From the NCBI GenBank assembly GCA_947062675.1, contig CAMSQM010000010.1, positions 1 to 64,000 of the forward strand: 64,000 nt of DNA, written 5' to 3'. This document shows positions 1-64,000 of the stretch, piece by piece; within the stretch, counting starts at the first letter, position 1, and each line of letters opens with the position of its first letter. Both the position numbers and the translations under genes were made by a program. The DNA is from an uncultured Roseburia sp. Lineage in GTDB: Bacteria > Bacillota > Clostridia > Lachnospirales > Lachnospiraceae. Under the pieces are notes generated by a model. That model was not told the origin of the DNA. It worked only from the letters and a program-made list of their open reading frames with translations, and did not search any database.

Positions 1-1
1 G

Positions 2-439
2 TCTTTTTATGTGCTTGTGTTCAGTTACATATGGAAAAATCTTGGGTATGTCATGGTCCTGTGGCTGGCCGGGCTTGCCACCGTGCCGGAGACGCTTTAT
101 GAGGCGGCGCGTGTGGACGGAGCGGGGAAAAAAGCCTGTTTTTTCTGCATTACGCTGCCCTGCATCCGGCCGGTGATCTTTACGATTGCGGTGATTTCAC
201 TGCTGAATTCTTTTAAGGTGTTCCGGGAGGCCTGGATGGTGGCCGGAAGTTATCCGCAGGACAGCATTTATCTGCTTCAGCATCTGTTTAACAACTGGTT
301 CCGTGATCTGGCGATGGAAAAGATCGCGGCGGGAGCGGTGGTGCTCGCGGGAATGATCACGTTTCTGATTGCGCTGATGTACAGGTGGGGGGAGTATTCA
401 CGGATATCCGGCAGAAGAGACGGGAGGGAAGACACTTGA
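2..439 (+). CDS. Sugar ABC transporter permease (MalF/UgpA type), 5' partial
   Basis: This is the C-terminal part of an inner-membrane permease of the carbohydrate ABC importer class; the reading frame is open to the left edge, so the true start lies outside. The visible 145 or so residues contain several hydrophobic segments and the EAA loop (EAARVDGAGKKACFF, about 30 residues in), which docks on the ATPase in this family. The next gene is a second permease that overlaps its stop codon, the usual arrangement of MalF/MalG-like pairs. The substrate cannot be told from sequence; the solute-binding protein is presumably upstream of the window. Family assignment is firm, specificity unknown. Confidence 0.9.
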   Translation, partial: SFYVLVFSYIWKNLGYVMVLWLAGLATVPETLYEAARVDGAGKKACFFCITLPCIRPVIFTIAVISLLNSFKVFREAWMVAGSYPQDSIYLLQHLFNNWFRDLAMEKIAAGAVVLAGMITFLIALMYRWGEYSRISGRRDGREDT

Positions 440-1275
440 AAAAATTACTGATCTGCATTCCGCTGGTCCTGCTGGCTCTGATTTCTGTGAGTCCGGTATT
501 TATCCTTCTGACCGGAACATTTACGGGAACGGGAGAGCTTAAGAATGCGCTGGGACCGGTGGCGGGAGGAGCGCAGGGGTATGCCGTCTGGCGCCTGCTG
601 CCGCTGTTTCCGACGCTTCGCAACATTGTGGAGCTGCTGTTTGATTCACCGGAATTTTTCCGCATGTTCTGGAATTCCATGAAAATCACAGGCGGAATTC
701 TGGCCGGGCAGCTTGTGTTCGGAATACCCGCGGCGTGGGGGCTGGCGCACTATGATTTTCCGGGCAGAAAAGTCATTTATTTAAGTTATATGGTCCTGAT
801 GATGATGCCGTTTCAGGTGACAATGCTCTCTGAGTACCTGGTGCTGGAAGGTCTGGGACTTTCGGACACGCTATCTGCAGTGATCCTTCCCGGAATTTTT
901 TCCACTTTTCCGCCGTTTGTGATGTACCGTTTTTTCTGCGGGATTCCGGGGAGTCTTCTGGAGGCGGCGCGTGTGGACGGGGCCGGGGAACTGCGTATTT
1001 TTGTGAGCATCGGTATTCCCGTCGGATCGTCCGGTATTCTGTCGGTTATGATACTTCAGTTTCTGGAATGCCAGAGTATGATCGAACAGCCGGCGGCCTT
1101 TCTGAAGACGAAAAGTCTCTGGCCGCTGGCCCTGTATCTGCCGGAGATCCGGCTGGAGGAGGCGGGATTTGCATTCTGCGCCTCGTTTATGGCGCTGCTT
1201 CCGGCTCTCCTGGTGTTCCTCTGCGGACAGGATTATCTGGAGCAGGGAATTGCCGCCGCCGCAATAAAAGAATAA
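436..1275 (+). CDS. Sugar ABC transporter permease (MalG/UgpE type)
   Basis: Second permease of the carbohydrate importer, 279 residues, the normal size for MalG-type subunits. I place the start at TTG 436, which overlaps the TGA of the first permease (437-439) and has GGGAGGGA at 422-429; a longer GTG reading at 385 would run into the upstream gene and lacks such a site. It has an N-terminal membrane segment, further hydrophobic helices, and an EAA loop (EAARVDGAGELRIF, about residue 175) for contact with the ATPase. It probably works with the preceding permease and an ATPase encoded elsewhere. No ATPase gene follows, and the next two genes belong to another type of transport machinery. Confidence 0.9.
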   Translation: MKKLLICIPLVLLALISVSPVFILLTGTFTGTGELKNALGPVAGGAQGYAVWRLLPLFPTLRNIVELLFDSPEFFRMFWNSMKITGGILAGQLVFGIPAAWGLAHYDFPGRKVIYLSYMVLMMMPFQVTMLSEYLVLEGLGLSDTLSAVILPGIFSTFPPFVMYRFFCGIPGSLLEAARVDGAGELRIFVSIGIPVGSSGILSVMILQFLECQSMIEQPAAFLKTKSLWPLALYLPEIRLEEAGFAFCASFMALLPALLVFLCGQDYLEQGIAAAAIKE

Positions 1276-1321
1276 AAAACATTTGTATGCGCGAAGTCTG
1301 GGCGCGGAAATGAGGAGAAGT

Positions 1322-2671
1322 ATGAGGAAAGAATATCCGGTGCGCATTTATGCGGCAAAGGGGCTGGCAGGGTTTATGGCCGCAATACTGTTTTTTTCGG
1401 TGATCTCCCGCGTGACGGCGTCATTTACCGTGGCGGTTGTTGTGGCAGAGTATCCGTCCATGAAAAGAATCGGGCATGTCGTGTATGCTGACGGGATCGT
1501 GGAAAAAAACCGTGAAATTGCCATAATGACGGAGCCGGGGATTCTGGTAAAGACTGTGTATGCCGCCGAAGGGCAGAAGGTTTCGGCCGGGGAACTGCTG
1601 GCGGAGCTTGATCTGAATCAGCTCGCCGAAGTTATTCGTCTGGAGGAAGAGCAGCTGCAGATTTTAAGGCTTCAGAAAAATTCCGCGCAGGAAGCGGAAT
1701 CGAAGAGCAGACAGGAGGCGGCGCGCGCGCGAAAGAGGGAAAAAGAGGACGCTGCGCAGAAAGTTGCCGATACACAGGCAGATCTGGAAAAAGCGGCGGA
1801 AAACCTGCAGAGTGCAAAGGATGCCTATTACAGTTACGAGCAGGCGATAAGCGGCGGGACGCAGGATGAGGGCGCTTATGGACAGCTTCTGTCCCTGCAG
1901 AGCGCGCTTAAGGCGGCGCAGGACGCGTATGATGCGGCGCTCCGTGGCCGGAACGAGGCGGAAAAGGAGGCGGGGCGTGCCATGGAAGACGCAGACACAT
2001 CGCCGGCGAAAGACTATTCGGCTGAAATCAGCGGTATTGAAATCGGACAAAAGGAACGGGAGTTGAAAAAACTGAAAAATATACAGAGTGCAGGGGGAAA
2101 AATCACATCGCCGGCGGACGGTGTGGTGACGAAAATTACAGCGGAGCCGGGACAGAAAACGGCCGACACGGCGGTTGTGACGCTTGCGGATCTGACCTCG
2201 GGGATGCGCTATGTGGCGCAGATCGGGAAGGAGGACGCAAAATATGTGACGGCGGGAAGCGGGGCGACGCTTATGAAAAACGGGAATGAGATCGGGGGAA
2301 TTACAATTGACACGGTACAGACGCTGGGCGACGGAACGATGGAGGTGACGGCTGTGCTCATGGATACTTCCCTTTCCATCGGTGACGCCGCGACGCTGGA
2401 ACTGCGGGTGGAGCAGAAAGATATGAGCCTTGCGGTTCCCCAGAGCGCGCTGCGTCAGGATGACAGATCGTGGTTTGTCTATGTACTGGAAGTTAAGGAT
2501 ACCGTGCTGGGAGAACAGTATTTTGTACGGCGCCAGGAGGTGGATGTGACGGACAAAAATGGAACGTATGCCGCGCTGGCGCAGGGATTTATCAGCACGG
2601 AGACACAGATTATCACAGATTCGGACCGGTATATTGAGGCAGGCAGCAGGGTTCGCCTGCAGGGGTCATGA
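1322..2671 (+). CDS. HlyD-like membrane fusion/adaptor protein
   Basis: A 449-residue protein with one N-terminal membrane helix (about residues 12-35), a biotinyl-lipoyl-like segment (EPGILVKTVYAAEGQKV), a long Ala/Glu/Lys-rich coiled coil (about 100-240), the second lipoyl half (SPADGVVTKITAEPGQ) and beta-rich C-terminal domains, the order seen in HlyD/MacA-type adaptors. In Firmicutes such proteins usually partner a MacB-type permease and an ATPase. The start at ATG 1322 is chosen because GAGGAGA lies at 1312-1318; an in-frame ATG at 1310 has no site. Its ATGA overlap with the next gene implies translational coupling. The substrate is unknown, and the ATPase partner is not present here. 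Confidence 0.85.
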   Translation: MRKEYPVRIYAAKGLAGFMAAILFFSVISRVTASFTVAVVVAEYPSMKRIGHVVYADGIVEKNREIAIMTEPGILVKTVYAAEGQKVSAGELLAELDLNQLAEVIRLEEEQLQILRLQKNSAQEAESKSRQEAARARKREKEDAAQKVADTQADLEKAAENLQSAKDAYYSYEQAISGGTQDEGAYGQLLSLQSALKAAQDAYDAALRGRNEAEKEAGRAMEDADTSPAKDYSAEISGIEIGQKERELKKLKNIQSAGGKITSPADGVVTKITAEPGQKTADTAVVTLADLTSGMRYVAQIGKEDAKYVTAGSGATLMKNGNEIGGITIDTVQTLGDGTMEVTAVLMDTSLSIGDAATLELRVEQKDMSLAVPQSALRQDDRSWFVYVLEVKDTVLGEQYFVRRQEVDVTDKNGTYAALAQGFISTETQIITDSDRYIEAGSRVRLQGS

Positions 2672-3576
2672 GAGCCCTGGCCGGAGCATTCCGGCGGAGC
2701 GCAAACCGGCTGCGCATTCTGGCGGTTCTTCTGCTGGCAGCCGTTTTTGCAGGGAGAAGCAGTATGGAACAGACACAGGCGCAGCCGCCCGGGAATAGCA
2801 TCAGCCTGGCCTGCGTCAGCCGCGGAATCACAGGCGCTGAACTTTCTGAGATCCGGAGGTCGGAGGAGAGGAAAGAGCGGCAGGTGATGATAACCGCCTG
2901 GAGAGAGAAAGCGGCGGGAATCTTCAGCCGGCCGGATGGCACGCGCAGTATTGCCTCGCGGGTGCTGGAGATCAATGGTTCTTCTGAGCTGCTGCTGCCT
3001 TGCGGAAGAATTCTGCAGCAGGGTGATTCTGTGGGATGTCTGCTGGGAAAAGAGACGGCCGAAAAACTGTTCGGGAGCAGGGATGTGGCCGGGTTATCTC
3101 TGCGTTACGGGGAACGGGAGCTGACAGTGCGGGGGGTATTCGATGCGCCGGGTGAGATGGTGGTGGTTGCGGCTGACAGCGATTCGGAATGTTTTGGAAG
3201 AATTGCGATGCGGTCTGCGCAGCAGCTTCCGGAGGGGCTTGCAGCCGAACGCTTTATCGCGGAATACGGGCTCGACGCCAGACAGGTGCGGTATGATATT
3301 TTCGGGGCGGATTATCTTCAGGGCATGATTCCGGGAAAATGGTCGGATTTTGACGGATGGAAGAAAAGTTTTGGCCGGATGCGTGAGGATATCGGATTTC
3401 TGCTGCGGGTGGAAAAGGGCGGCGTGGAACTCTGGTATATGGAATGCCGGGGAAGGGCGGCCGCCTGCGCGCTGGCCGCCGTGTTACTGCTGCTGACGCA
3501 GATATCTTGTCGGTGGCGCATCCGCGGGAATGACATTATGGTGTTCCCCGGTGCCCGTTCCGCAAAGGAAGGATGA
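2668..3576 (+). CDS. Membrane-anchored protein with MacB-core-like domain, no FtsX bundle
   Basis: A 302-residue protein that starts inside the stop codon of the HlyD-like gene (ATGA). It has an N-terminal membrane helix (about residues 15-30), roughly 230 extracytoplasmic residues and a second helix near 267-285 followed by a short basic tail. The middle resembles the periplasmic core domain of MacB/FtsX-type permeases: the stretch around residues 130-165 (LGKETAEKLFG..., then LTVRGVFDAPG) matches the usual pattern of that domain. The FtsX-type four-helix permease bundle is missing, so it cannot be a complete permease. It may be a partner or regulator of the adaptor, or a reduced permease. 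The domain call is tentative. Confidence 0.5.
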   Translation: MRALAGAFRRSANRLRILAVLLLAAVFAGRSSMEQTQAQPPGNSISLACVSRGITGAELSEIRRSEERKERQVMITAWREKAAGIFSRPDGTRSIASRVLEINGSSELLLPCGRILQQGDSVGCLLGKETAEKLFGSRDVAGLSLRYGERELTVRGVFDAPGEMVVVAADSDSECFGRIAMRSAQQLPEGLAAERFIAEYGLDARQVRYDIFGADYLQGMIPGKWSDFDGWKKSFGRMREDIGFLLRVEKGGVELWYMECRGRAAACALAAVLLLLTQISCRWRIRGNDIMVFPGARSAKEG

Positions 3577-3601
3577 GAAGAACTGCAGTCTGCCCTGTTT
3601 C

Positions 3602-3641
3602 TAAAAAAGCAGAAGAGGACAGGGGCTCCTGTCCTCTTCTG
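3602..3641. terminator. Bidirectional intrinsic terminator
   Basis: A perfect 14-bp stem (3610-3623 with 3628-3641) and a 4-nt loop lie between the convergent genes ending at 3576 (+) and 3650 (-). An A-run at 3603-3608 gives a T-tract for the minus strand, so it should stop the VanW gene transcript; the plus strand has a weaker T-rich tail. Confidence 0.8.
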
Positions 3642-3649
3642 AAATATAT

Positions 3650-4516
3650 TTACTGTAATGACAGTGTTACGGTCACTGTGCCGCCGGACGCCGACGCCTG
3701 AATGAGCAGCGGCTGGGAATAGATGTTGTTGAACTTCAGGTCCAGATAGTTGCCGGCGATGGTGGCGTCGAGTCCCTGCGGGAGATAATCCACCGGCAGG
3801 GAGTGCGGGTGGCGCTCGGTGGCCGGAAGGCCTGCGCTGACCATCGCCGCATACAGCGTGGAGGATACCTGGCAGACGCCTCCGCCGATGCCGACACCGG
3901 TCTTTCCGCTCACGAAAATCGGAGCCTGCACATAGCCGTTTGCCGAAGTGCGGGGCAGGATGGTTCTGCTGAAGGAAAATCCCTGTCCTGGCTGTACCAC
4001 AACGCCATTGATGCGCTGGGCTGCCAGCTCCACATTTCTGGCGCGCGGCACGCCTGCAATATAGTGGGTCGTATAGGAGCCGAGCTGCTGCTGGTTTGCG
4101 GTGTTTGCCGGTGTTGCCGCGGTATCCGGAACGGATACGCGCCCGCCGCCGCCGGCGTTCCGCCCCTCAGCGATCCCGTAAGTTAAGTAGTGCCGGCAGT
4201 AAGCCGCCATATTATTTCCAAAAGCCGCCTGAAGATCCGGGTAATACTGACGGTATGCCTGCGGGTTGAATACCCCGTTTCCGCTGCGGCCTTCACGAAC
4301 CCCGAAGGTCACAAAATGGTTGAACAGAGCTTCCGGATTGGTGCCGATGGCGGCCGCGACGTCCGGATTTGCGCTGTAATAATAATTCGCGTCAAAAACT
4401 GCCCGGTATGCACTCCGGTCCGAAACTGCCGCGTCCGCCCGCAGCGGCCCTGCGGTGACAGCCGCTGCGCAGAGCAGACCACAGCATGCTTTTAACAACC
4501 ATTGTCTTCTTTTCAT
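3650..4516 (-). CDS. Secreted VanW-domain protein
   Basis: A 288-residue secreted protein with an N-terminal signal peptide (KACCGLLCAAAVTAGPLRADAA). Residues about 38-122 carry two copies of a short repeat built on NYY.xNPDVAAA...EGR, seen in many clostridial surface proteins. The C-terminal half is a VanW domain with its hallmark GGGVCQVSSTLY stretch and ERHPHSLPV. VanW occurs in some vancomycin-resistance clusters and in many cell-wall proteins, but its activity is not established. The start is supported by GGAGG 9 nt upstream. It lies downstream of a two-component system on the same strand and has its own promoter (4576-4604). A role in the cell envelope is inference. Confidence 0.85.
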   Translation of the reverse strand: MKRRQWLLKACCGLLCAAAVTAGPLRADAAVSDRSAYRAVFDANYYYSANPDVAAAIGTNPEALFNHFVTFGVREGRSGNGVFNPQAYRQYYPDLQAAFGNNMAAYCRHYLTYGIAEGRNAGGGGRVSVPDTAATPANTANQQQLGSYTTHYIAGVPRARNVELAAQRINGVVVQPGQGFSFSRTILPRTSANGYVQAPIFVSGKTGVGIGGGVCQVSSTLYAAMVSAGLPATERHPHSLPVDYLPQGLDATIAGNYLDLKFNNIYSQPLLIQASASGGTVTVTLSLQ

Positions 4517-4575
4517 AATCGATTACCTCCACAATACAATTGCACATGCTCACAAATATGTGACTGTTTTCCCAT

Positions 4576-4604
4576 ATTGTAACAAAAAGGATCGTGGAAA
4601 TCAA
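4576..4604 (-). promoter_or_regulatory. Sigma-A-type promoter of the VanW gene
   Basis: Minus strand: -35 TTGATT (4604-4599), 17-nt spacer, -10 TACAAT (4581-4576). It lies between the stop codon of the histidine kinase gene and the VanW start, so the VanW gene need not depend on read-through. Confidence 0.6.
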
Positions 4605-4617
4605 TTACAATCTGTAA

Positions 4618-7182
4618 TTACAGGATATCGGGGGCTGTGGCCGCGGTAAATCCGAGCGTCACTTTGAACAGATCTCCGTCCACATACAGCGCGAGACTTC
4701 CGCCCATCAGCTCCATCAGGCTCTTTGCGATGGAGAGGCCAAGGCCGCTCCCCTCGGTATTTCTGGAACTGTCCCCGCGGACAAAGCGTTCCATCAGCTC
4801 CCCGCTCGTGATGTTGAGCGCATAGCGGGAGGTATTGCGGAAGGTGATGGTCACCAGTCCGTCGCCCTCATCTCCGTCCAGATTAATGTAGACGCGCGTG
4901 GAGGGCTGCGCATATTTGCAGATGTTATTCATCAGATTGTCGATCACGCGCCAGAAATGTCTGCTGTCCGCCAGAATATAAACAGGTTTTTCAGGCTTTG
5001 TGATGATAAGTTCCAGTCCCGCTTCCCTGGTTTTCCCGTCAAATTCCCCGATGATCTGGATCATGGTGACGCCTGCCTCGAGGGTTTCCAGGCTGACGGC
5101 GAGGTTGCCGGTGGAAGCCTTGGAAGCTTCTATCAGATCTTCAATCAGTTTTTTCAGACGTCCGGACTGGCGGTCGAGCACTTCAAGGTATTCGGCGGCG
5201 TCCGGGTTGCCGAGATCCTGTTTTCCGAGCAGATCCACATAGTTGATGATGGAGGTCAGCGGAGTTTTAATATCGTGCGAGACATTTGTGATCAGCTCTG
5301 TCTTAAAATGTTCGCTTTTTATCCGTTCGTCCACCGCGCGGGACATTCCAAGACTGATATTGTTTAAATTTTCGCCGTGATTACGGAACTCCCCTGTCAT
5401 GTGTTCCGTGTCCACGCGGTATGCCAGATCGCCGCCTGCGATGTGTTCCCCGCCCTCCTTCAGCAGCTTCATCTGAATCGCGAAGCGCAGAGCCAGGTAC
5501 AAAAGGACAGCTTTTTCGGCAAACCAGAATACTACGCCGGAAAAGCGCCCGCGGACCATCATTATGATTGTAAGTCCTTCCACAAATGTGAGCGCGAGAA
5601 TAAGAGCGCTTACTTTCATAAGAAGCGGCGTCTGTTCCAGAAAAGACTCAGTCCCTCTGCCGATCCAGCGGAAAAACCGGAAGAGCAGGGTGTTGCTCAG
5701 AAAGGTTTCCGATTTAATCCGGACGGCGAAGGTGAGGATTGAAAACAGGGCAATCCAGCAGATACAGAGCACGCATGCGGCGGCGAGGAAGCCGAAAAGG
5801 AACAGGTGGCCGCCATCGAGACCGCGCAGCGTGGCAATGCCAAGGATTGAGGGAAATACTGCGGCCAGCAGGGCAAGTGCCGAATAAATTTCCAGCGGGA
5901 TACGGTCCATAAATGTGAGTACGATGGTGTCTGTCCCGCTCCGGTGGCCCGCTGCCGTGACCAGAAACAGGAACAGAAGGATGGTCGCCACAAGCGAAAT
6001 CAGGATGATCGCGATGATTCCGTAGCGCAGCCCGTATGCTGTGCCAAGCAGTGCTTCCGCCTGCTCAAACATATTGCCATGAAAAGAGGCCGTTACATTT
6101 TCGGGCAGGAGAGAGACGACCTGATAGGTTTTCGCACCGGCAGTGGCGTCCTCAATATTCAGTACATCCGGATTGCCGCCTGCCAGATGCCAGGAGCTCT
6201 CTTCCGCAATTGCCCGGGTTCCGATGGGAACTTCTGCGATATCACTGATATCTGACCAGAACCGGTCGTCCAGACGAATGTTGTTCCAGGCGTCCACGTT
6301 CAGTTCCGTGTGGTCCAATAGATTGAAAGTAATATAATCTGAATTTAATATATCTGAAACCTGTTGACTGTCGACTGGGATTTCTGCGTCCAGAGGCTGC
6401 TGTATGGACAGTTCTGTATCCGCGGCGTATTCTGTATCTGTGAGCTGCTCTGTATCAAAGAGCCGTTCTGTATCAAAGAGCGGCTCTGTGTCCGGATATT
6501 CCACGGATTCCACGCCGGATGTGACGTAGGTCTCCCCGGCTGGGAGATTCCGGTACATCTGCCGGTTGTGATCATACTGGAACCGGTATGTCATTTCCCT
6601 GCCGGCGGAAGAGCGGATGCTGAATGCTACAGCCGGCACCGGATAGATCCCGCCCTCTTCGGTCTCATAGTAGAAAAGACCGGTTTCCCTGTCGTAGCAT
6701 ATCCGGAGGATGGATTCGCTCCTGTAAGTCGGTTCCGTGGTCCGTCTGACCCGGAATTCCCCAAACAGAGAACCGGAAAAGTCGTATTCCGTGTCTGACC
6801 AGACCGTGTAACTGTGCTCACAGAGCTGATTCCTGGAGACTTTTTCCGTGAAGACAGATGTCAGATAGGTGCTTTTCTGGCTGAGATCCAGCCCGTCCAG
6901 CGATTCTGCCTCTATGACGCCATACTGGAAATCCCCGGCATTTTCAAGCAGCTTTCTGGCATAATCGTTTTCATTTAAGGCATCATAAAGTGCAATTACG
7001 GAATAGCGCGCCGCAACGTATTCATACGCTTCCCGGCGCATTTCCTGTTTCGGAATTGTGTAGACATTCGCCTCAAAGAGTAGAAATACGCCCACGATGC
7101 TTCCCAGAAATGTCATGCCGCTGATACTGATTGCAATCCACGCCGCTATCTTCGCGCCGATGGAACCTGTCAGATTCTTCAT
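4618..7182 (-). CDS. Large membrane sensor histidine kinase
   Basis: An 854-residue kinase, much longer than the usual 350-600. Domains in order: a membrane helix (about 13-35), a large extracytoplasmic region (about 36-395), a cluster of five or so hydrophobic helices (about 396-590), a linker, a dimerisation/phosphoacceptor helix with NVSHDIKTPLTS (His near 636), and an ATPase domain with N (MNNICKYA), and G boxes (GSGLGLSIAKSLM). The extracytoplasmic region holds an Asp-Thr-Glu repeat tract. RBS AAGGAGGG precedes the start, 12 nt after the stop of the response regulator, so the two are co-transcribed. The signal is unknown; proximity to a VanW gene suggests an envelope role (inference). 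Confidence 0.92.
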   Translation of the reverse strand: MKNLTGSIGAKIAAWIAISISGMTFLGSIVGVFLLFEANVYTIPKQEMRREAYEYVAARYSVIALYDALNENDYARKLLENAGDFQYGVIEAESLDGLDLSQKSTYLTSVFTEKVSRNQLCEHSYTVWSDTEYDFSGSLFGEFRVRRTTEPTYRSESILRICYDRETGLFYYETEEGGIYPVPAVAFSIRSSAGREMTYRFQYDHNRQMYRNLPAGETYVTSGVESVEYPDTEPLFDTERLFDTEQLTDTEYAADTELSIQQPLDAEIPVDSQQVSDILNSDYITFNLLDHTELNVDAWNNIRLDDRFWSDISDIAEVPIGTRAIAEESSWHLAGGNPDVLNIEDATAGAKTYQVVSLLPENVTASFHGNMFEQAEALLGTAYGLRYGIIAIILISLVATILLFLFLVTAAGHRSGTDTIVLTFMDRIPLEIYSALALLAAVFPSILGIATLRGLDGGHLFLFGFLAAACVLCICWIALFSILTFAVRIKSETFLSNTLLFRFFRWIGRGTESFLEQTPLLMKVSALILALTFVEGLTIIMMVRGRFSGVVFWFAEKAVLLYLALRFAIQMKLLKEGGEHIAGGDLAYRVDTEHMTGEFRNHGENLNNISLGMSRAVDERIKSEHFKTELITNVSHDIKTPLTSIINYVDLLGKQDLGNPDAAEYLEVLDRQSGRLKKLIEDLIEASKASTGNLAVSLETLEAGVTMIQIIGEFDGKTREAGLELIITKPEKPVYILADSRHFWRVIDNLMNNICKYAQPSTRVYINLDGDEGDGLVTITFRNTSRYALNITSGELMERFVRGDSSRNTEGSGLGLSIAKSLMELMGGSLALYVDGDLFKVTLGFTAATAPDIL

Positions 7183-7194
7183 TCTTTTCCCTCC

Positions 7195-7881
7195 TTAAAT
7201 CTCCATTTTATAACCTCGTCCCCACACGACTTTCAGGTAGCGCGGTTCGGCCGGATTGTATTCTACTTTTTCCCGCAGATGCCGGATGTGGACGGCGACG
7301 GTATTTTCTGTGCCGTAGGGGTTATCCTTCCATACCTGCTGGTAAATTTCATTCGGGGAGAAGACTTTTCCCGGATGCTCCATCAACAGTTTTAAAATAT
7401 CATATTCAGTCGGGGTCAGGGATACCTTTTCCCCGTCCAGGGTCACTTCTTTTGTCCGGTCGTCGAGTTCGATGCCGCCGATACAGAGAATATCCCGGCG
7501 GACGCTTCCGCCGCCGAGCTGCATATAGCGTCTGAGCTGGGATTTTACACGCGCCTGTACCTCCACCGGATTAAAGGGCTTTGTCACGTAATCGTCCGCC
7601 CCGACCGTGAGCCCCAGTACTTTATCGGTGTCCTCGCTTTTTGCCGTCAGCAGTATAACCGGAACATTGCTGTGCTCGCGGATTTTTACCATTGCGGATA
7701 TCCCGTTCATCTCCGGCATCATGATATCCATCAATACCAGATGGATGTCTTCCCGCTGCAGGATTTCCACAGCTTCTTTTCCATTGTAAGCTTCGAATAC
7801 CTGATACCCGTCGGCCGTCAGGTAGATTTTCAGTGCGGATACAATATCTTTTTCGTCGTCACATACCAGTATGTTGTACAT
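7195..7881 (-). CDS. OmpR/PhoB-family response regulator
   Basis: A 228-residue transcription regulator: receiver domain (residues 1-120) with the acidic pair at 8-9, phosphoacceptor Asp52 (LVLMDIMMP) and Lys101 (VTKPF), then an OmpR-type winged helix (about 130-228, ending RYLKVVWGRGYKMEI). I start it at ATG 7881, directly after a GGGGGAGA site, rather than the upstream ATG at 7929, because receiver domains begin with this MYNILVCDDE motif. It is the first gene of the pair with the histidine kinase. Upstream (7930-8000) there is a TACAAT -10-like element and T/A-rich direct repeats (CTTCAT...) that could be its own binding site; this is weak evidence for autoregulation. Confidence 0.93.
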   Translation of the reverse strand: MYNILVCDDEKDIVSALKIYLTADGYQVFEAYNGKEAVEILQREDIHLVLMDIMMPEMNGISAMVKIREHSNVPVILLTAKSEDTDKVLGLTVGADDYVTKPFNPVEVQARVKSQLRRYMQLGGGSVRRDILCIGGIELDDRTKEVTLDGEKVSLTPTEYDILKLLMEHPGKVFSPNEIYQQVWKDNPYGTENTVAVHIRHLREKVEYNPAEPRYLKVVWGRGYKMEI

Positions 7882-8029
7882 GTCTCCCCCGTTTCTGCGC
7901 CGCTGCACGTCCTTGTGCCCACTGCGCATTTTATTATTATGCTCAGGCTTTATTGTAACGGAATCTTTATGAAGTTAAAAGAAGGGAATTGATTAAGATT
8001 TGATGAAGAGGAGGCGGGTGCCGGGACAT

Positions 8030-8068
8030 AAAAAGAGGACGGCGCTGCCAGATTCCCTGCGTCCGTCC
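8030..8068 (-). terminator. Intrinsic terminator of the DEAD-box helicase gene
   Basis: On the minus strand a stem (8059-8068 with 8037-8045: six pairs, one bulged base, three more pairs) is followed by TTTTT (8034-8030). It lies 45 nt after the helicase stop codon. Confidence 0.7.
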
Positions 8069-8112
8069 CCGTAACTTTTTATGCTTTTTTCAGTCTGTTT
8101 CTGCGGTGCGAT

Positions 8113-9708
8113 TTATTTCTGGTTCGCCGGCTCCATACTCACGGAATGCCCTTTGATTTTGGCATTCTTCATCGCGTGAAGAACCTCGGAGCCGTACTCG
8201 CGCGGCACTTCCACAAACGTATATTTGTCAAACATGTCGATCGCGCCGACCAGTTTTCCCGGAATTCCGGATTCGCCGGCCACGGCTCCCAGGATATCTC
8301 CCGGCTTGACGCGGTCTTTTTTCCCGATGTTGATAAAGAGGCGCACCATGCCTTCCTCGGCTCCGGTATTTTCAAAATCCATTTCGCTGCCGCCCTTATC
8401 GCTGTCCAGATTCACCTGTCCGAGCGCCTGCATCAGGAAGGCTGCGGCGATGTCCATCGCGGTATAGTCGGTGTCGTTGACCTGCCCCTCGATGATATTG
8501 ATCATATCCGTGATATTTTCCTCCTCGATAATACGCCCGATCTCTTCCATGACTTTTTCAGCCTTGATCTGGGCCACGTCGTCGCTGGAGGGCACCGGCA
8601 TCGCGACAATCTTTGTCTTGCAGTAGCGCATGATATCTTTTAATTTGTAGACTTCCTTGCCCTTTACAAATGTAAAGGCACGTCCGTTGCGCCCTGCGCG
8701 CCCCGTTCTGCCGATGCGGTGCACATAGTACTCGTCGTCCTGCGGAATGTCATAATTGAAGACAGCCTCCACATCGTCCACGTCAATCCCGCGCGCGGCG
8801 ACATCCGTTGCAATGAGTACCTCGGTCTTGCCGTTGCGGAATCCGCGCATTACGCGGTCACGCTGCGTCTGTTTCATGTCGCCGTGAAGTCCCTCGGTGA
8901 AATATCCCCTGCCCTGCAGCTCCTCGGTCAGCTCGTCCACCATGCGCTTTGTGTTGCAGAAGACGAGAGAAAGCTTTGGATTGTAGTAGTCCAGCAGTCT
9001 CGTGAGAACTTCAACCTTGTCCCTGCGCTTGACATCGTAGTAGTACTGCTCGATGCTGGGCACGGTCAGCTCCTTTTTCACAACCCGGATATTAACCGCG
9101 TCGTGCTGATACTTTTTCGTGATGTCCAGAATCGGTTTGGGCATCGTCGCGGAAAAGAGTACCGTCTGACGGTTTTCCCCCGGAATGTATTCCAGAATTG
9201 TCTCAATATCCTCGCGGAATCCCATGTTGAGCATTTCGTCCGCCTCGTCGAGCACCACGGTGTGCACATCCTCGCAGCGGATCGTTTTTCTGCGGAGGTG
9301 ATCCATCACACGTCCCGGCGTCCCGATAATAATCTGTACTCCGCCTTTCAGAGCCCTGATCTGACGGGAAATCTCCTGTCCGCCGTATACCGGCAGAATC
9401 CGGATTCCGTGCATGTATTTGGCCAGCCTGCGGATCTCGTCGGCCACCTGGATGGCCAGCTCCCTGGTCGGGGAGAGAACCAGCACCTGTGTTTTGGAGC
9501 TGTTAACATCAACTTTCTGAAGAATCGGAATACCGAAGGAAGCTGTCTTTCCGGTTCCCGTCTGGGCCTGTCCGATTACGTCCACGCCGGACATCACGAC
9601 GGGGATTGCCTGGCTCTGAATCGGGGTCGCCTCCTCAAATCCCATCTCCTCGACGGCCCGGAGAATCTGCGGATATAAATCCAGTTCATCAAATCTTACT
9701 GTTTCCAT
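8113..9708 (-). CDS. DEAD-box ATP-dependent RNA helicase (CshA/DbpA-like)
   Basis: A 531-residue RNA helicase with all core motifs: Q motif (about 27-33), AQTGTGKT (48-55), PTREL (80-84), DEAD (154-157), SAT, and HRIGRTGRAGR. The C-terminal 75 residues match the DbpA-type RNA-binding domain (INIGKKDRVKPGDILGAVAG). Such enzymes remodel rRNA and mRNA, mostly at ribosome assembly or in the cold. The start at ATG 9708 follows a GAAAGGAAA site and begins with METVRFDELDL as in relatives; the frame stays open to an upstream ATG at 9837 that lies in the leader and lacks a site. The gene has its own promoter and a terminator-like hairpin in the leader. Confidence 0.93.
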   Translation of the reverse strand: METVRFDELDLYPQILRAVEEMGFEEATPIQSQAIPVVMSGVDVIGQAQTGTGKTASFGIPILQKVDVNSSKTQVLVLSPTRELAIQVADEIRRLAKYMHGIRILPVYGGQEISRQIRALKGGVQIIIGTPGRVMDHLRRKTIRCEDVHTVVLDEADEMLNMGFREDIETILEYIPGENRQTVLFSATMPKPILDITKKYQHDAVNIRVVKKELTVPSIEQYYYDVKRRDKVEVLTRLLDYYNPKLSLVFCNTKRMVDELTEELQGRGYFTEGLHGDMKQTQRDRVMRGFRNGKTEVLIATDVAARGIDVDDVEAVFNYDIPQDDEYYVHRIGRTGRAGRNGRAFTFVKGKEVYKLKDIMRYCKTKIVAMPVPSSDDVAQIKAEKVMEEIGRIIEEENITDMINIIEGQVNDTDYTAMDIAAAFLMQALGQVNLDSDKGGSEMDFENTGAEEGMVRLFINIGKKDRVKPGDILGAVAGESGIPGKLVGAIDMFDKYTFVEVPREYGSEVLHAMKNAKIKGHSVSMEPANQK

Positions 9709-9734
9709 AAATTTCCTTTCTGCATTTTTACCAT

Positions 9735-9793
9735 AAAAAAGAGGACGCACTGCATAATTTTTGCTGATTGAAATCGCGTTGTGCAGCATCCTC
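9735..9793 (-). terminator. Intrinsic terminator inside the helicase 5' leader (attenuator candidate)
   Basis: Minus strand: an 8-bp stem (with one G-U pair), a 2-nt bulge and about 7 further pairs (9779-9793 with 9741-9757), followed by TTTTTT (9740-9735). It lies downstream of a strong promoter (9870-9898) and 27 nt before the helicase ATG, so most transcripts would stop here unless the hairpin is disrupted. It could also end read-through from spoIIQ. Confidence 0.75.
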
Positions 9794-9869
9794 TGTTCAA
9801 CAATAATACACGAAAAATAATCACTCAGATACCGCATGCTCGCTGCGTACGGCCTGCATAGCGTTTTGA

Positions 9870-9898
9870 ATCATAGCATATGCGGTTTTGTTTGTCAA
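9870..9898 (-). promoter_or_regulatory. Sigma-A-type promoter of the helicase gene
   Basis: Minus strand: consensus -35 TTGACA (9898-9893), exactly 17 nt, -10 TATGAT (9875-9870). The predicted start near 9863 gives a leader of about 155 nt with a terminator hairpin. The rest of this gap, 9900-10126, shows nothing I can name. Confidence 0.85.
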
Positions 9899-10126
9899 GG
9901 ATGGAAGTGGCTGTATTACGGTAAATTTTATGTAACCCTTTCCCCGGTTTTTCTCCAGGTGAGGGTGTGTTTATGCGTATTCCTATAAAAAGCAATCGAC
10001 CTGACTGTGCATTACCCATACCGTAACTGTTCTCCCAAAACATTCCTTTGTGAAAATGTGAAGTTTCGATTGCGGATTTTCGTCGTCACAGTATATTGTA
10101 TGCGCCGGGAGGCCGGTGGTTCCTGC

Positions 10127-10990
10127 TCACTGAAAATAATCCACGGGATCCACAGGGACGCCGTCTTTGTGAAGTTCAAAGTAGAGATTGCTGCCCTCGA
10201 GGGAAAAATATTTTGTGGGCTCGCTCACATATCCGATCACATGCCCGGCCTCCACGTAGTCGCCCTCGTCAAAGGTCAGTTCCTTCAACTGGCCGTAAAC
10301 GGCCTCGTACCCGTCGCCGAGACTGACCGTGACAGTGCATCCGGTCACTTCGTCATTTGCGACCCTTGTCACCTGGCCTTTTGCCACGGAATAGACCTTG
10401 CTGTTGACGTCCCCCGCGATAATGACGGCGGGATTGTATTTGTACTGGTCAAGTGTCTTAAAATAGACGGTGGAGTCCATGCTGTAGTTCAGAATAACAT
10501 TTCCCTCCATCGGCCAGCTGATGCCCTCCTCCGGCGAAAAGTGAAGCGTTTCCGGGGCGGCGGAGGTCTCCTGAGCCTCTGCGGTTTCCTGCGCGGTCTT
10601 CCGGGTCTCCGTGTCCGCGCCACTTTCCTGCGTTTCGGTCACCTCTGCAGTTTCCGTCGTCCTGTTTTGTTCAGGCAGTTCCGTATCTTTTGTCGTGCGG
10701 GTGATTTCCTGCTTTTGTGTGGATTCCGTCGTGCGGGCTTTCTTCGGCGGAATAACGGTCGACGCTTCCGCAGCGCTCTCGGTGTCCTCCGCAGCCGCAA
10801 CCTGTTCCGGGTCATTCTGATTCATTTCCTGTGCAAGTTCCGCCTCCATCTGCACCCGCTCTTTTTCCCGGTTATTGCTGTAAAGAACGGTCGTACCGAT
10901 TGCCGCAATAATCACAAGCGTTCCCGCTATGACATACTGTTTTCGCCGCAATATGTCGGCAAATCCTCTTCTTTTCATACCATTCACCAT
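10127..10990 (-). CDS. spoIIQ: Stage II sporulation protein SpoIIQ-like (degenerate M23 domain)
   Basis: A 287-residue membrane-anchored protein: N-terminal helix (about 20-38), an acidic Thr/Glu-rich linker (about 45-150) and a C-terminal M23/LytM-like domain (about 160-287). The zinc ligands expected of an active M23 peptidase are not evident: the HLHFE motif is replaced by NLYFELH and the Y.HL position reads YGQL. B. subtilis SpoIIQ, made in the forespore, is likewise degenerate and binds SpoIIIAH across the intermembrane space. The identity rests on this domain layout, on spoIID next door and on a sigma-F-type promoter. Start could also be the ATG at 10978. Confidence 0.8.
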   Translation of the reverse strand: MVNGMKRRGFADILRRKQYVIAGTLVIIAAIGTTVLYSNNREKERVQMEAELAQEMNQNDPEQVAAAEDTESAAEASTVIPPKKARTTESTQKQEITRTTKDTELPEQNRTTETAEVTETQESGADTETRKTAQETAEAQETSAAPETLHFSPEEGISWPMEGNVILNYSMDSTVYFKTLDQYKYNPAVIIAGDVNSKVYSVAKGQVTRVANDEVTGCTVTVSLGDGYEAVYGQLKELTFDEGDYVEAGHVIGYVSEPTKYFSLEGSNLYFELHKDGVPVDPVDYFQ

Positions 10991-11010
10991 CCATTGTTTA
11001 TTTTTAACAA

Positions 11011-11039
11011 TAGTGTTACCTGCTTTGGATGGTTTATGC
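11011..11039 (-). promoter_or_regulatory. Sigma-F-type (forespore) promoter of spoIIQ
   Basis: Minus strand: -10 GGTAACACTA (11020-11011) fits the B. subtilis sigma-F consensus GGNRANAHTR at every position, with -35 GCATA (11039-11035) and a 14-nt spacer (usual 15). spoIIQ is a classical sigma-F gene, which supports both calls. Confidence 0.65.
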
Positions 11040-11069
11040 GGCGGACGCGAAATAAATTTTACGGTGAAA

Positions 11070-12164
11070 TTATTCCCGCATATCCTTCAGTTCTGTACCG
11101 GGGTAGAAACAGCTGAGTATTTCCCGGTATGTCATTCCCTCAGCGGCCATCAGGTTGGCGCTGTACTGACTCAGACCGAAGCCGTGCCCAAGTCCTTTTG
11201 TGACAATACGGATCTGATCCCCGCTTTCGGTCAGTGTGAAACAGGCGGATTTTAAGCCCATGCGTGTGCGGAACTCCTCGCCGGAGAAGGATTTTTCCCC
11301 TACGGCGATTTCCAGGACATAGCCCGCGCTGTCGCGGCTGATAATGCGGACCTGTTCCGGGGATTCCGGCGGGGACTCCGGGAACAGCGACCGGCAGTTC
11401 TCCAGAAATTCGTTTTTGCTCTGATAGAGCACCGCAAGATAGCCCTCTGCTGCGGCGTCTTCCGTGCACGGGTATTCCTTCAGATAAGGCATATCGGCGT
11501 CCGCGTACAGCTCTGCCATATTCCGCGTGCTGCCTGCGCTGATGGCGTGATAGGCGGCATAGACAGGATGTCCGCGGTAAGTCAGAATCTCACCGGCCGT
11601 CTGTGCGACACAGTCCCGCAGTTTCCGCGCGACTTTTTCATAATCTTCTCCCCAGAGTTCCTGCATTTCTTCAGGACTGTACGCGTCCGGTTCTGCGGTG
11701 TGAGTGCGCTGCGCATCGTACAGACTGGTTCTTGCAATCACACACTGGGCCAGAAGGGCCTGCGTGTTGCTGCCCATACTGATTTCACGCGCGACGATGC
11801 CCATAACGCGTTCTTCCGCCGCGCTGGCGGAAGCGGTATCCATGACGGATTCTCCGGCGGACGGATTTTCGCTGTCTGCTGCCTGCGCTTCCGCAGCGGG
11901 GGCTTTGCCGGAAGAGAGGGCTTCCGGGGATTCTGTTGCGGACGGAGTGTACTCCGGTGTACTTTCGGAGCTTAAGGATTCCGTGGCAGCGGCCATATCT
12001 GTACCGGGAGTTCCGGTGTCAAAAGAGGCATCTATTGGGAGAGCCTTAATAAGGCTGTCAAGACGCATTCCCTGGCATATGATGGTGATTACAAGTGGAA
12101 GCAGTACGATAATGACCAGCCATGACAGAAGCTGACTGATTTTCTTTTCGAGTTTATTTTTCAT
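11070..12164 (-). CDS. spoIID: Stage II sporulation protein D (SpoIID, lytic transglycosylase)
   Basis: A 364-residue protein with an N-terminal membrane helix (about 12-32), a Ser/Ala/Glu-rich linker (about 45-115) and a SpoIID domain with its typical VMGIVAREI start, QCVIARTSLY, YHAISAGSTRN, YPC and the final GLGHGFGLSQYSANLMA motif. SpoIID degrades septal peptidoglycan during engulfment in the mother cell, together with SpoIIM and SpoIIP. RBS AAGGAGA precedes the ATG. In Clostridia spoIID is commonly next to spoIIQ, as here. The linker is longer than in B. subtilis. The ribosome binding site lies in a hairpin arm (see 12165-12211). Confidence 0.92.
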   Translation of the reverse strand: MKNKLEKKISQLLSWLVIIVLLPLVITIICQGMRLDSLIKALPIDASFDTGTPGTDMAAATESLSSESTPEYTPSATESPEALSSGKAPAAEAQAADSENPSAGESVMDTASASAAEERVMGIVAREISMGSNTQALLAQCVIARTSLYDAQRTHTAEPDAYSPEEMQELWGEDYEKVARKLRDCVAQTAGEILTYRGHPVYAAYHAISAGSTRNMAELYADADMPYLKEYPCTEDAAAEGYLAVLYQSKNEFLENCRSLFPESPPESPEQVRIISRDSAGYVLEIAVGEKSFSGEEFRTRMGLKSACFTLTESGDQIRIVTKGLGHGFGLSQYSANLMAAEGMTYREILSCFYPGTELKDMRE

Positions 12165-12211
12165 AAAAAATCTCCTTGTCCATATAGTAAATATATGAGA
12201 CAGGGAGATTT
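12165..12211 (-). terminator. Terminator-like hairpin covering the spoIID ribosome binding site
   Basis: Minus strand: arms 12211-12199 and 12180-12168 pair at 12 of 13 positions around an 18-nt loop, followed by TTTTTT (12170-12165, partly in the stem) and the spoIID ATG. It can end transcription from the gene upstream (12225-13004), and its 3' arm contains the AAGGAGA of spoIID. Confidence 0.7.
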
Positions 12212-12218
12212 CTCATTC
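12190..12218 (-). promoter_or_regulatory. Possible sigma-E-type promoter of spoIID
   Basis: Minus strand: -10 CATATATT (12197-12190) resembles the sigma-E consensus CATACAMT; the 14-nt spacer is right, but the -35 GAATGAG (12218-12212) fits poorly. Known spoIID genes are sigma-E dependent. Tentative. Confidence 0.4.
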
Positions 12219-12224
12219 GCTTTT

Positions 12225-13004
12225 TCAGATACTGTAGAGGATTGCGGACAGAATATGGAACATTGACAGAAATATTTTCACCATGGATGCCAGCATCAGA
12301 AGCGCATAAAAAACGGTATAAATAACGGGAAAGGTTTTTCTGCGTCCGAGAATCTGAGCGCGCCAGAGGTAATATCCGGGATTCAGAAAAAGGGCAAACA
12401 GAATCAGACCGGTGACAGGATAATGCTGCCTGTGTATTTTGACAATATCCAGAACAAAGAAGAGAATTGTCGCCGCAGTCAGCAGCCAGACAATTATGGA
12501 AAAGACCATGGGGACCGGGCTGATGTTATAATGCGGAAAGACTCTTCCCGTTCTTCCGCCGTAGGGAATGCGGGACAGGATGCCGGATAAAAAGAACGTG
12601 GGCAGCAGGCGCAGCGGCAGAACGACCAGAAGAATATTGCAGAATACGTCGGATACCGGCCCGCGCTGCGGAGGGCAGGGCATCTGATTCCGGTTCTGCC
12701 AGTTGTAATTGGGCGGTGCACTGCCGACATTCTGCCATGAGCCGGGATTTTGGGGACTGCTGTGGAGGGTCTGTGAGCCGTAGGCATTCCCGGCCGCGCC
12801 GGGATTTTGCCGGTTCATATATGGAATCTGTGTACTGTCCGAATTCTGCTGAATGCTCCGGCTGTTGCTCACAGCGCTGTTTCCGGCCGGTGCGTCAGCT
12901 CCCGGACCGGCCGGATTTGCGGGGGAAGTCTGTACGGTATTTTTCGCCTTCTTTTCATAGATTCCGGATTCATCGCCGTACGTATAGATGTTGTTATCGT
13001 TCAT
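12225..13004 (-). CDS. Unknown membrane protein with disordered Asn/Pro/Gln-rich N-terminus
   Basis: I do not recognise this 259-residue protein. The first 120 residues are polar and rich in Asn, Pro, Ser and Gln, likely disordered and cytoplasmic. The rest holds about four hydrophobic segments (near 125-150, 165-195, 200-215 and 225-259). The C-terminus ends within or just after the last one. The start at ATG 13004 follows AAAGGAAA; an in-frame ATG at 13025 has no site. It lies between ksgA and spoIID on the same strand and is closed by the hairpin at 12165-12211, so it is not simply part of the spoIID unit. A link with sporulation is possible only by position. Confidence 0.75.
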   Translation of the reverse strand: MNDNNIYTYGDESGIYEKKAKNTVQTSPANPAGPGADAPAGNSAVSNSRSIQQNSDSTQIPYMNRQNPGAAGNAYGSQTLHSSPQNPGSWQNVGSAPPNYNWQNRNQMPCPPQRGPVSDVFCNILLVVLPLRLLPTFFLSGILSRIPYGGRTGRVFPHYNISPVPMVFSIIVWLLTAATILFFVLDIVKIHRQHYPVTGLILFALFLNPGYYLWRAQILGRRKTFPVIYTVFYALLMLASMVKIFLSMFHILSAILYSI

Positions 13005-13134
13005 TCCGTTTTTTCCTTTCTTCAAAGCCGGAAGCCGTGTCCGCCGGTATGTCTGTTGCCTGGGAACTGCAATTGCCGTCCTGCAATGGTCTGTCAGAAT
13101 ACGGGGCTGACACTGAAACTGCAGGGCTTACACC

Positions 13135-14019
13135 TCATTCCGGTGTCTGCGAGCGCTGCTTTCTGCCGATAATATTGGAGAATTCCGCAAATTGCGTGAG
13201 TGTCAGGGTCTCACCTCTGACTGCCGGCGCGACGCCCAGCTCTGCGAGGCTTTCCAGAACGATCTCCTTTGTCAGGTGAAGCTCGGGAGCATTGCACAGT
13301 CCGTTGACGAGTGTTTTGCGCCGCTGACGGAACGAGGCGCGGATAAGAGCAAACATCAGGGCTTCATCCGCCACCTGCACGGGTGCACGCTCGTGCCGTG
13401 TCAGCCTGATGACAGCGCTCCCGACTTTCGGGCGCGGCAGAAAACAGTTTGGCGGGACGTTTGCGATGAGCGCAGGGGTCGCATAATACTGTACCGCCAG
13501 GGAAAGCGCACCGTAATCTTTTGTTCCCGGTCCGACCTGCATGCGGTCGGCCACCTCTTTCTGCACCATTACTGTGATACTGTCTACCGGCGCATGGCGC
13601 TCGAACAGCCCCATTATGATGGGCGTCGTAATATAATATGGAAGATTTGCGACCACTTTTACCGGTCGGCCGTTGTTATGCTCTGCAGCCAGACGGGCAA
13701 TATCGACTTTTAAGATGTCTTCATTGAGCACCGTCACATTTTTGTAATCTGCCAGCGTCTCCGCAAGTACCGGGATCAGCTTCCGGTCAATCTCCACGGC
13801 GACGACTTCCCGCGCCGCTTCGCACAGATACTGGGTCATCGTACCGATTCCGGGCCCGATCTCCAGCACGAAATCCTCTTTTGTGACACCGGAGGAACTT
13901 ATGATTTTTTCGAGAACATGCGTGTCAATCAGGAAATTCTGGCCGTATTTCTTCTGAATATGGAAATTATGTTTCTGTAATACTGCGATGGTATTCTGTG
14001 GAATTCCGAGTGAAGCCAT
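13135..14019 (-). CDS. rsmA: 16S rRNA dimethyladenosine transferase KsgA/RsmA
   Basis: A 294-residue methyltransferase that dimethylates two adjacent adenines in the 3' terminal loop of 16S rRNA late in 30S assembly, using S-adenosylmethionine. Visible motifs: KKYGQNFLID near the N-terminus, the SAM-binding EIGPGIGTMT (53-62), acidic VEIDRKL, and the target-base motif NLPYY (125-129), with the C-terminal helical domain carrying RASFRQRRKTL. Length is normal. The ATG at 14019 has GGAGGT upstream. In many Firmicutes ksgA follows tatD and rnmV; here they are separated. Confidence is high. Confidence 0.96.
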   Translation of the reverse strand: MASLGIPQNTIAVLQKHNFHIQKKYGQNFLIDTHVLEKIISSSGVTKEDFVLEIGPGIGTMTQYLCEAAREVVAVEIDRKLIPVLAETLADYKNVTVLNEDILKVDIARLAAEHNNGRPVKVVANLPYYITTPIIMGLFERHAPVDSITVMVQKEVADRMQVGPGTKDYGALSLAVQYYATPALIANVPPNCFLPRPKVGSAVIRLTRHERAPVQVADEALMFALIRASFRQRRKTLVNGLCNAPELHLTKEIVLESLAELGVAPAVRGETLTLTQFAEFSNIIGRKQRSQTPE

Positions 14020-14072
14020 GTTTACCTCCATGCACATGATTGGACGTACCGGTATTCTGACGTTTGCGGATG

Positions 14073-14498
14073 TCAGCCGCCCGTCTGAGGGGAATATGCG
14101 CTCAGTTTTTCGTCAAACAGCTGATCCAGAAATGCTTCATATAATGCGTGGAAGACTTCGTGAAATGTCTGTGCAGTGTCTGACGGACCCTCTCCTGATA
14201 ATTGTGAATGCTCGTAAAGTGCGAACGCCGTTTCATAGAGTTCGGGATTTCGCTCGTAAAAAGCTTCTGTCAGGCTGTCCTCAAATAGAAAACGGGCTTC
14301 CTGTGAAAGATTTTCTTTAAATGTGGCTTTGGAAATACAGCCGCTTCCGGCGTAGTCAGAATTGTAAATGCCGCCGCCGGCTGATTCCGCAAATGCCTCA
14401 TAACTGCCCCTGACGTCTTCGTAGGTCAGGGGAATATAGTGTTCGTTCCAGTAGCTGTCAAAAGCAGCTCTGTTGGGAAAACGCCCGGTAATATCCAT
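14073..14498 (-). CDS. Small protein of unknown function
   Basis: Not recognised. A 141-residue, acidic, soluble-looking protein rich in aromatic residues (many Phe, Tyr), with segments such as RAAFDSYWNEHYIPLTYEDV and repeated AFYER/ALYE/ALYEAFL patterns that suggest amphipathic helices. No signal peptide or membrane segment. The start at ATG 14498 is chosen because AAAGGATC lies upstream; the frame continues to 14615 without a site. It precedes ksgA on the same strand with a 53-nt gap and may be co-transcribed with it. It diverges from the SOS-type promoter of the radical SAM gene. Confidence 0.65.
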   Translation of the reverse strand: MDITGRFPNRAAFDSYWNEHYIPLTYEDVRGSYEAFAESAGGGIYNSDYAGSGCISKATFKENLSQEARFLFEDSLTEAFYERNPELYETAFALYEHSQLSGEGPSDTAQTFHEVFHALYEAFLDQLFDEKLSAYSPQTGG

Positions 14499-14762
14499 TT
14501 TCAACTGATCCTTTCCTGAAATTATATATAGACTTAAGTACCGGATTTCTTCTGTGACTGTGGGAGAAATCCGGGTTCCGCTATATTTTTTATTGTAACA
14601 TATATTTCTGGCCAATTCTATCCCTGAGTATGATTTTATAACTGGTTGTTTACAGAAGATTAAGAAAAATGCGGCTTCAATGGAGACGAATTCCGGAAGA
14701 GAAGTTATCAGGGATCATCAGTAAAAAATACAGAAACAGATGTAACGAAAGTTTGTTTGCAT

Positions 14763-14829
14763 GAACAAATATTCGAAAACACTTGCAATCGGTGAACATA
14801 TGTGCTATACTTGCGGTGAACATCAGTTC
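14763..14829 (+). promoter_or_regulatory. Promoter overlapped by LexA-like boxes
   Basis: -35 TTGCAA (14783-14788), 17 nt, -10 TATACT (14806-14811). Three GAAC-N4-GTTC-like sites: GAACAAATATTC (14763-14774), GAACATATGTGC inside the spacer (14794-14805), and GAACATCAGTTC (14818-14829), the last a perfect GAAC/GTTC palindrome. The Gram-positive LexA consensus is CGAAC-N4-GTTCG. The placement fits LexA repression of the downstream DNA-repair pair. Confidence 0.7.
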
Positions 14830-14856
14830 AGATATGGGAGAAAGAAGGTGCAGTCA

Positions 14857-16206
14857 GTGAAGATTCAGCAGGAAATGACGCTTATGGAGAAGCTGTCCAT
14901 ACTCACGGATGCCGCCAAATACGACGTTGCCTGTACATCCAGCGGTACAGACCGGCGTGGAAACAAAAAAGATATGGGGAACTGTCTCGCGGCCGGGCTG
15001 TGTCACACGTTTGCGGCAGACGGCCGCTGTGTTTCCCTGTTAAAGATTCTTTTCACAAATGAATGTATTTTCAACTGCGCCTACTGTCAGAATAACTGCA
15101 ATTCAGATGTGCCCCGCGCTTCCTTCACGCCTGAGGAGGTCTGTACACTGACCATGGAGTTTTACCGCAGGAATTATATCGAGGGGCTGTTCTTAAGTTC
15201 CGGGATTCTTATAAGCCCGGGGTATACGATGGAACTGATATATCAGACGATCTGCCGGCTGCGGAATGTGTATCATTTTAACGGATATATTCATGTCAAG
15301 GCAATTCCCGGCGCTGATCCGGCGCTGATTCAGAAGACGGGGTTCCTTGCCGACCGCATGAGCATCAATCTGGAACTGCCGACGGCGGACGGCTTAAAGA
15401 AGCTGGCGCCCTGCAAGTCGCGCAATACGATTTTAAGGCCCATGCGTCAGATCCAGAATTCGATTGCTGAGAATAAGAATGAGCTCGTGGTGTACCGGAA
15501 AGCGCCGCAGTTTGTCCCTGCGGGGCAGAGTACCCAGATGATTATCGGCGCCACACCGGAGAGTGATTTTCAGATTATGAGCGTGGCGGAAGCGCTCTAC
15601 CATAATTTTGATTTAAAGCGGGTATTTTATTCCGCGTTTATCAATGTGCACCCGGACGCGGATCTTCCGGTGCTTCCCGGAGGCCCCCCGCTGCTGCGGG
15701 AACACCGCCTGTATCAGGCGGACTGGCTGCTGCGGTATTATCATTTCACGGTGGATGAGCTGCTGTCTGAGGACAGGCCCGATTTTAATATTTATCTGGA
15801 TCCGAAATGTGACTGGGCACTCCGCCATCTGGATTTCTTTCCGGTGGAGATTAACCGCGCCTCACGCCGGACGCTGCTGCGGGTTCCGGGAATCGGATAC
15901 AAATCCGCGGAGCGCATTGTAAAGGCCCGCCGCACCTGCTGTCTTGACTTTTCCGATCTGAAAAAGATCGGGGTGGTGCTGAAGCGGGCGCTTTATTTTA
16001 TCACATGTTCCGGAAAGATGATGTACAACACGAAGATTGATGAGGATTATATCTGTTCCTGTCTGATGGCTGACCGCACACAGATTCCAAGGGAGATTCG
16101 CGAGGGCGGCTACCGGCAGATCTCTCTTTTTGATTCTGCCACGCCCGGCGAAAGCGCGGTCACGCAGGAGGAGCTGATTCGCAGTGAGGCAGTGGCAGGA
16201 GCATGA
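14857..16206 (+). CDS. Putative DNA modification/repair radical SAM protein
   Basis: A protein of about 449 residues with the radical SAM cluster motif CIFNCAYC (Cys70, 74 and 77 from this start), preceded by the conserved KLSILTDAAKYDVACTSSG region, and a C-terminal helix-hairpin-helix DNA-binding motif (RVPGIGYKSAERIV, about 345-360). This matches the family named 'putative DNA modification/repair radical SAM protein', always paired with the gene that follows. The reaction is not established. The start is uncertain: GTG 14857 has AGAAGGTG at good distance; GTG 14848 and ATG 14875 or 14884 are alternatives. A start at ATG 14761 would include the promoter region and is unlikely. Probably SOS-controlled (see promoter). 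Confidence 0.88.
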   Translation: MKIQQEMTLMEKLSILTDAAKYDVACTSSGTDRRGNKKDMGNCLAAGLCHTFAADGRCVSLLKILFTNECIFNCAYCQNNCNSDVPRASFTPEEVCTLTMEFYRRNYIEGLFLSSGILISPGYTMELIYQTICRLRNVYHFNGYIHVKAIPGADPALIQKTGFLADRMSINLELPTADGLKKLAPCKSRNTILRPMRQIQNSIAENKNELVVYRKAPQFVPAGQSTQMIIGATPESDFQIMSVAEALYHNFDLKRVFYSAFINVHPDADLPVLPGGPPLLREHRLYQADWLLRYYHFTVDELLSEDRPDFNIYLDPKCDWALRHLDFFPVEINRASRRTLLRVPGIGYKSAERIVKARRTCCLDFSDLKKIGVVLKRALYFITCSGKMMYNTKIDEDYICSCLMADRTQIPREIREGGYRQISLFDSATPGESAVTQEELIRSEAVAGA

Positions 16207-16270
16207 AATGTGGACTTTCGGCGGACAGGGGGAGACAGGCAGGATGTGCGCACTGAGAGGAGGAGTCTTT

Positions 16271-17056
16271 ATGTATATTTTTATCTGTGAGGATAGTCTG
16301 GAAGGGATTTTTACGGGGGTCTATGATGCCTGTGCAAGCAGACTGGGGCACCGGAATATTCATCTTGCATCCGGCGAGCCGGAAAATTATGAACTTTTCT
16401 CAGAATATATACGGGTGACGCCGTCTGCGGAAAAGACACAGAAGGTGGTTTCCACGCTTATCTCCCGTTTTGGAAGGCAGTTTTACGAATCCATCTGCCA
16501 GGCTGCCATGTCAGGGGAGAGAAGAAGCAGGAAAAAGATGGATAAGGCCGACGCTATTTACGAGACGATTCTGCTTGCACTTGCCTGCGGTGATGGACAG
16601 AAAGTTCTGCTTTCACTGGGAGAACCGTGCGTATACCGTGTTTTTGAGCTCTGCCGCGCGACGAACCGTGAGGCCTGTCAGCATCTTCAGTTTCTTCGTT
16701 TTTCCGAGCTGGAAAATGGCGTGCTGTTCGCCACGATTCATCCGAAGGATCATATTCTGCCATTGCTGGCGGAGCATTTTTCGGACAGGCTGCCCGCGGA
16801 AAATTTTATGATTTATGACGCGCCGCACCGGCTTGCCGCCGTTCACAAAGCATCCGGAGGGTACGCGCTGGCGGATGCAGGAGAGCTGGACCATGATAAG
16901 ATAAAACGGTATTCCGGCGATGAGCTGGAATACCGTAAGCTGTGGCTTGCATTTTTTGATCATATAGCGATTGATTCCCGCAGGAATCCGGCTCTTCAGA
17001 TGCAGATGATTCCCAAGCGATACTGGGCAGATACGCCGGAGCTGTCCCGTTTTTAG
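16271..17056 (+). CDS. Partner protein of the DNA-repair radical SAM enzyme (DUF4130 type)
   Basis: A 261-residue soluble protein beginning MYIFICEDSLEGIFTGVYDA, the usual opening of the small partner in the putative DNA modification/repair pair (DUF4130). It contains a conserved region resembling uracil-DNA-glycosylase-like relatives in that family (FATIHPKDHILPLLAEHF, followed by FMIYDAPHRLAA) and ends KRYWADTPEL. Its own activity is not known. ATG 16271 has GAGGAGG upstream, 64 nt after the radical SAM stop, so it is co-transcribed. The 3' end overlaps the end of the convergent membrane-protein gene by 4 nt, leaving no room for a separate terminator. Confidence 0.85.
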   Translation: MYIFICEDSLEGIFTGVYDACASRLGHRNIHLASGEPENYELFSEYIRVTPSAEKTQKVVSTLISRFGRQFYESICQAAMSGERRSRKKMDKADAIYETILLALACGDGQKVLLSLGEPCVYRVFELCRATNREACQHLQFLRFSELENGVLFATIHPKDHILPLLAEHFSDRLPAENFMIYDAPHRLAAVHKASGGYALADAGELDHDKIKRYSGDELEYRKLWLAFFDHIAIDSRRNPALQMQMIPKRYWADTPELSRF

Positions 17057-17673
17057 ATCTTTTTTTTCAGCATTTCCATTGGCAGACGGCGTTCATATAA
17101 TTTAATGATTCTTCCGATAAACAGTGCGGACAACACAGTGCCGGCGCCTATCCCGTAAAGAGGGGCGCGGTTTGCAGCGCACAGAAGAACGGTGACTGCG
17201 ACGAGTGAAATATCAAATACGTTTTTCACAGCTGAAAAAGGGAAGGAGAATACTTCGGAGATTGTCCTGACAATGCCGTCAGTAGGCGTCAGGACAACAT
17301 CTGTTTTTACACATAGATATACACCCATTGCGGTAATAAACATCGTCATTGTAAAAAAGATCAGCCGCAGGAATATATGACATCCGATATCAGGAATAAA
17401 CAGGTCATAGATGTCCGTCAGAAAGCCGAACGCGAACGAGAGAGGGACTTCCAGAAGGTAAGTCAGCGTTATTTTTCGGGACAGGATACACTGTATCAGA
17501 ACAAACAGCAGGTAGCAGATAACAGACGCTATGCCCAGAGAAAAATGATAGATTTCTGAGATCGCGTACATTACGGAGCTGAAAGCAGCGACACCCAGGT
17601 CATACCGGATATTCAGTACGACTGAGACCGCTATCAGGTTTAAGCCGGCAAAATAAAATAACAGACGTTTCAT
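17053..17673 (-). CDS. YczE/YitT-like integral membrane protein
   Basis: A 206-residue protein of about five to six hydrophobic helices with the conserved small-residue patterns of the YczE/YyaS group (LGVAAFSSVMYAISEI near the N-terminus, LTPTDGIVRTISE near 125, then the C-terminal RRL tail). YczE in Bacillus affects surfactin production, but the molecular role of the family is unknown. The start at ATG 17673 has GGAGGAT upstream; the longer frame to 17718 begins with an unlikely polar extension. Its stop overlaps the convergent repair gene by 4 nt. It lies downstream of an AraC regulator on the same strand with a gap of about 150 nt. Confidence 0.75.
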   Translation of the reverse strand: MKRLLFYFAGLNLIAVSVVLNIRYDLGVAAFSSVMYAISEIYHFSLGIASVICYLLFVLIQCILSRKITLTYLLEVPLSFAFGFLTDIYDLFIPDIGCHIFLRLIFFTMTMFITAMGVYLCVKTDVVLTPTDGIVRTISEVFSFPFSAVKNVFDISLVAVTVLLCAANRAPLYGIGAGTVLSALFIGRIIKLYERRLPMEMLKKKI

Positions 17674-17824
17674 TTTGAATCCTCCGGGTGCTTTTGTGAT
17701 TTCTGTGATTTCCGTCATCCGGTATTTATTCTAACATGCTCCCGTGATCCGTTCTATCTGAAATGTATTCTGTTTTTATTGATTTTGTGACCTGTTATAA
17801 TCGTAAGGCGGCAGACCGGCCTCT

Positions 17825-18703
17825 TTATTCAGGAACATCCTCACAATATAACTTCCGGTATTTTAAAGGCGTTAAGCCAAATACATTTTTAAAACTGCTG
17901 ATAAATTGTGTTTCACTGGAGAATCCGTTTTGCAGGGCGATATCTGAAATTTTGCTGTTTTTATGGATCAGTTCTTCCCTTGCTTTTTCCAGACGATAGA
18001 GGGTGATATATTTTTTATAGGTCATTCCTGTCTGTTTTTTAAAAAATCTGGCAAAGTATTCCCGCGAAAAATGAAATTTTTCAGCCGTTTCCCGCTGCGA
18101 GAGTTTTTCCTGGTAATGATCATTTATATAGCTGATGAGGCTCTCCGTGCGTTCTCTGTACCGCTGCTCCATGACAGGAAGAACAGATTTTTCGGTTCTG
18201 CAGTTTTCATAAAGCAGAGCAGCCAGCTCGCAGACTGCCGCATAGATCCGGATTGCTGTCTGGGGATTCTGGTTTTTGCAGTGCAGTGCGTATATATACT
18301 GCAATTGATCCGCCAGTTCTTTTTCCGCTTTTTTTGATTTAATCTGAAAGGAGATGTGATCGAGATCCGGCATCAGGCCGTGTAAAAAAGAGTGATCGAT
18401 CAGGAGCGTAATGCCGGCAATCTCATTGTCATCATCGTAGGATGCAATTCCAGGCACTGCATAATGCATTTCTCCGGAGTTGGAAATATTTACCCCTCCG
18501 CTTTTCAGGGTGCGGCAGACACCTCCATTATAAAATGATACTTCTCCTTCAAAGAGGCAGGTTATTTCCAGCTCCCTGTGCCAGTGGCTGAATATATACT
18601 GGCTGGCCCTTCTGGGATGGGGGAGAATTACTGCAGGTATTTTGCTGTTTTCCCATCGGATCACTTCCATTTTGTTTTTGAGAATCATCATTTGTTTTTT
18701 CAT
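17825..18703 (-). CDS. AraC-family transcription regulator with cupin domain
   Basis: A 292-residue regulator with an N-terminal cupin-like sensor (HWHRELEITCLFEGEVSFYNGG, about 40-62) and a C-terminal double helix-turn-helix (about 190-290), including REYFARFFKKQTGMTYKKY and the second helix GFSSETQFISSFKNVFGLTPLKYR. Such proteins usually respond to a small sugar or other ligand and act on neighbouring genes. Its start is only 2 nt after the tatD stop codon, and I see no good ribosome binding site at ATG 18703 or the next ATGs (18691, 18670), so coupling to tatD is possible. The target may be the membrane-protein gene downstream (inference). Confidence 0.88.
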   Translation of the reverse strand: MKKQMMILKNKMEVIRWENSKIPAVILPHPRRASQYIFSHWHRELEITCLFEGEVSFYNGGVCRTLKSGGVNISNSGEMHYAVPGIASYDDDNEIAGITLLIDHSFLHGLMPDLDHISFQIKSKKAEKELADQLQYIYALHCKNQNPQTAIRIYAAVCELAALLYENCRTEKSVLPVMEQRYRERTESLISYINDHYQEKLSQRETAEKFHFSREYFARFFKKQTGMTYKKYITLYRLEKAREELIHKNSKISDIALQNGFSSETQFISSFKNVFGLTPLKYRKLYCEDVPE

Positions 18704-18705
18704 TT

Positions 18706-19542
18706 TTAAGAATCACTGTCAGTTGTTTTCTTCTGCGCAGGCTGCTCCGGTGGCACTTTACACCGGTCAAACAGCCGCATGGCATTATCCCATGTCACCT
18801 GTTCCACCTCCTGTCGCGTGATGCCCTTTAACTCAGCGATTTTTTCCGCGACAAAGGATAAATAGGAAGAGTTATTGCGCTCTCCGCGATGTGGCTCCGG
18901 CGCCATGTACGGGCAGTCTGTTTCCAGAAGCAGTCTGGTAAGCGGGATCTGCTGCACTGTTTCTCTTAATTTCCGGGCATTTTTGAAGGTTACCACGCCG
19001 CCCACGCCGATATAGTATCCGAGACTGACGTATTCCGCCGCCTGATCAGCGGAATAGGAGTAGCAGTGGATCACGCCGCATCCGTTTCCGGAGGAACCGG
19101 GGAGTGGAATTTCCCTGACAATCCGCAGGGTGTCGGCGGCGGCTTCTCTTGAGTGGATAATCACGGGCAGCTGTGTTTCTTTTGCGAGCTCCAGCTGCCG
19201 CCGGAACCAGTAACGCTGTTTTTCCTGCACTTCCGGTTCCTTGTCCCAGTAATAATCGAGACCGGTTTCTCCGACGGCCACTACGCGGGGAAGGGTGGTC
19301 TGCTGCTTCAGCCACGCAAATGTTTCCTCATTCAGATCGCTGATATCGCTGGGATGGACGCCGACTGCAGCGTAAATGAATTCATGTTCTCCGGCAAGCC
19401 GGAGAGAAGATATGGTTGTTTCGAGCGATGCGCCGACGTTAATGATGAGTCCGATACCCGTCTCCGGCAGGGAGGCGAGGAGCGCCTCCCTGTCCGGGGC
19501 AAACCGTTTATCATCGTAGTGCGCATGTGTTTCAAAGATCAT
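18706..19542 (-). CDS. tatD: TatD-family deoxyribonuclease
   Basis: A 278-residue metal-dependent hydrolase of the TatD family, 3'-5' DNase/RNase in E. coli. The metal ligands are visible: THAHYDD (His5, His7), GETGLDYYW (Glu), IIHSREA (His), VIHCYS (His) and ETDCPYMAP (Asp). It ends with a polar tail of about 15 residues rich in Gln/Lys. In many Firmicutes the order is metG, tatD, rnmV, ksgA; here metG is 7.7 kb upstream and ksgA 4.7 kb downstream on the same strand, and rnmV is absent from the window. Confidence 0.94.
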   Translation of the reverse strand: MIFETHAHYDDKRFAPDREALLASLPETGIGLIINVGASLETTISSLRLAGEHEFIYAAVGVHPSDISDLNEETFAWLKQQTTLPRVVAVGETGLDYYWDKEPEVQEKQRYWFRRQLELAKETQLPVIIHSREAAADTLRIVREIPLPGSSGNGCGVIHCYSYSADQAAEYVSLGYYIGVGGVVTFKNARKLRETVQQIPLTRLLLETDCPYMAPEPHRGERNNSSYLSFVAEKIAELKGITRQEVEQVTWDNAMRLFDRCKVPPEQPAQKKTTDSDS

Positions 19543-19602
19543 GGCAGCCTCCTGTTTCGCGGTATGTTGCGGATGGCCGGAAAATCGTGCTGCGGGTCGT
19601 GC

Positions 19603-22600
19603 TCAGCGGGGATTTTCTGACCGTCCGGATTTTTTTACATATTTACGATACCGTTTTCCGGCAAAAAATGCAAGTGTCAGAACTGCAGCCGTTCCCGCTG
19701 CGGCGGGCAGATACCAGTCTGTGTGTCGCGGAAGAAGAACAAGGGCAAATGCGGCGTCGTATGGAATCTGAGCTGTCAGATAACTTCCGTCTGCGGTGCT
19801 CTCCGCTTCTGACCAGTGTCCGTCCGTCCGGAACCACAGCTGCGTTTCGGCGGCGTTCTCCGGTACCAGGAAATGTCCCTCCAGCGTGTCGAAGTTTTTA
19901 TTGCGGCTTGCGGAGAGCTCAAATGTATAGGCATATGTGGTCTGTGCGCCCGTGCCGGAAAGGTCAGGTCCTTCTGTCTCCGTCAGCCGGAGTTTTGTAT
20001 CTCCGTAAAATTCGCCTGCAGCCAGAAAAAGCCGTTTTCCGTTTCCGTATGTCTCAGAGGATGCGACACTTTTTGTCCACGGAATGTATTCTGCCGTGAT
20101 GGTTATATTCTTCCGGATGTCACTGGTATCCTCTTCGCTGGCCCATTCCGTGTAGAAGCCTTCTTTTTCCGGGATTTCGGGATAATCAGATTTCCGGATA
20201 CTTCCTCCGAAAGCGATGCGTTGTTCTTTCAGCACTCTGTCTTCCGCCATAAATGTCACGGTGATCTGCTCAAATCCTTTCGGGGTCTGTTCTATGGCCA
20301 TGATATCCTCATAACATTTCTGCTCGGCGATTCCGGTGTAGCTGATGCCGTCGATTCCCCCGGAATCACTGGCGGTAAAATAATTGCCCTCTGCCGTGCC
20401 GTCCTCCGGCATACTTCCGGCGATGCTTCCCCTGCATTCCCCTGTCCCCTCAATGGTACTGGCGCTGATACAGTCTGTGATGTTATAGCCGTTTCCGCAG
20501 ATGCCGCCTGTGAAATCTCTGCCGGATACATTACAGAGCGTGTAACAGCCACGGACGGATGCCGAACTTTTTCCGGCGATGCCGCCAAGATAGTTCCCTG
20601 TATCGGACTGTACCGGCCCGTATCCCTGCCCGTCGTAGATAAAGCCAAGCTCCTGGAGGCCTGTGATGCCGCCTGCACAATTCTTTTTTGCGGTGACAGA
20701 ACCATAATTTATACAGTGAATAACGACGCTGTTGATTGTGGAGCGGAGTGTAATGCCGGCGGTATCTGTCAGGTCGAGATCAAACTCGGGATCCTTCTCA
20801 TATTCCACATTCATGGTTCCGGCGATCCCCCCGGTGTTGAGATCGCCGGATATGCTTCCGCGATTGACGCAGCCGGAGATTACACCGTTTGTGTTCTCCG
20901 CTGTCTCGATGGATGAAATATCACTGATATATTTTTCGTCTCCCATGAGCGCTTCAAAATCCCCGCTGACTGAGTCTGCGATCTGATTCATCTGGTTTGC
21001 GGCATCATTCATTCCCCTGGAGATGGACTGTACCCCCGAATCCAGGGTGTTGGCGAGGCGCTTCATGTCTTCACGCATATGCGGATCGTTTATCGAATCA
21101 GATATGCTGCTGGTGAGGTCCCCGGCCGCCTTTCCGGTATCTGAAAAACTCCCCTCAAAGTTTCTCAGATTTCCGTTGATTGTGTCCAGATTGCTGCCGA
21201 TCTCACCAGCGCTGCCGCTGACGGCGCCGAGATAGTTCTGTATATATGAAACCTGACGGTCTATGGCTGCGGCAAGGTCCCGGATATTATTCAGATTTGC
21301 CCCATTCTGCAGCTGGCTGTTAATGCCCGCGAGCAGTTCCTGTATGGAGCCGGATGTATCCGGCAGGATCTCCTGCAGACGGGAGAGGCAGTCGCTGATA
21401 ATTCCGAGATTGGAATTAATTGCGTCCAGCTGTTCCGCGGAAAGCTCCTGACTTTCATTCTGTATGGCAGAAATGGCCGCCAGAGCGTTATTGATCTGGT
21501 TTACATATTCCTGCGCCTGCGGATATTCCCTGGAGACGGCTCCGGAGAGCGCATTCAGGCTGCCGGAGACAGACTGCATGGACGAATTGTAGCGGCTGAT
21601 CAGGCTGTCTGTATACTGCTTTGCCTGGGAGGAGGTTTTCTGCATGGCGGAGGAGATACCGCTTATGGTTCTGCTCAGACGGCTGATATCTTCTTTTGTT
21701 TTGCTTACCTTATCCTCCAGATACTCGGATTCCACATAGGGGACGGTCTGGCCGGCAATCCCGCCGACATCTTTGCGGCCGTGGATTTCCCCCTCATTTT
21801 CGCACATCAGGATGATTCCACTCTGGATTCCGGCAATTCCGCCGGTATTGTAACCGGTATGTTTCAGGCCGACTGTCCCCGTATTTTTGCAGCTGTTTAT
21901 TATACCGTCGGAGCTTCCGGCGATTCCTCCGGTGTGATTCTGGTTTACGATATTCTGTGTCAGATTAAAGGAGCCCAGATCCACGCCACCCAGATCAAGC
22001 GTTGTTTCCGGCTCTTCTGTGTTCACACTGCTTTCACTCCGGCAGCCCGAAATCTGTCCTTCATTTTTTCCGGCGATCCCTCCGGTGTAATAAGTGGCGG
22101 TCACGGAAGCGTTACTGCGGCAGGAAATTATTTTTCCGGTGCTTTTGTTGATTCCTGCCACCGCGCCGACCGATTTTTTCCCATGGACACTTCCCGTGAA
22201 GGAACAGTTTTCCACCACGCCGTAATTGACACCGGCCAGACCGCCGATCTGTTCCTGCGAACCTTCCGGACGGACGATGCCGTCCAGATTCAGATTCCGG
22301 ACTGTGCCTGCTTCCCCGATATACCGGAAAAAGCCGTGGGAAGAGCCTTTCGGCGTGAGTTTAAACTGTGAAATGGTGTGCCCGTTACCCTCAAAAATGC
22401 CATGAAAGTAAGGGATTCCCTCGAAACTGTTTCCGGAAAGAGCCGCGTCTGAAAGGTCGATATCCGTAGTCAGGCGTACAGTCCGGTTCAGGCTGAATGC
22501 ATCCGAATTGCAGTTTCGCGCAAATTCGAGAAATTCCTGTGCATTTCTGATTTCCGTCACGCTGATTTCTGCCTCTGTCCGGGGGTCCGGACTGCCATCC

Positions 22601-22779
22601 ATGTCTTCGCGGTTTTCTGCTGTGCTGCTTTTTGTGTCTGTTCCGGAGCTGTTGTCTGTCCCGGTCTGAATGTCATTTGTTCCGCTCTCCGCGGCAGAAA
22701 CGAAAGGTGAGGAGAGCAAAAGTGCGGCCGGAAGGCACAATCCGGCCAGAATCCGCACGGCCTGATTTCTTTTTTTCAT
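19603..22779 (-). CDS. Large surface protein with GLUG repeats and YhgE-like coiled coil
   Basis: A 1058-residue exported protein. Signal peptide (1-29); a low-complexity Thr/Asp/Glu region (about 30-65); GLUG repeats (about 160-350; pattern GGLAGVNYGVVENCSF, GGIAGKNEGQISGCRS); a coiled-coil domain (about 355-630) of Ser/Asn/Ile heptads recalling the YhgE/Pip and methyl-accepting type; more GLUG repeats (about 640-800); an InlB-like B-repeat (about 840-905); a beta domain; and a C-terminal membrane helix (about 1022-1042) with a basic tail. There is no LPXTG, so it stays anchored by this helix. It overlaps the transporter gene upstream by ATGA, which implies a shared function in export or the envelope. 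Function unknown. Confidence 0.85.
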   Translation of the reverse strand: MKKRNQAVRILAGLCLPAALLLSSPFVSAAESGTNDIQTGTDNSSGTDTKSSTAENREDMDGSPDPRTEAEISVTEIRNAQEFLEFARNCNSDAFSLNRTVRLTTDIDLSDAALSGNSFEGIPYFHGIFEGNGHTISQFKLTPKGSSHGFFRYIGEAGTVRNLNLDGIVRPEGSQEQIGGLAGVNYGVVENCSFTGSVHGKKSVGAVAGINKSTGKIISCRSNASVTATYYTGGIAGKNEGQISGCRSESSVNTEEPETTLDLGGVDLGSFNLTQNIVNQNHTGGIAGSSDGIINSCKNTGTVGLKHTGYNTGGIAGIQSGIILMCENEGEIHGRKDVGGIAGQTVPYVESEYLEDKVSKTKEDISRLSRTISGISSAMQKTSSQAKQYTDSLISRYNSSMQSVSGSLNALSGAVSREYPQAQEYVNQINNALAAISAIQNESQELSAEQLDAINSNLGIISDCLSRLQEILPDTSGSIQELLAGINSQLQNGANLNNIRDLAAAIDRQVSYIQNYLGAVSGSAGEIGSNLDTINGNLRNFEGSFSDTGKAAGDLTSSISDSINDPHMREDMKRLANTLDSGVQSISRGMNDAANQMNQIADSVSGDFEALMGDEKYISDISSIETAENTNGVISGCVNRGSISGDLNTGGIAGTMNVEYEKDPEFDLDLTDTAGITLRSTINSVVIHCINYGSVTAKKNCAGGITGLQELGFIYDGQGYGPVQSDTGNYLGGIAGKSSASVRGCYTLCNVSGRDFTGGICGNGYNITDCISASTIEGTGECRGSIAGSMPEDGTAEGNYFTASDSGGIDGISYTGIAEQKCYEDIMAIEQTPKGFEQITVTFMAEDRVLKEQRIAFGGSIRKSDYPEIPEKEGFYTEWASEEDTSDIRKNITITAEYIPWTKSVASSETYGNGKRLFLAAGEFYGDTKLRLTETEGPDLSGTGAQTTYAYTFELSASRNKNFDTLEGHFLVPENAAETQLWFRTDGHWSEAESTADGSYLTAQIPYDAAFALVLLPRHTDWYLPAAAGTAAVLTLAFFAGKRYRKYVKKSGRSENPR

Positions 22780-25268
22780 GATTCCGGATCTCCTTTCCCG
22801 TGTGAATCTGCAGGTTCATTCTGAAGCTGAATTTCTCCCTTCGGACCGGGGAGCATGGTGTCCACGGAGACTTCCATCCGGCCCTGGAAAGCGCCCTGAA
22901 TGTCCGCGTCGATCATGCCCTCCACATATCCGCGGACATGTCCGGATACACGCATCCGCCCTGCAGTTTTTCTGACTTCCCTGTTCAGGCCGATGGTCAG
23001 CGCGGTTTTTTCGATGATCGCATCACCCAGCAGGAGAATCTGCGGGAGTACAAACAGCACCAGCAGGATGGAGGTCAGAGTTCCGCGTCCGAGGGCGATT
23101 CCCATCGCGGCGACAGTCGCATCCGATGACAGATTGCCGATCAGGAAGCCGGAGCATGCCATAATGGAGCCGGATGTAAAGATTGTGGGAAATGCCTGAA
23201 TCAGTGTTTCTGTGATCGCGCGGGTGGGCGGCATTTCATATTTCAGCTGCATATAGCGGCTGGAGATGACAATTGCATAGTCAATGGTCGCACCCATCTG
23301 AATGGCCGATACAATCAGATAAGCGATAAAGTATACGGTCTGTCCCAGGATGGCCGGGACGGTAAAATTAATCCAGATGCTGCCCTGGATTGTCAGGACC
23401 AGCAGGAGCGGCAGTCCGGCAGACTGGAAGGTAAAAAGGAGGATGATCATGACAAATAATGCAGTCAGAACACTAATCATAATATTGTCCGTCGCAAATG
23501 AGTTTTCCAGATCGCGGGCGCTGGTGGAACTTCCGGCCAGCAGGACGGTTCCCTTTCCGTAATACTTTTCTGCAGCCTGGCGGATTTCCTCCATGGCGTC
23601 ATAAGTTTCCTGCCCTTCTACCGGCAGACTGAGACTTAGCACAAAACGACTGTAGTGTTCTCCGGACAGCTGCAGCTGCGCGTCGTGCAGCGTGTCGTAG
23701 AGCTGCGTGAGCATTTCATCCATCCCCGGATCCAGCTCTACATAGCCTTCCTGATACTGATCGTACAGAAACAGAAACATATCGATCACAGGAACCTCAT
23801 AATCATCAATGCCTGTGATCATGGGACCGTACTGTTCCTGGTGATAAGCGTAGGCAGAATAAAGGACCCGGATGATCTCAACGTCGATATCCGCAAATTC
23901 TGCGAATTCCCGCGGTGTTATTTTCGCGGTCAGGACATAATCGTCGCTGATCTGCTGGTTTGCGAGACCGAGGGCTGATTTAACAAAGGGCAGCTGTTCC
24001 AGGCTTCTGAGGGTTTTTTCCTCAGATTCGTAATGCCCGCCAGGAACCATGACGACCAGCTGGTTGCTGGTGCCAAATACTGCCTCCACCTTTTCGGAGG
24101 CAAGCTTTGCCGGACTTTTTCTGGAGCTCTCCACAGAATTGATGTCAAAAACATAGCGGCATCCGGAGGAGCCGAAAAATGCAGCGACGATGACAACCAG
24201 GAACAGCGGGGGAATAATATGACGGGTTCTGACCGCAAATTTTCCGGCAAACGTGATCCTGGGCACATAGTTTTTGTGGCGTGTTTTGTCCATGCCCTTT
24301 GCGAAAATCAGCAGAAGTCCTGGCATCAGGAAAAATACGGAGAGCAGGCTTAGCAGGATGGCTTTTACCAGGACGATTCCCATGTCATATCCAAGCTTAA
24401 ACTGCATAAGCATCAGGGCAGCCATCCCGGACACGGTTGTCAGGGAAGATGCGCTTATTTCCGGAATTGCCTTCGAGAGCGCAATTTTTACTGCCTGTAC
24501 GGCATCCTTTGTTTCATGTTCCTCCATGTAACGGTCGCACAGAATAATGGCATAGTCGATGGCCAGTGCCAGCTGCAGCACGACCGCGATGGAATTGGTC
24601 ACAAAAGAGATTTCGCCGAACCAGAAATTGGTTCCCATATTTAAGATGGCGGCTACGCCGAAAGTGAGCAGCAGCACCGGTATTTCAAGAAATGCGCTTG
24701 TGGATACCAGCAGTACGCCGATGATAATGACAACTGACAGGATCAGAATCAGTCCCATTTCCCGGTTCAGCATTTCCGCACTTTCTTCAACCTGACCGAT
24801 TGTCGTGGAGACAGAGACATCGTATCCCGTCAGCGCCTCCCGGATTCCACGCATGGCGCTGATGCTGACGGGATCCTCGTCCTCTCCGTTTACAGTGACA
24901 TCGTAGAGGGCGTTTGTTCCGGTGTAGTGCTCCGCAGAATCGTCAAAAACCACGGCTTTGACGCCGTCCACAGCTTCAATCGTCTCTACAAGAGTCTCCG
25001 CCTCGTCAAAGGTGATATTGGAGACCATGACGCGCCCCATGCCGTAAGTTACAAATTCATCTTTCATCACGGTAAGTCCCCGCCTTGTCTCGCTAGAGGA
25101 GGGCAGGTAGGATGTGATGTCCTGATTGACCTGCACCCTGCTGACAGACAGGAGACTGTAAATAATTGCGAATACAAACAGAAGTTCAATTGCCTTGCGT
25201 TTGTTTACGATAAAAGTGGCCAGGGACAGCCAGAAACTGTCTTTTTTCCTCTCTTCGTGTTCATTCAT
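22776..25268 (-). CDS. MMPL/RND-family membrane transporter
   Basis: An 830-residue transporter with two similar halves: TM1 (about 25-45), an extracytoplasmic loop, five helices with the VVLQLALAIDYAIILCDRYMEEHE motif, a second loop, and a second set with VSAIQMGATIDYAIVISSRYMQLK. The halves match the RND/MMPL fold, which uses the proton gradient to move lipids or other hydrophobic molecules. A cytoplasmic C-terminal tail of about 80 residues follows. The start at ATG 25268 has ACAGGAGAG upstream. It is the first gene of a two-gene unit with the GLUG protein and is divergent from a TetR regulator. The cargo is unknown. Confidence 0.92.
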   Translation of the reverse strand: MNEHEERKKDSFWLSLATFIVNKRKAIELLFVFAIIYSLLSVSRVQVNQDITSYLPSSSETRRGLTVMKDEFVTYGMGRVMVSNITFDEAETLVETIEAVDGVKAVVFDDSAEHYTGTNALYDVTVNGEDEDPVSISAMRGIREALTGYDVSVSTTIGQVEESAEMLNREMGLILILSVVIIIGVLLVSTSAFLEIPVLLLTFGVAAILNMGTNFWFGEISFVTNSIAVVLQLALAIDYAIILCDRYMEEHETKDAVQAVKIALSKAIPEISASSLTTVSGMAALMLMQFKLGYDMGIVLVKAILLSLLSVFFLMPGLLLIFAKGMDKTRHKNYVPRITFAGKFAVRTRHIIPPLFLVVIVAAFFGSSGCRYVFDINSVESSRKSPAKLASEKVEAVFGTSNQLVVMVPGGHYESEEKTLRSLEQLPFVKSALGLANQQISDDYVLTAKITPREFAEFADIDVEIIRVLYSAYAYHQEQYGPMITGIDDYEVPVIDMFLFLYDQYQEGYVELDPGMDEMLTQLYDTLHDAQLQLSGEHYSRFVLSLSLPVEGQETYDAMEEIRQAAEKYYGKGTVLLAGSSTSARDLENSFATDNIMISVLTALFVMIILLFTFQSAGLPLLLVLTIQGSIWINFTVPAILGQTVYFIAYLIVSAIQMGATIDYAIVISSRYMQLKYEMPPTRAITETLIQAFPTIFTSGSIMACSGFLIGNLSSDATVAAMGIALGRGTLTSILLVLFVLPQILLLGDAIIEKTALTIGLNREVRKTAGRMRVSGHVRGYVEGMIDADIQGAFQGRMEVSVDTMLPGPKGEIQLQNEPADSHGKGDPES

Positions 25269-25323
25269 TGCTTTTTCTCTCCTGTCGGACATTGTGGTAT
25301 GGTTGCTTTTCAAAATTATATTT

Positions 25324-25352
25324 ATTATAATGAAAACGCCGGAAAGGTTCAA
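25324..25352 (-). promoter_or_regulatory. Sigma-A-type promoter of the MMPL-GLUG operon
   Basis: Minus strand: -35 TTGAAC (25352-25347), exactly 17 nt, -10 TATAAT (25329-25324). The leader to the MMPL start is about 50 nt. Confidence 0.75.
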
Positions 25353-25370
25353 TGAATAGTTGTAGTACTT

Positions 25371-25388
25371 CTGCTGATTAATCAACAG
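25371..25388. promoter_or_regulatory. Palindromic operator candidate for the TetR regulator
   Basis: CTGCTGATTAATCAACAG: a perfect 10-bp palindrome (TGATTAATCA) with outer CTG/CAG arms and a single broken pair. It lies between the divergent MMPL operon promoter and the tetR gene, where a TetR protein would control both. No binding data; position and symmetry only. Confidence 0.5.
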
Positions 25389-25462
25389 ATTCCGGAGAAC
25401 TGTCGGAAAACGGTATGATTTTTTGATTCCGGCAGGGAAACTGCAGGAAGGAGTCGTTTTAC

Positions 25463-26044
25463 ATGAACAACAGACAGCCCGGGCAGGACCGCCGCAGCCG
25501 GCGCACAAAAGCGCTGCTGACGGATGCGTTGCTCACGCTTCTGGAAACCAGAGACCTGAAAGATATTTCTGTAAAAGAGCTGTGTGAGAAAGCCGATATC
25601 AACCGGGGGACATTTTATCTTCATTACCATGATATTTACGAGATGATGGAACAGGTGGAACGGGAACTGCTGGCGCAGTTCGATGGTTTTCTCTCAGGAT
25701 ATACGGCGGAGGAACTGCACATGGATCCTTATCCGCTGATTTATGATATGTTTCAGTTTACGGCTGACAACGCCAGATTGTTCCGCGTCCTGCTGGGGTC
25801 ACACGGCAACGGCGCCTGTCTGTCCTCACTCAAGGGACTTGTGAGGGACCGGTTTCTGCATGACTGGCTAGGGAAAGCGCAGGGAGAGAGCTGTGCCAGA
25901 CTGGAGTATTCTTATGATTTTCTCGCAGCGGGCTGGACGGGGCTGATTGAAAGCTGGCTTTTTTCAGGGCGCCAGGAGCCGATTGCGGAGATGGCGGCGC
26001 TGGCGGGCAGTATTATTGAGACCGGTATCCGTTCCCTGATCTGA
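25463..26044 (+). CDS. TetR-family transcription regulator
   Basis: A 193-residue regulator with an N-terminal helix-turn-helix (LKDISVKELCEKADINRGTFYLHY, about 33-56) typical of TetR/AcrR, and a helical ligand-binding domain of the type often seen in Firmicutes TetR proteins with a C-terminal TetR_C-like fold. RBS GGAAGGAG precedes ATG 25463. It is divergent from the MMPL-GLUG genes, and a palindrome lies in the shared promoter region, so it probably represses that operon and perhaps itself. A strong bidirectional terminator follows. Confidence 0.92.
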   Translation: MNNRQPGQDRRSRRTKALLTDALLTLLETRDLKDISVKELCEKADINRGTFYLHYHDIYEMMEQVERELLAQFDGFLSGYTAEELHMDPYPLIYDMFQFTADNARLFRVLLGSHGNGACLSSLKGLVRDRFLHDWLGKAQGESCARLEYSYDFLAAGWTGLIESWLFSGRQEPIAEMAALAGSIIETGIRSLI

Positions 26045-26049
26045 GGATG

Positions 26050-26098
26050 AAAAAAGACCGGATCTGCTGTCTTTGTACAGTCAGATCCGGTCTTTTTT
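26050..26098. terminator. Bidirectional intrinsic terminator
   Basis: A perfect 17-bp stem, A-rich at its base on one side and T-rich on the other (26050-26066 with 26082-26098), between the convergent tetR gene and the gene ending at 26097. The stem overlaps the last bases of the latter. Confidence 0.9.
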
Positions 26099-26966
26099 AT
26101 AAAGCGATATCCACAGAGACCGCAGCTTCCGCCGGGGCTGACGCATCCATGGCACTGACATCAGGTGCAGCTGTTCCGCTTTCACCCGGCATGCCGGGGA
26201 TATCCCCCGTCGCGGCCATCTCAGCCTCGATCTGTGCGCGGACTTCCTGTTCGATCTGCGCCATCAGCTGCGCCTCGGCGAGAGCGAGGTCGCTACGCGC
26301 TGCCGCGGAGGCGCTGAGCTCAACAAGAACACCTGTATCGGCCCCGCCGCCCTGATTCTGATTGTTTTCCATCATGCCTTTGAAATATTTCATGTCGGCT
26401 TCGTTTATTTTGCCCTGTTCATCGGCGCGGTGCATCCGGCGTTTCTGCATCATCCGCTGACGCATGCGTTTTTCCCGCATGACGTCCTGCATTTGTTCGG
26501 AGGAAAGTCTGCTCTCGAGCGCGCGCTCTTTCTGCGCGACTCTTCTCCTGATCTCGCTTTCTTTCTGAACTTTTTTTGCACCGCTTTTTTTATCATAGCT
26601 CTTCTTGTCCATCTCTTCTTCTTTGAGATTGCGGACTTTCAGCTGGGCACAGCGCACCATGCGTCTGGCGTGGGCGATAGCGTTGCTCACTTCACGGTCA
26701 TTGTACTGTCCCGTTCCGAGACAGCGCTGCAGACCGGCAAGCTTACCTTTGGCGCGGGTGAGGACCGTTGATGCGCTCTGCGCCTTTTTTACCCGGACCA
26801 GCTGTCCTGAAATATCTCTGTGATTGTAATTGAGCTGCTTTTTTGGCTTTTGCGATGCTTTGCGCGAAGAGCCTGTGCGCGTGCTGACTGCGTTTTTGAT
26901 GGCGAGCTGCCCCATCACGGCAGGTGTCAGTCCGCTGGTTCCCGCACCGCTGACTGATATTCCCAT
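26097..26966 (-). CDS. Unknown Lys/Arg-rich coiled-coil protein
   Basis: Not recognised as a named family. 289 residues, no signal peptide or membrane helix. The first 40 residues are Gly/Ser/Thr-rich (MGISVSGAGTSG...), followed by a very basic region (about 40-180) rich in Lys, Arg, Gln and Met with long helical heptads (RRRVAQKERALESRLSSEQMQDVMREKRMRQRM), then an acidic Ala/Glu helix (about 205-250) and an Ala/Pro tail. This bipolar charge pattern could bind nucleic acid or another protein. Start at ATG 26966 has GGGAGGAA upstream. It stands alone between metG and tetR, ending in the terminator at 26050. Ordinary codon usage. Confidence 0.7.
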   Translation of the reverse strand: MGISVSGAGTSGLTPAVMGQLAIKNAVSTRTGSSRKASQKPKKQLNYNHRDISGQLVRVKKAQSASTVLTRAKGKLAGLQRCLGTGQYNDREVSNAIAHARRMVRCAQLKVRNLKEEEMDKKSYDKKSGAKKVQKESEIRRRVAQKERALESRLSSEQMQDVMREKRMRQRMMQKRRMHRADEQGKINEADMKYFKGMMENNQNQGGGADTGVLVELSASAAARSDLALAEAQLMAQIEQEVRAQIEAEMAATGDIPGMPGESGTAAPDVSAMDASAPAEAAVSVDIAL

Positions 26967-27181
26967 AACTCATTCCTCCCTGAAATAATTTCCGCGGGTC
27001 TGCGCATACTTTTACAGTCCGTCTGTTCCCGCAGAGGATATCATCTGAATCCATTCATATTTATTACATCGGTTCAATGAGGCTGTTATGTTAGAGTTTC
27101 AGGGAAACTTTTCCGTGCGGCGCAGAGGATCCGGGGCTGGCTTCCATGAGCGGAAATTTTGTGCAGGGCGCGGCCGGCAGT

Positions 27182-27239
27182 GTGAGGCCGTGCCCTGCGC
27201 GGTGAGGCAGTGCGGGACCGTGCCCTGCGCGGTGAGGCC
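27182..27239 (+). repeat. 30-bp direct repeat in a GC-rich spacer
   Basis: The unit CCGTGCCCTGCGCGGTGAGGC occurs at about 27188 and again at 27218 (period 30), with an extra GTGAGGC at 27182. It lies in the 307-nt gap between metG and the coiled-coil gene (26967-27273). The gap otherwise shows only the ribosome binding site and upstream A/T-rich region of the downstream gene. Short open frames across the repeat are compositional. Confidence 0.6.
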
Positions 27240-27273
27240 GGGGAAACGGAAGTACCGGAAGCGGAAAGGTGCT

Positions 27274-29286
27274 TTAGCAGATTTCTGCGCCGGCGGGCAT
27301 TGGCTTTTCGGGAGCCAGCAGTGCGAGAGCTCCCTCCGCGTCCTCCGCGCACAACAACATTCCCTCCGAGAGAACCCCCGCCAGTTTTGCCGGCTTTAAA
27401 TTTACAAGCACCATAACTTTTTTTCCGACCATTTCTTCCGGCGTGTAGTATTTGCGGATGCCGGAGACGATCTGCTTTACGCTGCTTCCGATTTTTACTT
27501 GGGAGCAGAGCAGTTTTTTTGATTTCGGAACAGCCTCACAGGCGATAACCTCTCCGACCTGGAACTGCATTTTCATAAAATCATCATAAGTGATCTCTTC
27601 CTTCGGCTCAATGTCAATGACCGTATGATTTTCCGGACCGGCCGCCGCGGCGGCTTCTTCCGGTGCGGCGCCGGCGGCCTGCTGTTCTGCCTCAAATGCT
27701 TTCTGCTGTGCTTCGCGGACGGCCTCTGTCTTTGGCAGCACTTCTTTCGGATCCAGGCGGGCAAAAAGAATCTGCGGCCTGTCCGTGACGCGTCCGCCGT
27801 CTGTGTAAAGGCCGAATTGCGCGGTTTCTTCGTAGGTGCGCAGGCGGGTGTTTAATTGGGCGGCAATCTTCTCTGCTGTTTCCGGCAGGAAACTGTACAG
27901 CAGGGAGGCGCCGGTGGCGACGGATTCCACGAGATTGTAGAGAACCTCGCTCAGACGGCCGGAATCCGCCTCATTTTTTGCGAGTACCCAGGGAGCCGTC
28001 TCATCGATATATTTATTACAGCGCCTGAACACGGCAAAAACTTCCGAGATTGCGTCGGCGACGCGGTTCTGCTCCATCTTTTCGGTGACCCGGTCTCTTG
28101 CTCCGGTCACGACCGCTTTCAGATCCGCGTCGACCTCTTCCGTGATGCCGGTCCGCGTCACGATGCCCCCGAAATATTTATTACTCATGGATATGGTGCG
28201 GTTCACCAGATTGCCGAGGACATTCGCAAGATCAGAATTGAAGCGCTCAATAACGAGCTCCCAGGTGATAATGCCGTCATTGTCGAACGGCATTTCATGG
28301 AGCACGAAATAGCGCGTCGCGTCCACACCGAAAATATCCGCCATATCGTCGGCGTAAATGACGTTTCCTTTTGATTTGCTCATTTTGTCCCCGCCCTGTA
28401 AGAGCCACGGATGACCAAAAATCTGTTTCGGCAGCGGCAGGTCGAGGGCCATCAGGAAAATCGGCCAGTAGATTGTGTGAAAACGGATGATGTCCTTGCC
28501 GATCAGATGCAGCTCGGCGGGCCAGTATTTCTGAAACTGTTCAGAGGATGCGCCGTCCGCGTCGTAGCCAATCCTGGTAATGTAATTTGAAAGTGCGTCG
28601 AGCCACACATATATAACGTGCTTCGGGTCAAAATCTACCTGTATTCCCCATGAGAATGAAGTTCTGGACACACACAGATCCTGGAGTCCGGGGAGCAGGA
28701 AATTGTTCATCATTTCATTTTTCCGGGATACAGGCTGGATAAACTCCGGGTGGGTGTTAATGTGTTCGATCAGGCGGTCGGCATAATTGCTCATCTTAAA
28801 GAAATAGGCTTCTTCCTTTGCGGGCTGAACCACACCGCCGCAGTCGGGACATCTGCCGTCCGCGAGCTGGGATTCCGTCCAGAAAGATTCGCACGGTGTG
28901 CAGTAGAGGCCTTCGTAGGCTCCCTTGTAGATATCGCCTTTGTCATACAGCTTCCGAAAGATTTTTGCGACCTGCCGCTCGTGGTCCGCGTCTGTCGTGC
29001 GGACAAAATTGTCATACGAGGTGTTCATCCGGTCCCAGATACGCTTTACTTCCCCGGCCACGCGGTCCACGTACTCTTTCGGCGTCACGCCCGTTTTTTC
29101 CGCTTTTTCCTGTATCTTCTGTCCGTGTTCGTCTGTTCCGGTCTGAAAGTATACGTCGTATCCCTCAAAGCGCCGGTAGCGTGCGATGGCATCTGCCAGG
29201 ACGATCTCGTAGGTATTGCCGATATGTGGTGTGCCGGAGGTGTAAGCGATAGCGGTTGTGATATAATATTTACCTTTTTCTCCCAT
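27274..29286 (-). CDS. metG: Methionyl-tRNA synthetase
   Basis: A 670-residue class I synthetase. Visible: TPHIGN (HIGH signature, 21-24), a zinc knuckle with Cys129, 132, 146 and 149, KMSKS (301-305), the anticodon-binding domain, and a C-terminal tRNA-binding (EMAP/Trbp111-like) domain (about 570-670, DDFMKMQFQVGEVIACE) joined by an Ala/Glu-rich linker. It charges tRNA-Met and is essential. RBS AAAGGAG lies 9 nt upstream. Expression is controlled by a T-box leader (29373-29730). Normal length; nothing unusual except separation from tatD by the MMPL locus. Confidence 0.97.
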   Translation of the reverse strand: MGEKGKYYITTAIAYTSGTPHIGNTYEIVLADAIARYRRFEGYDVYFQTGTDEHGQKIQEKAEKTGVTPKEYVDRVAGEVKRIWDRMNTSYDNFVRTTDADHERQVAKIFRKLYDKGDIYKGAYEGLYCTPCESFWTESQLADGRCPDCGGVVQPAKEEAYFFKMSNYADRLIEHINTHPEFIQPVSRKNEMMNNFLLPGLQDLCVSRTSFSWGIQVDFDPKHVIYVWLDALSNYITRIGYDADGASSEQFQKYWPAELHLIGKDIIRFHTIYWPIFLMALDLPLPKQIFGHPWLLQGGDKMSKSKGNVIYADDMADIFGVDATRYFVLHEMPFDNDGIITWELVIERFNSDLANVLGNLVNRTISMSNKYFGGIVTRTGITEEVDADLKAVVTGARDRVTEKMEQNRVADAISEVFAVFRRCNKYIDETAPWVLAKNEADSGRLSEVLYNLVESVATGASLLYSFLPETAEKIAAQLNTRLRTYEETAQFGLYTDGGRVTDRPQILFARLDPKEVLPKTEAVREAQQKAFEAEQQAAGAAPEEAAAAAGPENHTVIDIEPKEEITYDDFMKMQFQVGEVIACEAVPKSKKLLCSQVKIGSSVKQIVSGIRKYYTPEEMVGKKVMVLVNLKPAKLAGVLSEGMLLCAEDAEGALALLAPEKPMPAGAEIC

Positions 29287-29372
29287 AATAAAGCTCCTTT
29301 CAATGAAATAAAATGCTGATACAACTTTTGCGGAGTATGGTGTCCGGACTCTGGAGAATAAAAAACAGAATC

Positions 29373-29730
29373 AAAAAATCCCGTCCTCTGTCTGAAGGGC
29401 TGTCCGGAGACGCCTTTCATCAGAAGACGGGATACTGGAATCCCGTGGTACCACTTCCATTCGCCCGGTTCCTGCGTTCCGGGCCTCTGCAGATATCGCG
29501 TATCAATATCTTCCGCTGTAACAGGCGGTCCTGTCAGGTCTTATCCCTTCGCGCCTGTCTGCGCGGGAGGGTTCATGCCTGCCACTCCAAAGCCATCTTC
29601 TGTCTGTGTTCCCCCATTTCCTCTCATCAGGCTTCCGGCCGCGGTGACTGCGCCGGACAGCCGGAAATCTCTCTGTAAAGTTCCGGCAGACATACTCTCT
29701 TCTTCACTGTGTTCCTGAGCATTTTGTTTT
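29373..29730 (-). promoter_or_regulatory. T-box leader of metG (tRNA-Met sensing)
   Basis: Minus strand: the T-box core GGTACCACGG (within 29437-29461) in the antiterminator, then a terminator with 13 pairs (29433-29421 with 29390-29378, one G-U) followed by TTTTTT (29378-29373). The upstream part is rich in paired segments as in Stem I. An AUG specifier is expected; ATG at 29576-29574 followed by A is one candidate, but a second ATG nearby makes it uncertain. It should read uncharged tRNA-Met and let transcription continue. Confidence 0.88.
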
Positions 29731-29734
29731 TTCA

Positions 29735-29763
29735 GAGTAACACGGGATTCCGGGAAAGTCAAG
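29735..29763 (-). promoter_or_regulatory. Sigma-A-type promoter of metG
   Basis: Minus strand: -35 TTGACT (29763-29758), 17 nt, -10 TACTCT (29740-29735), just upstream of the T-box leader. Confidence 0.7.
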
Positions 29764-29908
29764 CGCGACCTTTTGCTGGGTAAATCTTTTTGTGCAGTTT
29801 TCACAAAAAAGTAAATTCAGGAACAAAAACGACGGAATATCATCGATATTGAGGAGATCTGATTCTATAATATAGAAAGAATCTGCAGAAAGGCTGGGGT
29901 GATAAATC

Positions 29909-31573
29909 ATGCGGCTGGAGGGAAAACGTGTGTGCGGCGGAATCGCGATCGGAAAACTGTCGGTATACAGAAAAGAGGACAGTCCGGTCAGGTGTGCGAA
30001 GGCTGACGACACAGAAGCGGAACTGGAGCGTTTTGCAAAGGCGCGGGATATGGCGGAAAGGCAGCTGGCAGCGCTTCGCGAAAAGGCGCAGAGGCAGGCG
30101 GGCGCGGCGGGCGCGGCAATTTTTGAGGTACATCAGATGATGCTGAAGGACCCGGAGTATACGGATGCGGTGACCGGCATGATAAGCTCCGGGGGAGTGA
30201 ATGCTGAATATGCGGTGGCGGCTGTGGGAGAACATTTTGCAGAGATGTTTGCGGCGATGGATGAAGCGTATATGCGGGAGCGCGCTGCGGATGTGAAGGA
30301 CATCAGCAGCCGTGTGAATGCGGTTTTGCGGGGAACGGTGCAGCGGCAGCCAAAGGAGAAGGGGCCGGTGATCCTGCTGGCGGACGATCTGGCTCCGGGC
30401 GAGACGGTGCAGCTGGATAAATCGCTGGTGCTTTCTTTTGTGACGAGACGCGGTTCCACCGGTTCGCACACGGCAATTCTGGCCCGGGCGATGAATATTC
30501 CGGCTCTGGCCGGGGTGGATTTTCCGGAGGGCGGAGAGGAGGAGCCGGAGGGGAAAACCGGTATTGTGGACGGATACGGCGGGGTGCTCTACATCGATCC
30601 CGACGGGGAGACGCTGAAAAAATTTAAAAGTCTGCAGAAAGAGGAGGAGGAGCAGACGCGCCTGCTGCAGGAGATGAGGGGAAAAGAGAACATTACGCCG
30701 GACGGCAGAAAGATTGATCTCTGCGCCAATATCAGCGGGGTGGCGGATGTGGAGGATGCGATAGCCGGTGACGCGGGAGGGATCGGGTTGTTTCGCAGTG
30801 AGTTCCTTTATCTGGAATCCGCCGGTTATCCGGATGAGGAGACGCAGTTTGCGGCATACAGGACTGTGGCTGAGAAGATGAAGGGAAAGCGGGTGGTGAT
30901 CCGGACAATGGATATCGGCGCGGACAAACAGGCGGATTATTTCGGGATCGGAAAAGAGGCAAACCCAGCGATGGGTTACCGGGCGATCCGTATCTGCCTG
31001 GACCGGAGAGAGCTCTTTAAGACGCAGCTGCGTGCAATTTACCGGGCGGGTGTATACGGCGCTGTGGCGGTCATGTTTCCAATGATTATCTCAATGGCGG
31101 AGATAAGGCAGATTAAGGCGATTATCGCGGAGGTTAAGGCGGAGCTGGAGCGGGAAGGGATTCCCTATGGAAGAGACATTAAGACCGGGATAATGATCGA
31201 GACGCCGGCGGCGGTGATGATCAGCGATCAGCTCGCGGAGGAGGTGGATTTCTTTTCAGTCGGGACAAATGATCTGACACAGTATACACTGGCGATTGAC
31301 AGACAGAACCCCATGCTGGATCATATCTATGACCCGCATCATGAAGCGGTGCTGCGGATGATCCGGATAGCTGTGGAAAATGGACATAAGAGGGGATGCA
31401 GGGTTGGTATCTGCGGCGAGCTGGCGGCAGATACCACTATGACGGAGACATTTCTGCGAATGGGAGTTGACGAGCTGTCCGTCGCGCCTTCCATGATTTT
31501 AAAGGTGAGGGAAAAGATCAGGAACACGGATTTGTCGGCGGGCAGGGACGGGACGGCCGGCGCTGCGGAATAA
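29909..31573 (+). CDS. ptsI: PTS enzyme I (phosphoenolpyruvate-protein phosphotransferase)
   Basis: A 554-residue enzyme I, which takes phosphate from PEP and passes it to HPr to start sugar uptake by the PTS. The phosphohistidine is His187 in GSTGSHTAILAR; the PEP-binding barrel shows GIGLFRSEFLY, RTMDIGADK, NPAMGYRAIR, MFPMI and the catalytic Cys502 in VGICGELA. N- and C-terminal domains are both intact. No ptsH is adjacent, which is common in Clostridia. The start (ATG 29909) has AAAGGCTGGGGTG upstream, a modest site. Divergent from metG; a downstream amidohydrolase gene follows by 61 nt. Confidence 0.95.
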   Translation: MRLEGKRVCGGIAIGKLSVYRKEDSPVRCAKADDTEAELERFAKARDMAERQLAALREKAQRQAGAAGAAIFEVHQMMLKDPEYTDAVTGMISSGGVNAEYAVAAVGEHFAEMFAAMDEAYMRERAADVKDISSRVNAVLRGTVQRQPKEKGPVILLADDLAPGETVQLDKSLVLSFVTRRGSTGSHTAILARAMNIPALAGVDFPEGGEEEPEGKTGIVDGYGGVLYIDPDGETLKKFKSLQKEEEEQTRLLQEMRGKENITPDGRKIDLCANISGVADVEDAIAGDAGGIGLFRSEFLYLESAGYPDEETQFAAYRTVAEKMKGKRVVIRTMDIGADKQADYFGIGKEANPAMGYRAIRICLDRRELFKTQLRAIYRAGVYGAVAVMFPMIISMAEIRQIKAIIAEVKAELEREGIPYGRDIKTGIMIETPAAVMISDQLAEEVDFFSVGTNDLTQYTLAIDRQNPMLDHIYDPHHEAVLRMIRIAVENGHKRGCRVGICGELAADTTMTETFLRMGVDELSVAPSMILKVREKIRNTDLSAGRDGTAGAAE

Positions 31574-31634
31574 GAACATACGGCAGGGGAATGCTAAAAA
31601 GAAAAGTGCGGCAATGTGCACACAGGAGGGAAGA

Positions 31635-32831
31635 ATGAACAGATATCTGCTATTGAAACAGGGAACCATCCATGACGCCGTTTCGGATACGACGTTCGTT
31701 GCGGACATTCTCGCGGCAGACGGTAAAATCACAGAGATCGCCCCCGTGATCGGGGGCAGACAGGCAAACGAAGCGGAGGTGATCGATGCGACCGGAATCG
31801 ACGTCTATCCGGGTTTTGTGGACGCACACTGCCATCTGGGGCTGGACGGGTACGCGACGGGGTTCGCGGGACAGGATTTCAATGAGACGGGCGATCCCGT
31901 GACGCCGCAGCTTTCCGCGGTGGATGCCATAAACCCGCAGGATGAGACATTCCGGATGGCGAGGGAGGGTGGCGTGACGTGTGTTTCAACGGGGCCGGGC
32001 AGCTCCAATATAATCGGAGGAACCTTCTGCGTGATCAAGACATGTGGAAGACGTGTGGACGATATGATTGTAAAGGAAAAATCGGCGATGAAAATTGCGT
32101 TCGGGGAAAATCCGAAGAACTGCTACAGGGAAAAAGGCGCCTCCTCCAGGATGTCCGTGGCGGCTAAGCTCCGGGAAGTCCTGAATCAGACAATCCTGTA
32201 TGAGAAGAAGCGGGAGGCTGCGGGATATCCGGATGCAACGGATTATCTGAAACTGCCGCCGTATGACGCGAAGCTTGAGGCGATGATTCCGGTGATCCGG
32301 GGGGAGATGCCGCTGAAAGCACATGCGCACCGGGCGGATGACATTTTTACCGCGATCCGGATTGCAAAAGAATTTCATCTGGATTTAAGAATTGATCATG
32401 TCACTGATGGAGCGCTGATTGCAGAGGATCTTGCGAAGGAGGGATATCCGGTTGCGGTCGGCCCGTCTTTTGGCCACGCCACAAAGTATGAGCTGAAAAA
32501 CAAGGGGTTTCATACGCCCGCCATTCTCGCGCAGGCGGGCTGTCAGGTATCCATTATTACGGATTCGCCCGTGACGGAAGAGCGCTATCTTCCGCTCTGT
32601 GCAGGGAGGGCGGTTCACTATGGAATGCGGGAGGCCGATGCGCTGAAGGCGATTACAATCAATGCGGCAAAGCACATCGGTGTACAGGAGAGGGTCGGAA
32701 GTATTGAGGTGGGAAAGGATGCGGACTTTGTGCTGGTAAAGGGAAGTCCGTTTACGGTGGACGCGCAGATTCTGTATACGATCACGGACGGGCAGACGGT
32801 ATACCGAACAGACGGTATACCAAAAAAATAA
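31635..32831 (+). CDS. Amidohydrolase family protein (imidazolonepropionase-like)
   Basis: A 398-residue metal-dependent hydrolase of the amidohydrolase superfamily. Metal ligands are visible: DAHCH (His65, His67), LKAHAH (about 206-208), RIDH and the catalytic Asp in IITDSPV. The first 60 residues and the last 50 form the usual beta-sandwich (GSIEVGKDADFVLVKGSP). It resembles the imidazolonepropionase-type proteins of COG1228, which cover several C-N hydrolases, so substrate is not given. The start at ATG 31635 follows AGGAGGG; an in-frame ATG at 31614 lies before it. It may be co-transcribed with ptsI (61-nt gap, no terminator seen). Confidence 0.88.
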   Translation: MNRYLLLKQGTIHDAVSDTTFVADILAADGKITEIAPVIGGRQANEAEVIDATGIDVYPGFVDAHCHLGLDGYATGFAGQDFNETGDPVTPQLSAVDAINPQDETFRMAREGGVTCVSTGPGSSNIIGGTFCVIKTCGRRVDDMIVKEKSAMKIAFGENPKNCYREKGASSRMSVAAKLREVLNQTILYEKKREAAGYPDATDYLKLPPYDAKLEAMIPVIRGEMPLKAHAHRADDIFTAIRIAKEFHLDLRIDHVTDGALIAEDLAKEGYPVAVGPSFGHATKYELKNKGFHTPAILAQAGCQVSIITDSPVTEERYLPLCAGRAVHYGMREADALKAITINAAKHIGVQERVGSIEVGKDADFVLVKGSPFTVDAQILYTITDGQTVYRTDGIPKK

Positions 32832-33006
32832 AATTTAATTTAAATATTCAGAGAAACAGAAGATTCCGGGAGGACAGGAGCGCGGAAGTTTTCCGGCGCG
32901 CTGACCGGACGGGCGCGGGGTGGCCGGGGGTGACCGGGGTTTAAGTATAGCGAATTAGCACAGAGAATATAAATATTTTCCCGAAAGGATTGCATACTTT
33001 TCATAA

Positions 33007-33035
33007 TTGAAAAACGACAGAAAATACGATATAAA
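33007..33035 (+). promoter_or_regulatory. Sigma-A-type promoter of the Na/Pi cotransporter gene
   Basis: -35 TTGAAA (33007-33012), 17 nt, -10 TATAAA (33030-33035), in the 295-nt gap between the amidohydrolase and the transporter. The rest of that gap is a GC-rich stretch (32880-32940) with no recognised element. Confidence 0.6.
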
Positions 33036-33126
33036 GGAATTGTATGCGGTTTGCAACTACGATAAAATCTGCCGGAGCGCTGATCAGGCCGGGTTTCCGG
33101 CAGAAACCAGAAAAGGGAGAAAAAAT

Positions 33127-34884
33127 ATGGATATTTTCGGGATACTGACACTGACAGGCGGGCTCGCACTGTTTCTCTACGGGATGAGCGTGATGGGAGC
33201 CGGGCTGGAGAAGATGTCGGGAGGCCGTCTTGAGCGTGTTCTGGAGAATCTGACCTCGAATCCGCTCAAAGCGGTTCTGCTGGGAGCCGGCGTGACGGCG
33301 GTGATTCAGTCGTCGTCGGCGACCACGGTGATGGTGGTCGGTTTTGTGAATTCAGGTATTATGAAGCTTTCGCAGGCTGTGGGCATCATTATGGGGGCGA
33401 ATGTCGGTACGACGATTACCTCGTGGCTGTTAAGCTTAACGGGTATCGAGGGCGGTAATTTTTTTGTGCGGATGTTAAAGCCGTCCTCATTTTCGCCGGT
33501 TCTCGCGATGATCGGCGTGATACTGCTGATGTCTGGCAAAAGCGATAAGAAAAAAGACATCGGGGAGATTCTTCTTGGATTTGCCGTTCTGATGTACGGA
33601 ATGGAGTCGATGAGCGGGGCGGTGAAGCCCCTGGCCGATGTGCCGGAATTTACAAACATTCTGACCATGTTCCGCAACCCGCTGCTCGGCGTGGCGGCGG
33701 GTGCCGTGCTGACGGCGGTGATTCAGAGCTCCTCCGCATCGGTGGGAATTCTGCAGGCGCTGTCCGTGACGGGGGCGTTTACTTATGGCTCCGTGATACC
33801 GATTATAATGGGCCAGAATATCGGCACCTGTGTGACGGCGATGATTTCCGCGGTGGGCGCGAACAAGGGCGCAAAGAGGACGGCGTTCGTTCATCTGTAT
33901 TTTAATGTGATCGGAACGGTAGTTTTTATGATTGTTTTTTACGCGGGAAATGCCGTTTTTCAGTTTCCGTTTGCCGGGACTGTCGTCGGGGCGGCCGGGA
34001 TTGCGCTGATTCACAGTGTGTTTAACCTGTTTACCACAATCGTACTTCTGCCCTTCACGAAGGGACTGGAACGGCTGGCGTACCTGACGATCCCGAAAAC
34101 CGGGGATGAGCGGGCGGCGGAAGATGTGTTCGGAATTCTGGATGAACGGTTTCTGAGCGCTCCGGCGTTTGCGATTGAGCAGTGCCGGTCGCTGGCCGGG
34201 CAGATGGCGGTGCTTTCCCGCGACAGTTTTCTGGAGGCGATGGAAGTGCTGACGGATTATTCGAAGGAGAAGATTGAGGATGTGCTGGAAAAAGAGAGCC
34301 GTGTCGATGTGTATGACGATAAAATCAGCGCGTACCTGACAAAGCTGAGCAGTGAAAATCTCTCCTACCGGGACAGTGTCCAGGTCACTTCGCTGCTGCA
34401 CTGCCTGACAGATTTTGAGCGTATTTCCGACCATGCGATCAATGTTGTGGAGAATGCACAGCAGATGCATAAGGATAAGGCGGATTTTTCCAGAAAGGGC
34501 AGGGAGGAGATGCTCGCCTACGGCCGCGCCGTGGCCGATATCCTGGAACGTACCACCGCGGCATTTACGGGAAATGATCCGGAGCTGGCGCGGACGGTGG
34601 AGCCGCTGGAAGAAGTGATCGATGAGATGAATAAAACAGTGAAAAAGCATCACATGAAGCGTCTGCGGAAGGGGAAATGTACGATTGAGCTCGGTCTGGT
34701 GCTCTCTGATCTGGCGATGAATTATGAGCGTGTGGCGGATCACTGCTCCAATGTTGCGGTTTATATGATGCAGTTAAAGGACCAGCAGCTGGAGGAGCAC
34801 AGCTTTACCGAACAGCTGGATGAGGCGGAGAGCGCAGAGTTTGCACGGCTCCTTCAGGAATTCGGGAAGAAATATACGCTCTGA
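33127..34884 (+). CDS. Na/Pi cotransporter family protein with PhoU-like tail
   Basis: A 585-residue membrane protein of the NptA/YjbB type. Two inverted halves each carry the signature QSSSA (TAVIQSSSATTVMVVG near 60 and TAVIQSSSASVGILQ near 200), which binds sodium and phosphate. A C-terminal cytoplasmic domain (about 340-585) resembles PhoU helical bundles. Probably imports or balances inorganic phosphate. The ATG at 33127 has AAAGGGAG upstream; the longer frame to 33007 would include the promoter. Preceded by its own promoter and followed by a promoter-like element for the next gene, so monocistronic. Confidence 0.92.
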   Translation: MDIFGILTLTGGLALFLYGMSVMGAGLEKMSGGRLERVLENLTSNPLKAVLLGAGVTAVIQSSSATTVMVVGFVNSGIMKLSQAVGIIMGANVGTTITSWLLSLTGIEGGNFFVRMLKPSSFSPVLAMIGVILLMSGKSDKKKDIGEILLGFAVLMYGMESMSGAVKPLADVPEFTNILTMFRNPLLGVAAGAVLTAVIQSSSASVGILQALSVTGAFTYGSVIPIIMGQNIGTCVTAMISAVGANKGAKRTAFVHLYFNVIGTVVFMIVFYAGNAVFQFPFAGTVVGAAGIALIHSVFNLFTTIVLLPFTKGLERLAYLTIPKTGDERAAEDVFGILDERFLSAPAFAIEQCRSLAGQMAVLSRDSFLEAMEVLTDYSKEKIEDVLEKESRVDVYDDKISAYLTKLSSENLSYRDSVQVTSLLHCLTDFERISDHAINVVENAQQMHKDKADFSRKGREEMLAYGRAVADILERTTAAFTGNDPELARTVEPLEEVIDEMNKTVKKHHMKRLRKGKCTIELGLVLSDLAMNYERVADHCSNVAVYMMQLKDQQLEEHSFTEQLDEAESAEFARLLQEFGKKYTL

Positions 34885-34888
34885 CCTG

Positions 34889-34915
34889 TTGACGCAGTAA
34901 AATATGTGGTATAAT
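34889..34915 (+). promoter_or_regulatory. Promoter of the SNF2 helicase gene
   Basis: -35 TTGACG (34889-34894) and -10 TATAAT (34910-34915) just after the transporter stop codon; both hexamers are good but the spacer is only 15 nt. Leader of about 115 nt to the ATG. Confidence 0.5.
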
Positions 34916-35036
34916 AAAAAGATATTATACCGCCCGGGGAAGGAGCACACGTCATTCTCCCGGGGCAGATGCCATGCGCGGAACATGAGTAAAGAGACTG
35001 CACGCGTCATCTGCCAGAGCGGGGAGGGGGCAGATT

Positions 35037-38000
35037 ATGTTTTCCGTATCCGATATAAAAGAAGCGACATATCCTGCGACATTCCGGAGGGGAAAGGAGC
35101 TGTACGAGATAGGGGCAGTTCTCGATTTTTCATATGAACTCTATCTGGAGAACGGTCTGCCGATGGCGGATATCCAGGCGGATGTCAGGGGGAGCGGAAA
35201 AGACTTTTACCGGGTGCAGGCCGTGGTGGATGAAGAGTTTGCGGACGCCGCGAATGTGAAATGCGAATGCGAAGCGTTTTATCAGTATGAGGGACTCTGT
35301 AAGCACTGCGCCGCTGTGCTGATCGCCTATGTCAGCCGCAGGCAGGCGCAGGAGATTCTCAGTGTAAAAGAATCCCCGGGCCGTACCGGGGAGACCGGAT
35401 ACACGCTGCAGGATGCCGCGGTACAGATGAAGACATCGTCCGCATTGAAAAATCTTCTGCAGCAGTATTCCCTGCGGGCCGGATCTGCCTACCTGATACC
35501 GGAGGCGATCTACGGGAAAGTGGAACTGGAGCCGCATTTTAAACTGGATTACAGCTATGCGACGGTGGAATTTAAGATGGGAACAGAGCAGAAATATGTG
35601 CTGAAAAATATTTCTGCCTTTCTGCATGCCCTTCAGACGAATGAAAAAGTGCGCTATGGGAAAAAGCTGGATTTTTATCATAACAGGGACGCCTTCACGG
35701 AGTATTCCGGACGCCTGATACGGTTTATGGAGCTTCAGGAGAATGACAGAAAGCGTCAGAGTCAGTATCACGCGTACTACACATACAGCGGAAGTTATGA
35801 GCGGACGATGGAGCTGGACCCGGTCGGGATCGACCGTTTTTTTGAGGCGGTCGGGCAGGAGCCGTTTCATGCTGAAATGCGCTATGAGGCGGAGGGGATC
35901 TATCACATGGCTGCGGAGGAACGCCGTCCGAAGCTTGTGATCAGGGGAGGAAGTGCGGGGGCATTTCTGGAAGCTGAGGAGCTTCACGTTATACGCGGGC
36001 ACCGGTACTATTATTTCTACGAGGGGGATACTGTGTACCGGAGTCCGGGGAGTTTAAAGAGGGCTGCGGAGGAGTTTTTTGAGTATCTGGAACACCGGGG
36101 CTGCGGAGAGTGTTATATTGCCGCGGGGGAGCTTCCGATGTTCTGCCGCGATCTGCTTCCCCTGGCCCGGGAGAGCTTTGAGGTGTCGGCGGAGGGATTT
36201 GACGAGAGCCTTTATGTGCCGAAAAAACCGGAGTTTGAGCTCTATCTGGATAAACAGGACAACAGCATCATCGGGGCAAAGCTGCTGGCGGTGTATGATG
36301 GCGGCAAATACAATGTGCTGGAAAAAATCGGGCCGGGCCAGGTGCGCGATATTCCGGAGGAAATGCGTGTCCGCAGCCTGGTGGAGCCGTATTTTAACGG
36401 GTTCGGGCCCGGGGAGACTGTGTTTGTGCTCTCGCACAACGAGGATATGCTGTATGTGCTTCTGGCGGGAGGTCTGCACCGCCTGAGTGAGTATATGACG
36501 ATTTATACGTCGGAGGCATTTCGCGGCATGAAAATCGTCGCCTCCCCGTCCGTGTCGGTCGGCGTATCGCTAAAGAGTGATCTTCTGGAGCTGTCCATCC
36601 ATTCGGAGGAGATGGATGCCGGTGAGCTGGCATATCTTTTGTCCAGATATGATCGGCGGAAAAAATATGTGCGTCTCAGAAACGGGGATTTCCTGGATAT
36701 CCGGGAGGACGGCCTGGGATTACTGGCGGAAGCCGGCGGGGATCTGCAGCTGACGGAACAGGACCTGAAAAAGAGCCGTATTGTCGTCCCGAAATACCGG
36801 GCAATGTATCTTGACGCGGCGCTGAAAAATAACAAACTGCTCTCGGTTGAGAAGAACCGGGAGTTCAGGAGCATGGTCCGCAATATGAAAACAATCGAGG
36901 ACAGCGATTATGAGGTTCCTGATTCCCTGAAAAATGTGATGCGGAGTTACCAGAAAAGCGGATTCCTGTGGCTAAAGACGCTACGGGAAAACGGCTTTGG
37001 CGGAATTCTGGCAGACGATATGGGGCTTGGAAAGACGCTGCAGGTGATCAGCCTTCTGCAGTCTGAACACGACGAGGCTGCAGAAGGTGAAAAAGAATGC
37101 CGCCGGTCCCTGATTATCTGTCCCGCCTCCCTGGTATACAACTGGCAGAAGGAGATCGCGCGGTTTGCGCCGGGGCTGTCGGTGGCCGTGATTGCAGGAT
37201 CGGCTGCAGAGCGCCGGAAACTGATCGACGGCAGCGAAGAGGGGCAGATTCTGATAACTTCTTACGATCTTCTCAAGCGCGATGCGGATGAATACAAAAA
37301 AATGACGTTTGCCATCCAGGTCATCGACGAGGCGCAATATATCAAAAACCCGGGAACCAGGGCGGCAAAAGGGGTCAAGACGATTCCGGCGGTGTTCCGT
37401 CTTGCCCTGACCGGGACGCCCATTGAAAACCGGTTAAGCGAACTCTGGAGTATTTTTGACTATCTGATGCCCGGGTTTCTGTACACATATCAGCGGTTCC
37501 GTGAGGAAATCGAGCTGCCTGTTACCGCAAACGGCGATACCGGCAAAATGGAGCGCCTGCGGAGGATGATACGTCCGTTTGTTCTCCGGCGCTTAAAGGG
37601 CGATGTGCTAAAAGATCTGCCCGAGAAGCTCGAGGAACATATATTCGCGAGAATGGAGGGGGAGCAGGCTGCACTCTATACCGCCCATGCGCTGCGAATG
37701 AAGCAGATGCTCGAGACGGCTACGGAAAAAGAGTTTGGCGCGGAGCGGATTCAGATACTGGCAGAGCTGACGAAGCTTCGGCAGCTCTGCTGTGATCCGG
37801 CGCTGCTTTTTGAGGATTATGCCGGAGATTCCGCCAAAACAGATATGTGTATGGAGCTGCTCTCGAACGCGGTGAGCGGCGGACACAAAATTCTTTTGTT
37901 TTCCCAGTTTACGTCGATGCTCGAGCGCCTTGCGCAGCGTCTGGAAAAGGAAGGCATACCCTTTTATATGCTGACCGGCGCGGTGGGGAAGGAAAGACGG

Positions 38001-38339
38001 ATGCAGATGGTGGAAAGCTTTAACCGCGATGATGTCCCGGTGTTTTGTATTTCGTTAAAAGCAGGCGGGACAGGGCTGAATCTGACAGCGGCGGATATTG
38101 TGATTCACTACGATCCCTGGTGGAATGTGGCCGTCCAGAATCAGGCGACTGACCGCGCGCACAGGATCGGACAGAAACACGTCGTCACGGTTTACAAGCT
38201 GGTCACGGAGGGGACGGTTGAGGAAAAAATCATTCATGTCCAGGAGCGGAAGTGGCAGCTGGCAGAGCAGATTCTGGAGGGCGGAGGTATGGACACTGTG
38301 AGGTTTACGCGGGAAGAACTGCTGGAACTGCTGGGCTAG
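35037..38339 (+). CDS. SWIM zinc finger plus SNF2-family helicase
   Basis: An 1100-residue Swi2/Snf2-type ATPase. A SWIM zinc finger (KCECEAF...GLCKHC, about 78-98) is followed by a bacterial SNF2-associated domain (about 150-560) and the helicase core: Walker A DDMGLGKT (about 660-667), DEAQ box (IDEAQYIKNP), LTGTPIENRL, and the C-terminal half with LKAGGTGLNL and DRAHRIGQ. Such proteins translocate on double-stranded DNA; bacterial members are linked to transcription or repair but the role is mostly unknown. Start at ATG 35037 follows GGGGAGGGGG. Full length, normal. Next gene (antiporter) follows by 57 nt. Confidence 0.94.
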   Translation: MFSVSDIKEATYPATFRRGKELYEIGAVLDFSYELYLENGLPMADIQADVRGSGKDFYRVQAVVDEEFADAANVKCECEAFYQYEGLCKHCAAVLIAYVSRRQAQEILSVKESPGRTGETGYTLQDAAVQMKTSSALKNLLQQYSLRAGSAYLIPEAIYGKVELEPHFKLDYSYATVEFKMGTEQKYVLKNISAFLHALQTNEKVRYGKKLDFYHNRDAFTEYSGRLIRFMELQENDRKRQSQYHAYYTYSGSYERTMELDPVGIDRFFEAVGQEPFHAEMRYEAEGIYHMAAEERRPKLVIRGGSAGAFLEAEELHVIRGHRYYYFYEGDTVYRSPGSLKRAAEEFFEYLEHRGCGECYIAAGELPMFCRDLLPLARESFEVSAEGFDESLYVPKKPEFELYLDKQDNSIIGAKLLAVYDGGKYNVLEKIGPGQVRDIPEEMRVRSLVEPYFNGFGPGETVFVLSHNEDMLYVLLAGGLHRLSEYMTIYTSEAFRGMKIVASPSVSVGVSLKSDLLELSIHSEEMDAGELAYLLSRYDRRKKYVRLRNGDFLDIREDGLGLLAEAGGDLQLTEQDLKKSRIVVPKYRAMYLDAALKNNKLLSVEKNREFRSMVRNMKTIEDSDYEVPDSLKNVMRSYQKSGFLWLKTLRENGFGGILADDMGLGKTLQVISLLQSEHDEAAEGEKECRRSLIICPASLVYNWQKEIARFAPGLSVAVIAGSAAERRKLIDGSEEGQILITSYDLLKRDADEYKKMTFAIQVIDEAQYIKNPGTRAAKGVKTIPAVFRLALTGTPIENRLSELWSIFDYLMPGFLYTYQRFREEIELPVTANGDTGKMERLRRMIRPFVLRRLKGDVLKDLPEKLEEHIFARMEGEQAALYTAHALRMKQMLETATEKEFGAERIQILAELTKLRQLCCDPALLFEDYAGDSAKTDMCMELLSNAVSGGHKILLFSQFTSMLERLAQRLEKEGIPFYMLTGAVGKERRMQMVESFNRDDVPVFCISLKAGGTGLNLTAADIVIHYDPWWNVAVQNQATDRAHRIGQKHVVTVYKLVTEGTVEEKIIHVQERKWQLAEQILEGGGMDTVRFTREELLELLG

Positions 38340-38396
38340 GGAGAGGCAAAGCCGTGCCGGCGGGAACAGGAATCAGGAAAGTGGGGAAATAAGGAT

Positions 38397-39344
38397 ATGA
38401 GCGGGATATTATGGCCGGTGGTACTTCTGGTGACGGGATTTCTGCTCCTGATAAAGGGGGCTGATTATTTCGTGGAGGGGAGCTCCGCGGTGGCGAAGCG
38501 TCTGCGTGTGCCGCCGGTGATCGTCGGGCTCACGATCGTGGCGATGGGAACGAGTCTGCCGGAATGTGCGGTAAGCCTGACAGCGTCGCTGGCGGGCAAC
38601 AACGCGCTGGCGGTCAGCAATGCGGTCGGATCAAATATTTTTAATTTGCTGGTGGTCTGCGGGACCTGTGCCCTGTTTGCGCCGGTCAGGGTGGAAAAGG
38701 GGACGATGAAAAAAGAGTTCCCGTTTTCCATTCTGTGTGTTCTGCTGCTGCTGGCGCTGGGATATGCAGGGATGGAGCTGGGGAGAACGGATGGTCTGGT
38801 ATTTCTGGCGGTGTTTGTCTGCTTTCTGTACCGGATGGTGCAGACTGCGCTGAGAGCGCGGGCACAGACGGATGACGCTGAAAACACCGGCGGGACGCTG
38901 CCCGTGTGGCGCTGCATCGTTTATATCGCCGGCGGAGCGGCTGCGATCCGGTATGGCGGTGATTTTGTCGTGGAAGGAGCGTCCGCGGTTGCGGCCCGGA
39001 TGGGACTGAGTCAGAACCTGATAGGGCTTACGATTGTCGCATGCGGTACGAGTCTGCCGGAGCTGGTCACCTCGGTTGTGGCGGCGCGGAAAAATCAGCT
39101 GGAAATGGCGCTGGGAAATGTGATCGGATCGAATATATTCAATATTCTGTTCGTTCTGGGCGTTTCCTCGGCGATCAGTCCGATCGCCTTTATCGGGGAA
39201 AACGTCACGGACATCCTGATTCTTATGTGGATGAGCGTGGCCGTGTGGATTTTCGCGTGGACAAAACAGGCCATAGAGAAAAAAGAAGGTGTGCTGATGC
39301 TTCTGATGTATGCCGTGTATCTGGTAAGCATCTGTGTCCGGTGA
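38397..39344 (+). CDS. Calcium/sodium antiporter (CaCA family)
   Basis: A 315-residue membrane protein with two homologous halves of about five helices, each holding the alpha-repeat: GTSLPECAVSLTASLAGN near 51 and GTSLPELVTSVVAARKNQ near 218, the ion-binding Glu in each. This is the YrbG-type K+-independent Ca/Na exchanger. RBS AAGGAT. It lies 57 nt after the SNF2 gene with no terminator, so probably co-transcribed. The central loop of 40 residues is polar. Confidence 0.93.
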   Translation: MSGILWPVVLLVTGFLLLIKGADYFVEGSSAVAKRLRVPPVIVGLTIVAMGTSLPECAVSLTASLAGNNALAVSNAVGSNIFNLLVVCGTCALFAPVRVEKGTMKKEFPFSILCVLLLLALGYAGMELGRTDGLVFLAVFVCFLYRMVQTALRARAQTDDAENTGGTLPVWRCIVYIAGGAAAIRYGGDFVVEGASAVAARMGLSQNLIGLTIVACGTSLPELVTSVVAARKNQLEMALGNVIGSNIFNILFVLGVSSAISPIAFIGENVTDILILMWMSVAVWIFAWTKQAIEKKEGVLMLLMYAVYLVSICVR

Positions 39345-39373
39345 ACGTATTTTATTTTTCATTTACTTAATGA

Positions 39374-39402
39374 TTGCCGGATGGGCGATTAAGGGGTATA
39401 CT
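39374..39402 (+). promoter_or_regulatory. Promoter of the zinc-ribbon gene
   Basis: -35 TTGCCG (39374-39379), 17 nt, -10 TATACT (39397-39402), 40 nt before the ATG at 39442. Confidence 0.6.
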
Positions 39403-39441
39403 GAAACAGAGAAGTGAAAACAGACGCTGGGAGGTAGCGGG

Positions 39442-39807
39442 ATGGAATTTTTTGACAAACTGGGAGAAACGCTCGTGTCTGCGGGCAGGGATGTCGGGCA
39501 AAAGGCAAAAGATGTATCGGAAATCGCCAGACTGAGAATTGACATAAGGGCAAAAGAGGAATACGTACAGGGACAATATGCCGCAATCGGTGCGGCTTAC
39601 TATGAGAAACATAAGGATGACGACGCGCCGGAGGCGGAGCAGTTTTTCCTGATCAGGGAAGCGCTTGAGGAGATTGAGCGCATGAAGGCCGAGGTGCTGA
39701 GAATTCAGGGCGCCTGCGAGTGTCCGAACTGTGGGCACAGGGTACCGGAACACGCGGCGTTCTGCAGCAGCTGCGGGGCGCAGCTGGGAGATATGTCCGG
39801 GGTATAG
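39442..39807 (+). CDS. Small zinc-ribbon protein
   Basis: A 121-residue soluble protein: an N-terminal amphipathic helix (FFDKLGETLVSAGRDVGQK), a long coiled-coil region with QGQYAAIGAAYYEKHKD, and a C-terminal zinc ribbon with four cysteines (CPNCGHRV...CSSCGAQL). Such small zinc-ribbon proteins are common in Clostridia and of unknown role. RBS GGGAGG precedes the ATG. Flanked by its own promoter and a weak hairpin (39820-39854). Confidence 0.85.
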   Translation: MEFFDKLGETLVSAGRDVGQKAKDVSEIARLRIDIRAKEEYVQGQYAAIGAAYYEKHKDDDAPEAEQFFLIREALEEIERMKAEVLRIQGACECPNCGHRVPEHAAFCSSCGAQLGDMSGV

Positions 39808-39819
39808 GAAGAAGAGCGG

Positions 39820-39854
39820 GATCCCTCAGCTGTGCCGTTACGCAGCTGAGGGAT
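39820..39854 (+). terminator. Hairpin after the zinc-ribbon gene (weak terminator)
   Basis: A 12-bp stem (ATCCCTCAGCTG with CAGCTGAGGGAT) and a 10-nt loop. It has no T-run, so termination would be inefficient. Confidence 0.45.
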
Positions 39855-39907
39855 TCGTGATATTTCCCGGACGTACCTGATCGCAGCGAAAAATATCCGC
39901 AGACAGC

Positions 39908-39936
39908 TTGACACTTCCGGCAAACCAGTGTATAGT
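39908..39936 (+). promoter_or_regulatory. Sigma-A-type promoter of metK
   Basis: Consensus -35 TTGACA (39908-39913), exactly 17 nt, -10 TATAGT (39931-39936). A start near 39943 puts the SAM riboswitch in the leader. Confidence 0.85.
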
Positions 39937-39974
39937 AGCGTTATAGATTTGAAAATTCAATATTGTGTAAAATT

Positions 39975-40118
39975 TTCTTATTCAGAGTGATGGAGATACA
40001 TAGGATCTGTGAAGTCACGGCAACCCCTCCACGGAAGGTGCCAGCCTGAGCGAGTAAATGCTGTACGGGATACCGGATCAGAAATGACACGGATATCGGG
40101 ACAGTTCGAACAATAAGA
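39975..40118 (+). promoter_or_regulatory. SAM-I (S-box) riboswitch
   Basis: Shows the conserved SAM-I core: P1 TCTTATT (39976-39982) pairing with AATAAGA (40111-40117), CAGAGTGATGG, CTGTGAAGTCACGGCAACC and GGAAGGTGCCA. The region between the P3 arm and the closing strand (about 40045-40110) is long, so the P4 element is extended. It is followed by a terminator (40147-40176) and sits before metK: S-adenosylmethionine should switch the leader off. Confidence 0.85.
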
Positions 40119-40146
40119 GGATTTGATGATCTGATATGTTGTCATG

Positions 40147-40176
40147 TCCACTTGTTTTCGCAGGTGGAATTTTTTT
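40147..40176 (+). terminator. Riboswitch-controlled terminator before metK
   Basis: An 8-bp stem (40147-40154 with 40161-40168, one G-U) with a 6-nt loop, followed by seven T (40170-40176). It is the expression platform of the SAM riboswitch. Confidence 0.75.
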
Positions 40177-40209
40177 GTCCGATTTTACAATGAGAAAAGG
40201 AGAATCAGA

Positions 40210-41397
40210 ATGGAAAAGAGATTATTCACATCGGAATCTGTGACGGAAGGGCATCCTGACAAAGTCTGCGATGCGATATCGGATGCGATTCTGGACGCCT
40301 GCATGGCAGAAGATGCGATGAGCCGTGTTGCCTGTGAGACGGCGTGCTGCACTGGTTTTGTGCTTGTAACAGGTGAGATTACCACAAAAGCACATCTGGA
40401 TATTCCGGCGATTGTGCGCAGAACTGTCAATGAGATCGGCTACAACGATGCAAAAACAGGTTTTGACGGCAATACCTGCGCGGTGATGGTAGCGCTCGAC
40501 CAGCAGTCGCCGGATATTGCGATGGGTGTGGATACGGCGCTTGAGGCAAGAGGCGGGCAGCTGTCGGACGAGCAGCTCGAGGCCATCGGTGCCGGAGACC
40601 AGGGAATGATGTTCGGGTATGCGACAAATGAGACGCCGGAGCTTATGCCGTACCCGGTTTCCCTTGCGCACAAACTTGCGCTGCAGCTTGCGAAAGTGCG
40701 CAGGGACGGGACGCTTTCCTATTTAAGACCGGACGGGAAGACGCAGGTATCCGTCGAGTACGATGAGGCGGGAAAGCCGTTCCGCCTGGAGGCGGTGGTA
40801 CTTTCCACACAGCACGACGAGGATGTGACACAGGAACAGATTCATGCGGATATTAAAAAGTATGTGTTTGAACCGGTACTTCCGGCGGAGCTTGTGGACG
40901 GGGAGACGAAGTTCTTTATCAATCCGACCGGAAGATTTGTGATCGGAGGGCCGCACGGGGATGCAGGACTGACAGGGCGCAAAATCATTGTGGATACCTA
41001 TGGCGGATATGCGCGCCACGGCGGCGGCGCTTTTTCCGGAAAGGACTGTACAAAGGTGGACCGGTCCGCGGCTTACGCGGCGCGCTATGTGGCGAAGAAT
41101 ATTGTGGCTGCCGGGCTTGCTGAAAAGTGTGAGATCCAGCTTTCCTACGCAATCGGTGTTGCGCAGCCTACTTCGGTGATGGTCGATACGTTCGGCACCG
41201 GAAAGATTTCTGATGAGAAGCTGGTGGAGATTATCCGCGGGAATTTTGATCTGCGTCCGGCGGGAATTATCCAGATGCTGAATCTGAGAAGGCCGATTTA
41301 CCGGGGGACGGCGGCATACGGTCATTTTGGCCGCACGGATCTGGCGCTTCCGTGGGAGGCGGTTGACAAGGTGGAGATACTGAAGAAGTATGTATAA
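40210..41397 (+). CDS. metK: S-adenosylmethionine synthetase
   Basis: A 395-residue enzyme that makes S-adenosylmethionine from methionine and ATP. Signature motifs are present: TEGHPDK (12-18), [12 protein letters not shown] and [16 protein letters not shown]. Length and ends are normal. ATG 40210 follows AAAAGGAGAA; the open frame upstream is riboswitch sequence. Controlled by the SAM-I riboswitch. It supplies the methyl donor for KsgA and the methionine-derived cofactor for the radical SAM gene in the same window. Confidence 0.97.
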
Positions 41398-41437
41398 TGC
41401 GGACAGACCGGCAAAAGAATGCTGTTCTGCGGGAAGG

Positions 41438-41479
41438 AAAGACCGCTGCGGTGCCCGGAAGGGTGCTGTGGCGGTCTTT
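41438..41479 (+). terminator. Possible terminator after metK
   Basis: A 9-bp stem (AAAGACCGC with GCGGTCTTT) with a 24-nt loop ending in TTTCT. The loop is long and the T-run short, so it is weak. Confidence 0.4.
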
Positions 41480-41538
41480 CTGGAAGAGAGCGGGAATGAG
41501 CCGGAAGTTCATGGGGAGGAATCCGGAAGGGAGTATCT

Positions 41539-41985
41539 GTGAAAGTAGGAATTCTGTCGGATACGCATGGCATTTTCCGCGAGGAGTGGACTGCCCGTCT
41601 CCTGGAATGCGATTATCTGATTCATGCAGGGGATATCAGCACGAAAGCCTGCTATGAGAAATTTGGGAAGCTCGGTATCCCTGTTTATATGGTGCGCGGC
41701 AATTGCGATGTGGGGAGCTGGGCGCGTTATCTGCCGGAGTTTCTCACGGTGAAAATCGGCGGAAAGATCTTCTTTATCGTGCATAACAGGGCGGATCTGC
41801 CGTTTGATCTGACGGAGGCGGACGTCGTTGTTTTCGGGCATACGCATTTGTTTGAACACACAGAACGATTTGGAAAGATTTTTTTAAATCCGGGCAGCGC
41901 CGGGCAGCCGCGCGGGGACTTAAGGAGTATGGCGGTGCTGGAGCTCAGAGGGGATTCGTGCGATATCCGGCGGATTCTTCTGTAA
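41539..41985 (+). CDS. YfcE-type metallophosphoesterase
   Basis: A 148-residue metallophosphatase of the MJ0936/YfcE family with the two-metal motifs: SDTHG (Asp8, His10), HAGDI (about 33-37), RGNCD (about 53-57), VHN, FGHTH (about 100-104) and LNPGS. Such proteins hydrolyse phosphodiesters in vitro; physiological substrate unknown. Starts at GTG 41539 after AGGGAG. Overlaps the end of the convergent dus gene by 41 nt. Confidence 0.88.
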   Translation: MKVGILSDTHGIFREEWTARLLECDYLIHAGDISTKACYEKFGKLGIPVYMVRGNCDVGSWARYLPEFLTVKIGGKIFFIVHNRADLPFDLTEADVVVFGHTHLFEHTERFGKIFLNPGSAGQPRGDLRSMAVLELRGDSCDIRRILL

Positions 41986-42985
41986 TGATCTTTTCTGCCC
42001 GGAAGAGCGCGCTGACAGCAATCGTATATTGTCTAAGTTCTTCCGCTTTGCGGATTGCTTTCCGGTATTTTTCCGGGGCAGTGAAGCCGTTTCCCAGATA
42101 GCACCAGAGCTCTTTCATTTTAAAGAGCGTATTGCGATCACCGGAAAGGACCCCCAGATAGTGTTCCAGGAGGTCGTCGTGAAATGCGCGCAGCTGCCGG
42201 AGCCTGTCCGGGGCGGAAGTAGCGTGTGAGGAAGAGGGAGCGGGGGGCATGCCTGCCGGTGAGGGATCAGGGGTGTCCGCCGTCTCCCGCAGCTGGCGGA
42301 TGAGCGCCGGATTTTTCAGGACGCCGCGGCCGATCATGATTTTTACAGTTTCCGGAAATTCTCTCCTGATCCGGGCAAAGTCCTCCGAGGTGCAGATATC
42401 CCCGTTGTAGCAGAGAGAGTGGCGGCCCGTTTTCACTGCGGCGGCAAATGCGTTGAGATCAGGTTTGTTCTGATAATAGTCTTTCAGCAGGCGTGGGTGG
42501 ATAATGAGTTCTTCAACCGGATACTTTTCGTATATTTTAAGAAGCGCTTCCCACTCCCCGGCAGATTCGACGCCGATTCTGGTCTTGACGGAGATCCGCA
42601 GGGGACAGGCGGTAAAGATGTTATCCAGAAAGCGGTCAAGTTCTTCCGGGAGCCTCAGAAAGCCGGCGCCGCGGTTTCTGGCAGTGACCGTTCCGGAGGG
42701 GCAGCCGAGATTGAGGTTGACGACGGCGTAACCGTACCGGGACAGCTCTCTGGCGATACAGATGAAATGCTCCGCGCGGTTTGTGAGAATCTGGGGGATG
42801 ACGTTCATGCCGGCGTTGTGTTCCGGGAGAATGTCGTCAAGCTCCCGGCGGCTCAGTTTTTTGTTGGCAATAAACGGGGTGAAATAGCGGTCTGCTCCGC
42901 CGTAGTGCCGGTGAAACGCGTTCCGGTATACGTAGCCGGTCAGTCCTTCCATCGGCGCCAGGTAAAATTTTATGGTTTCATTCAT
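41945..42985 (-). CDS. tRNA-dihydrouridine synthase family protein
   Basis: A 346-residue flavin enzyme of the Dus family, which reduces uridines in tRNA. FMN/tRNA motifs: APMEGLTGYVYRN near the start, catalytic Cys95 in LNLGCPSG, KTRIGVES, IHPR, YNGDI, IGRGVLKNP. The C-terminal domain is longer than usual, with a Pro/Ser-rich insertion (ADTPDPSPAGMPPAPSSS). Its stop codon lies within the convergent phosphoesterase gene (41-nt overlap). RBS AAGGAG upstream of ATG 42985. Which uridine is modified is unclear. Confidence 0.9.
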   Translation of the reverse strand: MNETIKFYLAPMEGLTGYVYRNAFHRHYGGADRYFTPFIANKKLSRRELDDILPEHNAGMNVIPQILTNRAEHFICIARELSRYGYAVVNLNLGCPSGTVTARNRGAGFLRLPEELDRFLDNIFTACPLRISVKTRIGVESAGEWEALLKIYEKYPVEELIIHPRLLKDYYQNKPDLNAFAAAVKTGRHSLCYNGDICTSEDFARIRREFPETVKIMIGRGVLKNPALIRQLRETADTPDPSPAGMPPAPSSSHATSAPDRLRQLRAFHDDLLEHYLGVLSGDRNTLFKMKELWCYLGNGFTAPEKYRKAIRKAEELRQYTIAVSALFRAEKIITEESAGYRTNPL

Positions 42986-43109
42986 CTTCCGCGACTCCTT
43001 TTCTTCTATATATTATATATATTGCAATGTGTATGCGGTGCATCTTCCTGCTGTAGTCCGGGAGCGCAGGCCTGCGGGATGACTCAGGCTATGCGGCGCC
43101 TGTGGACTG

Positions 43110-44483
43110 TCACGGAAGAGCCTGGGTGATCTGCCCGTAAATCTTCCTGGTCTCTGCGTCATCTGCACTGCTCATATAATAAGTCTCATCTTCTGTCTCA
43201 ATCCGCAGGAAAAGCTGATTCTGAGGATTCAGCAGCACCTCACAGTTTCCCACATTCCGGATATGGAAGGTTCCCTTGTTCAGATTCTCCATGCCTGTGC
43301 CGTTTTGTCTGGACCAGCGCGGCGTCTCGCCGGTCAGCGTGATTTCCTCGATGCCGGAGAGTGGAATTTCATATTCGACGCGGATGTGTTCTGCGGTCAG
43401 CAGGCCGTTTTCGACAGAGAGGCGGATAGGGGTAAATTCTTCCATGATCATCCAGACGCAGGAGACCGGGATAATCAGAAGACAGAGACAGCCGAATACG
43501 GTAAAGCCCATTCCGAACGGAGTTGCCAGATTCAGGGTCGTTCCGATGCCGACGCGCTTACTGACAAGGACATGCCGGTCATTGCTGTTATAATAAAACA
43601 TCCCCAGGAGCCAGTGGGAGTCGTCGTCCTCCAGCGGGCTCTCTTTAAGGGGGCTGTACCGGCGGCTGACCTCTTTCATTTTTTTTAAGACCCCAAAAGA
43701 CAGAAGAAGGGATGCCACGGTGTAAATAATACAGCTCCACAGGATGTATGAAATGTTGTCATCCCACGTCAGCACAACGGCCAGCAGCGCGGTAAAAGCG
43801 GTATTCAGCCAGACCGCGGCAAGCCACATGTTTTTCCAGATGTGCTTCCTCGCTCTGGAATAATTCAGGTTGATTTCGCTGTCGCTGCAGATGACCTCTG
43901 TTTTCTGACGGTCTGTCCAGATGGCCACAGCATACAGAAATCCGGTCAGCGCGGCAAAAGAGGCGGTCAGAAGACCTGCTTCAATGCGGCCCTGCGCTGC
44001 GGCGCGGTACAGACTGTATACGGCAATAGCTGCGCCAAGCAGGACCGGGGGGAGAAACTCTGCGGATTTTGCACACCGGACCTGACCGGCATTGCGGATT
44101 TCCGTAAAAGAATACCCGCGGTTCTGGTTCTGCCAGTCTTTCTGCTGTTTTATACTGCGTATTTCCCGGTAACCTCTGGCAAACGGAAATGCCGGAGCAA
44201 AACAGATGGCAGTAATCCACAGCGTCCAGATGCTGAATGAGACTGAAAAATAAGGAATAAAAAAAGTGGTGAGCGGCAGGATGGCAAGAATCACGGTGAG
44301 CTTTTTCAGCCGCCTCCGGTATGTTTCGTCCGCCCTGCGGACAGCTGTATCGTTCTGCCATTCCGGTTTCATCCGGATTCCGAAGCTGAAGCCGTCACTG
44401 CGCATACCCTCATTGCGCATACAGAAATACAGAATGAATAATACGGGATACATGGTCAGAAAAAATATAAACTGTACGATCAT
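43110..44483 (-). CDS. Multi-pass membrane protein with PH-like C-terminus (DUF5808-like)
   Basis: A 457-residue membrane protein, function unknown. An N-terminal helix is followed by a short conserved motif (FSFGIRMKPEWQND, about 33-46) of the DUF1648/DUF5808 type seen in Firmicutes, then about eight helices and a C-terminal soluble domain (about 360-457) recalling a PH-like beta barrel. The start overlaps the end of the GntR gene (ATGA at 44480-44483), so it is translationally coupled. In B. subtilis a similar pair is the YtrA regulator with membrane proteins of the ytr operon, induced by cell-wall antibiotics; whether that holds here is inference. Confidence 0.65.
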   Translation of the reverse strand: MIVQFIFFLTMYPVLFILYFCMRNEGMRSDGFSFGIRMKPEWQNDTAVRRADETYRRRLKKLTVILAILPLTTFFIPYFSVSFSIWTLWITAICFAPAFPFARGYREIRSIKQQKDWQNQNRGYSFTEIRNAGQVRCAKSAEFLPPVLLGAAIAVYSLYRAAAQGRIEAGLLTASFAALTGFLYAVAIWTDRQKTEVICSDSEINLNYSRARKHIWKNMWLAAVWLNTAFTALLAVVLTWDDNISYILWSCIIYTVASLLLSFGVLKKMKEVSRRYSPLKESPLEDDDSHWLLGMFYYNSNDRHVLVSKRVGIGTTLNLATPFGMGFTVFGCLCLLIIPVSCVWMIMEEFTPIRLSVENGLLTAEHIRVEYEIPLSGIEEITLTGETPRWSRQNGTGMENLNKGTFHIRNVGNCEVLLNPQNQLFLRIETEDETYYMSSADDAETRKIYGQITQALP

Positions 44484-44857
44484 AAGGGTTCTCCTTCCTG
44501 AAAATACTTTCTGCAGATGTCCAGAAAGGACTCCATGGACATGCCTGCGATTTTTGCCTCCGAAATAATACGTTCCAGTGTCTGTTCCGCCTGCGGGGAA
44601 AGCTGTCCGCTGCCTTCCGGGAGAGTGGAGACTCTCGCGCCGTTCCGGCGCTCTGTCACAATATAACCTTCCTGTTTTAACAGCTGATAGGCGCGATTGA
44701 CTGTCATGGCATTGATACCGATCTCGACTGCGAGACTGCGCACTGTTGGCAGCTGTTCTCCCTGGCGGAGTCTGCCGTCAGAGATGCCGAGGACAATCTG
44801 GTTGCGGATCTGCTGGTATATGGGGATATCGGAAGAGTCATCAATTGCGATCACCAT
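44480..44857 (-). CDS. GntR-family (YtrA-type) regulator
   Basis: A 125-residue YtrA-like protein: winged helix (about 5-75; PIYQQIRNQIVLGIS, TVRSLAVEIGINAMTVNRAYQLLKQEG) and a short C-terminal helical dimerisation region, lacking the large effector domain of other GntR types. ATG 44857 follows GGAGGCGG. The longer frame to 45061 would include the promoter and is rejected. The promoter is overlapped by an inverted repeat, suggesting autoregulation. Coupled to the membrane protein downstream. Confidence 0.9.
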   Translation of the reverse strand: MVIAIDDSSDIPIYQQIRNQIVLGISDGRLRQGEQLPTVRSLAVEIGINAMTVNRAYQLLKQEGYIVTERRNGARVSTLPEGSGQLSPQAEQTLERIISEAKIAGMSMESFLDICRKYFQEGEPL

Positions 44858-44884
44858 ACCGCCGCCTCCTTTCTTTTCCGGATA

Positions 44885-44926
44885 CTTTGTATTTATTATA
44901 TTAATACAAATAATACAAAGCGTCAA
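44885..44926 (-). promoter_or_regulatory. GntR operon promoter with overlapping inverted repeat
   Basis: Minus strand: -35 TTGACG (44926-44921), 17 nt, -10 TAATAT (44903-44898). The 9-bp arms CTTTGTATT (44885-44893) and AATACAAAG (44912-44920) flank the -10 and fill part of the spacer. This spacing fits a GntR operator. Confidence 0.7.
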
Positions 44927-45133
44927 GAGACAGTCTGCCCGGAATGAGAGAGGAGGAGGAGATGGACCGGAGGCGGAGCGCGGCTGCCGGAGGGGGACTG
45001 GGAACTGGTCCGGGCTGCCGCAGACGCACAGAATATGGAAAAGTATGGAGCATTTGGACATAAATCGTTCATTCTTTATTCATATTTCATAGAAACATCC
45101 CCGTCACTGCCGATTTTTTATGGATGTTTCCAA

Positions 45134-45162
45134 TTGATTTTTGTATAAATAAGCGATATATT
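45134..45162 (+). promoter_or_regulatory. Promoter of the LtaS-like gene
   Basis: -35 TTGATT (45134-45139), 17 nt, -10 TATATT (45157-45162), about 90 nt before the ATG. In the gap 44858-45252 I see only this, the GntR promoter and a GC-rich stretch. Confidence 0.6.
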
Positions 45163-45252
45163 CACATGGTATCGGGCAATTATTTTACAATTTGCAAAAA
45201 TTGGCAGAAATGCATACCGCCATATAGAAAAATGCAGCCGGGAGGGAATAGT

Positions 45253-47418
45253 ATGAAGGAGAATTTCAGAGAGAAAATCCATCTTTTTTCACAGAAACTG
45301 TCATCTGTCAGGGATCATGAGAAGATGCGGAAAGCGGTCGCTGTTTTTAACCGCTATTCCCTGCTGTTTCATTTTCTTATGGCCTGCATGCTGATCTTTG
45401 CGATTGAGGTGATCTCAAGGCGCAGTTTTGTGAGTGCGGCGACGTTTCTGGGCAGTCACACGCTGGCGTATCTGTACAATGCGCTGATTATTTTTGCGTC
45501 GCTGTCGCTGGCATACCTGTCGAGGTACCGCACGCAGCTGCGTATTCTGATCAGCGGTATCTGGATTTTCCTGGGCACCGTCAATGGTCTGATCTTATCG
45601 AACCGTGTGACGCCGTTCAGCTACACGGATCTGAAATGTATTTCGGACCTGTTTGCCATGCAGAATACGAATTATTTTACGGCGGAGGAGGGGATGATCG
45701 CCGTCGCGGCAGTGGTGACGTTTTTCCTGTTCCTGGGATTTTTATTTGTGAAAGGGCCGAAATATCAGGGAAAGCGTCACAGGGTTCTCTGTCCGCTTTC
45801 AGTTACCGCGCTGCTTTTAATCGGTCTTCCGATTACCACGCAGGCGGCGCAGAGCTCCAATATTCTTGCGGCTTATTTTTCCAATATTGCACAGGGATAT
45901 TCGGACTATGGATTTGTGTATGGTTTCTCCACGAGCGTGCTCGGACGGGGGATGGGAAAGCCGGTGGATTATTCCGCGGAAACGATCGATGCGATTCAGA
46001 CACAGGTGAACTCCGCGGGGGTGGAAACAACACTTCCGGACGGCAGAAAGCCGAATATTATCTGCGTACTGCTGGAGTCTTTTATTGATCCGTATGATGT
46101 CCGTTTTCTGAATCTGTCGCAGGATCCGGTCCCGAATTTTCACGCGCTTGAGAAGCAGTTTTCGAGCGGATATCTGACTGTGCCGGTGGTCGGCGCCGGT
46201 ACGGCAAACACAGAGTTTGAAGTGCTGACGGGGATGAGTATGCAGTATTTTGGAACGGGCGAATATCCGTATAAGACGATTTTAAAAGAGACGGACTGTG
46301 AGAGTATTGCATCAGATTTATCGCGGATTGGCTACGGGACACATGTTGTGCATAACAACACCGCGACGTTTTACAGCCGCAATAATGCGTTTTCAATGAT
46401 GGGATTTGACTCATTTACCAGTAAGGAACTGATGAATATCACGCAGTATACGCCGACCGGCAGCTGGCCGACGGATGATGTGCTGGTGCAGGAGACGGTG
46501 AAAGCCCTGAATGCAACCGAAGATCAGCCGGATTTTGTCTATACGATTACGGTGGAAGGCCACGGGGATTATCCGGGAGAGAAGGTTCTGACAAATCCGG
46601 CGGTACAGGTATCCGGCGCTTCCGACGAGACTCTGAATAATCAGTGGGAATATTATGTGAACATGATTCATGAAGTGGATCATTTTATCGGTGAACTGAT
46701 CGAGGCGGTAGACAGGCGCGGGGAGGACAGTATCATTGTGTTTTTTGGTGATCATCTTCCGACGATGGGACTGACGGATGAGGATATGAAATCCGGTGAT
46801 ATTTTTAAGACGAAGTATATCACCTGGAATAATATGGGGCTTGAGAAAAAGGATGCCGATCTGGCGTCTTACCAGCTGCTCGCGGAGATTACAGGGCAGG
46901 CTGGGATCCACGAGGGTACGATTTTTAATTATCATCAGACCCAGGCGGATAACGGGACTTATTATGAGGGACTTGAGAATCTGCAGTATGATCTTCTGTA
47001 CGGTAAGCGCCATGCATACGAGGGGGAAAACCCGTATCCGGCAACGGATCTCGAGATGGACGTGGAGGATGTCTCTGTGTCTATTGTGCGCAAAAACGAT
47101 ACAAATAATGCACTGACCGTGTTCGGTTCCAATTTTACCAGGAATACGAAAATCTTTGTCAACGGGGTTCAGGTTCCAACGACTTACCGGACGCCGGCGC
47201 TGCTTCTGACAGGGCTTGAAAATGTGAAGGACGGGGATGTCATCACGGTAAAAGTGATTGGCTCCAGGGGGCTGCTGCTGCGGGAAGGAGTCGGGCAGGT
47301 CGTTTATGAGGACCCGGACGTTGTGCGTGAGACGGAAGTTCCCGACGCGCAGGCACCTGCAGATAGCGCTGCCGGGCAGATGCCTTCACAGGCGCAGGAG
47401 AATAACGCGGCAGAGTGA
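45253..47418 (+). CDS. LtaS-family membrane sulfatase with extra C-terminal domain
   Basis: A 721-residue enzyme of the lipoteichoic acid synthase family. Five N-terminal helices (about 35-195), then an extracytoplasmic sulfatase-fold domain: metal ligand Glu275 (LLESF), catalytic Thr317 (VGAGTANTEFE), VHNNTATFYSRN and FFGDHLPTMG. Such enzymes move glycerol phosphate or related groups onto lipid anchors. Beyond the usual end there is an added domain (about 600-690; ALTVFGSNFTRNTKIFVNGVQ, LENVKDGDVITVKVIG) with an IPT/TIG-like beta pattern, then a disordered Ala/Gln/Pro tail. ATG 45253 follows GGGAGGG. The specific polymer is unknown. Confidence 0.9.
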   Translation: MKENFREKIHLFSQKLSSVRDHEKMRKAVAVFNRYSLLFHFLMACMLIFAIEVISRRSFVSAATFLGSHTLAYLYNALIIFASLSLAYLSRYRTQLRILISGIWIFLGTVNGLILSNRVTPFSYTDLKCISDLFAMQNTNYFTAEEGMIAVAAVVTFFLFLGFLFVKGPKYQGKRHRVLCPLSVTALLLIGLPITTQAAQSSNILAAYFSNIAQGYSDYGFVYGFSTSVLGRGMGKPVDYSAETIDAIQTQVNSAGVETTLPDGRKPNIICVLLESFIDPYDVRFLNLSQDPVPNFHALEKQFSSGYLTVPVVGAGTANTEFEVLTGMSMQYFGTGEYPYKTILKETDCESIASDLSRIGYGTHVVHNNTATFYSRNNAFSMMGFDSFTSKELMNITQYTPTGSWPTDDVLVQETVKALNATEDQPDFVYTITVEGHGDYPGEKVLTNPAVQVSGASDETLNNQWEYYVNMIHEVDHFIGELIEAVDRRGEDSIIVFFGDHLPTMGLTDEDMKSGDIFKTKYITWNNMGLEKKDADLASYQLLAEITGQAGIHEGTIFNYHQTQADNGTYYEGLENLQYDLLYGKRHAYEGENPYPATDLEMDVEDVSVSIVRKNDTNNALTVFGSNFTRNTKIFVNGVQVPTTYRTPALLLTGLENVKDGDVITVKVIGSRGLLLREGVGQVVYEDPDVVRETEVPDAQAPADSAAGQMPSQAQENNAAE

Positions 47419-47482
47419 GACAGGTCTGCCGTGTTCTGAAATGCCCGGGATATGTGCCGGGCAGATGATCGGATTTCCGGAA

Positions 47483-47537
47483 AAACAGGGCCCTCGTACC
47501 TTCACATTAAGGAAGTGAAGGTACGAGGGCCCTGTTT
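47483..47537. terminator. Very long perfect hairpin between convergent genes
   Basis: A 23-bp stem with no mismatch (47483-47505 with 47515-47537) and a 9-nt loop, between the LtaS gene (+) and ribH (-). Short A and T runs at the ends suggest a bidirectional terminator. The stem is far longer than needed. Confidence 0.75.
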
Positions 47538-47616
47538 GCCGGAGAGACGGGTGGATCCGGTTTCTGCGCATATCCGTGAAAAAGCGTGACCGGAAAGTGC
47601 CGGACAGATCCGGGGA

Positions 47617-48096
47617 TCAGGATGCGGATTCCCGGTCCAGTTCCCGGATCAGGCTGACCATCTCGATCGCCCCCATCGCACACTCGGATCCCTTGTTTCC
47701 CGCCTTGCTGCCCGCGCGCTCGATGGCCTGTTCAATACTGTCTGTTGTGAGCACGCCAAACAGTACCGGTATGCCGCTTTCGAGGGAGATGGCGGCGATT
47801 CCCTTGGAAACCTCGCTGCACACATAATCATAATGGCTGGTCGCGCCGCGGATAACCGCGCCAAGACAGATGACGGCGTCGTATCTGCCGGATTTTGCCA
47901 TCTTTGAGGCGATCAGGGGGATTTCGAATGCTCCCGGAACCCATGCCACGCTGATCTGTTCTTCGGGAACATCGTGGCGTTTTAAGCTGTCGAGAGCTCC
48001 GCTGACCAGTTTTGATGTGATAAATTCATTAAACCTTGCCGCGACGATTGCGACGCGGATGTCCTGTGATACCAGTTTTCCTTCCAATACCTTCAT
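47617..48096 (-). CDS. ribH: 6,7-dimethyl-8-ribityllumazine synthase
   Basis: A 159-residue lumazine synthase, which joins the pyrimidine and the dihydroxybutanone phosphate from RibBA in the penultimate step of riboflavin synthesis. Motifs VPGAFEIP (substrate) and [14 protein letters not shown] (with catalytic His) are intact. Last gene of the ribD-ribE-ribBA-ribH operon on the minus strand; RBS AAAGGAG. Normal length. Confidence 0.96.
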
Positions 48097-48139
48097 TGCT
48101 GTTCTCCTTTTCTGCTGCTTTAATTTAGCGCTGTTCTTT

Positions 48140-49342
48140 TTATTCGTAGTTTAAAATATGTCCCATACGTTTCTGCTTTGTTTTCAGATAAATCAGGTCG
48201 TACGGGGTCGCCGGTATCTGAATCGGCAGGCGTTCTGTGATTTCCATCCCGTACCCGGACAGCTGATAGACTTTATCCGGATTGTTGGTGAGAAGGCGGA
48301 TTGTCCGCACGCCCAGATCCCGCAGAATCTGTGCGCCGATGTAATACTCGCGCTCGTCGCCGCCAAAGCCCAGCGCAAGATTGGCGTCGAGCGTATCCAT
48401 TCCGTTTTCCTGAAGCTCATAGGCTTTGAGCTTGTTTAAGAGGCCGATGCCGCGGCCTTCCTGGCGCATGTACAGAAAGACTCCGCGGCCTTCCGCTTCG
48501 ATCTGTTCCATGGCGGCGGTGAGCTGGTCTCCGCAGTCGCATCGTAGGGAGCCGAAAGCATCTCCGGTCAGGCATTCCGAGTGGACCCGGCAGAGGACGT
48601 CCCTGCCGTCGCCGATATCCCCTTTTACAAGGGCGATATGGTGCTCTCCGTTCAGCAGATTGCGGTATCCGTATGCGCGAAAGAGGCCGTGTTTTGTGGG
48701 CATGCGGGCGGATGAGACACATTCGACCAGTTTTTCTTCTTTTTTCCGGTAGTCTTTTAAGGCCTGAATTGTGATAAACTTCAGATCCCACTGCTGCGCC
48801 ATTTTTTTCAGCTCGGGCGTGCGCATCATTGTCCCGTCCTCACGCATAATCTCACAGCATAGTCCGCACTCCTTTAAACCCGCCAGGCGCATCAGATCGA
48901 CGGTTGCCTCCGTATGACCCTCGCGCTCCAGCACACCGTTCTTTTTCGACAGAAGAGGGAACATGTGTCCGGGTCTGCGGAAATCTTCCGGTTTTGCGTC
49001 CTCACTGACACAGTGCATGGCTGTGAGGCTTCGCTCCGCCGCAGAGATGCCCGTTGTCGTTCCGGCATAGTCGATGGACACGGTAAATGCCGTTTCATGG
49101 TTATCCGTGTTCCGGCGTACCATCTGAGGCAGTCCGAGCCGTTCGCAGTATTCTGCGGACATCGGCATGCAGATCAGCCCTTTTGCATAAGTGGCCATAA
49201 AGTTGATATTTTCCGTAGTGGCGTGTTCGGCGGCACAGATCAGATCGCCCTCGTTTTCGCGGTCTTCATTGTCTGTGACGAGAATGATTTTCCCGTGCTT
49301 AAGGGCGTCCAGCGCCTCTTCCACGGAATGAAATCCGTCCAT
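48140..49342 (-). CDS. ribBA: Bifunctional RibBA: DHBP synthase / GTP cyclohydrolase II
   Basis: A 400-residue two-domain protein. The N-terminal half (about 1-200) is 3,4-dihydroxy-2-butanone 4-phosphate synthase with [12 protein letters not shown] and HTEATVDL; the C-terminal half (about 205-400) is GTP cyclohydrolase II with zinc cysteines in [19 protein letters not shown] and the RQEGRGIGL loop. It supplies both precursors of riboflavin. RBS AAGGAGG. The gap to ribE (49343-49478) holds a 58-bp tandem repeat. Confidence 0.96.
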
Positions 49343-49386
49343 ATACAGTCCTCCTTGTGTTGTTCTGATTTATGTTTTTCTCCGGA

Positions 49387-49530
49387 AAGCTTCCGTGTGA
49401 CGTGGGATGGCCTGAAGCTGTCAGCAGAAGCCGTTTTCTCCGGGAAGCTTCCGTGTGACGTGGGATGGCCTGAAGCTGTCAGCAGAAGCCGTTTTCTTCG
49501 AGAAGCTTCCGCGTGACGGGGGATGGCCTG
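49387..49530 (-). repeat. 58-bp tandem repeat at the ribE 3' end
   Basis: Copy A 49387-49444 and copy B 49445-49502 differ at only 2 positions near the end; partial copy C starts at 49503 and matches the first 28 nt with 2 changes, then merges into ribE. Each begins AAGCTTCCG.GTGACG. The unit includes the end of ribE and its stop codon (49479-49481). Period 58 is not a multiple of 3. Confidence 0.9.
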
Positions 49531-50180
49531 GCATGGGAAGCTTTGCGCGCTGTGTCTGCGGCGCGCGGGAGTGTACCGGCGCAGGCCGGCGCTGTGGCGC
49601 CGAGCAGACGGGCGACATATTTTCCGATGCAGTCATTTTCTAGATTGACCGTATCGCCTGCCCGTTTTCCGGCGAGGGTGGTGTTTGCGGCTGTATGCGG
49701 AATGACGGAGACGGAGAAGTCTTCCGCCGAGACGGCGGCCACGGTGAGACTGATACCGTCCACTGCGACGGAACCTTTTTCCACGATCAGTCTGAGAATA
49801 TCCGGAGCCGCCAGGATGGTGTACCAGATTGCGGTATCGTCGCGCGTCACGCTTCGTATGGTTCCGGTCCCGTCAATATGGCCCGTCACGATATGTCCTC
49901 CGAATCTTGCGTCCGCTCTCATTGCCCGCTCCAGATTGACGCTGCCGCCATTTCGCAGGCCGCCCGCGGAGGAGCGGTTTAAGGTCTCATGCATGATATC
50001 CGCGGTAAAATGGTGCGGGCCGTGGGAGGTTACGGTCAGGCAGATTCCGTTTACGGCGATGCTGTCGCCGTCCGAGACGTCTGAGAGAATGTTTTCCGCG
50101 CCGATTCTGATCTGCGCGGAGGCGGGCCCCCTGCGGATGTCGATGACTTTTCCGATTTCTTCTATGATTCCGGTAAACAT
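49479..50180 (-). CDS. ribE: Riboflavin synthase (alpha chain)
   Basis: A 233-residue enzyme that dismutates two lumazines to riboflavin. Two homologous lumazine-binding barrels are seen: MFTGIIEEIGKV at the start, and the second from about residue 98 (FGGHIVTGHIDG). The usual length is near 210-220; here about 25 extra C-terminal residues (after LLGATAPAC) run into a repeated segment. The start overlaps the end of ribD by 19 nt. Function is not in doubt, but the tail looks remodelled by the tandem repeat. Confidence 0.93.
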   Translation of the reverse strand: MFTGIIEEIGKVIDIRRGPASAQIRIGAENILSDVSDGDSIAVNGICLTVTSHGPHHFTADIMHETLNRSSAGGLRNGGSVNLERAMRADARFGGHIVTGHIDGTGTIRSVTRDDTAIWYTILAAPDILRLIVEKGSVAVDGISLTVAAVSAEDFSVSVIPHTAANTTLAGKRAGDTVNLENDCIGKYVARLLGATAPACAGTLPRAADTARKASHARPSPVTRKLLEENGFC

Positions 50181-51286
50181 GATGTTTCTCCTTTTCCATT
50201 CCGGGCAATGATTCCGCGTATCAGCAGATCACCTCCGATGTCTGTGACGGTCTGTTTTTCGAGGCGGAACGCTTCCGCCGGAGATGCCACGCCCGCGCCG
50301 CCGACGGGAGTTTTTGCGTCCGCGCCGCCGAAGAGCTTTGGCGCGATGTAAGCGCAGACCTCGTCTGCGATACCGGAGGCAAGCGCGGCCCAGTGCAGCC
50401 CTGCGCCGCCCTCCAGAAGAATGCTGTCAATCCCCTGTCTGCCGAGCGCTTTCATCAGCTGTTTTAAATTGAGATGCGCGCCGTCTTTTATTGCCGGGAG
50501 AATTTCGCAGCCCGCGGCGAGGTACGGCTTCAGGCGCTCTGTGTCTGTGCAGGCGGTTGCGAGGATTGTCCGCTGTGCGGCGGCGCTCTGTATGACCAGT
50601 GCATCCGGCGGGACGGACAGGGTGGTATCGCAGACAATGCGCACCGGATTTTTCAGGCCGGCAATACGGCAGTCAAGCGACGGGTTATCTGTCAGAACGG
50701 TGCCGCTTCCCACCATGATTCCGGTCAGTTCATGGCGCATTCTGTGAACGTGCTCCCGCGCTGCCTCCCCGGTAATCCAGCGGGACTTTCCTGTCACCGC
50801 GGCGATTTTTCCGTCCAGCGTCATGGCGTATTTGAGTACCACCCAGGGAGTTCCGGTTCTGATATAATGGAAAAAAATCCGGTTCTGTTCCGCACAGGCT
50901 TCCTGCAGGACGCCTTCCTGCACAGAGACGCCGGCCTTTCGCAGGATCTGAACCCCTTTGCCGGACACGAGCGGATTCGGGTCCGCCGCGCCGATGAAGA
51001 CGCGCCCGATTCCGGCTTCCAGCAGGGCGTCGGTACAGGGAGGTGTTTTTCCATGGTGGCAGCACGGTTCCAGCGTCACATACAGGTCTGCTCCCGCGGG
51101 GGATTCGCGGCAGCTGGCGAGCGCGTTGCGCTCCGCGTGGAGGCCGCCGTATGTCTGGTGATATCCCTCCCCGATTATCTGCCCGTTTTTCACGATGACG
51201 GCTCCGACGACCGGGTTCGGGGCCGTCCATCCACGCCCTTTTTCTGCCAGGTCGATGGCACGTCTCATATATGCCTCTGCGTTCAA
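50162..51286 (-). CDS. ribD: Riboflavin deaminase/reductase RibD
   Basis: A 374-residue bifunctional enzyme catalysing the second and third steps of riboflavin synthesis. The deaminase half (about 1-145) has the zinc site His50-Ala-Glu52 with Cys75 and Cys84 (EPCCHHGKTPPC). The reductase half (about 150-374) has KYAMTLDGKIAA and SILLEGGAGLHWA. First gene of the rib operon, behind an FMN riboswitch; RBS AAAAGGAGG. Its end overlaps ribE by 19 nt. Confidence 0.96.
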   Translation of the reverse strand: MNAEAYMRRAIDLAEKGRGWTAPNPVVGAVIVKNGQIIGEGYHQTYGGLHAERNALASCRESPAGADLYVTLEPCCHHGKTPPCTDALLEAGIGRVFIGAADPNPLVSGKGVQILRKAGVSVQEGVLQEACAEQNRIFFHYIRTGTPWVVLKYAMTLDGKIAAVTGKSRWITGEAAREHVHRMRHELTGIMVGSGTVLTDNPSLDCRIAGLKNPVRIVCDTTLSVPPDALVIQSAAAQRTILATACTDTERLKPYLAAGCEILPAIKDGAHLNLKQLMKALGRQGIDSILLEGGAGLHWAALASGIADEVCAYIAPKLFGGADAKTPVGGAGVASPAEAFRLEKQTVTDIGGDLLIRGIIARNGKGETSCLPES

Positions 51287-51316
51287 CGGTATTTCCTCCT
51301 TTTCTGCCGTGCAGAC

Positions 51317-51369
51317 AAAAACAGCGGTAAATCAGCTCCGGAATGATTCCCAGGGCGGTTTACCGCTGT
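51317..51369 (-). terminator. Second terminator hairpin in the rib leader
   Basis: Minus strand: 11-bp perfect stem (51369-51359 with 51331-51321), a 27-nt loop and TTTT (51320-51317). It lies between the first terminator and ribD. Confidence 0.65.
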
Positions 51370-51391
51370 CGGCTGTCTGGTGCATTTCAGA

Positions 51392-51423
51392 CATAAAAAT
51401 CCCGGAATCAGACGGATTCCGGG
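51392..51423 (-). terminator. First terminator hairpin in the rib leader
   Basis: Minus strand: 9-bp perfect stem (51423-51415 with 51409-51401), a 5-nt loop and ATTTTTA. It lies just downstream of the FMN aptamer and is the likely expression platform. Confidence 0.8.
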
Positions 51424-51464
51424 ACATGCATGCACGTTCTGGTCAGGTTCGCACCTGACGTGTT

Positions 51465-51572
51465 TTCTTCTCTCATCCAGACTGTACTGTCGGCTTCGGA
51501 ATTGCACCGAATCATGCCTTGCGGCTCGTGGGCTGTACCACCGGTAGGGAATTGCACCCTGCCCTGAAGAAT
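51465..51572 (-). promoter_or_regulatory. FMN riboswitch (RFN element)
   Basis: Minus strand: the RFN core is clear, with P1 TTCTTC/GAAGAA at the ends, AGGGCAGGGTGCAATTCCC, GGTGGTA, GAGCCGCAAGGCATGATTCGG, and AGTACAGTCTGGATGAGAGAAG. Followed by a GTCAGGT...ACCTGAC hairpin (51442-51459) and two terminators. It should reduce rib operon transcription when FMN is high. Confidence 0.93.
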
Positions 51573-51591
51573 CTATTCTGCTGTATTTAAT

Positions 51592-51620
51592 ATTATAGGT
51601 TATATTGGTTTTTTATGCAA
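51592..51620 (-). promoter_or_regulatory. Sigma-A-type promoter of the rib operon
   Basis: Minus strand: -35 TTGCAT (51620-51615), 17 nt, -10 TATAAT (51597-51592). Start near 51585, just before the riboswitch. Confidence 0.8.
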
Positions 51621-51684
51621 GGTTTTTTTGCCTGCACACTGTCTGACAATTGTGAAAATATCTGCGCCGGTGATGATACTGGTA

Positions 51685-52914
51685 TTAAAGATTTACCGTG
51701 ACCTTTACAAACTTTTTCTTTCCCCGCTTTACGACAATTCCCCCCTCGCCGAAAGCACCTCTCCCGTATGTGGTCCGGATGTCGGATACTTTTGTGTCCG
51801 CGACGGAGACGCCGCCCTGCTCCACGGCCCGCCTTGCATCGGACCTGGATTGTGCGAGACCGGCTTTTACAAGAATGGTGAGGATATCCGGGTCGCCGTC
51901 GACGAAGTCTGCGGCGGAAAGTTCTGCCGTCGGCATATGCGCGGAATCGCCGCCGCCCGCAAAGAGGGCGTGGGAGGCTTCTTTTGCTTTTTCGGCCTCT
52001 TCTTTTCCGTGGACGAGGCTGGTGAGCTCGTATGCCAGGATTTCTTTTGCCTGATTCAGCTGCGAGCCTGTCCAGCCGGCCATAGCGTCGATTTCCTCAA
52101 GCGGGAGGAAGGTCAGCATGCGGATACAGTTTAAAACGTCGGAGTCCGCCACATTGCGCCAGTACTGGAAAAATTCAAACGGCGGTGTTTTTTCCGGATC
52201 GAGCCAGACGGCGCCGGACTGGGTTTTGCCCATCTTTTTCCCCTCGGAATTTAAGAGAAGATTAATTGTCATGGCGTAGGCGTCTTTTCCGAGCTTTCTG
52301 CGGATTAATTCGGTGCCGCCGAGCATGTTGCTCCACTGGTCGTCGCCGCCGAACTGCATATTACAGCTGTATTTTTGAAACAGGCAGTAGAAATCATAGC
52401 TCTGCATGATCATGTAGTTAAACTCCAGGAAGCTTAATCCTTTTTCCATACGCTGCCGGTAGCATTCCGCGGTCAGCATGCGGTTTACGGAAAAGTGGGT
52501 TCCGACCTCCCGCAGCACGTCGATGTAATTTAAATTCATGAGCCAGTCAGCGTTGTTGACCAGAAGGGCCTTTCCTTCGGAAAAATCTATAAAGCGGCTC
52601 ATCTGTTTCTGAAAGCAGTCACAGTTGTGCTGAATGGTTTCCGGGGTCATCATCGGGCGCAGATCAGTGCGCCCGGAGGGGTCGCCGATCATCGCGGTTC
52701 CGCCGCCGAGCAGGGCGATCGGGCGATTGCCCGCCATCTGCAGTCGCTTCATCAGACACAGCGCCATAAAGTGTCCCACGTGGAGGCTGTCCGCAGTCGG
52801 GTCGAATCCGATGTAGAACGTAGCTTTTCCGTTGTTGATCAGTTCCCTGATTTCTTCCTCGTCTGTCACCTGCGCGATCAGGCCGCGGGCGACCAGTTCA
52901 TCGTATAAAGTCAT
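51685..52914 (-). CDS. tyrS: Tyrosyl-tRNA synthetase
   Basis: A 409-residue class I synthetase charging tRNA-Tyr. HVGH (45-48) is the HIGH motif, KMGKT (about 230) the KMSKS loop, and the C-terminal 60 residues form an S4-like RNA-binding domain (LAQSRSDARRAVEQGGVSV). ATG 52914 has GAGGAGA upstream; an ATG at 52926 is in frame but has no better site. Controlled by a T-box leader. Normal length. Confidence 0.97.
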   Translation of the reverse strand: MTLYDELVARGLIAQVTDEEEIRELINNGKATFYIGFDPTADSLHVGHFMALCLMKRLQMAGNRPIALLGGGTAMIGDPSGRTDLRPMMTPETIQHNCDCFQKQMSRFIDFSEGKALLVNNADWLMNLNYIDVLREVGTHFSVNRMLTAECYRQRMEKGLSFLEFNYMIMQSYDFYCLFQKYSCNMQFGGDDQWSNMLGGTELIRRKLGKDAYAMTINLLLNSEGKKMGKTQSGAVWLDPEKTPPFEFFQYWRNVADSDVLNCIRMLTFLPLEEIDAMAGWTGSQLNQAKEILAYELTSLVHGKEEAEKAKEASHALFAGGGDSAHMPTAELSAADFVDGDPDILTILVKAGLAQSRSDARRAVEQGGVSVADTKVSDIRTTYGRGAFGEGGIVVKRGKKKFVKVTVNL

Positions 52915-53068
52915 AATTCTCCTCATTTCTGCGCGTTTTTGTTTACACCAGGCGGGTAACGCGCGGACGTATGGCTGGTGTTTTGTATTTCAGCAGAGAA
53001 CAGCGGCCTGCGGAGTGTGAATCTCCGCGGAGCGTTTTTATTTCATGGGATGAAAGTGCCTGTGAAAT

Positions 53069-53355
53069 AAAAAAGTCCCTTCCGGTCTGAAACCGGAAAG
53101 GACGCGCGAACGTGTTACCACCTTTCTTTACAGACAGCTCACGCCGCCTGCCTTGGCAGGTGTCTGACAACACCCAGGCGCCTGTAACGTGCGCCACTCC
53201 GTCGCAGCCTACTTATGATTCTGAGGATCTGTTCGGTGCGAAGCTCGGGGATGTATTCAGAATCAGCTTCCCATGCGCCTCTCACCAGCCGGCTGCTCTC
53301 TGTCTGTTCTGCCTGTTCCTACTTTTTCCCGTCAAAGCCTGTGTCTGCATTTATG
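53069..53355 (-). promoter_or_regulatory. T-box leader of tyrS
   Basis: Minus strand: T-box core AAGGTGGTAACACG, then a terminator (53103-53092 with 53086-53075, 12 pairs, one G-U) and TTTTTT (53074-53069). A UAC codon followed by A (53255-53253, GAATACA) is a likely specifier for tRNA-Tyr. Fits control of tyrS by uncharged tRNA-Tyr. Confidence 0.88.
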
Positions 53356-53361
53356 AAGTGA

Positions 53362-53390
53362 ATTATAGCGGTCATGCGGGGAAATGTCAA
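53362..53390 (-). promoter_or_regulatory. Sigma-A-type promoter of tyrS
   Basis: Minus strand: consensus -35 TTGACA (53390-53385), exactly 17 nt, -10 TATAAT (53367-53362), directly before the T-box leader. Confidence 0.9.
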
Positions 53391-53494
53391 TGACCATTTC
53401 GATTTTCCGCCGTATAAAAAGGAATTCGTTTTCCAATACTATTCCTGTCACGCACACAGCGGAAACGGTAAAGGAAAAGGAGAGAGGTATCATT

Positions 53495-53953
53495 ATGGTA
53501 TTGACAGAAAAGGAAATCGCTGCGATCAGAGATCTGCAGACCCAGGAGAAGACCTGTATTGAGAAGTACGGGAAATATGCCGGACAGGCGAAAGATCCGG
53601 TGTTAAAGAACCTGTTTACGGAGCTGCAAAAGAAGGAACGCCGCCATTACGATTCCCTTGGGCAGGTTTTAAACGGCACAGTGCCGGACTGCAACTGTAA
53701 TGACAGCGACGGCAGGGATTATAATCCGACTGCGACTTATACGGGTATGGCAGATACGGAGGAAAAAAAGGCGGACTGTTTTCTCGCGACGGATTGCATC
53801 GGCACGGAAAAACTGGTATCGTCGGAGTACAACTCGGATGTATTTGTCTTCGGGGACGCGGGCGTGCGCAGACTGCTCGCTGATATACAGGTGGAAGAGC
53901 AGAATCACGCGGAGATGCTCTATAAATACAAAACGGTAAATGCGATGTCGTAG
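53495..53953 (+). CDS. CotF-like spore coat/ferritin-like protein
   Basis: A 152-residue protein with a two-helix ferritin-like arrangement: EIAAIRDLQTQEKTCIEKYGKYA, ELQKKERRHYDSL and, near the end, DIQVEEQNHAEML, with Glu/His residues as in Coat_F proteins. A Cys/Asp-rich loop (PDCNCNDSDGRDYN) lies between them. Known CotF proteins are spore coat components; such genes are common in clostridial spore formers. ATG 53495 follows AAAAGGAGAGAGG. Whether it binds metal is unknown. Confidence 0.78.
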   Translation: MVLTEKEIAAIRDLQTQEKTCIEKYGKYAGQAKDPVLKNLFTELQKKERRHYDSLGQVLNGTVPDCNCNDSDGRDYNPTATYTGMADTEEKKADCFLATDCIGTEKLVSSEYNSDVFVFGDAGVRRLLADIQVEEQNHAEMLYKYKTVNAMS

Positions 53954-54170
53954 GTGCAGACGCCTCAGGGCGCTGTGACGGACAGGGCGCTGGAAATCAT
54001 GCAGGCAGTGATTTCCGGTGCCCTGTTGTCCGTGCGGGAAAGAGTTTTCTGTTATAATGATCTGTACAAAAAAATTATTTTCTTCGGCAGAGACCATTTG
54101 CCGTTCCCGCACATCTAATCTATGTAAGCGCAGAGAGCTGAAAAAAGTGCTGGCCGGCAGAAAGGACATT

Positions 54171-54644
54171 ATGAAAAAAGAACAGTTGGGAAGATTGATT
54201 ATCGCGTCGGAAGATACGCTGTATCATGTGGCAAAGACGCTGCTATACAGCGATGCGGACTGCGCCGACGCGATACAGGAAGCGGTTGTGAAGGCATTTA
54301 CCGGTTTACATACGCTGCGCCAGGATTCCTATGCAAAAACATGGCTGATCAGAATTCTGATCAATGAGTGCTATGCCATTATGCGCAGGGAGAAGCGCAT
54401 CGTGTCCCTGGAGAGTTATCAGCGCGGGGAAGAGGCGCAGGAGGCGGAGGACTATTCCGGACTCTATGACGCGCTCCGCCGGCTTCCGGAGGAGATGCGG
54501 ATGTGCGTCACGCTCTACTATCTGGAGGGCTACAGCGTGAGGGAGACGGCGGCTCTGCTGGAGATCACGGAGAGCGCGGTGAAAAACCGTCTGGCGCGGG
54601 CGCGGGCAAAGCTGCGCACGGAACTGGAAGAAGCGGTGACATGA
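54171..54644 (+). CDS. ECF-type RNA polymerase sigma factor
   Basis: A 157-residue sigma-70 family protein with region 2 (about 5-75; DAIQEAVVKAFTGLHTLR, AKTWLIRILINECY) and region 4 (about 95-150; LPEEMRMCVTLYYLEGYSVRETAALLEITESAVKNRLARARAK). This is the small ECF layout. ATG 54171 has AAAGGAC upstream; the longer frame to 54018 is rejected. The next gene encodes a membrane protein that fits an anti-sigma role. A TATAAT at 54053-54058 may be its promoter, but the -35 is poor. Confidence 0.92.
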   Translation: MKKEQLGRLIIASEDTLYHVAKTLLYSDADCADAIQEAVVKAFTGLHTLRQDSYAKTWLIRILINECYAIMRREKRIVSLESYQRGEEAQEAEDYSGLYDALRRLPEEMRMCVTLYYLEGYSVRETAALLEITESAVKNRLARARAKLRTELEEAVT

Positions 54645-54707
54645 AGACGGTGAAGCGAACAGGAAAAGGGATGCTGCCTGAGGAAAGGCACGGAACGGAG
54701 GGAACCA

Positions 54708-56195
54708 GTGAGATTAGAAGATATGAAACATGAATTTCCCAAAATGCCAGAGGAGATGAGAATGATGATCGAGAGAGAAGTGGAAAAACAGGTGAAGACG
54801 GAACGCCCGAAGTTTGGAAGGAGCAGGATGGCGACGAGGCGTACCCTGATTGCCTCCGTGGCGGCGGTGATGGTTCTGGGCACGACGGTGTTTGCCGGTG
54901 TGGGAATTTACCGGATGCAGCGGGAGCAGGTCGGGAGCCATGGAGTAGACATAAAGATAGCAGGCGGAGCGGAGAGCGGCGGGGAGGCTGTGGGAACGGA
55001 ATCCGGCGCTGATGTGAAAGAGGGAACGGCCGTGATTCCGGATGTGACCATGGAGGCAGGCTATCTGCCGGACGGAATGGTGCAGACGGAGAAGGGAAAA
55101 TACAGTTATGAGAGTGCGCTGTATCAGGGGGGCGTGTCCATGGTATTTTACCGGATGGATATGGGAGACGACCAGTTTCATATCCGGTACGGGGATGTCA
55201 TTTCCAGCGAGGATATCGCTGTCAACGGGTATGAGGGCGTCTATCTGGAGTTTCCGCATCTGAATCCGGATGAGATTGCATTTAACCAGCGGATCTATGT
55301 CGCATACACGGATGTGCACTATGTGATGGAAATGTTTGTCGCATCGGATGTGACGAAGGAGGAGGCGCTGCGCATTGCGGAGGGCGTGAAACTGACGCCG
55401 GCCGGGGCAGCGGACGGTGAAAATGTGGTCGTGGCATATGACTGGAGTGCATATCTGAAGAGTGTGGAAGAAAATGAGCGGATGGCGGAGACGGAACCGG
55501 CTGGAAATACAACCATCGCAAAAGATCAGATGAAGATACACGCCATTGGAGAGAGTTTTTCCGCGGAACATCCGCAGACAGGGGGAGATCAGTATAAAGG
55601 GCTTGCGGTGAAGGTGTCGGATGTACAGATCGCGGATGATCTTTCCCTTCTGGATCCTGCGCTGACGGATGAGGATCTCAGAAGCGAACTGGCCGGTGAC
55701 GGAAAGCTGCGGAAGACGGAGATACAGTATATCAGAAACGGGGGAGTGGATTCCTTAAGCGAGGTGGTGAAGTCCAGGGAGGTGGCGCAGAAGCTGGTAT
55801 ATGCCACGGTGGAATACACCAATACTGGGGATTCGGAGCTTTCGGATGTACTGTATATGGGCGGTCTGCTGCGAATTGCCGAAAAAGACGGGAAGATGAA
55901 GATTTTTTCGGGAACGGTGAACGAGGAGCCGGCGCCCGGCGATACCTGGGAGACAGTTGTGAATACGGGAGCGTCCGCATTCTGTGAGATGCAGTATTAT
56001 GATATTCACGGCGGTGAGCGAAATAATAATTATATAGCGGCGATAAAGCCGGGAGAGACAGTGACCGTGCATATGGGCTGGATCGTGACCGAAGAGGAGC
56101 TTGGCAATCTGTATGTGAGTTTTGATACATACGGCGGTGCGTATGAGTTCAGCGACACGTCTCTGGCGATGGGATATGTGGATATCCGTCAGTAA
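54708..56195 (+). CDS. Putative anti-sigma factor / membrane protein (DUF4179/DUF4367-like)
   Basis: A 495-residue protein with a short cytoplasmic N-terminus (about 1-45) that could hold the sigma factor, one membrane helix (about 46-68; RRTLIASVAAVMVLGTTVFAG) and about 420 extracytoplasmic residues in two parts: a DUF4367-like domain (about 110-230; TMEAGYLPDGM) and a beta-rich domain (about 265-495) with a DUF5027-like look. GTG 54708 has GGAGGG upstream. The partnership with the sigma factor is from position and topology only. Confidence 0.75.
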   Translation: MRLEDMKHEFPKMPEEMRMMIEREVEKQVKTERPKFGRSRMATRRTLIASVAAVMVLGTTVFAGVGIYRMQREQVGSHGVDIKIAGGAESGGEAVGTESGADVKEGTAVIPDVTMEAGYLPDGMVQTEKGKYSYESALYQGGVSMVFYRMDMGDDQFHIRYGDVISSEDIAVNGYEGVYLEFPHLNPDEIAFNQRIYVAYTDVHYVMEMFVASDVTKEEALRIAEGVKLTPAGAADGENVVVAYDWSAYLKSVEENERMAETEPAGNTTIAKDQMKIHAIGESFSAEHPQTGGDQYKGLAVKVSDVQIADDLSLLDPALTDEDLRSELAGDGKLRKTEIQYIRNGGVDSLSEVVKSREVAQKLVYATVEYTNTGDSELSDVLYMGGLLRIAEKDGKMKIFSGTVNEEPAPGDTWETVVNTGASAFCEMQYYDIHGGERNNNYIAAIKPGETVTVHMGWIVTEEELGNLYVSFDTYGGAYEFSDTSLAMGYVDIRQ

Positions 56196-56213
56196 TCCAG
56201 GGCGGGAAAAGGG

Positions 56214-56253
56214 ACTTCCGCTTCACAGATATTTTGTGAAGCGGAAGTTTTTT
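56214..56253 (+). terminator. Intrinsic terminator after the sigma operon
   Basis: A 14-bp stem (ACTTCCGCTTCACA with TGTGAAGCGGAAGT) with a short loop and a TTTTTT run. Confidence 0.9.
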
Positions 56254-56447
56254 CAGGTAAAAGGTAAAAAGCTGACACAGGCGCGCCGTACTGTGCTATA
56301 CTTCTGGTCAGATGCCCCGGAAGCGGTTGTCTGACGCGCGGCATCTGTCAGATTTCTGTGATATCAGGTGGTATTTCGTTCCTGAATCGGGTATAATCAC
56401 AACAGAAGGTCTAAAGAGGGATACAGGGATAAAAGAAGGTTGGAAGA

Positions 56448-57269
56448 ATGGAACAGAAAGTTGTATTTTTGGATGTTGACGGGACAATGGTGGATTCTGC
56501 CGGAAAGATCCCCGCTTCCACGAAGGAAGCGGTGCGAAAGGCGGGGGAAAACGGACATAAAATGGTGATCTGCAGCGGCAGAAGCCGTTTTCAGATTTAT
56601 GACGAACTGCTGGAAATGGGATTTTCGGGTATTGTGGGCGCTGCCGGAGCGTATGTGATGGCGGAGGGCAGGGAGATTTATCACGCATATATTGACGGGG
56701 AGCACCGCAGAAGCAGTTATGATTACCTGGAACAGAACGGGTTTTTGTTCTGCTATCAGGCGGATGACGGGATTGTCATAAACAGGAGGAGCTATGACGG
56801 AATGGCCGAAGTATACCGTGAGATGGGAATGAGTGAGGAACGGCTCTTAAGACTCAGGGGAAATATGCATCTGACGGAGGAACCGTGGAGCAGGGAGACG
56901 AGCGAAAAGATTATTTATTACCGCTCGCCGTTTTCCGTGGAGAGGGTGCACGCGGATATGGAGCCGTATTTTGACGCGGTTGCGATCAGTCTGGAGGGTG
57001 CGGATGAATTTGCCGGGGAAATCGGTATTAACGGAATTAATAAAGCAACCGGTATGGAGATTTACCTGCGGCACGCGGGGGTGGCCAGGGAGAACTGTAT
57101 TGCCATCGGGGACGGGCCGAACGATCTGCAGATGATGGAGTACGCCGGGACGGCGGTCGCGATGGGGAATGCGCGGGAAGATGTGAAATCGCGTGCCGCA
57201 ATGATAACGGATGCGATCGACAGGGACGGGGTGTACAACGCGTTTGTCAGGCTGGGGCTGATCAGTTAG
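56448..57269 (+). CDS. Cof-type HAD hydrolase
   Basis: A 273-residue HAD-superfamily phosphatase with motif I FLDVDGTMVDS (Asp9, Asp11), motif II ICSGRS, a C2B-type cap, motif III Lys (INKATG) and motif IV GDGPNDLQMM. Such enzymes dephosphorylate sugar phosphates or nucleotides with low specificity. Start ATG 56448 after AGAAGGTTGG; a TATAAT (56392-56397) with a weak -35 (TGGTAT) could be the promoter. Next gene starts 14 nt after its stop. Confidence 0.92.
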   Translation: MEQKVVFLDVDGTMVDSAGKIPASTKEAVRKAGENGHKMVICSGRSRFQIYDELLEMGFSGIVGAAGAYVMAEGREIYHAYIDGEHRRSSYDYLEQNGFLFCYQADDGIVINRRSYDGMAEVYREMGMSEERLLRLRGNMHLTEEPWSRETSEKIIYYRSPFSVERVHADMEPYFDAVAISLEGADEFAGEIGINGINKATGMEIYLRHAGVARENCIAIGDGPNDLQMMEYAGTAVAMGNAREDVKSRAAMITDAIDRDGVYNAFVRLGLIS

Positions 57270-57283
57270 CCGGAGGTTGTGTG

Positions 57284-58186
57284 ATGGAGAAAAAGAGCAG
57301 GCATGCAGATACACACGCGGGAACAGGCGTATCCGCGTGCGTGGATTCGCGGAGAACTGTCAGGGCGGCCACGGTCGCTGCATTTGCGTCCATGCTGACG
57401 GCCATGGCGGTCACCGGAGGGATGACGGAGAGCGCGGAGCTGGGAGAAATGCGGGATGCGATGCGCAGATTAAAGCGTGTGGATAACCTGCAGTTTACCT
57501 GCACCGGCACCCTTCAGGGGGACGGAGCGGAGCGCGGGGAGCGCGTGGAGGTCTGGTCAGACCAGCTTTCGGGCAGCTGGGTGGCCGAGTATTATGTGAC
57601 GGACGAGGACGGTACCAGGCGTTATCAGAAGGAGTTCTGCGACGGAAGGGCGGTCTACGTTTATATAGACTGGAACGGTGAGTGGGAGCGCCGGCAGGGC
57701 GGCAGCGTAAAAACACCCTGCCTGGAGACGCTGACGGTTCTGCCGTACGACAACAGGGACATCGCGGAGGCAGAGAGCGTCCGCAAAAAGGGGAAACAGA
57801 AGATTTCGTTTCAGTTCACACAGGAGTTTCTCGGCGCGCTGAGCGCGGAAAATATGGATGCAGCGGAACGGTCTTTCCGCACCTATGAGAAGTCGGGAGT
57901 GTCGGAGGACGCGCTGCACCTGGCGGAAATGACGCTGGAGCAGTACCGGCGGACACAGCAGGAGAGGATCACGGCAGTGTATACAATCGACGCGGAAAAT
58001 GTGCTCTGCGAGGGGATGTACAAAGTCGAGTCCGTGCAGCCGCAGCTGAATCCCGATGAAACCGGGAAGGTGCAGCTGGGAGGGGAACAGAAGCTGAAGC
58101 TGCAGGTGAAGACGAGGGTATACAGATATAACCAGGCGGGAATCCTCAATAAGATCGAGCAGTGCAGGAGCGAGGTGCGCTACTGA
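57284..58186 (+). CDS. Unknown secreted/membrane-anchored protein
   Basis: Not recognised. 300 residues with one hydrophobic segment near the N-terminus (about 27-47; VAAFASMLTAMAVTG), which may be a signal peptide or anchor, followed by a soluble extracytoplasmic domain rich in Tyr, Arg and Glu (for example WVAEYYVTDEDG, AVYVYIDWNGEWERRQ). No cysteine pair or lipobox is obvious. The start at ATG 57284 has CGGAGG 57271-57276 and lies 14 nt after the HAD gene, so the two are likely co-transcribed. Confidence 0.65.
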   Translation: MEKKSRHADTHAGTGVSACVDSRRTVRAATVAAFASMLTAMAVTGGMTESAELGEMRDAMRRLKRVDNLQFTCTGTLQGDGAERGERVEVWSDQLSGSWVAEYYVTDEDGTRRYQKEFCDGRAVYVYIDWNGEWERRQGGSVKTPCLETLTVLPYDNRDIAEAESVRKKGKQKISFQFTQEFLGALSAENMDAAERSFRTYEKSGVSEDALHLAEMTLEQYRRTQQERITAVYTIDAENVLCEGMYKVESVQPQLNPDETGKVQLGGEQKLKLQVKTRVYRYNQAGILNKIEQCRSEVRY

Positions 58187-58194
58187 AAAGTTAA

Positions 58195-58229
58195 CAGAAA
58201 AAGCCCTGCGGACAACAGGGCTTTTTCTG
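58195..58229. terminator. Bidirectional intrinsic terminator
   Basis: A perfect 14-bp stem (CAGAAAAAGCCCTG with CAGGGCTTTTTCTG), A/T-rich at the base on both sides, between the converging genes ending at 58186 (+) and 58274 (-). Confidence 0.9.
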
Positions 58230-58273
58230 GTTCAGGCGACTGACACGGCAGGTCCGCCGGTTCGGAATGTGTT

Positions 58274-58876
58274 TTACTGACAGCCCGTGTACGGCGCCAG
58301 ATCAAGCCGCACAAAGTATCCTCTGTCGTACTGGCAGACCGGGCACTTTTCCGGCACGGATGTCCCGCGGTAAATATGTCCGCAGGAGAGGCACATCCAG
58401 GCAGTCTCCACACCGGAGACAAAGAGCTGATTCTGTTCCAGCAGATCCGCGAAGCGGCCGAACCGGTCGCCGTGGATTTTTTCGATCTGCGCGATCATCT
58501 GGAAAGAGGCGGCGATCCGCGCAAATCCCTCTTCTTTTGCTTTTTCTGCAAAATGAAGATAGACATCGTCGTGTTCTTCATACTCATTGTGCTGGGCCAG
58601 ACGCAGAAGTTTTGCGACGTCCCGGCTTAAGTCGACGGGGTAGGAACCGTCTATCTGCACGGTTTCGCCGGAGAGCTCTGCCAGATGATTGTAAAATACG
58701 GCGGCGTGTTCCTTTTCCTGGTCTGCGGTAAAAGAAAATACTGCGTGGATGACATGCAGATTCTGTTCCGCCGCCGTTTTTGCCGCGATGGTGTAGCGGT
58801 TTCTGGCCTGGCTTTCGCCGGCAAACGCCCGCATTAAGTTCTCTTTTGTGACACTGTCCTTAAAATTTACAGCCAT
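58274..58876 (-). CDS. Rubrerythrin
   Basis: A 200-residue peroxide-reducing diiron protein: ferritin-like domain (about 1-145) with FAGESQARNRYTIAA, DQEKEHAAVF, and EEHDDVYLHFAEKAKEEGF / QIEKIHGDRF, then a rubredoxin-like Fe(Cys)4 site (WMCLSCGHIY, KCPVCQYDRG). Protects anaerobes from hydrogen peroxide. RBS GCGGAGG. It follows the oxidoreductase gene by 52 nt on the same strand, perhaps protecting its iron-sulfur clusters (inference). Confidence 0.96.
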   Translation of the reverse strand: MAVNFKDSVTKENLMRAFAGESQARNRYTIAAKTAAEQNLHVIHAVFSFTADQEKEHAAVFYNHLAELSGETVQIDGSYPVDLSRDVAKLLRLAQHNEYEEHDDVYLHFAEKAKEEGFARIAASFQMIAQIEKIHGDRFGRFADLLEQNQLFVSGVETAWMCLSCGHIYRGTSVPEKCPVCQYDRGYFVRLDLAPYTGCQ

Positions 58877-58928
58877 GATAACCTCCGCATAAATATGATT
58901 TTATTAGTAGTTAATGGAATAAAGCGGG

Positions 58929-61214
58929 TCACAGCAGGGGATGTTCTGCCATGGCTTTTAAGCGGGCAAACCTGCGGTCGATCTCCGCCTGGATTTCCTC
59001 GGTGACGGGGCGGTAAATGTCTTTTGTGAGGTGCTTTGTGCGTCCCATCATGGCAAACCATTCGGTGACGGGGATTTTTTTCTTTTTCTCTTCCGGGTCG
59101 TAGGTCAGGCTGGTGATGCCGCGCTCAACCTCGTAGAGCGGAAAATAACAGCAGTCCACGGCGGCAGAGATCACGCTGCGCTCCAGATCCGGCCTGTCGC
59201 TCCAGTTCAGCGGGCAGGCGGAGAGAGCCTTCACATAGGCGGTTCCGAAATCCTTCGCGTAGGCAGCCGCTTTTGCGGCTTTTTTGATAAAATCGGAAGG
59301 ATTGGACTCCGCGACGGTTGCGACATAGGGCAGGTGCGTCGCCGCCATAAGCCCGGGAGAATCTTTGTGGAAAAATGTTTTTCCATACTGCGTCTTTCCG
59401 ACATGGGAGGTCGAACTTTTCGCCCCCATCGGTGTGGAATACGAGAGCTGGTAGCCGGTATTCATATAGCCGCCGTTGTCGTACTCGAAAATAATCATAC
59501 GGTGATTGCGGAGCGCCGTGCCGAGCGCCGACCCCATGCCGATATCGAGACCGCCGTCGCCGCTGACCATGATAAAGGTGATCTCTCCCTCAGGGTACTC
59601 CCCGCGCTTCTGCTTCTGATGAAAGACTTCCACCAGGCCGCTTAAAGTTGCCGCGCCGTTCTGGAAGAGGTTGTGCAGATAGGGAACCCGGAATGCCGTC
59701 TTTGGATAGCCTGTCGTGACGACCATTCCGCATCCGGTCTGGAAGAGCAGAATGACATTGCCTTCGATACCTTTTAAAAGGAGATTTAAGTTTACCGGAA
59801 TCCCGCATCCGGGGCAGGCTCCATGCCCGGGTGCGATTCTCTTTGGCATGGCTGTGGCGTCCTTTAACAGTCCGCCCTTTACGACCATTTTTCCCCGGGC
59901 CTCGTCAAACACACAGGAGGTGATGCCGGGAGAAGTATCGGCCTTTGTCAGGGGCCTGAAATACTGTGGCTGCTCCTGTCCCGGGGAGCCCTCCCCCGGC
60001 GTGACACCGTAGTAGTCAAAGGACGGCGCGCTGTCCCGCAGGCCTTCGCGGAAGAGGTTTACCGCGTCCTCCACGAAAAAGTCTTTTCCGCCGAGGCCGT
60101 AGATTCTGGCAAGAAACCGGACATTTCTGCCGGACAGCGCGGCTTTCAGCTCAAGCGACATATTGCCGCCGCCCGCCCCGTAACTGTCCTGGCGGTCCGC
60201 CGTGACAATTACGTTTGCGCTGGCGCAGAGGCTGCGCAGCTCCTCCGCCGGAAACGGGCGGAGGACGTAGGCGGTGACGACGCCCGCGCGGATGTTTTCA
60301 CCGCGCAGAATGTCCACGGCCTCCATTGCGGTGTGGTAAGAGGAGCCGAGTACAAAGAGCAGGATGTCGGCGTCCTCGTTGCGGTATCCGGCGGCGAAGG
60401 CGAGTGTGCGCCCGGAGAGGGATGCATATTCCGCAAAGAGGGAGGGCAGTTTTTTCCGCGCTTCCTCCATGGCCAGATGAAGCTGGTATTTGTTGTTGAT
60501 CACATCCGGTTCGTTCATATAGGAGCCGACGGAGACCGGATGAGAGAGGTCGAGCACACTGTAAAAGCAGTTCTCGCCGGTGGAGGCATCTCTTGCAAAA
60601 GCCGATGTATTCAGGTTATCGCTGGAAAGTTTCGGGCCGATATAATTTTTGACGACCTCGTCATCCTCAAATACAAGGCACTTGCGCTTCTGGTGGCTGG
60701 TGAAGAAACCGTCAAAGGCGACGACGACCGGGAGACTTACGGCCTCCGCCAGCTTTAAGCCGAGCAGATTCATGTCATAGACCATCTGTGGTTCGTCTGC
60801 GAACAGGATGATCCATCCTGTGTTTAACATATACATGATATCGCTGTGGTCGCCCTTTATACAGAGAGGTCCGGATATGGTGCGGCACGCCACGTTCATA
60901 ACCATCGGCATCCGTGTGCCGGACTGCACGGGAAACTGTTCCAGTGCATAGAGCAGACCGTTTGCGCTTGTCGCGTTAAAGACCCGGCCGCCTCCGGCGG
61001 TCGCGCCGTAGCAGATACCGGCTGCGCTGTGCTCGCCCTCGGCGGCAATCAGCTGGATATCGTGCAGCCCTTCCGCGCGCATCACGTCAAGGTTTTCAGC
61101 GATCTGCGTGGACGGGGTGATCGGGTAGTAGCCCATCACATGGTAGTTGATCTGTTTTGCGGCGTAGGCGGCCAGCTCGTTTCCGCTGTCATACATTATT
61201 TTCTGTTTTTCCAT
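58929..61214 (-). CDS. 2-oxoacid:ferredoxin oxidoreductase, fused alpha-beta subunit
   Basis: A 761-residue chain joining the alpha subunit (about 1-410; YYPITPSTQIAEN, EGEHSAAGICYGATAGG, DRQDSYGAGGG) and the beta subunit (about 450-761). The beta part has CPGC (cluster or metal), SGDGGLDIGMG and YDNGGYMNTG, the TPP-binding stretch. In most anaerobes these are separate, or all four parts form one chain of about 1170 residues; an alpha-beta fusion is less common. The reaction is 2-oxoacid + CoA to acyl-CoA + CO2 with reduced ferredoxin; pyruvate is likely but branched 2-oxoacids cannot be excluded. RBS AAGGATG. Confidence 0.9.
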   Translation of the reverse strand: MEKQKIMYDSGNELAAYAAKQINYHVMGYYPITPSTQIAENLDVMRAEGLHDIQLIAAEGEHSAAGICYGATAGGGRVFNATSANGLLYALEQFPVQSGTRMPMVMNVACRTISGPLCIKGDHSDIMYMLNTGWIILFADEPQMVYDMNLLGLKLAEAVSLPVVVAFDGFFTSHQKRKCLVFEDDEVVKNYIGPKLSSDNLNTSAFARDASTGENCFYSVLDLSHPVSVGSYMNEPDVINNKYQLHLAMEEARKKLPSLFAEYASLSGRTLAFAAGYRNEDADILLFVLGSSYHTAMEAVDILRGENIRAGVVTAYVLRPFPAEELRSLCASANVIVTADRQDSYGAGGGNMSLELKAALSGRNVRFLARIYGLGGKDFFVEDAVNLFREGLRDSAPSFDYYGVTPGEGSPGQEQPQYFRPLTKADTSPGITSCVFDEARGKMVVKGGLLKDATAMPKRIAPGHGACPGCGIPVNLNLLLKGIEGNVILLFQTGCGMVVTTGYPKTAFRVPYLHNLFQNGAATLSGLVEVFHQKQKRGEYPEGEITFIMVSGDGGLDIGMGSALGTALRNHRMIIFEYDNGGYMNTGYQLSYSTPMGAKSSTSHVGKTQYGKTFFHKDSPGLMAATHLPYVATVAESNPSDFIKKAAKAAAYAKDFGTAYVKALSACPLNWSDRPDLERSVISAAVDCCYFPLYEVERGITSLTYDPEEKKKKIPVTEWFAMMGRTKHLTKDIYRPVTEEIQAEIDRRFARLKAMAEHPLL

Positions 61215-61314
61215 ATATTATCATCCTTACTATCATTATTTGCCTCCATGCCGGAGTAAAGTGTCCTGTGAGCGCAGTACCGGATGTCCGGTGCGCATGT
61301 GTGAAAGCATATTT

Positions 61315-62403
61315 TTACACCACGCCGCCGTCCACACGCTTTTCATCCATATACGAATCGCTGGTTATCCACGAATTGGCGCCGGTCTTCTGGTACGGAA
61401 TTGTGTCGGGCACAAGATCCTGATTTGGCAGAAAATACGGCTTGTCGGGATGATCTTTTTCCAGCGCTTTTACCAGCGCTTCGGTCGGACAGACCGCGAC
61501 ACAGCGCAGACATCCCTTACAGTGGAAATAGTCCAGCCCTTTGTTCACCATGCATTCCTTATCTTTGTAAATGCCCGGGGCAAACTGGAATACCATATCC
61601 GGACAGGCGGAGTCGCAGAGGCCGCAGTTAATGCAGCGGTCCTGTATAAAAAGCGGGATATATCCCTCCCTGGACGGGGAAAGGTCGTTGGAGACCGTGC
61701 TTCCCGCGCGCGGGTTGACGCCGCCGATCGGGGCATTTTTATAACCCCAGATATAACTTTCGCGTTTTCCTGCAGGCGGCGGGGTCAGGTTCTGTTCCAC
61801 GGTGGCTTTTTCGGCTCTCGCATATCCCTCGCGAAGCCCGCTTAAATTTGCCTCGATCAGGGCGGGGTATTTCTGTCCCACGGTGTCGCGGCAGAGCTGC
61901 TCCACCACGTCGGCCGGGATAAAACCGGAGGCTTTTGCGATTGCGCCCAGCATGACCATATTGACTCTGGATTTGCATTCCATTGCGATCGAGAGTGCGT
62001 CCAGGCAGTAGAGTTCCCCGATGGAGATGCCGTATTTTTCTGCCGCGGCGTCCGCCGTATACGGGGTGTTCAGAATGATTTTCGTCCCGGTTGAGACGCC
62101 CTCCAGCACAGGGTGTGTGCCAATCAGGCCCTCGTGGAAGATTCCCAGAATGTGCGGGTGCGTTACCGGGCTGTTGATGCGCAGGGGTTTGTCTTCCGCG
62201 CACCAGCGGATATAGGCTTTGACAGGCGAACCTCTTTTTTCTGAACCGTAACTGGAAAAACTCAGGGAATTTAAGGAGAGCGAGAGAGCTCCCAGCTCAC
62301 CTAACATTTTTCCGCAGAGATTTGCGCCCAGTCCGCCGATGCTTTCAAGGCGTATCTCAAAATAACCGTTTTCGTTTGTAACAGGAAGGACATTTCTGTT
62401 CAT
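61315..62403 (-). CDS. 2-oxoacid:ferredoxin oxidoreductase, fused gamma-delta subunit
   Basis: A 362-residue chain: gamma domain (about 1-190; SIGGLGANLCGKMLGE) and a C-terminal delta part with two 4Fe-4S motifs (CINCGLCDSACPDMV and CKGCLRCVAVCPTEAL). It is encoded upstream of the alpha-beta chain (100-nt gap), so the two probably form a heterodimer with CoA (gamma) and electron transfer (delta) functions. RBS TGAGGTAA. The last 40 residues are a short acidic/polar tail. Confidence 0.9.
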   Translation of the reverse strand: MNRNVLPVTNENGYFEIRLESIGGLGANLCGKMLGELGALSLSLNSLSFSSYGSEKRGSPVKAYIRWCAEDKPLRINSPVTHPHILGIFHEGLIGTHPVLEGVSTGTKIILNTPYTADAAAEKYGISIGELYCLDALSIAMECKSRVNMVMLGAIAKASGFIPADVVEQLCRDTVGQKYPALIEANLSGLREGYARAEKATVEQNLTPPPAGKRESYIWGYKNAPIGGVNPRAGSTVSNDLSPSREGYIPLFIQDRCINCGLCDSACPDMVFQFAPGIYKDKECMVNKGLDYFHCKGCLRCVAVCPTEALVKALEKDHPDKPYFLPNQDLVPDTIPYQKTGANSWITSDSYMDEKRVDGGVV

Positions 62404-62592
62404 AAATTACCTCAGTTTCCGCGCAGCGTGGCGCTAAAATAGTGACCGTCTTACAGGTATGGCGATATCCTTTAGTATGTCTGTTTTTCCGGAATAAATT
62501 CCCGGAGTCAGGGAAAATAACCGGAAAAGAATAAGAATACCGGATTCCTGCCAGAATAAAAGCGGAAACGGATAAAATAAAAGGAGCGGATA

Positions 62593-63321
62593 TTGAGAAA
62601 AAGGGATTCTAAACCGGCTGGGAAGAGAATAAGAATAGAAGGAGTAACAGCAGGAGCAGGAAGATTATCGATGGAAAAGCAGAAACTGCAGTGCCCGGAA
62701 TCGCGGCAGCAGGAACTGCAGAAGAAGCTGGAAGCACCGATGGTACAGCTCCGCTACGCATATGCAATTGATGTGATACGGGCAAAACTCCGGATGATAA
62801 ATGCGGGCCTGACGGAACAGAACCGCCGGCAGGTGATCCGCAGTATGTCTTCGAGAATCAAGTCGGCGGACAGCGTTGTCAAAAAGCTGTCCAGAAAGGG
62901 ACAGGAAGTGACTTACAGGACTGCGGTCAGCAGTCTGAACGACATTGCGGGAATCCGGGTGGTCTGCTATTTCTGTGACGATATCTATCAGGTTGCGGAT
63001 GCGGTGCGCAGACAGAGCGATATCCGGGTGCTGAAGGAAAAAGATTATGTGGGGAGTCCCAAAAAGAGCGGTTATCAGAGCATACATCTGATTGTGGGCG
63101 TCCCCGTCACATATGAGGACCGGACGAGGGAGGTGCGCGTGGAACTGCAGATCCGTTCGTTTGCGATGGATTACTGGGCAGAGCTCGATACGCAGATGTG
63201 TTATAAAAAGAGCGCTGGACAGATCGAGAACGTGGAGAGGGAGATCCGCGGGTATTCGGATGTGATCGCCAAGGTGGATAACAAAATGCTGGAACTGCGA
63301 AGGCGGATTGACGGGATGTGA
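62593..63321 (+). CDS. Small alarmone synthetase (RelQ/YjbM-like)
   Basis: A 242-residue single-domain (p)ppGpp synthetase with the RelA/SpoT fold: DIAGIRVVCYFCDDIYQV, KEKDYVGSPKKSGYQSIHLIV and VELQIRSFAMDYWAELD. No hydrolase or regulatory domain, so it is a synthetase-only enzyme. The start is either TTG 62593 (AAGGAG upstream, good distance) or ATG 62671 (GGAGCAGGAAG upstream); the first gives an extra basic segment of 26 residues. Role: alarmone signalling under stress. Confidence 0.9.
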   Translation: MRKRDSKPAGKRIRIEGVTAGAGRLSMEKQKLQCPESRQQELQKKLEAPMVQLRYAYAIDVIRAKLRMINAGLTEQNRRQVIRSMSSRIKSADSVVKKLSRKGQEVTYRTAVSSLNDIAGIRVVCYFCDDIYQVADAVRRQSDIRVLKEKDYVGSPKKSGYQSIHLIVGVPVTYEDRTREVRVELQIRSFAMDYWAELDTQMCYKKSAGQIENVEREIRGYSDVIAKVDNKMLELRRRIDGM

Positions 63322-63352
63322 CAATCCGCCCTGCTGCGTGCCGGTACATACA

Positions 63353-63382
63353 CGCTCCTGTCAGGGACTGCGGACAGGAGCG
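63353..63382 (+). terminator. Hairpin between convergent genes
   Basis: A 10-bp stem (CGCTCCTGTC with GACAGGAGCG) and 10-nt loop, without a T-run, between the alarmone synthetase (+) and the GH42 gene (-). Weak terminator candidate. Confidence 0.45.
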
Positions 63383-63393
63383 GCGGCTGCGCC

Positions 63394-64000
63394 TTATGCC
63401 GGACGGGACATGTCCGCGACGATAAATCCGTATCCCGCAAGCGCGGTTTCTCCGGATAATTCTGCGCCTGAGATCAGGTCTGTCACTGGTCTGTGAAAGT
63501 GAAGACTGCAGGCGTCCCTGCGGTAGTTCAGCAGAAACAGGTAAGGGCCGCGCACGGCGAGCTCGACGCTCTCCGGAACAGTCACGACGTCTGCGTACGG
63601 TTCTTTCACACCGAGGCGGCGCAGAAAGGCTTCGACGGCGGCGTCTGAGAAGGCGGACCCGTAATAATACACGCAGCCGTCTGCGCACCGGTTTACGGAT
63701 ATCGCGCCGTCGCCTGCAAAATAGTCGCTCACATAGCGGCCGGTAATGTCCCCCGCGCCCTCCCCGGACAGGCGGTCCGCGAACAGGGCTGCCGGTATTT
63801 TTTCACCGTCCCAGTCGATGAGGACTTCCGGCTGATCCGGCTGGAGGAAGGAATATTCTTTGACGTCCGCGCCGGCAAGTCCGGCGAAAAGGCCCGGAAG
63901 ACGTTTTGTGACGCAGCGGCCGGTGTGGTCCTTACAGCCGGCGCGCGCTCCAAGGATGAGGATGCCGCCCTGTTTTACATATTGTTCGAGAACACGGATG
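63394..64000 (-). CDS. GH42 beta-galactosidase, C-terminal part (runs off the window)
   Basis: The frame is open from the right edge to the stop at 63394; the first visible residues are IRVLEQYVKQGGILILGARAG. The pattern (pGlFAGLAGADVKEYSF, PAALFADRLSG, ITGRYVSDYFAGDGAISVN, YYYGSAFSD, then a beta domain) matches the trimerisation and C-terminal domains of GH42 beta-galactosidases. The N-terminal catalytic barrel lies outside. A shorter reading from ATG 63732 would cut off the domain. Confidence 0.85.
   Translation of the reverse strand, partial: IRVLEQYVKQGGILILGARAGCKDHTGRCVTKRLPGLFAGLAGADVKEYSFLQPDQPEVLIDWDGEKIPAALFADRLSGEGAGDITGRYVSDYFAGDGAISVNRCADGCVYYYGSAFSDAAVEAFLRRLGVKEPYADVVTVPESVELAVRGPYLFLLNYRRDACSLHFHRPVTDLISGAELSGETALAGYGFIVADMSRPA

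Follow-up and report, generated by a model that had tools for sequence, protein, structure and literature searches.

How is the operon for a poorly understood DNA repair enzyme controlled in an uncultured Roseburia species? We have analyzed a 64 kb stretch of its DNA (64,000 nucleotides, hereafter called the window). It carries a gene for a radical SAM protein of the TIGR03916 family, which we take to be the same family as COG4277, followed by a gene for a protein containing DUF4130. The original prediction was that three LexA-like boxes surround the promoter of the first gene and place this enzyme pair under SOS control. Are these sites operators for LexA, and what might the two proteins do?

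The reading that we prefer, with a probability of about 0.92, is that the three sites are Gram-positive-type LexA operators, and that they lie on the extended -10 promoter from which an SOS operon of two genes is transcribed. It draws on sequence and comparison: the SOS boxes of the same genome, the conservation of boxes before orthologous genes, and the behavior of recA and groES as controls all support SOS control of the pair.

Predicted operators and promoter

The features of the locus are collected in Table 1. Direct reading of the sequence together with a pattern scan found all three of the predicted boxes, each fitting the GAAC-N4-GTTC palindrome with at most one mismatch, and the scan confirmed that the last box matches it exactly. 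The promoter of the operon was predicted from consensus. The predicted operators overlap or flank it, and the stretch that bears them contains 7 promoter consensus matches, compared with 3.1 expected. Box A lies upstream of the -35 element, at about -55 to -44 from the inferred transcription start, and begins 43 nt before the -10 element. The middle box had been placed within a 17-nt spacer between the -35 and -10 elements. Direct reading bears this out; box B extends up to the -10 element, and its last three bases, TGC, are those of the extended -10. Box C begins 12 nt after the first base of the -10 element and covers the inferred transcription start.

Table 1. Features of the radical SAM operon and its upstream region (positions in the window)
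Feature	Position	Strand	Basis
Predicted LexA box A, GAACAAATATTC	14763..14774	+	Direct reading and pattern scan; 1 mismatch to GAACNNNNGTTC
-35 element, TTGCAA	14783..14788	+	Sequence reading, consensus match
Predicted LexA box B, GAACATATGTGC	14794..14805	+	Direct reading and pattern scan; 1 mismatch to GAACNNNNGTTC
-10 element, TATACT, extended by TGC	14806..14811	+	Sequence reading, consensus match
Predicted LexA box C, GAACATCAGTTC	14818..14829	+	Direct reading and pattern scan; exact match to GAACNNNNGTTC
Likely ribosome-binding site, AAGAAGG	14842..14848	+	Inference from sequence
Radical SAM DNA modification/repair protein, TIGR03916 rSAM_link_UDG	14857..16206	+	Inferred GTG start; 675.5 bits (cut-off 343.5)
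Partner, TIGR03915/DUF4130	16271..17056	+	Inferred ATG start; TIGR03915 205.8 bits (cut-off 112.25), DUF4130 156.3 bits (cut-off 27)

An open frame from an ATG at 14761 spans the boxes, and the TIGR03916 profile begins at its residue 41. We have rejected this ATG as the start of the gene, regarding it as a probable over-extension. The likely start is the GTG at 14857, with AAGAAGG ending 8 nt before it, and the boxes consequently lie outside the gene.

Could such a cluster arise by chance? The 64 kb contain 21 sites with no more than one mismatch, of which one is exact; three of them fall within 67 bp only once, at 14763-14829. When two mismatches are allowed the window contains 260 sites, compared with 279 expected, i.e., there is no enrichment, and lone loose matches therefore carry no meaning. 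This last result is what might be expected if the boxes were functionless chance matches in an AT-rich intergenic region. However, no three-box cluster appeared in 60 first-order Markov windows of 64 kb, nor in 4000 simulated stretches with the local composition, and the boxes are conserved at preferred slots in related genomes (see below). We therefore consider a chance origin to be extremely improbable.

The boxes were also scored with a weight matrix derived from 258 boxes in other genomes, leaving out the window. On this matrix, which is not fully independent because its source sites had been preselected by the GAAC-N4-GTTC rule, boxes A, B and C rank 1, 5 and 19 among the 63,985 positions of the window. 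The imperfect box A thus has the best score in the whole window. Box C has the lowest score of the three (5.9) and an unusual core, though it is the only exact match. The second-best LexA-like site on this matrix, at 37635-37646, falls inside a large helicase-like open reading frame (35037-38339) that from its sequence we presume to encode an SNF2-type helicase, and is probably a chance match.

Probable SOS boxes in the same genome and before orthologous genes

The genome contains a LexA, found on contig C45 as a match to LexA_DNA_bind with 91.5 bits in a profile search. Its sequence has an Ala-Gly cleavage site together with Ser and Lys residues, which we take to be those expected in a self-cleaving LexA. 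The lexA gene is divergent from a YneA-like gene (51.6 bits, under the 60-bit cut-off), and the region between them contains the boxes GAACGCATGTTT, GAACATTTGTTT and GAACAAATTTTC. The box GAACATAAGTTC is found at C1:28723, where the recA profile match runs from C1:28936, and GAACAAAAGTTC at C9:113, where the uvrB match runs from C9:388. The original prediction had allowed that the recA and lexA boxes of this genome might turn out to be a different motif; the scan of the genome found the same motif before lexA and the YneA-like gene, recA and uvrB.

Across the 3.0 Mb genome the exact palindrome occurs at 33 sites, compared with 21 for the reversed control, a mild enrichment. The form GAACNNNNGTTT occurs at 109 sites on both strands of the whole genome, compared with 44 for the control. 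Further SOS genes were sought from motif sites outside open reading frames (64 loci, with the first 30 of the 109 sites for GAACNNNNGTTT). The candidates obtained in this way, including a MarR regulator, TrkH, glycosyltransferases, a KilA-N protein and a histidine kinase, were mostly unconvincing, and we therefore rely solely on lexA with its YneA-like neighbor, recA and uvrB. At two of the genome's three uracil-DNA glycosylase (UDG) matches, no box was found within 300 nt upstream of the profile match.

Conservation of the boxes was examined before orthologues of the radical SAM gene. TIGR03916 scored above its cut-off in 99 of the 145 genomes searched, own genome included, and upstream regions were taken from 91 of those 99 genomes and from 80 named loci. 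The closest named locus, from a metagenome-assembled genome labelled Roseburia, is 84% identical, and its upstream sequence is the same as that of G046, from the window's own genus. Within the same family, 68 of 71 usable regions (the window included) carry a box no more than 220 nt from the profile start, and 58 have at least two. In other families of the order the corresponding numbers are 12 and 2 of 19, with 7 regions lacking a box over this distance. A control stretch 240-500 nt upstream contained a box in 4 of 69 same-family regions and in none of 19 from other families.

Pooling and removal of exact duplicates gave 168 distinct upstream regions, which are related sequences and not independent trials; at least one box lies within 250 nt of the start in 145 of them, at least two in 108 and at least three in 12, with none in the remaining 23. 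The control motif CAAG-N4-CTTG was found in 5 of the 168. Eight upstream regions placed in a multiple alignment matched unevenly beyond the boxes, and we have drawn nothing from that alignment. Among the 80 named loci, 11 had no site within 350 nt (L205, L207, L214, L223, L228, L230, L231, L232, L233, L235 and L237), and none of these is labelled Lachnospiraceae. The same scan found boxes before recA at 29 of 30 loci, missing only G048, and before groES at none of 30.

These results bear upon whether the boxes might serve a repressor other than LexA that has a similar GAAC-type site, either a prophage repressor or the product of a second gene matching LexA_DNA_bind (PF01726). There is such a second match in this genome (G000:C9:40125-40277, L002), with 27.7 bits against a cut-off of 23.7 bits, in an open frame of 81 amino acids; this may be a short helix-turn-helix protein and not a LexA. 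Against another repressor stand the presence of the same motif before the genome's own lexA, recA and uvrB, its presence before recA at almost all of the loci scanned, and the nature of the three neighboring proteins scanned, of which one is KsgA, one a DUF6198 protein and one without a match. We judge this explanation to be very unlikely. A divergent open reading frame of 180 amino acids beside the operon (14073-14615, minus strand) gave no Pfam or NCBIfam family at E values up to 0.001.

Arrangement of the boxes relative to the promoter

Promoters were picked in the pooled regions without regard to the boxes. Promoter-like pairs of elements were found in 147 of the 168, with TG before the -10 element in 92 of the 147, and the positions of boxes were counted in the 143 best-scoring promoters. 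Boxes were found in preferred slots. The commonest is slot C, in which the box starts at +7 to +19, counted from the first base of the -10 element; it is filled in 111 of the 143 promoters. Slot A (start 46 to 43 nt before the -10 element) is filled in 50, and a second upstream slot (-35 to -32) in 15. Slot B (start 13 or 12 nt before the -10 element) is filled in 26, and a shifted form of it (-19 to -14) in 24. The combination of A and C is the commonest pattern, with 41 promoters, followed by C alone (24), B and C (17) and shifted B and C (16). All of A, B and C are filled in just three promoters, i.e., those of the window, G034 and G047, and 12 have no box in any slot.

The position of box B is of particular interest. 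In 18 of the 143 promoters a left half GAAC is placed exactly 12 nt ahead of the -10 element, whereas no other offset between -21 and -9 has more than 6. In 11 of these 18 regions the right half is GTGN in place of GTTC. This mismatch puts TG before the -10 element, and so box B looks like a compromise between operator and promoter; conservation of its right half may be due in part to the extended -10 and not to LexA. Taken further, this suggests an arrangement in which only boxes A and C work as LexA operators, with box B as a side effect of the sequence ATGTGCTATACT of the extended -10, binding LexA weakly or not at all. The right half of box B in the window, GTGC, does coincide with the TGC of the extended -10, and both the frequency of TG before the -10 element and the prevalence of the A and C pattern are consistent with this arrangement. 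However, the sharp preference for GAAC at 12 nt, the rank of box B as fifth in the window, and the two other promoters with all three slots filled argue for an operator at this position. On balance we regard an arrangement with just two working operators as possible but doubtful.

With three operators, the switch would work as follows. In undamaged cells LexA dimers would occupy box A upstream of the -35 element, box B in the spacer and extended -10, and box C at the transcription start, shutting out RNA polymerase. When DNA is damaged, filaments of RecA would provoke self-cleavage of LexA, the boxes would be emptied, and the radical SAM/helix-hairpin-helix (HhH) protein and its DUF4130 partner would be made together. 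Binding of LexA, repression and induction at this promoter are what we infer from the boxes and their context.

LexA control of such operons has been predicted earlier in Clostridium acetobutylicum and in Bacteroidetes, and the operon of the window therefore belongs to a known kind of switch. In C. acetobutylicum, CAC3343-CAC3344 were put in the LexA regulon, in a study using footprinting and expression clustering (PMC3828012). As there described, a radical SAM "DNA modification/repair" gene is followed by a gene of unknown function, with predicted LexA boxes; the order of the genes suggests that CAC3344 is a DUF4130 protein. The account of these genes concerns one Clostridium species, and its description of them does not mention slot geometry, a three-box form or any overlap with an extended -10 (PMC3828012). 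In Bacteroidetes a two-gene operon of a UDG and COG4277 is reported to be under LexA, with Verrucomicrobia and Alphaproteobacteria also cited (PMC8565304). This too is a COG4277 gene with a partner under SOS control, but the motifs given for it, GGA-N5-TCC and CTAA-N5-TTAG, differ from the GAAC type of the window, and its partner is annotated as a UDG, whereas that of the window matches only TIGR03915/DUF4130.

Operators of the form GAAC-N4-GTTC / GTTT have been described as SOS boxes in Bacillus subtilis and Clostridioides difficile, in the latter with lexA, recA and uvrB as targets, as in the present genome; "radical SAM" is a term absent from that paper, and the pair is not among its named targets (PMC4234289). 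Two further papers place radical SAM genes in LexA regulons, in passages that do not name the TIGR03916 family (PMC7739468, PMC9380542). What the present analysis adds is that the boxes are widely conserved and follow a slot rule, together with a lead to the fold of the partner; the switch itself had been predicted in a Clostridium.

The radical SAM protein and its partner

Family scans of the two proteins agree with the description of the first as a radical SAM repair protein in an enzyme pair, and give a radical SAM/DUF4130 pair. The radical SAM protein also matches HHH_3 (helix-hairpin-helix) with 27.9 bits against a cut-off of 27, and scores 23.1 with the general Radical_SAM Pfam model, below the cut-off of 29.5. 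The NCBIfam scan at E values up to 0.001 gave only TIGR03916 for this protein, and there was no spore photoproduct lyase (SplB) among 12 chains from a PDB profile search. Its best match of known structure was a ComEA-related HhH protein (E = 0.0033), and PDB profile searches found no close solved structure by sequence for TIGR03916 or TIGR03915/DUF4130. The CX3CX2C motif (C70, C74 and C77) is present in all of 81 radical SAM sequences. Three extra cysteines, C26, C49 and C58, are invariant in the same 81, with C384 present in 78 and C318 in 68. It is a reasonable guess from this conservation that C26, C49 and C58 hold an auxiliary iron-sulfur cluster.

In the literature DUF4130 figures as a "predicted mutagenesis-related enzyme" and is connected with UDGs as well as with SplB-like radical SAM enzymes (PMC3765255). 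This is the same partner family, with the same genomic link, as in the window; the text of that paper on the family gives no fold (PMC3765255), and the resemblance discussed here comes from our models. Two predicted structures of the partner are similar to the DHH/DHHA1 fold of RecJ and Cdc45; lower-ranking Foldseek matches include the unrelated proteins HIV integrase, ZnuA and MccB. Conserved metal-binding Asp/His motifs were sought in 59 aligned sequences, and no Asp or His reached 70% over residues 1-110, the best being D at position 50 with 68%; we therefore do not class the partner in the DHH/DHHA1 phosphoesterase superfamily. Many of the sequences have an acidic residue following the first strand, but these do not align in register. 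Alignment of DUF4130 by hhalign with 21 NrnA-type proteins, the sole DHH family compared, gave a probability of 0.2%, and PDB profile searches for DUF4130 returned one chance-level chain each. Since these comparisons failed, we treat the DHH/DHHA1-like fold as a lead only. A lenient Pfam scan of 26 members of the partner family found neither DHH nor DHHA1, and family scans of the partner found no UDG domain.

What might the pair do? The radical SAM enzyme would perform chemistry on a DNA lesion, and the compact DHH/DHHA1-like partner, which has no recognizable catalytic residues, might hold or recognize the DNA. That the two act as one repair machine we infer with less certainty than the control by LexA. 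More tentative still is the specific proposal of an undescribed two-subunit machine for lesion repair, in which a radical SAM/HhH enzyme, possibly with an auxiliary iron-sulfur cluster at C26, C49 and C58, works with a DHH/DHHA1 protein that has shrunk and lost its catalytic activity, and whose role is to grip DNA and present the lesion; we consider this unlikely to be right in full. Cdc45, in its relationship to the RecJ-type nucleases, provides a parallel for such a dead partner. A literature search, covering for the most part openly available journal papers, found no biochemistry of the pair among the matches listed.

The switch marks out for study a poorly understood repair enzyme. With it, an uncharacterized radical SAM DNA enzyme is assigned to what is likely the SOS response of Lachnospiraceae, and DNA damage is indicated as the condition under which the substrate of the enzyme should appear. 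Since the boxes are widely conserved, the pair is a good candidate for the direct repair of lesions in anaerobes, and the function of the partner becomes testable through the lead to its fold.

The partner gene is found downstream of the radical SAM gene at all of 30 unnamed loci and at 78 of the 80 named loci; in L170 the two genes are separated by about 1 kb. An apparent fusion of the radical SAM protein to DUF4130 in L223 (an open frame of 715 amino acids) was rejected, since the coordinates show that the radical SAM match lies in another frame. At L211 and L212, from Oscillospiraceae and with the same upstream sequence as each other, no match to DUF4130 was found; the radical SAM gene at these loci is contained in an open frame of 717 amino acids, with around 294 residues in front.
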